Shown piece after piece: positions 1 through 46,324 of a stretch of 46,324 nt of DNA (within the stretch, counting starts at the first letter, position 1; each line of letters begins with the position of its first letter). The notes below the pieces were generated by a model. The model saw only the letters and a list, made by a program, of their open reading frames with translations. It made no database searches and had not been told where the DNA came from. Position numbers and translations under genes: made by a program. Origin of the DNA: Helicobacteraceae bacterium (GTDB lineage: Bacteria; Campylobacterota; Campylobacteria; Campylobacterales; Sulfurimonadaceae); NCBI GenBank assembly GCA_027066325.1, contig JAMONY010000002.1, forward strand, positions 1 to 46,324, in the 5' to 3' direction.

Positions 1-72
1 TTTGACTTTACAGACTCTAAAAGTGTTGAGAATAGAGTTGATTATATAGCAGAAGATAGGGTAGCTACCTAA
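1..72 (+). CDS. C-terminal end of a protein gene (partial)
   Basis: Reading from base 1 gives 23 sense codons and then TAA. The product is hydrophilic and acidic and ends in AEDRVAT. The frame converges with the next gene (minus strand, stop at 99) with only 26 nt between them, which is how real gene ends are spaced elsewhere in this window. The family cannot be recognised from so short a tail, and the frame could still be chance. Confidence 0.4.
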   Translation, partial: FDFTDSKSVENRVDYIAEDRVAT

Positions 73-98
73 TCTAGCGAGATCTTTGTAGCTAGTAT

Positions 99-815
99 CT
101 ATATGGTTAAGTCTAGATATGCCGAATCTGTTGTTATAGATGTCATGAGTGTAGCAGGAGAGCCCTTTAAGAGAAATAGATCATTAAAAAATATGCCTAC
201 CATATTGCCAACAGTTGCACTCACAAGCTGATCTGCCGCTGTATGTCCACCATCTTCTACTCTTGTAATAGCACTTGCAATTGCCATGGAGTAACTTAAG
301 GTGTTGAGAGCATATCTGCTCAAGGGTGAAATATGTAACTGCTGTACATTTCGCCTAGTCATAGCAGCGCCACTAAAAGGACCAATTGCATGCTGAGAGC
401 CTATGGCATAATTTGCGCCATTAGGGCTTGTTTTATCTATATTGTGATTTAAAGTATCGCCAATAAAAACACCAACTTTAAAAGCTGTAAACTCAACTAC
501 TGCTCGCTCAACTTTCACAAGATAGGTGTCATCTTCTATAAAGAGTCCAGTTAGGTAGGTTTCGTATCCGTTAATGGTCCTATATAGATCATCATAATCT
601 ATCTCGATAAACTCATTTTCCATAAAATACTTTGTTAATCTTGCATCAGAGTTAGTAGCATACAACAAAGTTGCTCCCACTGCTGGTATAAGTGTTCCGT
701 AGTCTACTATGGTATTGTACGATGCTTTTTTAGTAGCACTATAAGCACTCTGCAATGCTCTGCTGCCACACCCAGTCAGTAGTAATAAAACAGATATAAA
801 AATGATAAATCTCAT
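99..815 (-). CDS. PAP2-like lipoprotein (divergent phosphatase family)
   Basis: Predicted lipoprotein of 238 aa. It has a hydrophobic signal peptide with lipobox LLTGC (Cys16), so it is probably anchored in the envelope. The second half resembles the PAP2 (type 2 phosphatidic acid phosphatase / vanadium haloperoxidase) fold. TRVEDGGHTAAD at 184-195 matches the third PAP2 motif with exact spacing (R185, H191, D195). IGSQHA around H142, followed by FSGAA, matches the second motif region, although the usual PSGH is changed. The first motif is only partly recognisable (DKTSPNG, 127-133). By family it might hydrolyse a lipid phosphate in the periplasm, but the altered motifs make activity uncertain. 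ATG start with GGAG five bases upstream. It is the only gene between the end of the pckA-dedA unit and the convergent gene at the window edge. Confidence 0.55.
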   Translation of the reverse strand: MRFIIFISVLLLLTGCGSRALQSAYSATKKASYNTIVDYGTLIPAVGATLLYATNSDARLTKYFMENEFIEIDYDDLYRTINGYETYLTGLFIEDDTYLVKVERAVVEFTAFKVGVFIGDTLNHNIDKTSPNGANYAIGSQHAIGPFSGAAMTRRNVQQLHISPLSRYALNTLSYSMAIASAITRVEDGGHTAADQLVSATVGNMVGIFFNDLFLLKGSPATLMTSITTDSAYLDLTI

Positions 816-894
816 GTTACTCCAAATCTCTCATAAGTGATCCTAAAAATCTTTTGCGAAAGATTAGAAGCTACACAATATTGATCACACTGTA

Positions 895-1455
895 CTATCG
901 CTTGATGGTTGCCCTACTAAAGTATAACCAGATAGCTCCTGCTATAGATATCAATACAATAGGGGCAATATATGGCTTATCGCTTACAACTGCAAAAGCA
1001 TTCACTATAGACTGTCCTGCAAGATAACTTCCACCGCCAACTACTACCGCCCAAAGAGCGGACGCTGCTAGGTTAAAGATACTAAACTTAGCAAAACTGT
1101 ATTTTGTGATACCGATGGCTAAAGGGATAAGTGTTTTTATGCCATACACAAACTTCTGGAAAAATATGATCCAGTTTCCATGTCGTCTCATAAGTAGATG
1201 TGAGAGTGCTAGTTTGCGTCTATGTTTTTTGAGATACTTCAACACATCACTCTTGTGATACCTCGACATATAAAACAGAAGTGTATCACCTAAAAAGTTT
1301 GCCACAAAAGCGATTGCGATTGAGGTTGAAAGATCTAGTTTACCCATAAAAGAGAGTACACCAGCTGCCATAAGCCCTACAAACCCACCCCCAAGTGAGT
1401 AGATAAATAGCGCGATATAACCATAGGTGGTTAGATTGGTTAGCATATCCTCCAT
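895..1455 (-). CDS. DedA family integral membrane protein
   Basis: A 186 aa polytopic membrane protein of the DedA/VTT family. Known members act in undecaprenyl-phosphate or phospholipid translocation and in maintaining the proton-motive force. Visible family marks are the Gly-rich N-terminal segment (SLGGGFVGLMAAG), an amphipathic middle with basic residues (KKHRRKLALSHLLMRRHG), and the FFQKFVYGIKTLIPLAIGI stretch that corresponds to the family's F-x-R-F-x-P-x-x-R region. A Gly-rich helix follows (VVVGGGSYLAG). The gene starts 8 nt after the pckA stop on the same strand, so it is probably co-transcribed with pckA. The start is not certain: ATG at 1455 lacks a good Shine-Dalgarno, and a second ATG at 1446 has GGAGG only two bases upstream. 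Confidence 0.85.
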   Translation of the reverse strand: MEDMLTNLTTYGYIALFIYSLGGGFVGLMAAGVLSFMGKLDLSTSIAIAFVANFLGDTLLFYMSRYHKSDVLKYLKKHRRKLALSHLLMRRHGNWIIFFQKFVYGIKTLIPLAIGITKYSFAKFSIFNLAASALWAVVVGGGSYLAGQSIVNAFAVVSDKPYIAPIVLISIAGAIWLYFSRATIKR

Positions 1456-1463
1456 AAAGTAGA

Positions 1464-3050
1464 CTAAGGCTCTATAGATGGTCCAGCAGCAGAGTAGTCA
1501 AACTCACCACCTTCGATCTGGTACTTTTTAAAATTATCGATAAACATCTGAGCTAACTCATCGCGTGATCTATCAAACTCATCTTTATCACTCCAAGCAT
1601 TGCGTGGATTGAGTATCTCTGGATCTATCTTGCCAAGAGTGCGAGGAACATGGAGCTTGAAGGTTCTAGTTGTATCAAACTCACTCTGCTTGATAGATCC
1701 ATCTAGTATAGCGTTGATACATGCTCTTGTGTCTTTGATGCTCATGCGTTCACCAACACCATATGCACCTCCGCTCCAGCCTGTATTTACCAGATAGACA
1801 TCAACACCGTGTTTATCTATCTTCTCACCAAGCAGTTTGGCATAAACTGTTGGATGAAGTGGCAAAAATGCCTCTCCAAAACATGCGCTAAATGTAGCTA
1901 CAGGCTCGGTTATACCCCTCTCAGTACCAGCTACTTTAGCAGTATAGCCACTCAAGAAGTAGTACATAGCCTGCTCTTTTGTAAGCTTTGATACTGGTGG
2001 CAGAACACCAAATGCATCTGCTGTTAAAAAGATAATATTTTTTGGGTGAGATGCCATGAGTGATGGTTCATGGTTTTTGATATGCTCTATAGGGTAAGAT
2101 ACTCTAGTGTTTTCAGTCTTACTAGCATCACTGTAGTCTACAGCTCCACTCTCATCTGTCACTACATTTTCAAGTAGAGCATTTTTGCGTATTGCGGCAA
2201 ATATCTCTGGTTCACTTGAGCTGTCTAAGTTGATCACTTTTGCGTAACATCCGCCCTCAAAGTTAAACACTCCATCATCATCCCATCCGTGCTCATCATC
2301 ACCTATGAGTGCGCGTAATGGGTCTGTAGATAGTGTAGTTTTACCTGTACCACTCAAACCAAAAAAGAGTGCTGTATCGCCATCTTTTCCTACATTTGCA
2401 GAGCAGTGCATAGAGAGTTTATTTTCAAGTGGTAACCAGTAGTTCATCATAGAGAAGATACCCTTCTTCATCTCTCCTCCATACCAAGTCCCACCTATCA
2501 CTGCAACTCTATCTTCTATGTTGAAGAGTACAAAAACTTCTGAGTGTAGCCCCATCTCTTTGTATCTATCGTTGGTGGCTTTGCATGCATTTATCACTGT
2601 AAAGTCTGGCGTAAAGTCTTGAAGCTCTTGTGGCTCTGGTCGTATGAACATATTTTTGACAAAATGGGCTTGCCATGCTATCTCGGAGATAAATCTGATA
2701 TTGCGCCTGCTGCTTTTAGATGAACCTGCAAATAGATCCATAACATAGAGCTCTTTATTGCTCAAAGTTTTAGTAGCTAGCCTATATAGCTCATCGAAGT
2801 ACTCTTTTGAGATAGGCTGATTGATATCTCCCCAAGCTATATGCTCTTTTGATGAGCTTGATTCAACAAAGAACTTATCTTTTGGGCTTCTGCCTGTAAA
2901 GATGCCAGTGTCAACTGTTGTTGCGCCACTATCTGTCTGTGTGCACTCACCATTTTGAATCTCTAGCTCTATGAGGTCATCAAAGCTTAAGTTGTAGTGT
3001 ATCGTACCTATATTCTCTATGCCAAGCTTCTCAATATCAGCACTCTTCAT
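1464..3050 (-). CDS. pckA: Phosphoenolpyruvate carboxykinase (ATP)
   Basis: ATP-dependent PEP carboxykinase of 528 aa, the usual length. It interconverts oxaloacetate + ATP with PEP + CO2 + ADP in the cytosol, the first committed step of gluconeogenesis. Diagnostic motifs are RSPKDKF (54-60), [11 protein letters not shown] (187-197), the kinase-1a P-loop [10 protein letters not shown] (231-240) and the metal/nucleotide-binding [17 protein letters not shown] (251-267). In an organism fixing CO2 through the reductive TCA cycle, common in this phylum, the enzyme would link C4 acids to sugar synthesis; that pathway is inferred, not visible here. ATG start with AAAAGG about ten bases upstream, and a TATAAT at 3085-3090. 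dedA follows directly. Confidence 0.97.
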
Positions 3051-3084
3051 GATGTTTTCGCCTTTTATGCAAACTTTGAGTGCA

Positions 3085-3090
3085 ATTATA
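3085..3090 (-). promoter_or_regulatory. Putative -10 element of pckA
   Basis: A perfect TATAAT on the minus strand, 35 nt upstream of the pckA start codon. No TG extension and no convincing -35. Position and sequence are the only evidence. Confidence 0.5.
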
Positions 3091-3151
3091 CCCTCAAATA
3101 ATTAGTGTAACCTTTCTTTGATCATATCTATTGAAACTCTCATGATTTAAA

Positions 3152-4399
3152 CTACTCTTTTACAATCTTGCCACATCTATACTGAACTTCTCTGCTGCTA
3201 TTGAGATCATACAGTATCTGTCTACCATCTAATAAACCATATCTATAAGAAGACTCCTCTACTAAAAGAGCATCACTATCCCATCGATACACCTTACCAT
3301 CAATCAGATCGTCTTTAAATTGTACTTTAGCTGCTAGTTTACCATCTGGATACCACTGCTGTTGTAGATCATCTCTGAAGCCATGTTTATACTCTACCTG
3401 AGACATAAGTGTACCATTTGGGTACCAGATACTAGCTGTTCCATCTGGTAGATTTTGACTATATCGCACACTACTCTCTAAGACGCCATCTCTATAGTAT
3501 CGTTCCAAAATACCATCTAGCTTACCATCCCTAAACTCTGCCTTGATCCTCTCCTCACCGCTCTCATACCAGACAATCATCTTGCCATGGTATCTGCCAT
3601 CTTGCAAGTGAACTTGCATCTGCTTCAAAAGACCATCATCAAACATAACTGTAAGCTGAGATAGATTGTTATCTAGTTTTTTTACAATGAGCTTAGATGA
3701 GCTGTGAAATTTTAGATCCAACTCATCTTTGTGTACAACATACTCTATGGAAGATATGTGATTAAACCCATCGACTACTTGCTGCTGTTTACGCAAAACT
3801 TTCTTAATTTCTATATCACATATGTCTTGATGTTTAGGTTGAATAGCTTGAGGTTTCTGTTTTGGTTTGATCTGAGGTTTTGTATGGACTTTAGCAACTC
3901 TCTCTTCTGTTGACTTGGCATAAAATGTTGTTAGAAAAGTTTTTGCATCACTAGAGTTCTGTTTAGCTGCTCTTTGTAGCCACACCTTAGCATCTGATAT
4001 GTTGTTAAAATTCTTATATAGCAGTCTGCCGTATAAGAATTGAGCTTGGGCTATGCCCGAATCGGCCGCTATCTTAAGCCATCTCTTAGCTTCATCTTGA
4101 TCAAAATACCGTGCACTAGTATAGTGTAGTCCTAACTTAAAAGCGGACATTGTATGTCCTTGTGCAGCAGATGCTCTATACCATCTTATGGACTCTGCTC
4201 TATCTTTAGCAACGCCGTATCCCCTACTAAACATATATCCTAGATAGTACTGCACATCTCTATCGGTCTGCTGCTCAATAGGAATCCAGTTCTCATAAGC
4301 TTTAGCATAATGACCTCTCTTAGCAGCTTTTAAACCATCATCCACAGAGGCATAAATAGTTACAGTAAATACCAATAAAAGAGTTAAAAATCGCATCAA
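3152..4399 (-). CDS. Secreted Sel1-repeat / MORN-like repeat protein
   Basis: A 415 aa exported protein with an N-terminal signal peptide (hydrophobic core LLLVFTVTIYA). Residues about 40-155 form Sel1-type helical repeats (for example YYLGYMFSRGYGVAKD and KRWLKIAADSGIAQAQFLYG). A basic Lys/Gln/Pro linker follows (about 165-200). Residues about 255-405 hold roughly six repeats of about 22-23 residues of the MORN/YwqK type (GKMIVWYESGEERIKAEF, DGTASIWYPNGTLMSQVEY). Both repeat classes mediate protein contacts; no catalytic motif is visible. It diverges from the M6 protease operon across a short shared upstream region. The first codon is TTG at 4399 with ATG at 4396; AGAGG lies ten bases before the TTG. 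The specific function is unknown. Confidence 0.8.
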   Translation of the reverse strand: MMRFLTLLLVFTVTIYASVDDGLKAAKRGHYAKAYENWIPIEQQTDRDVQYYLGYMFSRGYGVAKDRAESIRWYRASAAQGHTMSAFKLGLHYTSARYFDQDEAKRWLKIAADSGIAQAQFLYGRLLYKNFNNISDAKVWLQRAAKQNSSDAKTFLTTFYAKSTEERVAKVHTKPQIKPKQKPQAIQPKHQDICDIEIKKVLRKQQQVVDGFNHISSIEYVVHKDELDLKFHSSSKLIVKKLDNNLSQLTVMFDDGLLKQMQVHLQDGRYHGKMIVWYESGEERIKAEFRDGKLDGILERYYRDGVLESSVRYSQNLPDGTASIWYPNGTLMSQVEYKHGFRDDLQQQWYPDGKLAAKVQFKDDLIDGKVYRWDSDALLVEESSYRYGLLDGRQILYDLNSSREVQYRCGKIVKE

Positions 4400-4486
4400 T
4401 TAAATAGCACCTCTTTTTTCAAGATAGTGTTATTATACAATAATCTGTTACAATATAGTCATATTTTAAAAATAGAGCAGATAAAC

Positions 4487-5476
4487 ATGACCGAAACAGA
4501 GAAGCAAAAACAGTATCTATCTCTTCTAAAGTCTACCATTAGTAGTCGCGAAGATATAGATAAGCTACTATCAAAAGAGACATTTACGAAGAGTGTATTG
4601 GAGTTTTTAAATAGAGCCTCTGATATCATCTCATCTAAATCTTTAGACACTAATCTCATCACAGTATCTTACGACATAGTATCGATCATTTCGGACAAAT
4701 TTCAAAAAAAAGTAGAAGAGGGTCAGAATCCATTTGATCCCAAAATGCGTAGCTCAATAGATAAACTACTACTATCTCCAAAAGTGCTTGCCTATATCAA
4801 CAATAGCTACCAAGTAAGTCAGGCAGATCAAAATATTATAAAGATAGCACAACATCAACTAGAGCAAGATAAGCAGATATCATCACAACAGTATCTTAGG
4901 CTTCACCACTTCTTCTCAAACATCGATCTTCCAGCAGGCTCAAACTATATGCATATAGATGATGGGCGACACAAAAAGATAGAGCTATTGATCCAAGATT
5001 ATGAGAGTGCCTCATCACAAACATATCAAAAAAAGATCAATAGCATAACGGACCATCTAAACAAAGATAGCAGATCCAATAGCACAAAACTACAGATAAA
5101 ACGCTCTACTGTATGGATCATAATCTTTAGTGTAGTCATAGCTTCTACTGCTCTTTACTACTACCTTACGCCAGCACAGACAGCAAGCTACTCAACATCT
5201 GCTAGCATAAAACATAAAAGATCAGTTCCCCACAAGAGTACAAACATAGATACAAAAGAGCAGATAGAGCGTTTATCGTTAAAAATGGCTCAAGATAACG
5301 GCATAGGTAAAACTATACTACTCAACGAAAGCCCTACCCTAACATATCCGATCTCTATGTTTAAAAAAGGTATCAAGATAGATCCTATAGAGTGTCAAGA
5401 TAGAGCGATAGAGATCTTCACAATTGATGACATGAAGATCTACTGTTACAGTAACGACCAGATAGAGTCAATATGA
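4487..5476 (+). CDS. Single-pass membrane protein of unknown function, first gene of the M6 protease operon
   Basis: A 329 aa protein that I do not recognise. Residues 1-205 are hydrophilic and mostly helical, with many Lys, Gln and Ser. One membrane segment follows at about 208-227 (WIIIFSVVIASTALYYYL) after basic residues (QIKRS), predicting a cytoplasmic N-terminus. About 100 residues would then lie in the periplasm, with two Cys near the end (ECQD, IYCYS). ATG at 4487 is preferred over the upstream GTG at 4427, because the extra 20 codons cover the likely promoter region and the family cannot guide the choice. Its stop overlaps the M6 protease start by 4 nt (ATGA), so the two are translationally coupled. 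A regulatory or export role for the protease is a guess from context only. Confidence 0.7.
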   Translation: MTETEKQKQYLSLLKSTISSREDIDKLLSKETFTKSVLEFLNRASDIISSKSLDTNLITVSYDIVSIISDKFQKKVEEGQNPFDPKMRSSIDKLLLSPKVLAYINNSYQVSQADQNIIKIAQHQLEQDKQISSQQYLRLHHFFSNIDLPAGSNYMHIDDGRHKKIELLIQDYESASSQTYQKKINSITDHLNKDSRSNSTKLQIKRSTVWIIIFSVVIASTALYYYLTPAQTASYSTSASIKHKRSVPHKSTNIDTKEQIERLSLKMAQDNGIGKTILLNESPTLTYPISMFKKGIKIDPIECQDRAIEIFTIDDMKIYCYSNDQIESI

Positions 5477-6867
5477 GCTATAGCTACATACTACCTATCA
5501 TCTTTTTAGGTATCATACTCCAAGGGTGTGGAGGTGGTGGAGGTGGTGGAGGCTCACCTAGCTCAAGCTCTAGTAGCTCATCTTCAACTCACTCAACATA
5601 TGGATATGATCTGCCGCCAGTTATAGATCGGCAAAACAGAGCTCTTTTGGTGGTTCGCATTGAGTACAATGATACACGATTTGTCAACTCATCAGATATC
5701 TGGAATCGTAAGATATTTGGGTACAAAAATCATCAACTAAATCACTATTTTAGTACTCTCTCGAACGGACTTTTTACACTAAATATAGCCCAAGAAACCG
5801 ATGGTCTAAAAGATGGCATCATAGAGATCACACTACCAAGCCAACACCCAAACTCTACTAGTAATGGATCAATACATAAAGATCTAATACAAGCTCTAAA
5901 GATAGCCGATCAATACATAGACTTTTCAGCTTACGATACCAATGAAGACCAGAAGCTATCTGCTAATGAGCTACTCTTTTTATTTGTTGTTGCTGGTGGT
6001 GAAAAAGCTTTTTACCCAACTACAACTCCAAGTGTATGGGCACATCAACACTGCTTAAGTAGCAAAGATGCGCCCAAGCTTGATGCTATAAAAGTTCTAG
6101 AGTGTGATGATGGCAAATATGCGCTTATTGGTGAGAGGCATATTGAGCGCTCATACTCCAAAGATGCTACCATAGGAATCATAGCCCACGAGCTCTCACA
6201 TGCAGCCTTTAATCTACCAGATCTCTACAGTACTGTCTCATCTGCTACCTCTGCTGGCATTGGCTATTTTGGACTTATGAGTAGTGGATTTTGGGGCAGA
6301 TCGTCCCTATCTGACCCATATGGAAACACACCTGTTATGATGAGCGCCTATAGTAGAGTAAAATCTGGGCTCATAAAGCCGCATATCAAGAGTGAGAGCA
6401 GACAAGCAGACCTTCTTCTACACGATACATCACAAACAGACTTTAATATCGCACTACTTCCTATAGATCAAAATGAGTATTTTTTGATTGAAAACCGATC
6501 GATACTAGGTTATGATGCAGGTCTTTTTGATCTTCAAGGTGGATATAGCGGAGGATTAGCGATATGGCATATAGATCAAAAGATCATACAGAGTCAACAA
6601 GCATCAAATAGCGTCAACAACAACCCTGCCCACAAAGGTGTAGATCTTGAAGAGGCAGATATCAGAAGACTAGATCTTGATAGCACATTTAAAGGTAGCG
6701 GTAAAAATCTGTACTATAGAGGCAATATAGACACCTTCTCACCCCAAAGTACACCATCATCAGATAGATACAGTGGGGCACCAAGTGGCATATATGTAGA
6801 CAATATATCAAGCTACAGTCAAACTATGCGCTTAAGAGTTACAAATCCAAACAAGGTACCACAATGA
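5473..6867 (+). CDS. M6-family zinc metalloprotease lipoprotein
   Basis: A 464 aa lipoprotein: signal peptide with lipobox LQGC (Cys19), then eight glycines, a serine-rich linker, and the catalytic domain. ALLVVRIEYNDTRF (58-70) and the following HYFSTLSNGLFTLNI match the start of M6 (immune inhibitor A-like) domains. The zinc motif is HELSHAAFNLPD (H239, E240, H243, D250), the M6 HExxHxxxxxxD pattern. DTNEDQKLSANE (155-166) is a well-formed EF-hand-type calcium loop. GLAIWHID and LDLEEAD-like segments further on are also typical of M6 proteases. M6 enzymes are secreted proteases; here lipidation would keep it on the envelope. The N-terminal TQPDG/ETEDG propeptide region often found in M6 proteins is missing and is encoded by the next gene (4-nt overlap). 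Confidence 0.85.
   Translation: MSYSYILPIIFLGIILQGCGGGGGGGGSPSSSSSSSSSTHSTYGYDLPPVIDRQNRALLVVRIEYNDTRFVNSSDIWNRKIFGYKNHQLNHYFSTLSNGLFTLNIAQETDGLKDGIIEITLPSQHPNSTSNGSIHKDLIQALKIADQYIDFSAYDTNEDQKLSANELLFLFVVAGGEKAFYPTTTPSVWAHQHCLSSKDAPKLDAIKVLECDDGKYALIGERHIERSYSKDATIGIIAHELSHAAFNLPDLYSTVSSATSAGIGYFGLMSSGFWGRSSLSDPYGNTPVMMSAYSRVKSGLIKPHIKSESRQADLLLHDTSQTDFNIALLPIDQNEYFLIENRSILGYDAGLFDLQGGYSGGLAIWHIDQKIIQSQQASNSVNNNPAHKGVDLEEADIRRLDLDSTFKGSGKNLYYRGNIDTFSPQSTPSSDRYSGAPSGIYVDNISSYSQTMRLRVTNPNKVPQ
5530..5553 (+). repeat. Glycine-codon tandem repeat in the lipoprotein linker
   Basis: Eight consecutive Gly codons directly after the lipobox Cys, built as two copies of GGAGGTGGT plus GGAGGC. A run of Ser codons follows. 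A change by whole 9-nt units would alter the linker length without breaking the frame. Confidence 0.75.
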
Positions 6868-7199
6868 GACCTATAACTCTAATCATCTTTGCATTAAGCA
6901 TCTCTAACATCATGGCCGCACCAGCACTCTCAAAAAAAGTGCTTTTAACCCAACCAGATGGTAGTAGTTTTACAGCAACACAAAGAGGTGATGAGTATCT
7001 AAACTGGATAGAAACAGAAGATGGATCTATACTAATCTTAAACGATAAAGAGGGTGATTTTGAGTACGCCATAATAGACGGATTTGAGTTAAAAGGCAAC
7101 AATGTAACATATCATAAAACAGATAGTAAAGCTAGAGATGGTGGTGTTACCAAGGAGCAGATCTACCAGCTATGGCAGATGAGGCGCAACCTTAGATAG
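6864..7199 (+). CDS. Small secreted protein resembling the M6 protease propeptide
   Basis: A 111 aa protein with a signal peptide (LIIFALSISNIMA, cut near residue 18). The mature part carries TQPDGSSFTATQRGDEYLNW and ETEDGSILIL, then FEYA. This matches the pattern VTQPDGTxxxxxxxGDExxxWxETEDG that I know from the N-terminal pro-region of many M6 metalloproteases. Here it is a separate gene whose ATG overlaps the stop of the catalytic gene by 4 nt. Each protein has its own export signal, so this is not one gene broken by a frameshift. It may act in trans as an inhibitor or folding partner of the upstream protease; that is inference. The C-terminus is basic (WQMRRNLR). It converges with the next gene, 4 nt apart. 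Confidence 0.75.
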   Translation: MRPITLIIFALSISNIMAAPALSKKVLLTQPDGSSFTATQRGDEYLNWIETEDGSILILNDKEGDFEYAIIDGFELKGNNVTYHKTDSKARDGGVTKEQIYQLWQMRRNLR

Positions 7200-7203
7200 A
7201 GAC

Positions 7204-7770
7204 TTAGTTACTAGAAGGTAATTTAAATATTGCGCTAACATAGAGCTGATAAAATGCACTAACTCTACCTGATGCATCGCTGTTGATATCAACTGAACTG
7301 TATCTAGTACCAAGTTCTAGATCAAAATTTTCTATAAAGCCTAGATTGATACCAGCATCAGCTCCAGCATATAGATCCCAGTTACTCTTAGTGATGTTGA
7401 TTACACCACCATTTAAACCCATAAAGACATTTAAAGAGCTATTGAACCTCAATAGGTACTGCATAGATGCTCCAACGGTAGAACCATAGCTATATTTGTC
7501 TGTGTTCCAGATCTTACTCTCTATGAAAAAACGATAATCTTCGCTCTCACTTCCAAGCTTTAGTCCGATTGATGGAGTGTAGGTTGTTGATTTGTTTATA
7601 TTTACACCATCAGCTATATTTGCCTTGCTATGTACCTGATAATCTGTACCGATCATACCGAACTCTACACCTATAAGACCTTTTGCATCACTATCTTGAT
7701 ACTTACTCTGTGCAGCACTAGCGTTTACTCCCAAGACCAAAATGGTAGGTAGTATTAGTTTTTTTAGCAT
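7204..7770 (-). CDS. Outer-membrane beta-barrel protein
   Basis: A 188 aa protein with a signal peptide (MLKKLILPTILVLGVNASAA). The mature part alternates polar and hydrophobic residues and contains aromatic-rich strands (YRFFIESKIWNT, VSAFYQLYVSAIFKL), as in small OmpA/OmpW-like eight-stranded barrels. Its precise role is unknown. ATG at 7770 is chosen because AGGA lies eight bases upstream; a start 14 codons earlier would sit upstream of the likely -10 (7793-7798) and would place a hydrophilic leader ahead of the signal peptide. An extended -10 and a pair of 8-bp direct repeats lie upstream, suggesting activator control. Confidence 0.7.
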   Translation of the reverse strand: MLKKLILPTILVLGVNASAAQSKYQDSDAKGLIGVEFGMIGTDYQVHSKANIADGVNINKSTTYTPSIGLKLGSESEDYRFFIESKIWNTDKYSYGSTVGASMQYLLRFNSSLNVFMGLNGGVINITKSNWDLYAGADAGINLGFIENFDLELGTRYSSVDINSDASGRVSAFYQLYVSAIFKLPSSN

Positions 7771-7792
7771 CTGTTTATCCTCATTTGTAGAT

Positions 7793-7801
7793 ATTATGCC
7801 A
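7793..7801 (-). promoter_or_regulatory. Putative extended -10 of the outer-membrane protein gene
   Basis: TGGCATAAT on the minus strand, 22 nt before the start codon. It matches the TGnTATAAT pattern in five of six -10 bases plus the TG. No -35 is evident. Confidence 0.45.
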
Positions 7802-7836
7802 ATTGTACCCATAATATTTTTAAACTTTATTGAACA

Positions 7837-7854
7837 ATTGGTAAAGATTGGTAA
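7837..7854. repeat. Tandem 8-bp direct repeats upstream of the outer-membrane protein gene
   Basis: ATTGGTAA occurs at 7837-7844 and again at 7847-7854, one helical turn apart, followed by a weaker TTTGGTGC. The block lies roughly 50-75 bp upstream of the likely transcription start of the barrel gene and just past the tmRNA 3' end. The spacing fits side-by-side binding of a regulator, for example an OmpR-type one; the regulator is not known. Confidence 0.4.
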
Positions 7855-7879
7855 TTTGGTGCAATATTAGTGAATTTAA

Positions 7880-8258
7880 TGGTGGAGCTGTGGAGAATCG
7901 AACTCCAGTCCGAAACCTAGCTACTACCAGCGTCTACATGTTTAGAGAAGTTGTCTAGGTTCATCTTGCTTCATACAACTTGCAAAACTACGCAAGACTA
8001 GTCTTAAAGGTTCATCTTAGAGCCAAGACAAGCTATAAGATATATCTAAATGAAGGTTATACTTCAAAATCCTGCTTATTTAGAGTCCACAGGTGAAGCA
8101 GCCCGTCTCCGTAAGGAGGGGTAAAACTTAAGCTACTGCTAAAGCTGGGCGATAATTTGTATTGTTTGCGTTTAAGCAATTGTGAGCCGTATAACGGAAA
8201 TGCTCAGTCCGACATGCAACCAGTAGCGACTAACTCCCGTCGAAACCAAGTCAGCCCC
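7880..8258 (-). ncRNA. ssrA: tmRNA (trans-translation RNA)
   Basis: The minus-strand transcript begins GGGGCTGACTTGGTTTCGAC and ends with a tRNA-like arm and CAGCTCCACCA. The ends pair as a 7-bp acceptor stem (GGGGCTG with CAGCTCC, one G-U), with an encoded CCA. The T arm (GGAGTTCGATTCTCC) is intact. The internal reading frame starts at GCA after the usual A-rich lead-in and encodes ANNTNYRPALAVA, then TAA. The RNA is about 379 nt, a normal one-piece size. Together with SmpB (not in the window) it rescues stalled ribosomes and tags the nascent peptide for degradation. It lies just downstream of nhaD but has its own extended -10. Confidence 0.97.
8128..8169 (-). other. tmRNA tag-peptide reading frame
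   Basis: The frame begins at the resume codon GCA (8167-8169) and ends at TAA (8128-8130). It encodes ANNTNYRPALAVA. The ANN start is typical of Campylobacterota tags; the ending AVA differs from the more usual AA-type ends. Confidence 0.93.
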
Positions 8259-8267
8259 ATAGGTGAA

Positions 8268-8276
8268 ATTATACCA
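8268..8276 (-). promoter_or_regulatory. Extended -10 promoter of tmRNA
   Basis: A perfect TGGTATAAT on the minus strand, nine bases before the first G of the mature tmRNA. The likely -35 region (TTTAAA near 8291) is inside the end of nhaD and is weak. Confidence 0.65.
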
Positions 8277-8280
8277 TATT

Positions 8281-9579
8281 TTAGTACCATTTTAAAATTT
8301 CAAACTGCAGATACCAGACGCTTACAGATAGTGCGTAACCTGCTAAGATCGTCCAAGCATGACGCATATGTGCTCCAAAAGTATATATACCTCTAAGTTT
8401 ACCCATCACAGCCACACCAGCAGCTGAACCAAAACTGATTAATGAGCCGCCGATACCACAAGTAAGTGTAACAAGTAGCCACTGATCTAACTCCATAGTA
8501 GGGTTAGATTTAAGTATGGCACTCATCACAGGCACATTATCAACTATTGCGGAGATAAAACCTATGCCTATATTGGCAGCTGTTGGACCAACAAGGTCAT
8601 ACATAGAGTGTATATAGTTTAAAAAGCCTAAGTAGTGCAAAGCTCCAACGGCAGCTAAAATACCAAAGAAAAAGAGAAGTGTATCATTCTCTACTCTCTT
8701 CATGTTAACAAATATATCTATATCGTCTTGTGAGCGATGTTTGAGCTGATATGAGTACAGTTTCAAGATAGCTAAACCAAACAGCATGCCCCACATAGCT
8801 GGAAAGTGGAAAAACTGATGTCCAAGTACAGCTGTTGCGATTGTGAAAACACCAAGGTAGATGATCACTTTACCACCTTTTCTGATCTGTGGTTTCTCTT
8901 CAGTTGAGATATCAAACTCAGGTGTGCCATCTGGTACTGATCTACATAACAACCAAGAGGTTAGAAGCCAACCAGATACAGATGGTAAAAAGAGTGCTAT
9001 AAAGTCTAAAAACTCACCCTTGCCAGCAGCCCAAGCCATAAGTGTTGTAATGTCTCCAAATGGACTCCAAGCCCCACCTGCATTAGCGGCTACGACGATA
9101 TTGATAGCACCTGGAACTAGAAACTTAACATTACTCTTGTCTATGGTGTATAGTACGGTTGAGAGTATAAGAGCTGTTGTAAGGTTATCTGCTATTGGGG
9201 AGAGGAAAAATGCTATGGCACCTGTGAGCCAAAAGAGCTGTTTGTAGCTATAACCTTTTGAGACAAGTTTATATTTGAGTACATCAAAAACTCTACGCTC
9301 TATAAGTGTCTCTATGAAGGTCATCGCTACAAGTAGAAAGAAAAATATCTCAGCAATCTCTAAGATAAGAAGTTCCATAGAGTCGTGAACAGGGTCTGGA
9401 TTTATGCCATTGATAGCATAATAAAATCCTATTAACATAAAAGAGAAAGTACCTATAAATAGAGCTGGTTTTGCTTTATTTATCTCATACTTCTCTTCCA
9501 TTGCAATAAAGTAGTACCCTACTACAAATACTATTAAGACAGCTATACCAACCCAAGTTGTAGTTAAATCTGTATGCAT
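8281..9579 (-). CDS. nhaD: Na+/H+ antiporter, NhaD family
   Basis: A 432 aa integral membrane protein with about a dozen hydrophobic helices. Sequences such as FFLLVAMTFIETLIERRVF, FFLSPIADNLTTALI, NAGGAWSPFGDITTLMAW and DNVPVMSAIL are characteristic of the NhaD group of the ion-transporter superfamily. The conserved Asp and Asn in the PIADN and DNVP segments probably form the ion site. It would exchange cytoplasmic Na+ (or Li+) for protons across the inner membrane, useful in a marine or saline setting. It starts 9 nt after the purL stop with AAAGGA six bases before the ATG, so it is probably transcribed with purL. tmRNA follows. Confidence 0.93.
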   Translation of the reverse strand: MHTDLTTTWVGIAVLIVFVVGYYFIAMEEKYEINKAKPALFIGTFSFMLIGFYYAINGINPDPVHDSMELLILEIAEIFFFLLVAMTFIETLIERRVFDVLKYKLVSKGYSYKQLFWLTGAIAFFLSPIADNLTTALILSTVLYTIDKSNVKFLVPGAINIVVAANAGGAWSPFGDITTLMAWAAGKGEFLDFIALFLPSVSGWLLTSWLLCRSVPDGTPEFDISTEEKPQIRKGGKVIIYLGVFTIATAVLGHQFFHFPAMWGMLFGLAILKLYSYQLKHRSQDDIDIFVNMKRVENDTLLFFFGILAAVGALHYLGFLNYIHSMYDLVGPTAANIGIGFISAIVDNVPVMSAILKSNPTMELDQWLLVTLTCGIGGSLISFGSAAGVAVMGKLRGIYTFGAHMRHAWTILAGYALSVSVWYLQFEILKWY

Positions 9580-9588
9580 TTTTATCCT

Positions 9589-11802
9589 TTATAGATCACG
9601 CTCAATAATCTCTTGAAACTTCTCAAAATAGATCTTTTCAAGCTCACTTTGACTCATTTTGATATCATTAACAATAAAATTCTTAGCTGTTACAGTACCT
9701 ATTTTTTGGACAAGAAGCCCTTTGGCTCTTTTTAAGAACTCATGCTCATTGTGTGGTGTCACCTCTATGATTGCTCTTGAGAATGACTCTGAAAATAGAT
9801 CTCTACTATCATTTAGCTCAACATTAACCTCACAACCAAGAGAGCCTACTGCACTCATCTTAGCAAGTGCTATAGCAATGCCTCCGCTACTTAAATCTTT
9901 AGCAGACTCAAGAAGAGAGTCGGCATTTGAGTCTATCACAAGATCCCAAAGAGCAAGCTCAGCATCATAATCTATCTTACTTAAAGTACCAGCCACCTCT
10001 TCATAGAGCTCTTTCATGTAGAGTGAACCACCAAAATCTGATCTGGTCTCTCCTACAAGATAGAGTAGATTGCCCTCTTTTTGAAACTTAGATAGAAGCA
10101 CTCTATCTTGAGACTCATTTAGACCAACTGTAGCTATAGATGGAGTTGGAAAAACCGATACACCATTGGTCTCATTGTAGAGTGATACATTACCGCCGAT
10201 AACAGGTGTATTGAGCGCAGAGCATGCCTCCTTGATACCAAGACACCCTTGAGCAAACTGCCACATTACTTCAGGATTTTCTGGATTACCGTAGTTGAGG
10301 CAGTCGGTAATTGCTAGTGGTCTAGCTCCACTCATGGCAACATTACGACCAGACTCTACAACTGCTGCTGCTGCTCCACCTTGTGGGTCTATGTAGCAGT
10401 ACCTGACATTACAATCACTACTCATAGCAAGTGCTTTACCACTCTCCTTGATGCGAACAACAGAGGCATCTAACATGCCGCCATTTTTTATAGTATTGCT
10501 CTGCACCATGGAGTCATACTGTTCATAAACCCACGACTTATCTACAACTTCAATAGAATTTAGTAGTTTTACAAAAGCATTCTGATTGTCTATCTTCTTA
10601 AAATCATCAATACTCACAGATGATATATCATCAATATATTTAGGCTTTTGCATTGCTCTATTGAGCACTGGAGCCTCTTCGCTTACTGGATCTACAGGTA
10701 TATCAGCGCAGAGTTCGCCATGCCAATATAGTCTCATGTGAGCACTATCTGTCACCTCACCAATAACAGCTGCATCAAGATCCCACTTGGTAAATATATC
10801 TATAATCGCCTGCTCACTCCCTTTTTTTGCACAGATAAGCATGCGCTCTTGAGACTCACTAAGCATAAACTCATAAGGTGTCATGCCCTCCTCTCTAGCA
10901 GGTACTTTATCAAGATGCATGATCATACCAGAGCCAGATCTACCAGCCATCTCAAATGAACTAGAAGTAAGTCCAGCAGCTCCCATGTCCTGTATGCCAA
11001 CTACATAGTCTGTTTTAAAAAGCTCTAAACAAGCCTCTAATAATAACTTTTCAGTAAAAGGGTCGCCAACTTGCACAGTTGGGCGCAGGCTCTTTGACTC
11101 CTCTGTAAAACTATCTGAACTCATTACAGCGCCACCTAAGCCATCTCTACCAGTTTTAGAGCCCACATAGATCACAGGATTGCCAACCCCCTCAGCTTTA
11201 CCATAGAAAATCTCATCTGACTTTGCTATACCTAAGTTAAAAGCGTTTACCAGTATATTGCCATTATAACACTGATCAAAACTCATCTCACCACCTATGG
11301 TAGGCACTCCCATACAGTTACCATATCCACCTATGCCATCTACAACCCCACGAACTAAATATCGTTGATGTCTACCTATCTCGCCATCATCAAGAACATT
11401 ACCAAAACGAAGAGCATTTAGACTAGCTACAGGGCGTGCACCCATAGTAAATATATCACGCATGATGCCACCAACTCCAGTAGCAGCGCCTTGATAAGGC
11501 TCTATAAACGATGGATGGTTATGGCTCTCCATCTTAAAAACAGCAGCATATCCATCACCTATATCTATCACACCAGCGTTCTCACCAGGTCCTTGTATAA
11601 CCCATGGAGCTGATGTAGGAAATCCACTTAGATGTACTTTTGAAGATTTATAACTACAGTGCTCAGACCACATGGCAGAAAATATCCCAAGCTCAACAAT
11701 ATTTGGCTCTCGTTGTAGTATCTTTTTGATATGCTCATAGTCATCTTTTGAGAGCTTATGGGTGGCTAATAGCTCCTCTATGTTATCTAGTGGTTGATTC
11801 AC
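9589..11802 (-). CDS. purL: Phosphoribosylformylglycinamidine synthase subunit PurL
   Basis: A 737 aa small-type PurL. It converts FGAR, glutamine and ATP to FGAM in purine synthesis and works with PurQ (glutaminase) and PurS, neither of which is in the window. Motifs are EHCSYKSSK (47-55, catalytic His), the ATP-site [29 protein letters not shown], and GGDV-like Gly-rich segments including [13 protein letters not shown]. The GTG start at 11802 is chosen because AAGGA lies six bases upstream; the longer in-frame TTG at 11835 falls inside the -10 element. It leads the purL-nhaD unit. Confidence 0.97.
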
Positions 11803-11834
11803 GCTTGATCCTTGGAGTTTATTGTTAGAGCGCA

Positions 11835-11843
11835 ATTATAACA
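11835..11843 (-). promoter_or_regulatory. Extended -10 promoter of purL
   Basis: A perfect TGTTATAAT on the minus strand, 32 nt before the purL GTG. No clear -35. The plus-strand Dabb gene diverges from the same short region, where TAAAAT (11853-11858) may serve as its -10. Confidence 0.6.
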
Positions 11844-11884
11844 AAGTTACGCTAAAATACGACCATTTTAATCAAGGATAGTAG

Positions 11885-12187
11885 ATGATTACTCATGTGG
11901 TGATGTTTAAGTTTAAAGACAAAAATAGAGAGGCAAATATGAGTGAGGTTAAAAAGGCATTAGAGCAGCTACCACAAAAGATAGATCCTCTATTAAGTTT
12001 AGAGGTAGGCATAGACTTTGATAGAAGTGAACGCGCCATGGACATGGTACTAATCTCTACATTTGCAGACAAAAATGCTCTTAAGAGATATGCCACACAC
12101 AAAGAGCACCTCAAAGTAGTAGAGCTTATCAAGGCTGTGACTACTGGCTCAAAAGTTGTAGACTTTGCCTCTACTCCCACTCAATAG
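11885..12187 (+). CDS. Dabb-family (stress-responsive A/B barrel) protein
   Basis: A 100 aa protein with the Dabb dimeric alpha/beta-barrel signature: [12 protein letters not shown] at the start, then [19 protein letters not shown] and [15 protein letters not shown]. The fold is well known but its biochemical role in bacteria is mostly undefined. ATG at 11885 with AAGGA upstream. It is divergent from purL, and its last 17 nt overlap the 3' end of guaA on the other strand. Confidence 0.85.
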
Positions 12188-13715
12188 TAGCTGGTGGCTT
12201 TGAGCTGATATCGTAAACTACACGGTTTATGCCATCTACTTCATTGATAATGCGTCTACTTATACGCTCAAGCAGATCATGAGGTAGGTGTGCAAATGTG
12301 GCAGTCATACCATCTACTGCCTCCACAACTCTTACACATATAGTATTGTCATAAGTGCGATTATCGCCCATAACACCAACACTTTTTACATTTAACAGTA
12401 CCGCAAAAGCTTGCCAAGTACGCGCATAATATCCGCTAACTTTTAACTCATCTAACAGTATGGCATCTGCCTCTCTTAGAAGTGCAAGATCTGCGCTATT
12501 GACATCACCCATTATGCGGATAGCTAAACCTGGTCCTGGAAATGGGTGTCGCTCTATCATAGACTCTGGCAACATAAGCTCACGACCAAGCTTTCTTACC
12601 TCATCTTTAAATAGCTCACGCAACGGCTCTATAAGCTTAAAATTCATCCACTCTGGAAGCCCTCCAACATTATGATGTGACTTAATCGTTTGTGAAGGTC
12701 CATTGACTGAGATAGACTCAATTACATCTGGGTAGAGTGTGCCTTGTGCTAAAAAACCGATACCATCATGCTTGGCTGCTTCTGCCTCAAACTCCTCTAT
12801 AAAGGTGTGCCCTATGATCTTGCGTTTTTGTTCAGGATCATCAATATCTTTGAGCTTGTCTAAGAAGTTATCTGCCGCATCAACAGTGATAAGTGGTACC
12901 TTTAAATTGAGCTTAAAAACCTGCTCAACCTGCTCTCTCTCACCTTTACGCAGTAGCCCGTTATCGACAAAAACAGGTACCAATTGATCTCCTATCGCCT
13001 CATAGAGCAGAGCAGCAACTACAGAAGAATCAACACCTCCGCTAAGTCCACATAGAACTTTTTTGTTGCCTACCTGCTCTTTGATCTTAGAGACCTGCTC
13101 TTTCAAGAAGTGCCCTATGTCCCATTTGGCTTTCACGCCACATATCTTGCGCGCAAAATTCCTAAGCATCAAATAGCCCTCTGTTGAGTGCTGCACCTCT
13201 GGGTGAAACTGCATAGCGTATATGTTGCGTGAGACTGAAGCTATAGCAGCGTATGGTGAGTTGTCTGAGTGCGCTATGGACTCAAACCCATCTGGCAATC
13301 TCTCAACACGATCACTATGGCTCATCCAGACAGTTCTACCATCTTCACACTCTTCAAAAAGATCAGATCTGTTACTTTTAGATAGATGTAATTCTGCTTT
13401 GCCATACTCATGGTGATCAGACCTTACAACCTCTCCTTTAAAATCAACAGCAATGCGCTGCATGCCATAACATATCCCAAGTAGTGGCAGACCAAGCTCA
13501 TAGATCTTTAGATCAACCTCATAAGCATCATCATCATAAACAGATGATGGTCCCCCGCTAAAGATAATCCCTTGAGGATTTTTCAGAGCTATCTCATCCG
13601 CCTTTGTGTAGTAAGGAAGTATCTCACAGTAGACTCTCTCTTCACGCAATCTGCGTGCTATAAGTTGTGTATATTGTGAGCCAAAATCTAGTACAATAAT
13701 GCTAACATCTTTCAA
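12171..13715 (-). CDS. guaA: GMP synthase (glutamine-hydrolysing)
   Basis: A 514 aa two-domain enzyme that converts XMP to GMP using glutamine and ATP. The N-terminal class I amidotransferase has nucleophile Cys82 (GICYGMQ), with His171 and Glu173 in MQFHPEVQ. The ATP-pyrophosphatase domain has SGGVDS at 225-230. The C-terminal dimerisation domain ends in KPPATIEWE, the standard family ending. The start is TTG at 13715 with AAGG seven bases upstream; no better start is in frame. It lies 46 nt after trpA on the same strand. purL, another purine gene, is close by, with the oppositely oriented Dabb gene between them. Confidence 0.97.
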
Positions 13716-13761
13716 TTTGATACCTTAGTGTAGTTATAGTGTAATTTTAGCCAAAAGGTCA

Positions 13762-14505
13762 TTAAGAGTTGATTTTCTCTTTGATATTTTGAGAGATTTG
13801 AGCACATTTATCTATCTTGGCACTTAGACTAAGATCATCTCTTAATAGCACAGATACAAAAGCAGAACCTACAATCACACCGTCCACGCCCTCTGCTTTG
13901 CTCTTAGCGCTCTTCTCATTAACACCAAAGCCAACATAGATAGGAGTGTTACTATGCCTCCTGATAGACTCTATGCTCTGGTCTAGTCTCTCACTCTTAG
14001 CAGAGCCAGTTATGCCAGCATAAGCCACCAAATATATAAACTTTTTAGCATCTCTTACTATGGTCTCTATGCGTCTATCTGTATCTGTTGGTGCTACAAA
14101 TGTGATGTTTGCTAGATTGTGTTGCTCAAATATCTCACCATACCTCCTCGACTCTTCATGTGGCAGATCTGGTATGATAAGACCAGAAGAGCCTATGGAT
14201 GAGAGCTTAGAGAGAAGAGCGGGCACTCCATACTGATAAAATGGATTAAAATACCCCATAAGTAGTGTATCTACTTTCAGAGATATAGCTGATGTGATAT
14301 CAAGCACATCTGCAAATTGTACTCCTTGTTGCAGTGCTAGATGGCTAGCTCTTTGTATAACTTCCCCATCTGCTACAGGATCAGAAAATGGTACCCCAAG
14401 CTCTATAATATCTGTACCACTTTGCGCCAACTTTAGTGCTAGATCGGTTGTAAAATCACTGCCATATAGACCAGCAGTAACATATGCTACTAGTTTTTTA
14501 TCCAC
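13762..14505 (-). CDS. trpA: Tryptophan synthase alpha subunit
   Basis: A 247 aa TIM-barrel protein that cleaves indole-3-glycerol phosphate to indole and glyceraldehyde-3-phosphate, then passes indole to TrpB. The catalytic pair is visible in IIELGVPFSDPVADG: Glu35 and Asp46, with the same 11-residue spacing as Glu49/Asp60 of the Salmonella enzyme. VGFGVNEKS and VIVGSAFV form the phosphate site. The GTG at 14505 is preferred, with AAAGGG six bases upstream; two upstream TTG codons sit too close to that site. No other trp gene is nearby, so the subunit partner is encoded elsewhere. Confidence 0.95.
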   Translation of the reverse strand: MDKKLVAYVTAGLYGSDFTTDLALKLAQSGTDIIELGVPFSDPVADGEVIQRASHLALQQGVQFADVLDITSAISLKVDTLLMGYFNPFYQYGVPALLSKLSSIGSSGLIIPDLPHEESRRYGEIFEQHNLANITFVAPTDTDRRIETIVRDAKKFIYLVAYAGITGSAKSERLDQSIESIRRHSNTPIYVGFGVNEKSAKSKAEGVDGVIVGSAFVSVLLRDDLSLSAKIDKCAQISQNIKEKINS

Positions 14506-14526
14506 CAACAACCCTTTTTAGATGAA

Positions 14527-14535
14527 ATTGTACCA
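14527..14535 (-). promoter_or_regulatory. Putative extended -10 of trpA
   Basis: TGGTACAAT on the minus strand, 22 nt before the trpA GTG, in the 63-nt region shared with the divergent helicase gene. One mismatch to TATAAT. Confidence 0.5.
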
Positions 14536-14568
14536 CTTTTGGATAAAATCAGCTAAAAAAGTGAGTCG

Positions 14569-15840
14569 ATGCAACTTCAAGTACTAGTAGATTATCTAAA
14601 AACGGGACAAAATATCTTCCTTACAGGTGGCGCAGGAGTTGGTAAAACAACACTAACACGCCAACTTATAGCCTCCTATGCAATCCAAAATAAAAAAGTA
14701 GCAAAACTAGCATCTACTGGTATAGCAGCTACACTCATAGGTGGTCAAACTCTACACAGTTTTTTTGATTTTAGCATAGCAAAAGATACAGAAGATCTAA
14801 GAAGACGGGGTAAATTTGCACTAAAAAATAAGATATCCAAACTGATCAGGTCTATGAATCTCATCATCATAGATGAGATCTCAATGGTAAGTGCAGACCT
14901 ACTTGACATGGTCTATCTTAGGCTTGAGCAGAGTGATTTTAGTGGCTCATTGATGGTTGTGGGTGATTTTTTGCAACTGCCTCCTGTAGCACGCGAACAA
15001 GAGTTATCTTTTGCATTTGAGGCACAAAGCTGGAAGAGGTTTGCATTTAAGAGCATAGAGTTAACCCACAACTTCAGAAGTGAAGATATAGAGTTTAATA
15101 GCATCTTAAATAGCGTGCGTTTAGCACAAGTTGGCGCAGATGAGCATCTATATCTGCACAATCTAATCTGCCCTATAGATGAAAACATATCATCACATAC
15201 GCTACTATTTGGCACCAATGCTTCAGCAGCCAAACACAACGCTGCTCAACTAAAGCTATGTGATGGTGTGTTACATGAATATATCGCGCACACCATAAAA
15301 AAGGCTAAAAACATAGAAGAGAAGATGGTGGAGCAGTTCTACAAAGATAGCAGAGTAGCTAAAGTGCTATCACTTAAAGTTGGTGTTCCAGTGCTATTTA
15401 CTGCCAATGCTCACAACTACATAAATGGTGAGCGAGGAGTTGTTGAAGCGCTACTAGAAGATAAGATCAGAGTACGCAAAAGTAGCGGAATAGTAGTAAC
15501 ATTGGAGCGCACTAGTACACAAAAGAGTAGATGGGATCAGGTTAAAATAGACGGCAAACTAGAGTTTATAGAAGAGGTGCTATTTACAGCGTATCAATTT
15601 CCACTCACACTAGCATATGCTATCACCATCCATAAATCACAAGGTATGAGCATAGAGCATCTCGTCATCGATACAACTGAGATCTTCGCTCCATCACAGT
15701 TTTATGTAGCCCTATCAAGAGCCACAAACATAAAAACCCTCATCCTAAAACAGCCTAGAGTCAACTGGTCAAAACTAGCCTTTGTACACCCAAAAGCTCT
15801 AGAGTTCACCACAACACTAAGCGACTCAAAACTATCTTAA
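14569..15840 (+). CDS. Pif1/RecD-like superfamily 1B DNA helicase
   Basis: A 423 aa ATPase with the complete helicase motif set. Walker A is GGAGVGKTT (20-28), Walker B is LIIIDEISM, motif III is VVGDFLQLPPV, motif IV is ELTHNFRS, and motifs V/VI are AITIHKSQGMS and FYVALSRATN. This arrangement is that of Pif1 and related RecD-type 5'-3' helicases, which remove structured DNA or protein blocks at forks. Length is near the lower end for bacterial Pif1 proteins and no accessory domain is seen. It is divergent from trpA and convergent with the acpS unit. ATG start. Confidence 0.9.
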   Translation: MQLQVLVDYLKTGQNIFLTGGAGVGKTTLTRQLIASYAIQNKKVAKLASTGIAATLIGGQTLHSFFDFSIAKDTEDLRRRGKFALKNKISKLIRSMNLIIIDEISMVSADLLDMVYLRLEQSDFSGSLMVVGDFLQLPPVAREQELSFAFEAQSWKRFAFKSIELTHNFRSEDIEFNSILNSVRLAQVGADEHLYLHNLICPIDENISSHTLLFGTNASAAKHNAAQLKLCDGVLHEYIAHTIKKAKNIEEKMVEQFYKDSRVAKVLSLKVGVPVLFTANAHNYINGERGVVEALLEDKIRVRKSSGIVVTLERTSTQKSRWDQVKIDGKLEFIEEVLFTAYQFPLTLAYAITIHKSQGMSIEHLVIDTTEIFAPSQFYVALSRATNIKTLILKQPRVNWSKLAFVHPKALEFTTTLSDSKLS

Positions 15841-15983
15841 CACTCCATATATACAACTACAGATAATGCTCCTAAATTTTGCAGATGAGATGTTTCTATC
15901 TTGTAATCTTGTTCTTGTAAAGTGCTGTAATCTTTAGAAAAAAGGGTTGAAGAGGTGTACTTGAGTGAGTTATTACTGTAACA
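15837..15983 (-). pseudogene. Start-less reading frame after acpS (possible gene remnant)
   Basis: In the gap between acpS and the helicase the minus strand stays open for 48 codons and then stops with TAA, which overlaps the helicase stop. The product ends in LGALSVVVYMEC. There is no ATG, GTG or TTG in the frame, and it overlaps the last bases of acpS in another frame. It could be the tail of a lost gene, or chance. I do not recognise the sequence. Confidence 0.25.
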
Positions 15984-16317
15984 TCACTGCTGCTATAGCG
16001 TACTCTCCATCATGTGTTATAGAGAGAGATGTTTTAGTTACGCTAAAGTGATGGCTTACTTTTGGATTTAGAGTAAGTTGTGGTGAGCCTTTTTGACTCT
16101 TTGAGATTGTGATATCTTTAAAGCCACACTCGCCACCTATACCACACCCAAGAGCTTTAGAACATGCCTCTTTGGCCGCCCAAAATCCAGCTGCAGTGCG
16201 TGGATGTTTGACTAGTTCTATCTCACTAGGGTGTAAAAATCTCTCAAGAGCCTTGTCGCCATATCTGTCCATTAGGGTTGTGATGCGTTCGATACGAACT
16301 AAGTCTATACCAATCAT
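15973..16317 (-). CDS. acpS: Holo-[acyl-carrier-protein] synthase
   Basis: A 114 aa phosphopantetheinyl transferase that moves 4'-phosphopantetheine from CoA to apo-ACP for fatty-acid synthesis. The family motifs are MIGIDLVRIERI (metal-binding Asp5) and FWAAKEACSKALG (Glu50 and Lys). The C-terminus SLSITHDGEYAIAAVML is typical. Length is normal for the trimeric AcpS class. Its ATG overlaps the carbonic anhydrase stop by 4 nt, so the two are coupled. Confidence 0.95.
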   Translation of the reverse strand: MIGIDLVRIERITTLMDRYGDKALERFLHPSEIELVKHPRTAAGFWAAKEACSKALGCGIGGECGFKDITISKSQKGSPQLTLNPKVSHHFSVTKTSLSITHDGEYAIAAVMLQ

Positions 16318-16946
16318 AGCTCTGCTAGCACCTTAAACTCACCGCTCTGTGCATCATAGTAGTTTATAGATCCATCTTCTATGTCATAGTGCCAACCATG
16401 TATATGAAGCTTCTGTTTATCGACTAGTTTTTTTACATACGGATATGTCAATAGATTTTCTATTTGCGAAAGGACTGATAGGCGCTCTGTTAAGCGTAAA
16501 AGCTCCTCTGTAACTCCGCTATACCCCAATGTATTGATAGCATTTCTCTTGGCATCTTTACCCAAAGAGAGCCATTTTTTAACATGTATGAGTGATGGAT
16601 CTTCTATCTCATCATATAGAGCTCTACATGCACCACAGTGTGTATGACCACAGATAATCACCTCCTCAACTCCAAGCACACTAACAGCATACTCTATGCC
16701 ACTAGCTGTAGCATGATAATCTTCATCTGGTTTATATGGAGGTACAAAATTGCCAGCATTTCTAAGTACAAATAGATCTCCAGGTTTTGTCTGAATGATT
16801 AGATCTGGTATAACCCTTGAGTCTGAACAGCCTATAAATAGTGCTTTTGGGCTTTGACCTTTGCGCGCTAGTTCTATAAGCTCATGTTCATGATTTTTAA
16901 AGTAGACTTTTTGAAACTCTCTATTGCCTTTTGCGTACTCTTTCAT
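16314..16946 (-). CDS. Beta-class carbonic anhydrase
   Basis: A 210 aa zinc enzyme catalysing CO2/bicarbonate interconversion. Zinc and active-site residues are visible: Cys40-Ser-Asp42-Ser-Arg44 (GCSDSRVIP) and His101/Cys104 (CGHTHCGACRAL), the classic Cys-Asp-His-Cys set with the Asp/Arg dyad. LRNAGNFVPP (61-70) is also typical. There is no signal peptide, so it is cytosolic; it would supply bicarbonate for carboxylations in a CO2-fixing organism (inferred). AAAGGAG lies six bases before the ATG, with a TATAAT at 16968-16973. Confidence 0.95.
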   Translation of the reverse strand: MKEYAKGNREFQKVYFKNHEHELIELARKGQSPKALFIGCSDSRVIPDLIIQTKPGDLFVLRNAGNFVPPYKPDEDYHATASGIEYAVSVLGVEEVIICGHTHCGACRALYDEIEDPSLIHVKKWLSLGKDAKRNAINTLGYSGVTEELLRLTERLSVLSQIENLLTYPYVKKLVDKQKLHIHGWHYDIEDGSINYYDAQSGEFKVLAEL

Positions 16947-16967
16947 GCTCTACTCCTTTGAGGGGCA

Positions 16968-16973
16968 ATTATA
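16968..16973 (-). promoter_or_regulatory. Putative -10 of the carbonic anhydrase-acpS unit
   Basis: A perfect TATAAT on the minus strand, 21 nt before the carbonic anhydrase ATG, with no TGn extension in the correct register. Confidence 0.5.
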
Positions 16974-17050
16974 CACATTTTTACTACATGAGCAACCCTA
17001 CATAGACCTAAAAAGATACAATCCACCCTAAAGTATCGATAGGTTACACT

Positions 17051-19234
17051 CTAGCTATCTGCATATAGTTTAACACGATTTCTACCTTCATGCTTTGCGT
17101 CATAAAGTGCCCTATCAGCTCTACTATATAGCTTTTGTGTATCTACTCCTCTCTCTTTTGGATCTAGCACAACCACACCTATACTAGTAGTGACTTGCAG
17201 TATCTGGTGCTCATACTCAATCTTTAGCTTTTCAACCGCTCTACAGACTCTATTTGCCATACTTAAAGCACTTTTTTGCTCTGTCTTAAGTAGTAGTATA
17301 ACAAACTCTTCACCACCAACTCTAGCTACTATGTCGCTATCTCTAACCATATTTTTGCAAGTAGATGCAAAAACTTTTAAAACCTGATCTCCAGCTACAT
17401 GCCCATAGCTATCATTGATCTTTTTGAAGTGATCTAGATCCAACATCAATAGAGCAAAAGTCTGGTTGTACCTAAGAGCCCTTGAGAGTTCAAGTTTAAA
17501 AAGTTCATCAAATTTTCGTCGATTGATTAGTGAAGTTAAAGAGTCGATGTCTGCTAGCGCTTGCAGCTCCTTGTTTTCACGGAATTTCTCCTCTATCTGT
17601 ATATCTTGACGGTTGATATAGAGTGCTGTTAAAAGATCACTTTTAAGCAGATTGCGCCGACATGTCTCATAAGCCTTTGCCATCTCTCCAAACTCATCTT
17701 GAGGTAACTTCTCTTTAAATCTAAAACTTCTTTTGCCGCTAGCTAGACCCTGCATGGCTCTAGTGATCAGTCTGATTGGAAGCAGTATGATTTTTTTGGA
17801 GAGAAAAAAGATGGTAAAAGTCAACAGAAGAACTAAGATAACAAATATAGCTGCAAAAAACTCATTTTTGCCTATCTTCTCTATCTGAGCTTGTGAACTT
17901 AGATCTATCTGATCTACTAGCTGATCACCTAGACGCTGAATATTGTCAATATCATCTGTTAGCATTATAAATAGCTTTTTGCTATCTAGTGAGTCTGTAG
18001 ATAGGTCACCTAAGAGTAGCTGCTGCTCTAGTAGAGTGATCTTCTCTCTTAGTTCTCTATCTGAGTCTCTTAGAGTAGGAACCTCACTCTCACTCATAGA
18101 TATCTGCTCAAATAGCTCATAGTATCCGTCTAGTCTGCCCAAAAGTTTTGCAAAACGCAACTTCTCTTGATTGGTTATACCAGACTGCTCTGCAATATAG
18201 ACCCAGTGGGCGCGTTTTATACCCATAGACTCTTTGATATAGAGTATCATCTCAAGCGCGCTATATAGCGTTGATAGCTTATGATCAGCAACGGCTGGTT
18301 TAATATCAACTGATAGATCTATGGCATCGGTAATAACGGTAGTGTATCTCTCTAACATAGAGACGATATCTATGCTGGCACTATCTACTTGAGCTCTCAA
18401 CAGAGGAAGAGTCTCTAGGTTTTCTAAGACTGTTGCTATTTTTTTGTTGTAACTGCTACTATAAAGAGGCTTAATGCTCTTAATGTTGTCAGAAAATTTA
18501 GCTATTTGATCATCACTAATATCGCGTTGTTTATATAGATAGTCTGTGAAAGATGAGTGATGTGAACCCATATAGCCACTAGAGAAACCTCTCTCAAGCT
18601 GTAGCGTATGTGCTAAGATATTGATCTTAGAGACACTCTGACTAGCCTGCTTAAGAAGAGCTATATTTTTAGATGTCTGACTTGCGCTATAATATATGTA
18701 GCCACCAAGCAACATGAGACCTAACAGAGGCGTGGCTGCTAGTAAAAATATGCTCTTCTCAAAACCTAGATTGAGTCTTTGGTAGATAAACTGCTTAAGC
18801 TTACCCTTTTTATCCTCTCTTCTATCACACATGCCATCAGCTTCAAAGGTATCTACAAAGTTAAAATCTTCTTGGAGGATATGTGACATAAGCCACTCTA
18901 TAAGATAGAGGTTAACATCTTGTGCCACTTCATATGATGAAGCATTTAGTAGGCGTGACTTTAGATTTGGGATCATACTTGCAAATGCACGATGCTGTTT
19001 AACATGGTCTTCAAAGTCTACATAGTTACACCTACGCATCATACTCTCTTCGCGCGCAAAGTGTCTGTGTGTGTACTCCTCTAGCTCTACAAAAATATCT
19101 TCAAGTTCTGTCTGAGCTAAGCTATCTTTGGTAGCTTCAAAAAGTCTTTTTATGATACCAAAAAGTCTCTTGTGATCATCATCAATGGCTTTGATGCCAA
19201 GGTTCATGCCACTATCCCATTCAAACTTGCGCAT
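17051..19234 (-). CDS. Bacteriohemerythrin-NIT-HAMP-GGDEF diguanylate cyclase
   Basis: A 727 aa multidomain sensor. Residues 1-130 form a bacteriohemerythrin domain with all seven di-iron ligands: H21, H58, E62, H77, H81, H118, D123. A membrane segment follows (about 161-182), then a periplasmic helical region (about 190-440) resembling the nitrate/nitrite-sensing NIT domain (LERGFSSGYMGS; ILYIKESMGIKRAHW). A second membrane segment and HAMP lead to a GGDEF domain (about 562-727) with active site GGEEF (640-644) and I-site RDSD (631-634). It should make c-di-GMP, with product inhibition, in response to O2 or NO inside and possibly nitrate/nitrite outside. The ATG lacks a ribosome binding site and lies six bases after a TATAAT. 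Confidence 0.9.
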   Translation of the reverse strand: MRKFEWDSGMNLGIKAIDDDHKRLFGIIKRLFEATKDSLAQTELEDIFVELEEYTHRHFAREESMMRRCNYVDFEDHVKQHRAFASMIPNLKSRLLNASSYEVAQDVNLYLIEWLMSHILQEDFNFVDTFEADGMCDRREDKKGKLKQFIYQRLNLGFEKSIFLLAATPLLGLMLLGGYIYYSASQTSKNIALLKQASQSVSKINILAHTLQLERGFSSGYMGSHHSSFTDYLYKQRDISDDQIAKFSDNIKSIKPLYSSSYNKKIATVLENLETLPLLRAQVDSASIDIVSMLERYTTVITDAIDLSVDIKPAVADHKLSTLYSALEMILYIKESMGIKRAHWVYIAEQSGITNQEKLRFAKLLGRLDGYYELFEQISMSESEVPTLRDSDRELREKITLLEQQLLLGDLSTDSLDSKKLFIMLTDDIDNIQRLGDQLVDQIDLSSQAQIEKIGKNEFFAAIFVILVLLLTFTIFFLSKKIILLPIRLITRAMQGLASGKRSFRFKEKLPQDEFGEMAKAYETCRRNLLKSDLLTALYINRQDIQIEEKFRENKELQALADIDSLTSLINRRKFDELFKLELSRALRYNQTFALLMLDLDHFKKINDSYGHVAGDQVLKVFASTCKNMVRDSDIVARVGGEEFVILLLKTEQKSALSMANRVCRAVEKLKIEYEHQILQVTTSIGVVVLDPKERGVDTQKLYSRADRALYDAKHEGRNRVKLYADS

Positions 19235-19239
19235 TAGAT

Positions 19240-19248
19240 ATTATAGCA
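19240..19248 (-). promoter_or_regulatory. Extended -10 abutting the diguanylate cyclase start
   Basis: A perfect TGCTATAAT on the minus strand, separated from the ATG by only five bases. If used, transcription would start at or next to the A of the ATG, giving a leaderless message. Confidence 0.5.
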
Positions 19249-19274
19249 CCGTTTAGATAAAGAGTAACCTTGTG

Positions 19275-19283
19275 TGGTATAAT
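19275..19283 (+). promoter_or_regulatory. Extended -10 promoter of the Rrf2 regulator gene
   Basis: A perfect TGGTATAAT on the plus strand, 21 nt before the ATG at 19305. It would serve the Rrf2-DHH-rsmH run. Confidence 0.65.
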
Positions 19284-19304
19284 CTCAAAAAAATTAAGGC
19301 ATAC

Positions 19305-19730
19305 ATGTTAATAACACGCGCTAGTGAATACGCACTATTGTCACTAATACTTCTAGCAAAAGCTACAAGACCTCTTGATGTTAGCACTCTATCAAAAGAG
19401 CTCAATATCTCAAAAAGTTTTCTAGCAAAGATACTACAGTCTATGGCTCGCGAGGGTCTACTTAGATCTTATAGGGGAGCTAGTGGTGGCTTTGAGATAG
19501 CAAAAAAATTAGATCAGATAACAGTACATCACATAATGCTCTGCGTTGAAGGCAAGTCTGTAGCAGTATTTGACTGCTCTCTTGATGAGAGTGACTGCCC
19601 ATCAGATAAGGCATCTACCTGTACTATCTGGCCTATTATCAACTCTCTTCAGAAGAGGATTGATGGCTTTTTAAGCTCAGTAACACTAGAAGATATGTTA
19701 AAAAATGACAATAGAAAGAAGAGAGATTGA
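19305..19730 (+). CDS. Rrf2-family transcription regulator with three-Cys cluster site
   Basis: A 141 aa winged-helix regulator. The start MLITRASEYALLSL and the helix-turn-helix NISKSFLAKILQSMAREGLL are typical of Rrf2 proteins. Cys91, Cys98 and Cys106 (C-x6-C-x7-C) stand where IscR and NsrR bind an Fe-S cluster, so sensing of Fe-S status, NO or redox is likely; Cys80 is extra. ATG at 19305 is chosen because AAGG lies six bases upstream, and the alternative GTG at 19272 lies upstream of the -10. Its stop overlaps the TTG of the DHH gene. The targets are unknown; self-control of this operon is possible. Confidence 0.88.
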   Translation: MLITRASEYALLSLILLAKATRPLDVSTLSKELNISKSFLAKILQSMAREGLLRSYRGASGGFEIAKKLDQITVHHIMLCVEGKSVAVFDCSLDESDCPSDKASTCTIWPIINSLQKRIDGFLSSVTLEDMLKNDNRKKRD

Positions 19731-20797
19731 CAAAAGAGATTTACCACCTATCACACACCGACTTAGATGGATATAGCTGCCAGTTGATACTAAATCATAC
19801 AGCACATAAAATGCACTTCTACAACGCCAACTATGGTGCAGAGGTACAGCAAAGACTAGAGCAGATCGTAGATGCACTACAGAGTGTAGATCAAGCTATG
19901 GTGCTCATAACAGATCTTAACCTAAACCCAAAAGAGGCAAAGTGGCTAGATAGCAAAGTTGACTCTCTTTGCCAAAGTGGTAAAAAAATTGAGCTGCAGC
20001 TACTAGATCATCACGCAACAGGCAAGGCTAGCTCTGAGCTTTACGAGTGGTACTATCTTGATGATAGCAGATCTGCTACAAAAATCACCTATGAGTATGC
20101 TAAAGAGCACACATGGCTACAGACAGAGCCTCTTTGGATGGGCAGCTATGTTGATGTTGTTAATGCAGTTGATATATGGCTTAGTGATGAGATAGCAAAC
20201 TTTGAGTATGGTAAAGTCTTGATGCGTCTGATCTATGAGACCAAAGAGCTAGCACGCGTAATGTTTGCAGATGAGGATCGAGAGTATAAACTCTCACTGT
20301 TAAGCAGAGCTGCAAGATTGGTCAATGAACCAAACGCACCAATACTTTTAGATGAAAACATACACATAATGAAAAAAGCTTTTTTCAAAAAAGATCAAGA
20401 CAACACGCTTGATAACCTCTCAACAGCTTACATAGTCTCACTTCTTGGTACTAAGCGCGATGAGATGAGCATAACATACCGTGGATACAGAGGGTTTTTA
20501 AGCTACTGCGTGGGCAATACCTCAATCATAGGTAATGCATTTCTGCTAGCCTATCCAGAGTATGATTTCATCATTGATGTTGGCTATAGAGGCACTATGA
20601 GTCTGCGTGCTAACAACGGGGTTGATGTCTCAATTATAGCTTCAGAGCTAGCTATGGGTGGAGGACACCCCAACGCTTCTGGAGGAAGAATACAGGGCTT
20701 TAAAGAGCAGTTTGCATACTCTAAAGTAAAAACCCAAATAGAGACTCTTCTTAGAGAGAAAGAGTCCAAACAGGGTAGGCTAACACCAAAGAGCTAG
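19727..20797 (+). CDS. DHH-family phosphoesterase
   Basis: A 356 aa protein of the DHH/DHHA1 superfamily, which includes nanoRNases, pAp phosphatases and cyclic-dinucleotide phosphodiesterases. Metal-binding motifs are HTDLDG (10-15), an Asp in LITDLNL (about 63), DHHATG (94-99) and the DHHA1 motif GGGHPNASGG (311-320). The exact substrate cannot be read from the sequence. The start appears to be TTG at 19727, overlapping the Rrf2 stop as TTGA with an AAGAGAG purine stretch upstream. Only 2 nt separate it from rsmH. Confidence 0.88.
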   Translation: MTKEIYHLSHTDLDGYSCQLILNHTAHKMHFYNANYGAEVQQRLEQIVDALQSVDQAMVLITDLNLNPKEAKWLDSKVDSLCQSGKKIELQLLDHHATGKASSELYEWYYLDDSRSATKITYEYAKEHTWLQTEPLWMGSYVDVVNAVDIWLSDEIANFEYGKVLMRLIYETKELARVMFADEDREYKLSLLSRAARLVNEPNAPILLDENIHIMKKAFFKKDQDNTLDNLSTAYIVSLLGTKRDEMSITYRGYRGFLSYCVGNTSIIGNAFLLAYPEYDFIIDVGYRGTMSLRANNGVDVSIIASELAMGGGHPNASGGRIQGFKEQFAYSKVKTQIETLLREKESKQGRLTPKS

Positions 20798-20799
20798 TT

Positions 20800-21720
20800 A
20801 TGAAAAAAGTCCCTCATGTACCAGTACTATATCGTGAAGTTTTAGACCTCTTTGCGGAGCTAAAAAGCGGTACTATTGTAGACTGCACGCTTGGGTACGG
20901 TGGTCATAGCGAACTGCTACTAAACTCCAATCCAGATATCAACATCATAGGTATAGATCAAGACATAGAAGCGATAGAGTACTCAAAAACTAGGCTTGCT
21001 AAGTTTGGTGATAGAGTTAAAATCATCAATAGTAGAGCTAGTGAAGCGCTACTAGATATCTTAGATCATGGTGGCGATAGCATCTGTGGCATCTTAGCAG
21101 ACATAGGCGTATCATCTCTGCAGCTAGATCAAAATCAAAGAGGCTTTTCATACTCTAGCGACTCACTTGATATGCGTATGGATCAGACAAGAACGCTTAG
21201 TGCAAAAGATGTTGTCAATAGCTACACACAAGGTGATCTTGAGAGAGTCTTAAAAGAGTATGGTGAGATAAGAAACTATAAAAAGGTTGCTCAAGCGATC
21301 TTAGAACATAGAGACTTTGACTCTGCTCTAGCTCTAAGTGAAGTGGTTAAACCGTACGCTCCTTATGGGAAAAAAATCCACCCTGCGACTTTAGTCATGC
21401 AAGCTATACGCATAGAAGTTAATGATGAGCTAGGTGAGTTAAAAAGAGTTCTTGAGACTCTACAACATAGCAGACTAGATCTTAGAGTAGCTATCATCTC
21501 TTTTCACTCACTTGAAGACCGTATTGTCAAACAGACATTTGCATCTTGGGCTAAATCTTGCATCTGCTCCAGTGAGGCTATGAGATGTGAGTGTGGTGGC
21601 AACAACGCTATAGGCACAATGGTTCAAAAAAGACCTTTTACAGCTAAAGATGATGAGCTAAAAGCTAACATAAGAAGCAGAAGTGCAAAACTTAGAGCTT
21701 TTGATCTGAGGTCTACATGA
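20800..21720 (+). CDS. rsmH: 16S rRNA (cytosine1402-N4)-methyltransferase
   Basis: A 306 aa SAM-dependent methyltransferase (MraW) that modifies C1402 in the ribosomal P site. The N-terminal HVPVLYREVLDLF, the SAM motif VDCTLGYGGHSELLL, LADIGVSSLQLD, RGFSYSSDSLDMRMD and ISFHSLEDRIVK are all family signatures. In many bacteria rsmH opens the division and cell-wall (dcw) cluster and is followed by ftsL. Here it is followed by an FtsL-like gene with a 4-nt overlap, but not by the rest of that cluster. Confidence 0.97.
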   Translation: MKKVPHVPVLYREVLDLFAELKSGTIVDCTLGYGGHSELLLNSNPDINIIGIDQDIEAIEYSKTRLAKFGDRVKIINSRASEALLDILDHGGDSICGILADIGVSSLQLDQNQRGFSYSSDSLDMRMDQTRTLSAKDVVNSYTQGDLERVLKEYGEIRNYKKVAQAILEHRDFDSALALSEVVKPYAPYGKKIHPATLVMQAIRIEVNDELGELKRVLETLQHSRLDLRVAIISFHSLEDRIVKQTFASWAKSCICSSEAMRCECGGNNAIGTMVQKRPFTAKDDELKANIRSRSAKLRAFDLRST

Positions 21721-21983
21721 GCACTCAAAGCAGTCTAAAAGATGATGGACTAAGTTTTAGGTTTCTACTCATAGTGTTAGCTAGCATGGCTATTGGGTGG
21801 CTACTACTTCTACCAAAGATCTACCTTCAAAGTAGCATATACTACAAAAGCCGTGATATAGCTCAGCTTCAAAGAGAGTATGATACACTTACTGAAGAGA
21901 ATAGAGTACTTCAAAGAGAGGTTGAACAGATGCATTTTAAAAATAGTGTTTTAGATAGTATGTTTGATATGGAAGATGAGTAA
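21717..21983 (+). CDS. FtsL-like single-pass coiled-coil protein
   Basis: An 88 aa protein with a short cytoplasmic N-terminus, one membrane helix (about 14-34, FLLIVLASMAIGWLLLL) and a heptad-rich periplasmic part (about 42-75, IAQLQREYDTLTEENRVLQR). This is the FtsL/DivIC architecture, and the position right after rsmH is where ftsL normally sits. Sequence is too short and variable to prove homology. As FtsL it would join FtsB and FtsQ in the divisome. It overlaps rsmH by 4 nt and the RND gene by 1 nt (TAATG). Confidence 0.6.
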   Translation: MSTQSSLKDDGLSFRFLLIVLASMAIGWLLLLPKIYLQSSIYYKSRDIAQLQREYDTLTEENRVLQREVEQMHFKNSVLDSMFDMEDE

Positions 21984-24900
21984 TGATTAGAAGATTGGTT
22001 GAGTTTGCCATAGATAAAGCACTCATAAATCATATAATGCTGCTGTTTATTATCTTATTGTCAGCGTTTGCCTACTTGAGTATACCCAAAGAGATATTTC
22101 CGCCATTTGCTATGGATAAGATCAAAGTTTCGGGAGGCTATAGCGGCGCTAGTGCTGATGTATTAGATAAGATGGTTGTACAAAATATAGAAGATGATCT
22201 AAAAAATCTAAACTCCATAGATAGTGTCACAACTAGTATCAAAAATGGCTCTTTTCTGATCAGTTCAGATATCAAAAATGGCTCAGAAAATTTACAAGTT
22301 TTAAGTGAAGTCAAAGATATCATAGCAAAAAATAGGCGTGATTTACCATCTGATATGGATGAACCTATAGCACAAATAACTCTAAACTCCATACCACTTG
22401 TGTTGGTTGCTGTAGCTGGTGATGTAGAGATGAGTGAGCTCTTAGATCGAGCTGAAGAGTTTAAGAGATCACTAAGCAGATATAAAGAGTTGAGTGATAT
22501 AACCATAAGAGGAAGTAGTGATGATGAGCTACTAATTAGGCTTGATCCAGCTGCACTAGAAGCGTATGGTCTACGCGCTGATGCTGTTACAAGAGCTCTA
22601 CAAAATCTAAGCTCAATCTTTCCAGTAGGAACCATTAAGAGTCGCGGAGAGCATCTATTTATCACAACATATAGTGGAGAGAAAGATGCTACTAGCATAG
22701 CAGATACCATCATCAAAGTACAAGAGAAGAGTGTGCGTATAGGTGATATTGCTAGAGTCAGTTTTGAGCTTGGTGATGAGAGTGAGATATCACACTACAA
22801 CGGTAAACGAAATGTCTCCATCAATATAGCCAAATCTGAAAATGGTAACTCAATTGCACTTGCAAAAGAGATTAGAGGACTTTTAAAGGTGTATGAGCAG
22901 AAGTATCCACACCTTGAATTTGCCATATATACAGATACATCTATATGGATTAAAAATAGGCTAAACACAGTCTTCTCAAACATAGTTTTTGGTCTTATGT
23001 TGGTCTTTGTGGCAATGTTAATATTTGTCAATCGTGGTATAGCTTTTGTTGTTGCTATAGGTATACCTCTTAGCTTTATGATAGGTCTAATAGCAACTGA
23101 TCTCATAGGCTATTCACTAAACATGCTCTCACTCTTAGGTGCGCTCATAGCTCTTGGCATGTTAGTAGATGAAGCGATTGTTGTTGCGGAGAATATATAT
23201 AGACATATGGAAGAGGGAAAAGCTCCAAGAGAAGCAGCAATAGATGGGGCTGTTGAGATGTTTCCAGCTGTCTTAGCCGCCACACTTACAACTGTTTTTG
23301 CATTTTTGCCTATGTTGATGCTTACGGGAGATATGGGCGCATTTATCAAAATCCTACCTGTTATGATCACCATACTACTATTGGCTTCGCTATTTGAGGC
23401 ATTTTTTATGTTACCTCTTCATGCCAAAGATTTTCTCAAGGTGCGCAAAGAGACACATGCAACTCACTCCATATGGAGCCTGCTCTATAGCTCTTATACT
23501 GCCACTTTAACAAAACTCTTTAGGCATCGAATTCTCTCCCTTTTAGTACTTGTAGTAAGCATTGTTATGCTTAGTTTCTTGCTTATAAAACAGAGTAAAT
23601 TTCAACTCTTTCCTGAGTTTGATGTGACACAGATCTATGTAACAGGCAAAGTAAATATTAACAATGATCTTGAAGATACTGAAACAATTGTCTCTAACAT
23701 AGAACGCATACTACTAGAGAGACTAGACCCAGAAGAGTTCTCATCAGTCACCGCTGTTATAGGGATGAAACTGGATGCAAAAAGCAAGCCAGAAGTTGGA
23801 GCAAATCTCTACCATGTCTTTATAGATCTTCACGAGAGAGCGCCCAATAACTTTTTTAACCGCTATATCAACCCATACCTGTCTCCAGAGTATAACGCTT
23901 CTGATATGATAAGAGATAGAACCGCCAAAGAGATTGCGCAAGATATAAGAGAGTGGCTAGAGCCACTAAATAGTGCCACCGATGAACATGGTAAGCTCTT
24001 TGAGCTACTCAATGTAACTGTACCAAGCACAGGTGTAGTAGCACACGATATAGAGATCTCGGTTGCAAGTAGTGATGATAGAGCCAATGTCAATCAAATA
24101 GAGCTGCTTCAAGAGAAACTAGCCTCAATAGATGGTGTCTCAGACATAGCTAATGATGCGGATGTAGGAGTTAAGGAGCTTAAGCTAAGGCTAAACAGAT
24201 TGGGTCAACAGCTAGGGTTGAGTGAGGCAGATATAGCTTCACAACTTCGCACATATTACCTAAAAGGTGAGTATGGTAAGATGTTTAGCGATGATGGACT
24301 GATCAGAATGCGCATTGAGAGTCTACACAAAGATGATGCTCAACATCTAGAGAGCTTTAGTATAGATCTGCCATCTGGCGCAAAAGTCTCACTTGGTGAG
24401 GTTTGTGACTTCTACTATACAAAAAGTTTTGTAAGCATCAACAAAGAGAATGCTGATAGATTAAGAACTGTTTATGCGTCATTTGACAAACATCTGCTAT
24501 CATCAGCGCAGATCATGCAGGAGTTGGAGCCAGTACTGGAGCAGATAAGAGAAGATGGATTTTTAGTCAAAATCAAAGGTGAACAGCAAGAGAATGAGAA
24601 GACACAACGCGAAATGGGTGAGGCTGCTATCATAGCAATTTTCCTAATCTTCATCACTCTTGTTTGGCTCTTTGATTCGCTCATGTTACCGCTCATAGTG
24701 TTAAGTACCATACCACTATCTATACTTGGTGTTTTTGGTGGTCACCTCATCATGGGATTAGATATGAGTATGCCAGGTCTTATAGGGATGGTAGGGCTTG
24801 CTGGAGTGGTAGTCAATGATGGTCTGCTCATGGTAAGTTTTATAAGAAAAGCTACTAGTCTACCAGAACTGATAACACTTGCAAAAACAAGACTGCGACC

Positions 24901-25090
24901 CATACTTATGACATCAATTACAACTGTTTTAGGTCTAATGACCCTTATATTTTTCGCATCAGGTCAGGCGCAGATACTTCAACCTATGGCGGTATCACTT
25001 GGCTTTGGACTTATCTGGGCAACTGTGCTAAATCTTATCTATGTACCTCTTTTATATACAGTCATATACAAAAAGAGATTGGGTATTTAA
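21983..25090 (+). CDS. RND-superfamily transporter permease
   Basis: A 1035 aa inner-membrane protein with the duplicated RND plan: a first membrane helix (LINHIMLLFIILLSAFAYLS), a large periplasmic loop, a block of six helices, then the same again. The fourth-helix motif LIALGMLVDEAIVVAENIYR carries the acidic proton-relay residues, and GLAGVVVNDGLLMVSFI is the matching second-half segment. Such pumps normally work with a membrane-fusion protein and an outer-membrane channel; neither is encoded nearby, so partners may be elsewhere or absent. Substrate is unknown. It is translationally linked to the FtsL-like gene. Its stop overlaps the kdsB stop on the opposite strand. Confidence 0.93.
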   Translation: MIRRLVEFAIDKALINHIMLLFIILLSAFAYLSIPKEIFPPFAMDKIKVSGGYSGASADVLDKMVVQNIEDDLKNLNSIDSVTTSIKNGSFLISSDIKNGSENLQVLSEVKDIIAKNRRDLPSDMDEPIAQITLNSIPLVLVAVAGDVEMSELLDRAEEFKRSLSRYKELSDITIRGSSDDELLIRLDPAALEAYGLRADAVTRALQNLSSIFPVGTIKSRGEHLFITTYSGEKDATSIADTIIKVQEKSVRIGDIARVSFELGDESEISHYNGKRNVSINIAKSENGNSIALAKEIRGLLKVYEQKYPHLEFAIYTDTSIWIKNRLNTVFSNIVFGLMLVFVAMLIFVNRGIAFVVAIGIPLSFMIGLIATDLIGYSLNMLSLLGALIALGMLVDEAIVVAENIYRHMEEGKAPREAAIDGAVEMFPAVLAATLTTVFAFLPMLMLTGDMGAFIKILPVMITILLLASLFEAFFMLPLHAKDFLKVRKETHATHSIWSLLYSSYTATLTKLFRHRILSLLVLVVSIVMLSFLLIKQSKFQLFPEFDVTQIYVTGKVNINNDLEDTETIVSNIERILLERLDPEEFSSVTAVIGMKLDAKSKPEVGANLYHVFIDLHERAPNNFFNRYINPYLSPEYNASDMIRDRTAKEIAQDIREWLEPLNSATDEHGKLFELLNVTVPSTGVVAHDIEISVASSDDRANVNQIELLQEKLASIDGVSDIANDADVGVKELKLRLNRLGQQLGLSEADIASQLRTYYLKGEYGKMFSDDGLIRMRIESLHKDDAQHLESFSIDLPSGAKVSLGEVCDFYYTKSFVSINKENADRLRTVYASFDKHLLSSAQIMQELEPVLEQIREDGFLVKIKGEQQENEKTQREMGEAAIIAIFLIFITLVWLFDSLMLPLIVLSTIPLSILGVFGGHLIMGLDMSMPGLIGMVGLAGVVVNDGLLMVSFIRKATSLPELITLAKTRLRPILMTSITTVLGLMTLIFFASGQAQILQPMAVSLGFGLIWATVLNLIYVPLLYTVIYKKRLGI

Positions 25091-25806
25091 AAGCCGAAGA
25101 TCTCTTTAGCTCTTGCTAGATCCTCTGCTGTATCTATGCCAAAACTAGTTGATGAGACTTTAATCATACTGATAGGTAGAGCATGATAGAGCGCGCGTAG
25201 TTGCTCTAATTTTTCGATATTTTCTATTGCAGTATCTCTTAATGCACAAAAACTACTCAAGCTCTTTGCATCAAATCCATATATGCCGATATGCCCATAA
25301 TATGTTGCCATTTGAGCTCTATCGTAAGGGATTAAAGAGCGCGAAAAGTAGATAGCATCCTCATTAGTATCTACAACTACTTTTACTAAGTTTGGATCTT
25401 TAGCTGAGTCTGCATTGATGGTGTTGTAACAGCTTGCCATAACAAACTCTCTTTTTTGAGCTCTTAACCTTTTAAGTCGCTTTATCAGTAGCTTCACAAC
25501 CTCTGGCTCTATAAACGGCTCATCAGCCTGCAAGTTTACAATAAGCTCATCAGGGTCTATCTTTAGAAAAGAGGCACACTCATTGATGCGATCTGTTCCA
25601 CTTTTGTGAGTTGTAGATGTGAGGTGAGCCTCTATGTCATACTTATGACAAGCCTCTAAGATAGCTCTATCATCACAAGCTACTACAACCCTATCTAACA
25701 TCTGCACCGCTTTAGCAGTACGCACCACCATGGGTAGATCACCAATCTGCTCTAAGACTTTATGCCTAAACCTACTAGACTCTAGTCTTGCTGGTATGAT
25801 GATCAC
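25087..25806 (-). CDS. kdsB: 3-deoxy-manno-octulosonate cytidylyltransferase
   Basis: A 239 aa enzyme that makes CMP-Kdo for the inner core of lipopolysaccharide. Signatures are IIIPARLESSRFRHKVL at the N-terminus (nucleotide binding), VVVACDD, THKSGTDRINE and VNLQADEPFIEP. The start is GTG, overlapping the galU stop as GTGA, so kdsB is coupled to galU. Length matches the family. Confidence 0.95.
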   Translation of the reverse strand: MIIIPARLESSRFRHKVLEQIGDLPMVVRTAKAVQMLDRVVVACDDRAILEACHKYDIEAHLTSTTHKSGTDRINECASFLKIDPDELIVNLQADEPFIEPEVVKLLIKRLKRLRAQKREFVMASCYNTINADSAKDPNLVKVVVDTNEDAIYFSRSLIPYDRAQMATYYGHIGIYGFDAKSLSSFCALRDTAIENIEKLEQLRALYHALPISMIKVSSTSFGIDTAEDLARAKEIFGF

Positions 25807-26648
25807 GATAGGCTACCTTTATAGAAGTAGTTTGTTGCCTCTACAAAGCCATCAACACTACCACAGTCAAACCTCTTTCCCTCAAACTCAAAACCTAAAA
25901 CTTTACCCTTTTTAGCCTGAGTCAATAGAGCATCAGTGATCTGAATCTCTGCACCTTTACCAGGAGGTGTATCGCGCAATATGTCAAATATATCTGGAGT
26001 TAAGATATAGCGGCCTATGATCGCTAGATTTGATGGCGCGTCTTCAGGAAGTGGTTTTTCTACCATGTTGTCTATGTGGTAGAGCCCTGAGTCTATCTCT
26101 TTTCCAGATATAACACCATACTTGTCTGTATCTTGTCTCTCAATTCTCTCAATAGCAACTATGGAGCAACGGTGTTTATCGTATAGCTCTATCATCTGCT
26201 TGAGTACTCCATCGCCATCTAAGTTATCACATAGATCATCTGCAAGCACAACCGCAAATGGCTCATCTCCTATGAGTGTCTCAGCGCAGAGTATAGCATG
26301 TCCTAAGCCCCTCATCTCAATTTGGCGCGTATAGCTAAAGGTACACTTATCAATAAGAGCTCTGATCTGTGTTAGATAGTGCTCTTTTGGTGTATTTTTG
26401 ATCTGATGTTCAAGCTCATAGCTTATATCAAAATGATCCTCAATTGCTCTTTTACCTCGACCAGTTACAATCGCCATGTTATCTATGCCTGCCTCTAGCG
26501 CCTCTTCAACCCCATACTGAAGTAGTGGTTTAGTTAAAACTGGTAACATCTCTTTTGGTATAGCCTTTGTTGCAGGCAAAAATCTTGTACCATATCCCGC
26601 TGCTGGAAAGAGACATTTTCTTATTGTAAGTTCTGTTTGTTTAGACAT
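25803..26648 (-). CDS. galU: UTP-glucose-1-phosphate uridylyltransferase
   Basis: A 281 aa nucleotidyltransferase that makes UDP-glucose for cell-surface polysaccharides. The signature FPAAGYGTRFLPATKAIPKE (about 13-32) is nearly invariant in GalU, and VVLADDLCD, MVEKP and RFDCGSVDGFVEA are also present. AGGGTG lies upstream of the ATG and a TATAAT at 26682-26687. It forms a two-gene envelope-sugar operon with kdsB. Confidence 0.95.
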   Translation of the reverse strand: MSKQTELTIRKCLFPAAGYGTRFLPATKAIPKEMLPVLTKPLLQYGVEEALEAGIDNMAIVTGRGKRAIEDHFDISYELEHQIKNTPKEHYLTQIRALIDKCTFSYTRQIEMRGLGHAILCAETLIGDEPFAVVLADDLCDNLDGDGVLKQMIELYDKHRCSIVAIERIERQDTDKYGVISGKEIDSGLYHIDNMVEKPLPEDAPSNLAIIGRYILTPDIFDILRDTPPGKGAEIQITDALLTQAKKGKVLGFEFEGKRFDCGSVDGFVEATNYFYKGSLS

Positions 26649-26681
26649 ATCTACTACACCCTAATGCTAAATATTTTTAAC

Positions 26682-26687
26682 ATTATA
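26682..26687 (-). promoter_or_regulatory. Putative -10 of galU-kdsB
   Basis: A perfect TATAAT on the minus strand, 33 nt before the galU ATG. The rest of the 198-nt gap between galU and the next gene (26649-26846) is AT-rich; a short TCTTAAA duplication near 26770-26785 is the only other pattern, and I see no clear terminator. Confidence 0.45.
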
Positions 26688-26846
26688 TCCTAATAGGTTT
26701 GCGACCTAGCAAATCAAGACTATAAAAATACTTGCCATACTCAACGGCTAACTATCTGCCAAAAATATCTTAAATCTTAAATCTTTTTAAAAGTGTACAA
26801 CACAGCTCTATTTAGGTAGTGTAAAATAGCAAGATCACAATTTCAC

Positions 26847-27515
26847 CTACCACCTACCAAACATCAAAGTGTCATAAAGTATCTCTAGCAGTGTAGGAGC
26901 CTCATACTCTCTATCTCTTTTCCACTCATATGGTAATGCAGAGCGACTCTTAGCTTCTTTTGCTCTCTCTTTCAGTTTAACTTCTGCTCTCTGTTTAAGT
27001 CTGGCTTCTGCTCTATTGACACCACCAAGCTTCACCCACTCTAAAATCTGGCGCAACTCACCAGAATCCAACCATACACCATGTTTTAAACAGACATCTG
27101 TTATGACGCCACTCTTTGCCAAGTAGTTCTCTCGACTCATTCTCTTCTGGCAGACTGGACACTTCTTGTAGAGCACTATATCTATGTGTCTAGGATGTTG
27201 CGTCAACTCACTCAATCTTGCTAAATCAACATTGCGTGAACCCGTAACGGAGCTCTCTATCATCATCTCTAGTTCATTAATATCAAAAAAGATACCATAA
27301 CAGCTACTGCATCGCTCTACATAAAACGGGGTCTTCTCTCCAACATTAACTGTAGGCATATCTATATGACATAGAGGGCATTCTCTATTTTGCATAGGAC
27401 GCTCATTTAGAACTTTTATCTTTTTATCGCGCAGATCTATATCATTGCGTGTGCCACAATATTGACAGATGATTCCAGAATGTGGCATAGGTGCTGAACA
27501 ACTTGTGCATCGCAT
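26847..27515 (-). CDS. Zinc-ribbon protein with TFIIB-type zinc domains
   Basis: A 222 aa soluble protein with three Cys-rich modules. The first is CTSCSAPMPHSGIICQYC (3-20), a zinc ribbon. Two zf-TFIIB-like units follow: CPLCHIDMP with CSSCYGIFFDINEL, and CPVCQKRMS with CLKHGVWLDSGEL. The C-terminal part is charged (repeated RLKQRAEVKLKERAKEAK) and then aromatic. It lies 5 nt after the SPFH gene on the same strand. In Bacillus subtilis the zinc-ribbon protein YdjG is encoded with the SPFH protein YdjI and helps a PspA homolog reach the membrane, which suggests a membrane-associated role here by analogy. Confidence 0.75.
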   Translation of the reverse strand: MRCTSCSAPMPHSGIICQYCGTRNDIDLRDKKIKVLNERPMQNRECPLCHIDMPTVNVGEKTPFYVERCSSCYGIFFDINELEMMIESSVTGSRNVDLARLSELTQHPRHIDIVLYKKCPVCQKRMSRENYLAKSGVITDVCLKHGVWLDSGELRQILEWVKLGGVNRAEARLKQRAEVKLKERAKEAKSRSALPYEWKRDREYEAPTLLEILYDTLMFGRW

Positions 27516-27520
27516 CTAAA

Positions 27521-28516
27521 CTAAAGCTCTTTTAGTAGATTTTGCTTTTTAGCACTATACTCACTCTCGTCAATTAAACTAGCTTCATATAGCTCTTTTA
27601 GCTCAACAAGGCGTGCTTTTATACTTCTAGTGCCTACTCTCTGCTCAAATGTCTCACCCATGCTCTGAGACAACATGGTTCCCGCTCCAGCTCCCATAAA
27701 GACTCCAGCAGCTCCAGCTTCATTTTTTGCAGCATCACTAAGTGCGTCTAACTGCTGTAACTCTTTATAGGATATATCTGCACTCTTAGCAGCATGTATA
27801 TCTGCACCAACATCAGCTATTTTATTGACTCTAGCCATAGTCTGCTCATCAAACTCACTCCCCTCGATCCTAAAATCTATAAGTGAAAATCCAAGATCTT
27901 CAAACTCACTCTCAAGTATCTGAAGCAGATCAAGAGATATCTCATTACGCTTAGCATCTATCTGTGTATATGACAACTTCTGTTCAGCTAGATAATCTGT
28001 TAAAGGGTGTACAATCCTATCTGTAATGAGCGATCTAAACTCAAAGGTTGTATAGAGATCCGAAGCACCTATAACCTGTGTAAAAAAGTGCTCCGCATCT
28101 ACTATCTGCATGCTAAAGTTACCAAAAGCTCTTAAGCCTACTGGAAAGTTGTAGATTGGGTCAAGATACTTAACAATAGATCTTGTTCCCCACTTCTGAT
28201 CCAGTATCTGTGTGCGATTATAAAAGTATAGACCAACCTTATGCTCACTCTCAAATGCCTGCAAAAACTTGGTGATAGTTGTCCAAAATGGTATATTGTC
28301 TGTCAATAAAGAGTGTCTGCCTTCACTCTTAATGTTGGCAACTACCTTACCCTCATAGACAAATATACACCCCTGTCCAGGTCCCACAATAAGCACCGAA
28401 GCATCTTTGATCTCATCACCATTTTCTGACCAGCGATAAAATAGATCACTCTGAGCAGGAGATTTCCACTCAACTACAGAGCGCAACTGTCGCTTTACAC
28501 CACTCCAAATTGCCAT
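27521..28516 (-). CDS. SPFH-domain protein with C-terminal SHOCT (YdjI-like)
   Basis: A 331 aa protein. The N-terminal two thirds match the YdjI-type SPFH (band 7) family: LIVGPGQGCIFVYEGKV, FWTTITKFLQAFESEHKVGLYF, KWGTRSIVKYLDP and FEFRSLITDRIVHPLTDYL. An Ala/Gly-rich stretch follows (GAAGVFMGAGAGTML), then a SHOCT motif (LKELYEASLIDESEYSAKK) that usually mediates oligomerisation. There is no membrane helix. SPFH proteins scaffold membrane microdomains. The extended -10 at 28547-28555 and AAAGG upstream of the ATG define the start. It is co-transcribed with the zinc-ribbon gene. Confidence 0.85.
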   Translation of the reverse strand: MAIWSGVKRQLRSVVEWKSPAQSDLFYRWSENGDEIKDASVLIVGPGQGCIFVYEGKVVANIKSEGRHSLLTDNIPFWTTITKFLQAFESEHKVGLYFYNRTQILDQKWGTRSIVKYLDPIYNFPVGLRAFGNFSMQIVDAEHFFTQVIGASDLYTTFEFRSLITDRIVHPLTDYLAEQKLSYTQIDAKRNEISLDLLQILESEFEDLGFSLIDFRIEGSEFDEQTMARVNKIADVGADIHAAKSADISYKELQQLDALSDAAKNEAGAAGVFMGAGAGTMLSQSMGETFEQRVGTRSIKARLVELKELYEASLIDESEYSAKKQNLLKEL

Positions 28517-28546
28517 GCTACACTGCCTTTTATATTGGATGTAAGG

Positions 28547-28555
28547 ATTATAACA
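28547..28555 (-). promoter_or_regulatory. Extended -10 promoter of the SPFH/zinc-ribbon pair
   Basis: A perfect TGTTATAAT on the minus strand, 30 nt before the SPFH gene ATG. Confidence 0.6.
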
Positions 28556-28624
28556 TACTCTAAATCAAAATCAAGATACTATCTGTGCTCTTATATGCAA
28601 CACAGTAGCCATAGTGGGTCAAGA

Positions 28625-29923
28625 CTAAAGTGAGTGCTTTAGGCTCTGTATGAGAAAATCTATATCTTTTTTTGTCTGTGAGAAGTGCAAGGAGATACGC
28701 AACCAACCTGGGTTTTGATCCAGATCATCTTCTGCACTTACACCAAGCAGGTCATGTCCATACGGTCCAGCACAAGAGCAACCAGCACGCGTCTGAAGTC
28801 CAAATTTATCAGAGAGTTTAGCACACATAGCATATGGATCTTGATTTTTGATGTTGAACGATACTATACCTATATTTTCAACATCTATATTGCCATAGAT
28901 AAAAGAGCCATCGATCTTTTGTAGCTCATCTCTTAGATACTCTAAGAGCTCCCGCTTTTGATCTTTAATCCACTCTAAACCTATCTCATTTCGAAGCTGA
29001 TATGAGAGTGATGCACGGATAAGTTGTAGTATACCAGGCGTACCAGCATCTTCTCTCAATTCTGGATGAGATGTGTATCGTTGTGTAGTTCTACTCACAT
29101 ACTCTACAGTACCTCCACCTGCAAATGTTGGTGGAAGATTGGAGTCTATAAGCTCTTTTTTGATGATAAGCAGTCCACAAGAGCCAGGTCCGCCAAGAAG
29201 TTTGTGTGGAGATAGAAACATAACATCATATAGTGCGCTATCTACATTGATATATGGTGATGAAGCAGCTGCATCAAAACAGACTAAAGCACCATAGCTA
29301 CGCAACAGTTTTGATATCTTTTTGTATGGAGTAATGATACCACTAACATTAGATGCTATACAGAAACTGCCTATGATCTCCCTATCTTTATGCTGCTCAA
29401 GAATCTGTTTAAGATGTTTAAGATCTACAAGCCCATCATCACACAGATTGATACGAACAGTCTCACAAAGAGCCTCTCTGTAGCTAACTTCATTAGAGTG
29501 GTGCTCATATGGTCCTACTATCACTAGTGGTCTTTTTGACTTATCGATCTGTATACCAAATCTTTTACTAGTAGCAGGAGGTATATATAGACCCAAAATC
29601 TCTTGAAATCTCTTGATAGCTTTTGTAGCTCCACAACCACTAGGCAATACAGCAAACTCACTGCCTACGCCAAGAGAGGAGGCTATATTGGCTCTTGCAT
29701 CTTCATAATAGTTTTGTGTTAAAGATGCCATAGATGCCTCTTTAGAGTGTGTATTTGCATATGTCTGCAATACACTCATAATACGCTCTTCAATGGGCTC
29801 AAATGCCAAACCAGAAGCTGTATAGTCAAAGTATGAGTGTTTGTGCTCACCTATAATGAGATCTGTTATTATCTGTTTATCGATAGGTTTACTCAAGATT
29901 GGTCGAAATAGATCTTTTAGCAT
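28625..29923 (-). CDS. Class V aminotransferase (cysteine desulfurase-like PLP enzyme)
   Basis: A 432 aa fold-type I PLP enzyme. FDYTASGLAFEPIE begins the domain, VCFDAAASSPY holds the cofactor-binding Asp, and FLSPHKLLGGPGSCG holds the PLP Lys. A C-terminal Cys lies in TRAGCSCAGPYGHDLL, in the region of the active-site loop of cysteine desulfurases. The family covers SufS/NifS-like desulfurases and related lyases, and the sequence does not decide among them. It stands alone, without suf, isc or nif partners. AAAAGGAA precedes the ATG, with an extended -10 at 29943-29951. Confidence 0.82.
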   Translation of the reverse strand: MLKDLFRPILSKPIDKQIITDLIIGEHKHSYFDYTASGLAFEPIEERIMSVLQTYANTHSKEASMASLTQNYYEDARANIASSLGVGSEFAVLPSGCGATKAIKRFQEILGLYIPPATSKRFGIQIDKSKRPLVIVGPYEHHSNEVSYREALCETVRINLCDDGLVDLKHLKQILEQHKDREIIGSFCIASNVSGIITPYKKISKLLRSYGALVCFDAAASSPYINVDSALYDVMFLSPHKLLGGPGSCGLLIIKKELIDSNLPPTFAGGGTVEYVSRTTQRYTSHPELREDAGTPGILQLIRASLSYQLRNEIGLEWIKDQKRELLEYLRDELQKIDGSFIYGNIDVENIGIVSFNIKNQDPYAMCAKLSDKFGLQTRAGCSCAGPYGHDLLGVSAEDDLDQNPGWLRISLHFSQTKKDIDFLIQSLKHSL

Positions 29924-29942
29924 GTAGTGATTCCTTTTGGCA

Positions 29943-29951
29943 ATTATACCA
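29943..29951 (-). promoter_or_regulatory. Extended -10 promoter of the class V aminotransferase gene
   Basis: A perfect TGGTATAAT on the minus strand, 19 nt before the ATG and squeezed into the 31-nt gap after the DUF3817 gene. Confidence 0.6.
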
Positions 29952-29954
29952 AAT

Positions 29955-30278
29955 CTAGTTAGATTTTATCTGCTCTTCAAGCTCGCGAAGCCTCTTATCT
30001 GTAAAAAATGTACCAAAAGGTATAAGTGAAGCTATAAAGAAGATAGTGTTATCTTTGCTACTAAAGTTATGTTTTTGAGCAGCTTGCATAAGTAGTATAA
30101 TAAAACCTATAAACAGTAGCCCATGAATCATACCCGCAATTTTAGTAGCTATTGCGATACCCAACATGTACTTCATAGGCATAGCGATAAAGAGCAAAAC
30201 AAGATACGACACGCCCTCAACAAAGCCTATAATGCGAAACTGACCTATAAGATCGTTGTGAAGATTTTGGAGTAACAT
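29955..30278 (-). CDS. DUF3817-family small membrane protein
   Basis: A 107 aa protein with three hydrophobic helices. RIIGFVEGVSYLVLLFIAMPMKY near the N-terminus, KIAGMIHGLLFIGFII in the middle and ASLIPFGTFFTDKRL at the end are the DUF3817 signature. The Glu of FVEG, the His of GMIHG and the basic DKR end are conserved features of the family. Function is unknown. AAAGG lies seven bases before the ATG. It sits between the aminotransferase and the envC-like gene and appears to be its own unit. Confidence 0.85.
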   Translation of the reverse strand: MLLQNLHNDLIGQFRIIGFVEGVSYLVLLFIAMPMKYMLGIAIATKIAGMIHGLLFIGFIILLMQAAQKHNFSSKDNTIFFIASLIPFGTFFTDKRLRELEEQIKSN

Positions 30279-30366
30279 ATTAGAGCCTTTTTTTGGCGTA
30301 ATTGTAAGGTGTTATGCTTATGTCTCATTATTTAGAGTGTAGCTTTTAGGTTTTGGTAAGTTAGCT

Positions 30367-31575
30367 CTACTTAAAGAGCTGCAGAGGGTCTATATGGTAA
30401 TTTTTTTGTGTGACCTGAAACATCAACTCATCATCAACCCTACCTATAGGTGTACCTTTCCTAATCCGCTTACCTTTTTTGATGTTTGGGGCTATGCTAT
30501 CTAAATGAGCATATATAGTGTGTAGTGAATTTTTATGCTCTATAATTACAACATTCTCTAACATTGGCATCTTTTTTGCAAGTACAACTTTACCGCTAAA
30601 TACTGCTTTTACTTTTGAGTTTGCCCTTGATGGCTCCAGAGAGACTGACTCATTAAATATTTTGATTTTATATATAGGATCGGTATGTGTGCCATACTTT
30701 TTTTTGACCGTATATCTATCAAGTGGAGCTATGGTTTTGGCACCTCTATAACGCCTAGTTTTAACTTTTTTATAACTACTACCGATAGATCTAACAGCTG
30801 GTAGGTTCTTACTAGATGATAAAAGAGCCTCATTTCGATTCTTACGCTCCAGCGTACGCCGCTTCTCTTCGCGTGTCTGTTTTACAATCTTGAGTGACTC
30901 TAAAGTTGCATTTAGCTTCTCTGTCTTACTAAGTAGGCTTTTAAGTCTCTTTTTGTATCGATCTCTCTTTACTCTTAACTCTTTGATAGCTATCTCATTT
31001 GCATGAATCTTGCGCTTTAGCCTTTTCTGTTTCTCTGCTGTGGAGGTGATAAAAAGTTGTAAAGATGCTGTCTTTTTTGTAAACTTACTTAAGCTTTTTT
31101 TATTGGTTTTAAGACTTTTTTGTAACTGCTGAACCTTTCTGGCGCTCTCTTTGCTTAACAACTTAAGTAGCTCTTGTTGCACAATATCCGCTGCTACTAA
31201 TGAGCTATCTTGAACCTCTATTTTATTGAGAGTAATAGAGTGTGTGGTGAGCGTTATGAGCTCATCTTGTAGCTTCTGTCTTGTCTCTTTAAGCTGCTCT
31301 GTTGTCTGTGATGCAAGTGATAAATCCTCTTTAGCTACTTGAAATTTTTCAGATGCATTTTTAAGCTCTTTGGTAAGTTTTGCTATCTCTTGAAGCTCTT
31401 TTTTATTGCTCTTCTGCTTTGCTATAATCTCTTTTGCAACTTTATCTAGACTATCACTAGTAGAGCCTTTGAGCTTTTTGACTTGACTGATCTGAGTAGC
31501 AGTCTCATCTATTTTTTGTTGCGTTGAAGCACTAAGTAGAGCGATGCTACACAACAAAATAACAAGTTTTTTCAT
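30367..31575 (-). CDS. EnvC-like murein hydrolase activator with degenerate LytM domain
   Basis: A 402 aa exported protein: signal peptide (KLVILLCSIALLSA), a long coiled coil (about 20-250, Lys/Glu/Leu-rich heptads), a linker, and a C-terminal M23/LytM domain (about 290-402; VKAVFSGKVVLAKK, VVIIEHKNSLHTIYAHLD). The zinc-binding residues of active M23 enzymes are missing. The HxxxD region reads FNESVSLEP, and the C-terminal HxH reads ELMFQV. This is the pattern of EnvC, which does not cut peptidoglycan but activates amidases. It directly follows ftsX (TGATG overlap), as expected for the FtsEX-EnvC division system. ATG at 31575 is preferred over the adjacent GTG. Confidence 0.85.
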   Translation of the reverse strand: MKKLVILLCSIALLSASTQQKIDETATQISQVKKLKGSTSDSLDKVAKEIIAKQKSNKKELQEIAKLTKELKNASEKFQVAKEDLSLASQTTEQLKETRQKLQDELITLTTHSITLNKIEVQDSSLVAADIVQQELLKLLSKESARKVQQLQKSLKTNKKSLSKFTKKTASLQLFITSTAEKQKRLKRKIHANEIAIKELRVKRDRYKKRLKSLLSKTEKLNATLESLKIVKQTREEKRRTLERKNRNEALLSSSKNLPAVRSIGSSYKKVKTRRYRGAKTIAPLDRYTVKKKYGTHTDPIYKIKIFNESVSLEPSRANSKVKAVFSGKVVLAKKMPMLENVVIIEHKNSLHTIYAHLDSIAPNIKKGKRIRKGTPIGRVDDELMFQVTQKNYHIDPLQLFK

Positions 31576-32387
31576 CACACTTCTTCACTGAGCGATAGAG
31601 TTATGATCACTGCCAATAGTGTTGATAAAAACATGGCAATAGTCAATAGCATCAGAGGGTCTGAGGCAAATGAAAATAGTACAATATCTAACCCTATATG
31701 GTGCATTAGATTATCGATCCAACCACTATAATCAATGAGTACAAATGTGATAATAGTCAAGATAGTAGCAAAGATAGCATCTACAAAAGCTAGCCTAAAC
31801 AACACCCCAGATCTAAGCCACACAGGAGCACCAAAGAGTGACATGATATTCATCCGTTCATGATGTTGAAACTGCCATAGCCTCATCTCTTTAGTTATAA
31901 GCAGAAGCGTAACTGCAAAGAGAACATACGATAGAAGTGTAATAATCCACTTAAACAGCACCAAAAGTTTAAAAAGAGTGTCATGTTGTGCGCTAAATGT
32001 CTCTACGCGACTAATCTTACCACTTTTTTTAAGTTTTTGGGCTATTTTTGCTAGCTCATCAGGATCTGGATAGTGATCTAGCGTTAGTGCATAAAAGTAT
32101 GGTAGCTTAATGAGAGATAGATCTATGGTGCCAACAGCCAACTGCTCCTCTATCTGCTCTATCTCATTTTTTGTTGAGAGTGGTTGAGACTCTTTAATGG
32201 AGCTATGAAGAGTATTGAAATCATCTAAAGTTAGATTATGATCACTCACCACTACAATAGCGTATCGTTCACTTAACTTAGACTCATAAGCACTCAATAC
32301 TCGATCTACAATAACCAATATCTCAAAGGCAAACAGTATAGCAAAAAGTGCGGTTATAAGTGAAAAGTGTCTCTTAAGAGATCTCAT
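31575..32387 (-). CDS. ftsX: Cell-division membrane protein FtsX
   Basis: A 270 aa protein with four membrane helices: LITALFAILFAFEILVIV near the start, then WIITLLSYVLFAVTLLLI, DAIFATILTIITFVL and LLTIAMFLSTLLAVIITL. Between helices 1 and 2 lies a periplasmic domain of about 110 residues, the part that binds EnvC-type activators in known systems. With FtsE it forms the ABC-like complex that couples division to peptidoglycan hydrolysis. ATG at 32387 is chosen because GGAG lies six bases upstream. It overlaps ftsE by 14 nt. Confidence 0.9.
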   Translation of the reverse strand: MRSLKRHFSLITALFAILFAFEILVIVDRVLSAYESKLSERYAIVVVSDHNLTLDDFNTLHSSIKESQPLSTKNEIEQIEEQLAVGTIDLSLIKLPYFYALTLDHYPDPDELAKIAQKLKKSGKISRVETFSAQHDTLFKLLVLFKWIITLLSYVLFAVTLLLITKEMRLWQFQHHERMNIMSLFGAPVWLRSGVLFRLAFVDAIFATILTIITFVLIDYSGWIDNLMHHIGLDIVLFSFASDPLMLLTIAMFLSTLLAVIITLSLSEEV

Positions 32388-33045
32388 GCACATCTCCATG
32401 TTCGATTTCAAAGTGTCTATATTTGACACCAATAGTTGATGGAATATTGTGTGTCACAACCACCACTGTTGCATCTAATTGAGTATTTGAGCCCTCAAGC
32501 AGATCCCAGATCAGTTTTGATGAGTAGTCATCAAGATTACCTGTTGGCTCATCTGCTAAAATCAAGATCGGGTTATGCGCTAGTGCACGCGCCATAGCTA
32601 CTCTTTGCTGCTCACCACCACTAAGCTCCAGTGGATACTTACCCATCTGATTGGTTAGATTAACATGTCCAAAGAGCCTTACTGCCTGCTCTTGACATAT
32701 ATCTTTTGCAAAACCGTTGATAATCATAGGTAACATAACATTTTTCTCAATTGTCCACTCTTTAATAAGCTTATAATCTTGAAATACTATGCCGATATGT
32801 CGACGCAAAAAATTTTTCTTTTTAGTGGTGATGTTATGTAGATCTACACCACCAACAATAAGCTCACCAGAGAGTGGCTTTAGCGCGCCATAAAATGATT
32901 TAAGTAGTGTTGATTTACCACTACCACTGGCACCTGTGATGATTACAAAGTCTCCAGAGTTTATGCTTAGAGTAGCTTTTGAGATAATCATCTCTTGATT
33001 GTTATAGCTAAGTGATAGATCTTCAGCTATTATAATTTTATCCAT
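32374..33045 (-). CDS. ftsE: Cell-division ATP-binding protein FtsE
   Basis: A 223 aa ABC ATPase, the standard FtsE length. Walker A is GASGSGKS (38-45), the Q-loop is [11 protein letters not shown], the signature is [16 protein letters not shown], Walker B is [11 protein letters not shown] and the switch His is in VVVVTHN. Start ATG at 33045 with AGAGGT upstream; the longer in-frame extension runs back through trmB coding sequence and is rejected. It overlaps trmB by 8 nt and ftsX by 14 nt, so all three are translationally linked. Confidence 0.95.
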
Positions 33046-34210
33046 ATAGTACCTCTTTAATGCTCTGATGAGCTTGATATGCCGATTGTGATGGAGCTGG
33101 GTCTGATGGAAAATAGTACGGCGTTGATGCCAAAATAAGATATAGATGCTCTGGTCGCTCAAAAGCTCCCAGTGATAAACGAAACATCATCTGCTTATCT
33201 TCTTCAAACTCAAAGAGTCTCTCAAAGTGTACAAATGAGTTGCTATTTTTGATGGTAGTTGCATTGAGATTGTTAATTATGTCTCTATCTAATACACCGC
33301 TTTGAAATGAGAAGTCATACTCTCTTTGTAAAGACTTTGACTCCTCATGACTTACAACAGTAAGATCGTAAATATCTCTCTCTTGTCGAACCCATCTATC
33401 TTCGTATTTGCTGCTTATATCGATAGTGCGGTTTTTGCATATGTGCAGATCTAACTTATCGTAACCAAGCAGAGTCTGAAGAGAGTACTCAAAATAGGTT
33501 GGGCTATCTGTGCGAAGCTCAAGTGATCCATTAAGTTTTAAGATACGCAGTGACTCATCTACAAAGACTCGACTTATGACGCGTCTATGTGGCTTCTTAT
33601 CCCATGGAACTGGAAAGTGCACAAAAATAGTATCTATGCTGTTAGATGGTATAGACTCAAAAAATAGTCGTGCATCATAATCTAGCAGATATAGATTATC
33701 TAAACCCTGTATGGTGATCTGCTTTGAGACTTGCTGCAAAGATGGTCGATGTATCTCAATACCCACATGTGTGACATCTGGGTTGTTTAGTGCCTGATAT
33801 AACAGGTGTCTACCTGAGCCAAAACCGACCTCAATAACAGTTTTACTAGACTCTTTAAAGATATCTTCAAACTCATCTGCAAACTTTAAGTGACTCTCTC
33901 TCTTTGGAGTCTGAACTGTAGTGGTGGTAGTGTTAGAGTCTATGACTTTAAGATCTGCAATATCTGCATATGCATTTAGGGCTTGTTTGATGTGAGCAGT
34001 TGTTGATGGGCGCGATGTTTTATCGGACTTTAAGAGGTTTTTACTGCCACTCTGTTTAGATAGTAAAAAAAAGTGATCTGTGCCGATCTCAACCTCTACT
34101 AGCCTCTCATCACAGTGCTCTACATTGATAGCTATGCGCTTGAGCACAATATTATCAACCTTATGTGGCAGTGTAGCTGTCTGAAACTGTTCTATGTGTA
34201 GATGTGGCAA
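33038..34210 (-). CDS. trmB: tRNA (guanine46-N7)-methyltransferase, long form
   Basis: A 390 aa enzyme. The central part (about 120-270) is the TrmB methyltransferase: SAM motif VIEVGFGSGRHLLYQA, GIEIHRPSL, and the signature FVHFPVPWDKKPHRRVI. Extra regions of about 110 residues at each end are characteristic of the Campylobacterota form; the C-terminal one is of unknown role. It makes m7G46 in tRNA. The start appears to be TTG at 34210, two bases after the FN3 lipoprotein stop, with AAAGGG about nine bases upstream. Confidence 0.93.
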   Translation of the reverse strand: MPHLHIEQFQTATLPHKVDNIVLKRIAINVEHCDERLVEVEIGTDHFFLLSKQSGSKNLLKSDKTSRPSTTAHIKQALNAYADIADLKVIDSNTTTTTVQTPKRESHLKFADEFEDIFKESSKTVIEVGFGSGRHLLYQALNNPDVTHVGIEIHRPSLQQVSKQITIQGLDNLYLLDYDARLFFESIPSNSIDTIFVHFPVPWDKKPHRRVISRVFVDESLRILKLNGSLELRTDSPTYFEYSLQTLLGYDKLDLHICKNRTIDISSKYEDRWVRQERDIYDLTVVSHEESKSLQREYDFSFQSGVLDRDIINNLNATTIKNSNSFVHFERLFEFEEDKQMMFRLSLGAFERPEHLYLILASTPYYFPSDPAPSQSAYQAHQSIKEVLYG

Positions 34211-34212
34211 CT

Positions 34213-35460
34213 CTATCTACCCTTTATGAAGAGAGTTTGAGAGTTTGATGGCTCAGATTTTAAGCCATTTTTATCAACAGCTATCACCTCATAACTATAC
34301 CTACGCTCTGGTATGACATTGATATCTGTAAAACTACTCTCTTTTATGTCGTGTAGTTGAGCAGTTTTAGAGTTTAGCCAGTCTATTTTAGTTGTTTTGT
34401 TGACTATGTAGCTTACCGCACGGTTATCGTTTGGACTCCATCTAAGCTCTGCTTTGCTATCGAGCTGTGGGATGTTTTGTAGCGTTGGTGCCTTTGGAGG
34501 AGCTAGTGATTGTGAGCATAAATCTGGAGTGTGTCTACTCTCAAGCTCATCTTTGCTAACTGCACTCACTCTATAACAGTACCTTCCGCCATCAACTTCT
34601 ACCTTATCTGTAAATGTGGTTGAGCCCACTTTAGCATGATAGCTAAACCCACCACCATCATATGAACGGTAGATTTTGTAGTATGCTATATCTGGGGATG
34701 ATGATGCATTCCAGACTAAGTCTATCTTTTTAACTAAATTTTTAGATATTTTAAGATTAAGAGGTGTGCGAGGTAGAGGTTTTGTTGAGACTACAGACTC
34801 TCTTGATGGCTTACTCTGTATATCGTCATACCCTACTGCTGTAACACGATAACGATAGATCGTACCATCTTCTAAGTCATCATCAATATACTCAGCATTA
34901 AGCCTGCCCTCTAGTGTCTCTATAATCTTATACTCCTCATCTCTTGAGTTGTACCTCTCTATCATGTAGCCATTGATACGCAGATCTGTATGGGGTCTCC
35001 AGATCAACTTTGCACTCTTAGCTAGAGTCTGTGTGGCGGTAAAGAAAGAGACCTTTTCTGGTAGCTTTAGTGTTGATGCCTCTACGGTTTTGCTGGCCTT
35101 TGACTCATATAGATTTTTATCAAAAGTGCTAAATCTATATAGATATGTTGTACTTGGCTCAAGACCTTGGTCTACATAGTGGGTTACAATAGTGCCATCA
35201 ATAGTAGCTATGCGCTTGAGCTTACTCTGCTCCTCTAGTGGATTATTTCTGTAGATATATAGACCTTTTACGCGCTCATCAGTAATCTTTTGCCACTCAA
35301 ATGCTATAGCCTTAGTGTCACTAAGTGCACCATTTATGGTAGGAGTTGGTAGAGATGTGTTGATAACAATCTTAGCAGGTCTTGTCTCTTTGCTACTACA
35401 TCCACTAAGTATGAAAATTGCTAAAAGTAGCGTAGATATTGTCTGGTAAAAGTATCTCAT
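34213..35460 (-). CDS. Fibronectin type III repeat lipoprotein
   Basis: A 415 aa lipoprotein with signal peptide and lipobox LSGC (Cys21). About four fibronectin type III domains follow (roughly 37-130, 132-225, 228-318, 322-415), each with an IxLxWxxxxDxRVxxYxIYR-type first half and an YxYRVxAVD-type last strand. Examples are AKLIWRPHTDLRINGYMIE, KIDLVWNASSSPDIAYYKIY and AELRWSPNDNRAVSYIV. No catalytic residues are seen; a structural or binding role in the envelope is likely. AAAGGA lies five bases before the ATG, which is 56 nt inside rluD. It is embedded in the operon rluD-FN3-trmB-ftsE-ftsX-envC, suggesting a link to division or wall remodelling (inference). Confidence 0.85.
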   Translation of the reverse strand: MRYFYQTISTLLLAIFILSGCSSKETRPAKIVINTSLPTPTINGALSDTKAIAFEWQKITDERVKGLYIYRNNPLEEQSKLKRIATIDGTIVTHYVDQGLEPSTTYLYRFSTFDKNLYESKASKTVEASTLKLPEKVSFFTATQTLAKSAKLIWRPHTDLRINGYMIERYNSRDEEYKIIETLEGRLNAEYIDDDLEDGTIYRYRVTAVGYDDIQSKPSRESVVSTKPLPRTPLNLKISKNLVKKIDLVWNASSSPDIAYYKIYRSYDGGGFSYHAKVGSTTFTDKVEVDGGRYCYRVSAVSKDELESRHTPDLCSQSLAPPKAPTLQNIPQLDSKAELRWSPNDNRAVSYIVNKTTKIDWLNSKTAQLHDIKESSFTDINVIPERRYSYEVIAVDKNGLKSEPSNSQTLFIKGR

Positions 35461-36382
35461 CTAAATCCTTTGTATTAAAATATTGCTCCAAATACTCAAC
35501 CATAACAGATGGCAACTCAGCTTTAAATCTCATAGTCTTGCCAGTTGATGGGTGGCGTAGATAGAGTATGTACGCATGTAGTAATATCCTTGGGATTTTA
35601 TCACTATTGCTCTTAATACCATATAAATGATCGCCGAAAATATGTCTAGAGAAAGATTCAAGATGCACTCTGATCTGATGAGTTCTACCTGTAAATAGCT
35701 TACAAGCTATAAACTCACGCCTCTCATCATGGCTTAAAAGTAGTTTTGTAAAGAGTGTTGAAGACTCTTTTGCTCCCTCTTTTATCGCCATTTTAAGACG
35801 ATTTTTTGGGCTTCTACCTATAGGCTTATCGATAAGTGTCGGATTATCTTTAAGCGGGGGTGTGATAAGTGCTAGGTAATACCTACCCATACTCTTATCT
35901 TGCAGCTGTAACGAGAGACTCTCATGAGCTCTGTTATTTTTTGCTACTACCATAACACCACTTGTTCCCTTATCTAGTCTATGCACTATGCCGTGTCGCT
36001 CTTGTGCACTTATGGTTGAGAGACTAACTCCGTGATGGCGTAGCCAGTCGACTAGTGTTGGCTCATTAACACTTGGAGCTGGGTGCACCGTAAGAGCAGT
36101 TGGCTTATCTATCACCAAGATATCATCATCTTCATATAGAATAGGTACATCAAAATCTATCTTTTGGGCTCTTTTGGGCTCTAAGATTGGAAGAGTAACC
36201 ACCACCTCATCACCTACTTTAAGCTTCACACCAGCTTTTGCATGTCTCTTACTGCCTATCTTAACATGTCCATTTTTGATAAGTGAAGCTATCTGATTTC
36301 TACTCTCTTGTAGCTGCTCTGTTAAAAAGGCATCTAGCCTCATCTGCTCTGTAACTTTAAAAGTCATAATAGTTGGTTGCAT
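35405..36382 (-). CDS. RluD-type 23S rRNA pseudouridine synthase
   Basis: A 325 aa enzyme with an N-terminal S4 RNA-binding domain (MRLDAFLTEQLQESRNQIASL) and an RluA-family catalytic domain. The catalytic Asp137 lies in HGIVHRLDKGTSGVMVVAK; TLIDKPIGRSPKNRLKM and FTGRTHQIRVHL are also typical. The S4 plus RluA plan fits RluD, which modifies helix 69 of 23S rRNA, but RluC or RluA specificity cannot be excluded. The last 17 or so residues extend past the conserved core and lie over the start of the FN3 lipoprotein gene. AAAGG lies five bases before the ATG. Confidence 0.9.
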   Translation of the reverse strand: MQPTIMTFKVTEQMRLDAFLTEQLQESRNQIASLIKNGHVKIGSKRHAKAGVKLKVGDEVVVTLPILEPKRAQKIDFDVPILYEDDDILVIDKPTALTVHPAPSVNEPTLVDWLRHHGVSLSTISAQERHGIVHRLDKGTSGVMVVAKNNRAHESLSLQLQDKSMGRYYLALITPPLKDNPTLIDKPIGRSPKNRLKMAIKEGAKESSTLFTKLLLSHDERREFIACKLFTGRTHQIRVHLESFSRHIFGDHLYGIKSNSDKIPRILLHAYILYLRHPSTGKTMRFKAELPSVMVEYLEQYFNTKDLDEILLPDNIYATFSNFHT

Positions 36383-36391
36383 AAAAACCTT

Positions 36392-36400
36392 TGGTATAAT
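36392..36400 (+). promoter_or_regulatory. Extended -10 promoter of rodA
   Basis: A perfect TGGTATAAT on the plus strand, 18 nt before the TTG start. It lies only 10 bp from the divergent rluD start codon. Confidence 0.6.
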
Positions 36401-36418
36401 TGCGTAAAAAGGCTCTCT

Positions 36419-37528
36419 TTGCGCAAAATTGATAGACGCATTTTAACACATTTTGATTTTGTTATCGTTATCTTAGTGTTACCACTAGTTATTGTATCTG
36501 GTTGGCTTATAAGTGAGATACATCCTGCGCTAGCTCAAAAACATCTCATTTATGTTGGAGTAGCTACTGGTGTTGGCGCTATCTTTTTTCTTATACCCAT
36601 CAGAAGACTTAGCTGGATTATACCGATTTTTTACTGGTTTAACATCTTGCTTTTAATTGCTGTTGAGTTTTTTGGACATGCTAGACTTGGTGCACAGAGG
36701 TGGATTGAGATACCACTCATCAACTTTACAATACAGCCATCAGAGTTTATGAAGCCAGCTTTTATACTGATGTTAGCATACCTCATAGCTCGCAACCCTC
36801 CACCTCTAGATGGATACGGAGTCAAAGATACTCTTAAAATCTCATTTTTTATCCTCTTGCCATTTGTGCTGATCTTAAAACAGCCAGACTTAGGAACCGC
36901 TCTTGTATTGCTACTACTTGGGATTGGGGTGCTCTTTTTCATAGGCGTTAGAGTTAAAATCTGGATCTCTTTGGTTGCTCTTTTTGTTGTATCAATGCCA
37001 CTTCTCTACTCTCAACTACACGACTATCAGAAAAAACGCATTAGTGATTTTTTAAGTGAAAAACCAAGCTATCATGTTCAACAATCTATCATAGCCATAG
37101 GCTCAGGTGGTCTTATTGGTAAACCAAAAGAGGAGGCAACACAGACGCAGATGAAGTTTTTACCAATCGCATCTAGTGACTTCATATACGCTTATGTTGT
37201 AGAGAGATTTGGGTTTTTGGGTGCTATGTTGCTCTTTATTTTGTATGCTCTTATAATCCTTCATCTACTCTCATTGGCAATTTTCAATAGCGACTACTAT
37301 ATCAAGGTAGTAGCATCATCTATATCGATACTGATCTTTGTCTACATGAGTGTAAATATAGCCATGACTATAGGTCTAGCGCCAGTAGTAGGTCTTCCGC
37401 TACCTATGTTTAGCTATGGAGGTAGTAGTTTTCTAAACTTTATCATACTACTTGCTATATTGGAAAATTTATTGGCTTTTAGATTTTTACAGATGTATGA
37501 AAAACGGGGCAAAAAGAGTTTTATATAA
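36419..37528 (+). CDS. rodA: SEDS peptidoglycan polymerase RodA
   Basis: A 369 aa polytopic protein of the SEDS family (RodA/FtsW). LGAQRWIEIPLINFTIQPSE and FMKPAFILMLAYLIAR are family signatures; LKQPDLGTALVLLLLG and PLPMFSYGGSSFLNFIILLAILEN close the domain. The GAQRWI start of the signature and overall length fit RodA, the polymerase of the rod-shape elongasome, better than FtsW. The start is TTG at 36419: AAAAGG lies six bases upstream, while the longer frame covers the -10. The usual partner mrdA (PBP2) is not adjacent. Confidence 0.9.
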   Translation: MRKIDRRILTHFDFVIVILVLPLVIVSGWLISEIHPALAQKHLIYVGVATGVGAIFFLIPIRRLSWIIPIFYWFNILLLIAVEFFGHARLGAQRWIEIPLINFTIQPSEFMKPAFILMLAYLIARNPPPLDGYGVKDTLKISFFILLPFVLILKQPDLGTALVLLLLGIGVLFFIGVRVKIWISLVALFVVSMPLLYSQLHDYQKKRISDFLSEKPSYHVQQSIIAIGSGGLIGKPKEEATQTQMKFLPIASSDFIYAYVVERFGFLGAMLLFILYALIILHLLSLAIFNSDYYIKVVASSISILIFVYMSVNIAMTIGLAPVVGLPLPMFSYGGSSFLNFIILLAILENLLAFRFLQMYEKRGKKSFI

Positions 37529-37545
37529 CTAGATCTTATAAATAA

Positions 37546-38343
37546 CTATGAGAGTTTCTCTCGTTTTTGGTTTAAAACATAGCACAATTTTGCTCCATAC
37601 AGAAAAATAATCCAAGATAGATATATCCATATTAGAAAAAACATAACTGTACTAAAAGATCCATAGATGCTCAAATAGGTCTTATTGTATGCCACATAGT
37701 AGATAAACATGGTCTTTGAGACAAACCAGACTGTTGATGTAATCCAAGAAGATATAAGTGCGCTCTTAAAGTACACCTGTCTATTTGCAGATATCTTATA
37801 GAGCATAAAAAATAGTAGCCAAGCTATAAGATAAGAGCTTACATACTGAATATTTTGAATAAATATAGTCGCCTCAATCGATAGATATAGAGATAATCCA
37901 AGTGCAATTGGAGCTAAGATAGAGAGTGTGAGATAGATAGATATTGAGTAGAAGAATCTTCGTGGGGTAGTTTTAAAAATCTTATTGATAACATACTCAA
38001 AATTATCAAAAAACATTACTGAAACATAGAGCACAAAAAACATGCCCACATAGCCTAATGTCTCTCTATTTTGTATAAACTGCTCTATGTAGCCTACAAT
38101 CTGATCTTGATGAGCAGGTACAATAGATGAGAATAAAAACTCTTTTATATGTTCAAGAAATTGAGTAAAAATAGCAAATTGTGAAAATACAAAAAAAGAG
38201 ATAATAAGCATAGGTATAAGTGCTAAAACGGTATGAAAACTCAAAGATGAAGCATAATGAAGCAGAGAGTGATCTAAGAAAAACTCTCGGAGTGTTTTTA
38301 ATATTTTACTATATTGTGGCACAAATAAGATCTTATGCCACAT
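37546..38343 (-). CDS. YihY/BrkB-family membrane protein
   Basis: A 265 aa protein with about six membrane helices. YASSLSFHTVLALIPMLIISF near the start, FNFDNFEYVINKIF-like residues in the middle (DNFEYVINKIFKT) and STVMFFLIWIYLSWIIFLYGAKLCY at the end are YihY/BrkB signatures. Function is not established. It overlaps the end of dnaE by about 11-14 nt and is the last gene of hemB-dnaE-yihY. ATG at 38343 is used; a TTG one codon upstream has a slightly better Shine-Dalgarno spacing (AAAGGG, seven bases). Confidence 0.88.
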   Translation of the reverse strand: MWHKILFVPQYSKILKTLREFFLDHSLLHYASSLSFHTVLALIPMLIISFFVFSQFAIFTQFLEHIKEFLFSSIVPAHQDQIVGYIEQFIQNRETLGYVGMFFVLYVSVMFFDNFEYVINKIFKTTPRRFFYSISIYLTLSILAPIALGLSLYLSIEATIFIQNIQYVSSYLIAWLLFFMLYKISANRQVYFKSALISSWITSTVWFVSKTMFIYYVAYNKTYLSIYGSFSTVMFFLIWIYLSWIIFLYGAKLCYVLNQKREKLS

Positions 38344-41300
38344 CAATATTTAACCCTTTGAGCTCTTCTAGTATGTTGTTGCTTACACTTAAATTGGTCT
38401 CTAAAAGGACATTTTGCAACTTAGAGACTATGCAGATTTTTACTTTTCGTCCACCTGGATGGCGACATATAAGATTGTAGAGCTCTTGAAGTTTTTGCAG
38501 ATCTTGTTGGAGTGTGAGGCGTAGTTCAAGTGGCTCTTGAGGCTCCTCTTTTATCTTAGTGTGTGTTTTTTTACACTCTTTTGCCGCATCTTTCAAAGTC
38601 ATGATCTTAGCAACATTGGTTCTAGTAAACATATCTGTACGGGTTATGTTGACCTTAAAGGCAATTGGTTTTTCAAGATCCATCCTCTCTAGTGCCTCAA
38701 GCTTATTACTAAAGAGCATAAGTTCTAAGTTGCCATGAAAATCCATTAGCGAAACTATGCCAAACTGATTGCCTTTTTTGGAGATTTTATGTGTTATCTC
38801 TTCAACTTTACCTATAAATATAGCGCTAGATCCATCTTCAATCTGCTCCAAACTAGATGATAGTGTATACTCAAGCGCACCTATGGCATCTCGAAACTCA
38901 TCAAGTGGGTGACCAGATACATAAAAACCTAACGACTCCTTCTCATACTCAAGTATCTCTTTAAGCTCACACTCATCTTGATTTTTAAGCTCTAGTGAGA
39001 CTGTTGTGATCTGTGCATCATCACCAAACAGGCTACCAGCTGCATTTTTCCTAGCATTTGAGGCATCTTTACATCTCTCTATGATCAGTTCAACCTGATC
39101 CAATAAGGCTCTTCTACTAAAGCCAAACCTATCAAACCCACCCGCTTTAATGATGGACTCTAAAACCTTTTTATTGACCTGTTGTGGCTCTACGCGATTG
39201 ATAAAATCTTGCATATCTTTAAACTCACCACCATCTGAGCGTGAGTCCAATATGGACTCTACTGCTTTGGTACCAACTCCCTTAATAGCTCCAAGTCCAA
39301 ACAGTATATGCTCTTCACCATCTCTGCTTTGTGCGCTAAACTCTAGTATGGAATCGTTTATATCTGGAGCTGATAGATCTATGCCCATTCTCTTAATCTC
39401 ATCTATATATTTGACAACTTTATCGGTATTGTCACGCTCTGATGTTAGAAGAGCCGCCATAAATTCTTGCGGATAGTAAGACTTAAGCCACGCTGTCTGA
39501 AATGTTATCATGGCATATGCTGCAGAGTGAGATTTGTTAAATCCATAACCAGCAAATTTCTCAATAAGATCAAAAAGAGCTGATGCCTTAGTGTAGTCTA
39601 GTCCCTGTTTTGCTGCCCCTTCTGAAAATTCGGCATTGTAGGTTGCCATATCTTTTTTCTTACCCATAGCACGACGGATAATATCCGAATAACCCAAGCT
39701 AAAGCCGCCTATGCTCTGTACGATCTGCATAACCTGCTCTTGATAGACAATCACTCCATAAGTAGGTTCTAAAATACTTTTGAGCTCATCAAAAACATAC
39801 TCTATCTTCTGTCTACCATGCTTGCGCTCTATAAAATCATCCAACATTCCAGACTCCATAGGTCCTGGACGATAGAGTGCTAACACCGCTATAAGATCTT
39901 CAAACCCTGATGGCTGAAGTCGACGGTTAAGATCTTGCATTCCTGATGACTCTATCTGAAACATACCGGCAGTATCACCCGTTCTGATATTTTCATACAC
40001 AAACTCATCATCTACATCTATAGCATGCCAATCTATCTCTTTGTCGTATCTAGCTTTGATGAGCTTTATGGCACTATCTATAACATCTAGTGTCTTAAGA
40101 CCTAAAAAGTCAAACTTGATGAGATCAACATCTTCTAAAAAGTTAAGAGAGTACTGCGTCACAAGTGTATCTTCACCAGATGGTCTATAGATAGGTGTCT
40201 TTTTCCATAGCTCTTCATTACTGATAACCACACCTGCGGCATGTATGCCTGCGTTGCGTTTTAGACCCTCTAGCTTTAGGCTAAACTCCCACACTCTAGC
40301 TGCATCTGAATCACTCTGAGTGAGCTCTTGAATCTTTGGCTCTTTTTGAAATGCGCCATCTATAATCTCTCCTCTCTTTTTTGTGCTACTTAGAGTGATC
40401 CCCAACTCATCTGGTACCAGTTTTGCCATCTTATCTGCTTTACTAAGTGGCATATCTAACACTCTAGCCACATCACGGATAACACCCTTAGCAAGTAGTG
40501 AGCCAAAAGTGATAATCTGAGCTACTTGGTTACGCCCATACTTCTGCACAACATAGTCTATGATCTCACCACGACGCGCCTGCATAAAGTCCATATCGAT
40601 ATCTGGCATCGATATGCGTTCAGGATTTAAAAATCTCTCAAAAAGAAGGTCGTATTTCATAGGGTCTATATCAGTAATCTGAAGTGAGTATGCCACTAGA
40701 CTACCAGCAGCGGAACCGCGACCAGGTCCTACTGCAATACCTAATCTTCTAGCCTCTTTAACAAAGTCCCAAACTATCAACATGTAGCCTGGAAACTTCA
40801 TATCGTTGATCACTTTCATCTCATACTCTAGCCGCTCTTTATACTCTTGATGCAGCCCCTCATCTACATGCACCAATCGCTTCTCAAGCCCCTCTTTACA
40901 CCTATAGATAAAATACTCTGCATCCATCTCATCTATACTACTACCTTTAAGCGACAGATTATCGCTATTGGCATACTCTTGAGTAAACTTAAAATTTGGT
41001 GGGGTTGGGTTGCCAAGAGAGAGCTCTAAGTTACACTTGTCTACTATCTCCTGTGTGTGTGCGATCGCTTCTGGAATATCTACAAACAGTCTAGCCATCT
41101 GCTCTGGGCTTTTGATGTAGAACTCATGTACGCTGTGGCGCAATCTATCTGGATCATCATAGAGTTTATTCATCCCTATGCACATAAAAGCTTCATGATA
41201 TTGAGCGTCATTTGGGTATGTGTAGTGTGTATCGTTTGTAGCTACAAGTTTGATATTTAACTCTGTGCTTAAGCGTAATATCTGAGCATCTATCTGCAAC

Positions 41301-41866
41301 TGATCACCTATGCCATGGCGCATAATCTCAAGGTAAAAATCATCACCAAATATCTCTTTATACTCTAAAGCAGCTCTCTTAGCGCCTTCATACCCTTGAG
41401 CACCATTTTTAACATTGCGCTCATTTGCTAGATTGAGGTGCCAATTTATCTCACCTTGTAGACATGCAGATGTACAGATAAGACCCTCACTATGCTCTCT
41501 TAGCTCTTTTTTATTGATACGCGGAAAGTAGTAAAATCCATCAATATATGACTTAGAACTAAGATACATAAGATTCTCATACCCTATCTTGTTCTTAGCA
41601 AACAGACATAGGTGATATCTCTGTTTTGTACTCTTATCTGATAAATCATCACTATTGTGAATATAGCTCTCCATGCCTATAATAGGCTTCAATCCAGCAC
41701 CTTTTGCCTGTTGATAAAAGTCTATGGCTCCAAAAAGATTGCCATGATCACTCATAGCTACAGAGCTCATGCCAAGCTCTTTAACCCGTGCCATAAGATT
41801 TGAGATCTTATTGGCACCATCTAGTAGTGAGTACTCAGTATGTAGATGCAGGTGTGTAAAACTCAA
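38333..41866 (-). CDS. dnaE: DNA polymerase III alpha subunit
   Basis: A 1177 aa replicative polymerase, typical DnaE length. The N-terminal PHP domain begins THLHLHTEYSLLDGA. The polymerase core has GPGRGSAAGSLVAYSL and the catalytic carboxylates in MPDIDMDF (about 417-424). KFDFLGLKTLDVID, YRPGPMESGMLDDFIERK, YQEQVMQI and FNKSHSAAYAMITFQTAWLK follow. A helix-hairpin-helix and OB-fold region lie near the C-terminus (ALEYTLSSSLEQ; AIFIGKVEEITHKISKKGN). The start is TTG with AAAGG eight bases upstream, three bases after the hemB stop. Confidence 0.97.
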   Translation of the reverse strand: MSFTHLHLHTEYSLLDGANKISNLMARVKELGMSSVAMSDHGNLFGAIDFYQQAKGAGLKPIIGMESYIHNSDDLSDKSTKQRYHLCLFAKNKIGYENLMYLSSKSYIDGFYYFPRINKKELREHSEGLICTSACLQGEINWHLNLANERNVKNGAQGYEGAKRAALEYKEIFGDDFYLEIMRHGIGDQLQIDAQILRLSTELNIKLVATNDTHYTYPNDAQYHEAFMCIGMNKLYDDPDRLRHSVHEFYIKSPEQMARLFVDIPEAIAHTQEIVDKCNLELSLGNPTPPNFKFTQEYANSDNLSLKGSSIDEMDAEYFIYRCKEGLEKRLVHVDEGLHQEYKERLEYEMKVINDMKFPGYMLIVWDFVKEARRLGIAVGPGRGSAAGSLVAYSLQITDIDPMKYDLLFERFLNPERISMPDIDMDFMQARRGEIIDYVVQKYGRNQVAQIITFGSLLAKGVIRDVARVLDMPLSKADKMAKLVPDELGITLSSTKKRGEIIDGAFQKEPKIQELTQSDSDAARVWEFSLKLEGLKRNAGIHAAGVVISNEELWKKTPIYRPSGEDTLVTQYSLNFLEDVDLIKFDFLGLKTLDVIDSAIKLIKARYDKEIDWHAIDVDDEFVYENIRTGDTAGMFQIESSGMQDLNRRLQPSGFEDLIAVLALYRPGPMESGMLDDFIERKHGRQKIEYVFDELKSILEPTYGVIVYQEQVMQIVQSIGGFSLGYSDIIRRAMGKKKDMATYNAEFSEGAAKQGLDYTKASALFDLIEKFAGYGFNKSHSAAYAMITFQTAWLKSYYPQEFMAALLTSERDNTDKVVKYIDEIKRMGIDLSAPDINDSILEFSAQSRDGEEHILFGLGAIKGVGTKAVESILDSRSDGGEFKDMQDFINRVEPQQVNKKVLESIIKAGGFDRFGFSRRALLDQVELIIERCKDASNARKNAAGSLFGDDAQITTVSLELKNQDECELKEILEYEKESLGFYVSGHPLDEFRDAIGALEYTLSSSLEQIEDGSSAIFIGKVEEITHKISKKGNQFGIVSLMDFHGNLELMLFSNKLEALERMDLEKPIAFKVNITRTDMFTRTNVAKIMTLKDAAKECKKTHTKIKEEPQEPLELRLTLQQDLQKLQELYNLICRHPGGRKVKICIVSKLQNVLLETNLSVSNNILEELKGLNIDVA

Positions 41867-41869
41867 GCT

Positions 41870-42844
41870 CTATGCCTTTTGAAGTAGCCGAGCTACCTCT
41901 TTTGCATGATAGCTTATGATGATATCTGCTCCAGCTCTCTTAAAACTCACCATAGTCTCTAGTAAAACACGATCATAATCAATCAACCCACTACTACCAG
42001 CTAGCTTCAACATAGCATACTCTCCACTAACATTATAGACCGCAAGTGGAAGTGATGTATTTTCACGGATATCACGCACTATATCAAGATATGCCAAAAC
42101 AGGCTTAACCATCAATATATCAGCACCCTCACCCTCATCTGCTACACTCTCCGATATAGCTTCGCGTCTATTGGCTGGATCCATCTGGTATGTTGAGCGA
42201 TCTCCAAAAGATGGGACAGACTCCGCAACATCACGAAAAGGTCCATAATACCCACTTGCAAACTTTGTAGAGTAGCTCATGATAGGAAGATTGACAAATC
42301 CTGAGCTATCTAGTGCTTCTCTTAAGGTACTTACTATGCCGTCCATCATGCCAGATGGAGCTATCATATCTACACCTGCTCTAGCATGCACTATCGCCTG
42401 ATCTGCTGAGATCTTTAGTGTGGCATCATTGTCTACACTTTGGCACACATGATCTATGATCCCACAATGACCATGGTCTGTGTATTCACAAAAACAGAGA
42501 TCACTAACTATAAACATGTCAGGGTGAGCAGCTTTAATGCCTCTGATGGCAGTTGCGATTATGCCCTCATCATCTAAAGCATCTGAACCTACAGAGTCTT
42601 TAATATCGGGTATACCAAAGAGTATAATGGAGTATATACCAAGCTTTTTTAGACTCTCACACTCATCAATAGCCACATCAAGGCTCATCTGATATACACC
42701 AGGCATTGAGCTCACCTCACTCTTGATGCCTTCACCTGTGCGGATAAACAATGGATAGATAAAATCCTCAACTCTTACCTGATTTTCACGAACTAGTGAC
42801 TGAAGGTGCACATTTAGTCTATTGCGTCTATATCTTCGAAACAT
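41870..42844 (-). CDS. hemB: Delta-aminolevulinic acid dehydratase (porphobilinogen synthase)
   Basis: A 324 aa enzyme that joins two 5-aminolevulinate molecules to porphobilinogen in haem synthesis. The Schiff-base lysines lie in [16 protein letters not shown] and [12 protein letters not shown]. The [14 protein letters not shown] segment has Cys-x-Cys-x7-Cys, the zinc triad, so the enzyme should be zinc-dependent rather than magnesium-only. AGGA lies seven bases before the ATG. It heads the unit with dnaE and yihY and diverges from ribA. Confidence 0.97.
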
Positions 42845-42870
42845 CTCTTTTCCTATTGGTGGCTATTTTT

Positions 42871-42879
42871 TGTTATAAT
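42871..42879 (+). promoter_or_regulatory. Extended -10 promoter of ribA
   Basis: A perfect TGTTATAAT on the plus strand. Transcription would start near 42886, leaving a leader of about 30 nt, too short for an FMN riboswitch. Confidence 0.6.
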
Positions 42880-42915
42880 CGCATTGTAACAATTCCCATA
42901 TTAAAGAATAGACCT

Positions 42916-43485
42916 TTGTTGAACAATATTAAAATTTCTAAGCAATCTGTGCTCCCATCTAAGTTTGGTGAGTTTCAAATTCAGGTATTTGCACAAGATG
43001 ATAAAGAACATCTTGTCATTTTTACAAAAGAGCTAGGTGATACTCCACTTCTTCGCATGCACTCAGAGTGCCTCACTGGTGATGCCATTGGTAGCCTAAA
43101 GTGCGACTGTGGAGATCAGCTAGAGTACGCTCTTAAGATGATAGATAGAGAAAATGGTATGTTAATATATCTGCGTCAAGAGGGTAGAGGCATAGGGCTT
43201 TTAAACAAAATCAATGCCTACGCCCTACAAGATAATGGACTCAACACCATAGAGGCAAATCATCAACTAGGCTTCAAAACAGATGAGCGTACCTACGAGA
43301 TAGCAGAGTTTATATTGGAGTATTATCAGATCAAAAAGATCCGTCTACTCACAAACAATCCAGCCAAACTAAGTGCGCTAAAAGATGTACAGATTATAGA
43401 GCAGATACCAATTATAATGGAGTCAAATAGCCACAATAAAGAGTATCTAAAGATCAAAAAAGATGATCTGGGGCATCTACTCTAA
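42916..43485 (+). CDS. ribA: GTP cyclohydrolase II
   Basis: A protein of 188-189 aa that opens the imidazole ring of GTP, the first step of riboflavin synthesis. Zinc-binding cysteines lie in HSECLTGDAIGSLKCDCGDQ (C-x10-C-x-C), and catalytic residues in RQEGRGIGLLNK; NHQLGFKTDERTY is also typical. It is a stand-alone RibA without a fused DHBP synthase. The long upstream frame is rejected because it covers the promoter and hemB. TTG at 42916 or 42919 is the likely start; the Shine-Dalgarno is weak, so the exact choice is open. Confidence 0.93.
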   Translation: MLNNIKISKQSVLPSKFGEFQIQVFAQDDKEHLVIFTKELGDTPLLRMHSECLTGDAIGSLKCDCGDQLEYALKMIDRENGMLIYLRQEGRGIGLLNKINAYALQDNGLNTIEANHQLGFKTDERTYEIAEFILEYYQIKKIRLLTNNPAKLSALKDVQIIEQIPIIMESNSHNKEYLKIKKDDLGHLL

Positions 43486-43497
43486 AAGGGCAAGCCC

Positions 43498-44076
43498 CTA
43501 CCTCTCGCCGTGTATCATTTTTGATACAATACCCTCTTTGGTTACAAACTCATGTCTTAGTACTCCAGCTAAATGCATCACAACAAAAAGAATAAGTGGC
43601 TTCATCATAAACTCATGAAAATCTTTTATGGTATCAGCAGCACTCTTTGAGAACCCTAGAAAATCAGAGAAGTACAACAAGGTGCCTCCAACTGCCATGA
43701 TAGCTACACTTAGGCAGAGCAGTGTGTGAGTAATTGCTTTAAGCTTATGTACCCCTTCTGCTTTTTTAATACTCAAAATAGGAAGCTCTACTTGTCTGCT
43801 TAAGACCATGTAAAGACGCAGTGCTATAGATAGCCCAAGCACTACAGCAAAGATATAGTGCCACTCCCACATAGGAGCACGGATAGCTTTTGCTACAACT
43901 TGAGCACTATGAGCTGTTATATCACTGCCTAATTGTGCTAGCTGCACCTGAATAATCTCAGAGTTACTTCTCCAACTCAAAAATGTCTTTCGTAAAAGTA
44001 CAGTTGCAAGAAGACCTAAAACTGAAAAAGCCATCAACCAGTGCCAGATACGATAGATCGGTGTAAATTTTTCCAC
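43498..44076 (-). CDS. Cytochrome b561-type membrane protein
   Basis: A 192 aa inner-membrane protein with four hydrophobic helices (about 10-28, 72-91, 113-137, 160-176). Histidines placed in or next to the helices are candidate haem ligands: H12 (YRIWHWLMAF), H73 (WEWHYIFA), H117, H154 and H168 (VMHLAGVLRHEF). This is the prokaryotic cytochrome b561 / di-haem b subunit plan that passes electrons between quinones and a partner oxidoreductase. No partner gene is adjacent. The GTG at 44076 is chosen because AAAGGAGG lies four bases upstream, inside the longer frame that begins at 44097. It converges with ribA. Confidence 0.82.
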   Translation of the reverse strand: MEKFTPIYRIWHWLMAFSVLGLLATVLLRKTFLSWRSNSEIIQVQLAQLGSDITAHSAQVVAKAIRAPMWEWHYIFAVVLGLSIALRLYMVLSRQVELPILSIKKAEGVHKLKAITHTLLCLSVAIMAVGGTLLYFSDFLGFSKSAADTIKDFHEFMMKPLILFVVMHLAGVLRHEFVTKEGIVSKMIHGER

Positions 44077-44201
44077 AATACCTCCTTTATGTCGCATGAA
44101 TTAGTCAATATCAAACACCAACGCAGATCTTAAACCTGTAAAGAAAAGCAAAATTGGATATAATGACATTAGACAAAATATAGTATAACAAAGGTGTGTC
44201 A

Positions 44202-44642
44202 ATGGAGTGTGAATTCCCAACTATCAACTCAGATACAGATGAGATAAGAGAGATCTTTAAGAGCGTAAAGAGTATTGCCATCATAGGACTTTCACCAGAT
44301 AGCAGCAAAGCTAGCCATAAAGTTGCTAGTTATCTTCAGCAAGCTGGATACAAGATCGTTCCAATATATCCCAAAGAGGAGACAATTCTCAATGAGAAGG
44401 TCTATCGCTCTTTGAGTGAGGTACCATTTAAGCTTGATATGGTAGATATCTTTAGAAAAAGTGCCGCTTTTAATGACATAGCAGATGCTGCTATTGCTAG
44501 AGGTGATATTAGAGTTTTTTGGGGACAGATTGGTCTTGTCAACAATGAAGCTGCCACAAAAGCCAAAAATGCTGGTATGGCAGTTGTTCAGAGTAGGTGC
44601 GCTATGGTGGAACATAAGGCATTAGGAGACCTTAGTGCTTGA
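44202..44642 (+). CDS. CoA-binding domain protein
   Basis: A 146 aa single-domain protein with a Rossmann-type CoA-binding fold: VKSIAIIGLSPDSSKASHKVASYL, GYKIVPIYPKE, LDMVDIFRKS, FWGQIGLVNNEA and VVQSRCAMVEHK. It resembles the YccU group, whose function is not settled. ATG at 44202 is preferred over GTG at 44196, with AAAGG seven bases upstream. A TATAAT lies at 44159-44164. The last 8 nt overlap ilvA. Confidence 0.85.
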   Translation: MECEFPTINSDTDEIREIFKSVKSIAIIGLSPDSSKASHKVASYLQQAGYKIVPIYPKEETILNEKVYRSLSEVPFKLDMVDIFRKSAAFNDIADAAIARGDIRVFWGQIGLVNNEAATKAKNAGMAVVQSRCAMVEHKALGDLSA

Positions 44643-45843
44643 TCTAAAGATGATAGAGATCGCTAAAGAGCGTCTAAATAGTGTCATAGATGAAACACCA
44701 TACTCATATGCACCTCACCTAAGCAGTAGAAGTGGGTGTGAAGTCTTTTTGAAAAAAGAGAACCTTCAGATAACTGGGGCTTTTAAGATTCGTGGAGCCT
44801 ATAACAAAATAGCCTCACTAAGTGATCTACAGCGCGAAGCTGGTGTCATAGCAGCAAGTGCGGGCAATCATGCACAAGGTGTAGCATACTGTGCATCGCT
44901 ATTTAAGATCAACTCTACAATAGTCATGCCTGAGTCTACTCCTCTAACCAAGATAGATGGTGTAAAGCATTATGGAGCAGAGGTTATACTAGCTGGTGAA
45001 AACTATGATGAAGCGTATATGTATGCTAAAGAGTTAAGTCATCAAAGATCACTTATCTTCATCCACCCATTTGAAGATGATGCAGTAATGGCTGGTCAAG
45101 GAACATTAGCACTAGATATACTACAGGCTGATAACTCTCTTGATGCAATCATAGTACCTGTAGGTGGAGGCGGTCTCATAAGTGGAGTTGCAACTGCCAT
45201 CAAGGCTATCAATCCACACATAGAGGTCATAGGTGTATCCGCATCAGGTGCGCCCGCACTTAGAGAGTCATATGAGGCAAAAAGAGAGATCAACTCTACG
45301 CAAGTGCGAACAATTGCTGATGGCATAGCGGTGAGAGACACCTCTTCTAAAACACTCTCATACATATTAAAAAATGTAGATAAGTTTATAAGTGTTGATG
45401 ATGAAGAGATAGCAGGTGCTATGCTCTTTTTGCTTGAGAAACAGAAGCTCTCTGTGGAGGGTGCTGGAGCTGTTGGTGTTGCTGCACTTCTCTATAACAA
45501 GCTACCTCATCTAAGAGGCAAAAGAGTAGCAACCATACTCTCAGGAGGTAATGTAGATGTGACACTACTCTCTGTTATCATAGAAAAAGGTCTGCTAAAA
45601 TCTTTTAGAAAGATGAAACTAACCGTTACACTTATAGATAAACCAGGCTCGCTTATGACTCTGACGCGACTTCTGCAAGAGCTGTATGCTAACATAGTAC
45701 ACATATCATACGATAGAACATCTGCTGATCTTGACTATGGTGATGCACATGTTACTATTGCACTTGAGACAAAAGGCAAAGAGCATCAAGAGCAGATACA
45801 AAAAGTACTTCAAGAGTATGGATACATAAAGGAGAGAACATGA
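44635..45843 (+). CDS. ilvA: Threonine ammonia-lyase
   Basis: A 402 aa PLP enzyme that deaminates threonine to 2-oxobutyrate for isoleucine synthesis. The PLP Lys lies in ITGAFKIRGAYNK, followed by AASAGNHAQGVAY, and the phosphate cup is PVGGGGLISG. The C-terminus (about 330-402) is a single ACT domain (LTVTLIDKPGSLMTLTRLLQ). This length with one ACT-type domain is the shorter form, unlike the E. coli enzyme with its longer regulatory region. GTG start with AGGAG six bases upstream. The small lipoprotein follows with a 4-nt overlap. Confidence 0.93.
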   Translation: MLDLKMIEIAKERLNSVIDETPYSYAPHLSSRSGCEVFLKKENLQITGAFKIRGAYNKIASLSDLQREAGVIAASAGNHAQGVAYCASLFKINSTIVMPESTPLTKIDGVKHYGAEVILAGENYDEAYMYAKELSHQRSLIFIHPFEDDAVMAGQGTLALDILQADNSLDAIIVPVGGGGLISGVATAIKAINPHIEVIGVSASGAPALRESYEAKREINSTQVRTIADGIAVRDTSSKTLSYILKNVDKFISVDDEEIAGAMLFLLEKQKLSVEGAGAVGVAALLYNKLPHLRGKRVATILSGGNVDVTLLSVIIEKGLLKSFRKMKLTVTLIDKPGSLMTLTRLLQELYANIVHISYDRTSADLDYGDAHVTIALETKGKEHQEQIQKVLQEYGYIKERT

Positions 45844-46178
45844 AGATATATATACCAGTGCTCATAGCAGCTATCATGCTAGCTGGTTGCACACAAGAGA
45901 CACAAAACAAGATAAGTAGAAGCATGCAGAACTGGACTGGCACAGATGGCATACTAGATATCTATATGGGTGAGAAGCTTGTGCAGAGATTTATCAAGAT
46001 AGATAAACTCTCAACTGCCATAAGCACCGATGGAAACACCCCAAGACACTACCGATACGGCTACGGCTATCTTGATCAAAATTTCAACTTTGTAGTTGAT
46101 AAAGGTGAGAAAAAGATCTACTTTGAGATCAGTAACTACTCAACACCATATATATTTTATGACAACCCAGCAAGGTAG
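45840..46178 (+). CDS. Small lipoprotein of unknown function
   Basis: A 112 aa protein with signal peptide and lipobox LAGC (Cys17). The mature part begins TQETQNKISRSMQNWTGTDG and has a compact beta-type pattern (DIYMGEKLVQRFIKID, HYRYGYGYLDQNFNFVV). I do not recognise a family. Its ATG overlaps the ilvA stop by 4 nt, so it is co-expressed with ilvA, though no functional link is obvious. After the stop, 46179-46306 holds no gene I can support; an AGAGCA/TGCTCT hairpin at 46177-46197 lacks a T-run. Confidence 0.75.
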   Translation: MKIYIPVLIAAIMLAGCTQETQNKISRSMQNWTGTDGILDIYMGEKLVQRFIKIDKLSTAISTDGNTPRHYRYGYGYLDQNFNFVVDKGEKKIYFEISNYSTPYIFYDNPAR

Positions 46179-46306
46179 AGCAACACTCACCTGCTCTGTT
46201 ACAAAAAGTACCACAACCAAAAAAACCTGCAAGAACACCAAAAGGCATTTACTTTAAGACCCTCATATCTTGCTAAACTTATCTTAGCATAAAAAAGGGT
46301 GACGAA

Positions 46307-46324
46307 ATGAGACGACTACCCCCC
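46307..46324 (+). CDS. Start of a gene cut by the window end
   Basis: ATG at 46307 is preceded by AAAAAAGGGTGACGAA, a good Shine-Dalgarno at six to seven bases. Only MRRLPP can be read. This is too short to assign a family. Confidence 0.4.

What the first reader, a model, noticed from the sequence alone, without database searches (positions are those of the whole stretch)
4487..7199. M6 metalloprotease operon with its propeptide encoded as a separate downstream gene
Seen: three plus-strand genes joined by 4-nt overlaps. The middle one is a lipoprotein with the M6 zinc motif HELSHAAFNLPD and an EF-hand loop, but it goes straight from a Gly/Ser linker into the catalytic domain. The third gene encodes a 111 aa exported protein with TQPDGSSFTA and ETEDG, the pattern I know from the pro-region fused in front of many M6 proteases. 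Known: M6 propeptides accompany secreted proteases. Inference: the pro-domain acts in trans as inhibitor or folding helper, and the unknown membrane protein (first gene) may sense or regulate. This could be an envelope-anchored protease/inhibitor module.
Basis: partly seen in the sequence, partly recalled or inferred. Interest (0 to 1): 0.62.

Follow-up and report, generated by a model that had tools for sequence, protein, structure and literature searches.

The report
Zinc protease with separately encoded pro-domain
A family of environmental bacteria makes a membrane-anchored zinc protease whose pro-region, normally the front end of the same protein, is instead a separate exported protein encoded just downstream, so the part that would fold or restrain the enzyme has to act as a partner molecule.

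Summary
Three plus-strand genes overlap by 4 nt at each junction: a near-orphan one-TM protein, an M6 zinc-protease lipoprotein without pro-region, and a 111 aa exported protein. The central inference also holds at sequence level: the 111 aa protein is homologous to the N-terminal pro-region of fused M6 proteases (profile-profile 99.7%, E 4e-26), and an M6-blind profile search of about 494 other genomes found ten copies, nine fused to an M6 N-terminus and one directly beside an M6 gene. In this bacterial family the pair is conserved: 58 of 200 genomes have the small gene, all 58 have M6, only one genome has M6 alone, and 58 of 60 small genes lie directly downstream of the protease. Two genomes hold a copy unlinked to M6. 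Stand-alone pro-domains form one clade, suggesting one main fission with reversed gene order. The first gene is not part of the module (one distant relative in 121 genomes, not beside M6), so the 'trio' and its sensor role are unsupported. Trans-acting inhibition or folding is the best explanation but untested; the structure predictions returned no interface information.

The parts
4487..5476 (+). gene 1 (P0001, 329 aa): one-TM protein of unknown family, TM about residues 208-227 (5108-5167); overlaps gene 2 here but is not part of the conserved module
   Evidence: ORF; no significant Pfam/NCBIfam family; 2 of 121 family genomes including its own
5473..6867 (+). gene 2 (P0002, 464 aa): M6 metalloprotease lipoprotein without its pro-region
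   Evidence: TIGR03296 2.3e-38 and Pfam PF05547 above cut-offs; no pro-domain profile match; alignment
5527..5529 (+). lipobox cysteine (LQGC, Cys19) of gene 2
   Evidence: read from sequence; a lipobox-like motif found in 36 of 45 Campylobacterota M6 ORFs scanned
5935..5970 (+). EF-hand-type Ca2+ loop DTNEDQKLSANE
   Evidence: sequence; Pfam EF-hand_6 only weak, E 0.21
6187..6222 (+). zinc site HELSHAAFNLPD (HExxH + 6 residues + Asp)
   Evidence: same spacing in the Campylobacterota clade and in four fused relatives
6864..7199 (+). gene 3 (P0003, 111 aa): stand-alone exported M6 pro-domain (signal peptide, six predicted beta strands, C-terminal helix)
   Evidence: profile matches to fused M6 N-termini; predicted strands/helix of a homologue; family survey
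6948..6977 (+). pro-domain signature TQPDGSSFTA
   Evidence: conserved in stand-alone and fused forms
7011..7025 (+). pro-domain signature ETEDG
   Evidence: conserved in stand-alone and fused forms

Best explanation
A two-gene zymogen. An ancestral M6 protease with N-terminal pro-region was split: the catalytic part carries a lipoprotein signal and is anchored in the envelope, and the pro-region, with its own signal peptide, beta-domain and helix, became a separate gene translated directly after it. The exported pro-domain then binds the catalytic domain in trans, helping it fold and/or keeping it latent until the pro-domain is removed. Shown: homology, split, gene order, co-conservation. Inferred: export and anchoring (from motifs), binding, inhibition or chaperoning, release.
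For: Homology: an HMM of 33 stand-alone proteins hits residues 22-100 of a 649 aa Desulfuromonadales M6 (E 2.6e-9) and 19-125 of a 626 aa Clostridium M6 (6e-7); stand-alone vs fused-only profiles 99.7%, E 3.8e-26. Specificity: in about 494 genomes of two other phyla not chosen for M6, 10 new pro-domain matches, 9 fused N-terminally to M6 and 1 directly downstream of an M6 gene. Co-occurrence: gene 3 in 58/200 family genomes, M6 in 59/200, all 58 shared; phylum sample 9/397 and 10/397, all 9 shared. Order: 58 of 60 gene-3 loci directly follow M6 on the same strand; 38 of 39 distinct junctions overlap or are at most 18 nt apart. Unlinked co-occurrence: two genomes hold a gene 3 far from their M6 genes, next to yaaA. 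One gene 3 behind two tandem M6 genes in G003. Shared predicted topology, six strands plus helix, pLDDT mostly around 90 in that domain. One clade of stand-alone pro-domains (support 94) and one of Campylobacterota M6 (96). HExxH and the Asp ligand are kept.
Against: No binding, inhibition or folding evidence; coordinates and interface scores were not returned, and overall pTM is only 0.66-0.68. Of 73 M6 matches, 15 have no gene 3 right behind them; most sit in genomes with a gene 3 elsewhere and some are fragments or contig ends, so some M6 may not need it. The GDE motif is GNQ in many Sulfurimonas-like copies, so no invariant acidic zinc-blocking residue is evident there.
Confidence: 0.62

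Rival explanations
1. Dedicated inhibitor (immunity protein) only: the protease folds alone and gene 3 merely protects the periplasm from premature activity, as described for SpeB-Spi or staphopain-staphostatin pairs.
For: Downstream small gene and tight coupling match that layout. Stand-alone propeptide mimics are known inhibitors (PMC6993865).
Against: Unlike the C10 proteases described, which keep their own propeptide, gene 2 has none left, so a folding role would be unfilled unless folding became autonomous.
Confidence: 0.22
2. Steric chaperone (foldase) only: gene 3 is needed for folding in the periplasm, then is degraded or leaves, with no lasting inhibition.
For: Near-perfect co-occurrence and loss of the pro-region from the protease; translation right after the protease.
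Against: M6 paralogues without adjacent gene 3 persist, though usually in genomes that hold one elsewhere.
Confidence: 0.2
3. The former pro-domain has been co-opted for something else, such as substrate capture, and no longer regulates the protease.
For: Unlinked copies in two genomes with long C-terminal tails; motif drift GDE to GNQ in one lineage.
Against: It does not occur without M6 in any of 200 family genomes, and pairwise distances of the two proteins correlate (r 0.77, best of 1000 permutations 0.26; shared ancestry alone would also give this).
Confidence: 0.1
4. One reading: gene 1 senses and controls the protease/pro-domain pair.
For: Gene 1 overlaps gene 2 by 4 nt here.
Against: No gene 1 homologue at any other pair locus; one distant relative in 121 genomes, on a different contig from M6.
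Confidence: 0.04

Closest known systems
Fused M6 proteases with N-terminal pro-region (NCBIfam TIGR03296 domain, e.g. the Clostridium simiarum L013 and Desulfuromonadales L014 proteins)
   Same: Homologous catalytic domain and homologous pro-domain, with a similar signal-peptide junction (A-P-A) and QPDG/GDE motifs
   Different: One polypeptide with the pro-region first; here two polypeptides, protease gene first, protease with a lipobox
Immune inhibitor A zymogen (PDB 4yu5, 4yu6; MEROPS M6)
   Same: Same catalytic family; best PDB relative by sequence (2.1e-5) and by fold of the fused homologue (1.7e-9)
   Different: A profile of this pro-domain finds no PDB relative, so the InhA pro-region is not recognisably the same type
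SpeB-Spi and Bacteroides C10 protease/inhibitor pairs
   Same: Small inhibitor gene beside the protease and co-transcribed with it (PMC3462683)
   Different: Cysteine proteases that retain their own propeptide; the Bacteroides inhibitors are staphostatin-like, not derived from the pro-region
Stand-alone subtilisin propeptide-like inhibitors (SUB1-ProM, TgMIC5, Pleurotus and yeast inhibitors; MEROPS I9)
   Same: Separate gene for a propeptide-like protein that acts on a protease in trans (PMC6993865)
   Different: Act on serine proteases that keep their own propeptide; eukaryotic; described as fold mimics, not as the protease's only pro-region

Membership tests
M6 metalloprotease (TIGR03296 / PF05547) | match above curated cut-off | tested here: met
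   132.7 bits vs 110.8 and 31.2 vs 22
M6 metalloprotease (TIGR03296 / PF05547) | HExxH zinc motif with downstream third ligand | tested here: met
   HELSHAAFNLPD; spacing one residue longer than HExxHxxGxxD, shared with its clade and with fused L166, L167, L168, L171
M6 metalloprotease (TIGR03296 / PF05547) | proteolytic activity | not testable with these tools
   needs biochemistry
M6 pro-region | sequence homology to N-terminal pro-region of fused M6 | tested here: met
M6 pro-region | N-terminal part of the same polypeptide as the protease | tested here: not met
   separate downstream gene
M6 pro-region | latency or folding function | not testable with these tools
   no interface information
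SpeB-Spi type protease/propeptide-like inhibitor pair | small partner gene directly linked to protease | tested here: met
   58 of 60 loci
SpeB-Spi type protease/propeptide-like inhibitor pair | protease also carries its own propeptide | tested here: not met
Bacterial lipoprotein | signal peptide with lipobox | tested here: inconclusive
   LQGC by eye and by pattern; no trained signal-peptide predictor available

The most novel reading that the evidence does not exclude
A lineage-wide obligate two-chain zymogen: the only pro-domain of an envelope-anchored M6 protease is a diffusible protein that must assemble with it in trans for folding and latency, and one pro-domain may serve several proteases in a cell, so latency is set by the ratio of two proteins rather than by cutting one chain.
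Probability: 0.4. Interest if true: 0.65.

Novelty: new variant of a known kind. Interest (0 to 1): 0.52.

Why it matters
Pro-regions are normally covalently tied to their protease. A natural, family-wide separation with reversed gene order gives a ready-made system for asking whether a pro-domain's folding and inhibitory functions work in trans, and how an envelope protease is controlled by stoichiometry. It also puts a testable function on a small exported protein that matches no curated family.

Tried and rejected
Pfam and NCBIfam on the 111 aa protein: only insignificant matches. A2 profile against PDB: nothing. Fold search of both models: significant matches are to metalloproteases, and the beta-domain gives no significant relative of its own. 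Complex geometry: a read-through model of a sibling locus (L004, protease plus pro-domain with the TAA read as Ser) and a natural fusion (L014) were predicted, but only confidences and secondary structure came back, so the active-site contact test could not be made. Viral contigs and plasmids: no relative. Other members of the order of G589: no further pro-domain (21 genomes). Literature: no paper found on split M6 pro-regions in the held open-access library; the InhA zymogen paper is not held. Artefact by frameshift of one fused gene rejected: the order is reversed, gene 3 has its own signal peptide, and the arrangement recurs in dozens of genomes. The one fused protein in a family genome (G026 contig 377, L122) may be contamination and was not used as an intermediate.

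Full report
What is there. Genes at 4487-5476, 5473-6867 and 6864-7199 overlap by 4 nt at each junction. Gene 2 is an M6 metalloprotease by two curated models, with a lipobox, a Gly/Ser stretch and an EF-hand-type loop. Gene 3 matches no curated family. The window is a whole contig of a 1.69 Mb genome, 99.9% complete, with one copy of gene 3. The nearest relatives in named records are titled Helicobacteraceae, Sulfurimonas or Sulfuricurvum, so this is most likely the Sulfurimonadaceae group of Campylobacterota (inference).

Gene 3 is an M6 pro-region. phmmer with gene 3 alone hit, besides its small homologues, exactly two large proteins, both M6 proteases. An HMM of 33 stand-alone proteins places the match at residues 22-100 and 19-125 of those fused proteases, at and behind the signal peptide. 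With a combined profile, about 494 genomes from the phyla of the Desulfuromonadales and Clostridium seeds were searched without reference to M6: ten new matches, nine at the N-terminus of an M6 protein and the tenth a separate gene directly downstream of one. Fused-only and stand-alone-only profiles align over 109 columns at 99.7%. Because the fused set was gathered with a profile that included stand-alone members, the unbiased points are the original two hits and the fact that every match lies on or next to an M6. Both forms also have a helix behind the beta-domain, which in fused proteins bridges to the catalytic domain, so the cut lies near the pro/catalytic boundary. Predicted secondary structure agrees: six strands and a helix in both.

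Gene 2 lacks it. No pro-domain match is found in gene 2 or in the other Campylobacterota M6 proteins paired with a gene 3, which go from a signal peptide and linker into the catalytic domain. Some relatives have Ig-like or other inserts there instead.

The pair is conserved, the trio is not. In 200 family genomes gene 3 occurs in 58, M6 in 59, and all 58 are shared; the one exception, G190, has a divergent M6. Both are patchy (13 of 18 genera; 2 of 8 sampled genomes of the window's genus), so the agreement is more than one shared ancestry, though Fisher's p of 5e-50 ignores relatedness and should not be read as a probability. Gene 3 lies directly downstream of M6 in 58 of 60 loci. In G034 one of two copies, and in G048 the only copy, lies elsewhere in the genome beside yaaA, yet M6 is still present. 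In 397 genomes drawn from the whole phylum the numbers are 9 and 10, and all 9 are shared. Of 39 distinct junctions 38 overlap or are at most 18 nt apart. Gene 1 has one distant relative in 121 genomes, on another contig than the M6 there.

History. In a quick ML tree the 50 Campylobacterota M6 proteins form one group (SH-aLRT 96), and M6 proteins without an adjacent gene 3 fall inside it, so they look like later losses or paralogues. Stand-alone pro-domains are one side of a branch against fused ones (94). The deeper position of the fused groups is unresolved. Four fused proteins from the phylum of the Desulfuromonadales seed share the one-residue-longer zinc motif HExxH+6+D with the Campylobacterota clade, which fits descent from such a fused form but is only one character. 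The window's protein has HELSH where nearly all relatives have HELGH and sits on a long branch. G589 shows a second, independent-looking split: a 1009 aa M6 followed by a 222 aa pro-domain that carries an insertion of about 90 residues; its match is weaker (5e-7, 9e-4).

How it would work. From established knowledge, pro-regions of secreted proteases aid folding and keep the enzyme latent. With the pro-region gone from the protease and a separate exported pro-domain always in the genome, assembly in trans is the simplest explanation. Inhibition versus folding cannot be decided here. Known precedents for separate partners are Spi for SpeB and stand-alone subtilisin propeptide mimics (PMC3462683; PMC6993865), but there the protease also keeps its own propeptide. 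No report of a split M6 pro-region was found in the held papers, which exclude most subscription journals.

Limits. Sequence evidence only; secretion and lipidation read from motifs; no interface data; many draft genomes; stand-alone forms outside the phyla sampled were not surveyed.

Noticed in passing
window 4487-5476: Gene 1 is nearly an orphan: besides its own genome only one of 121 family genomes has a relative (G028, residues 12-177, E 1.9e-10), not linked to M6.
   Followed up: partly
L176:4503-5171 (G589): Separate 222 aa pro-domain downstream of a 1009 aa M6 outside Campylobacterota, with about 90 residues inserted between the two conserved halves of the domain.
   Followed up: partly
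L125 about 3231-3725 and L129:2653-3147: Stand-alone pro-domain genes with long basic C-terminal tails, near yaaA and unlinked to any M6.
   Followed up: yes
L122:1-1090 (G026 contig 377): Fused pro-domain plus M6 in a Campylobacterota draft genome; may be a contaminating contig.
   Followed up: no
window 6187-6222: HELSH replaces the HELGH of nearly all relatives, and the protein sits on a long branch, so the window's protease may be diverging fast.
   Followed up: no
L119:2257-6532 (G003): Two M6 genes in tandem followed by a single pro-domain gene.
   Followed up: partly
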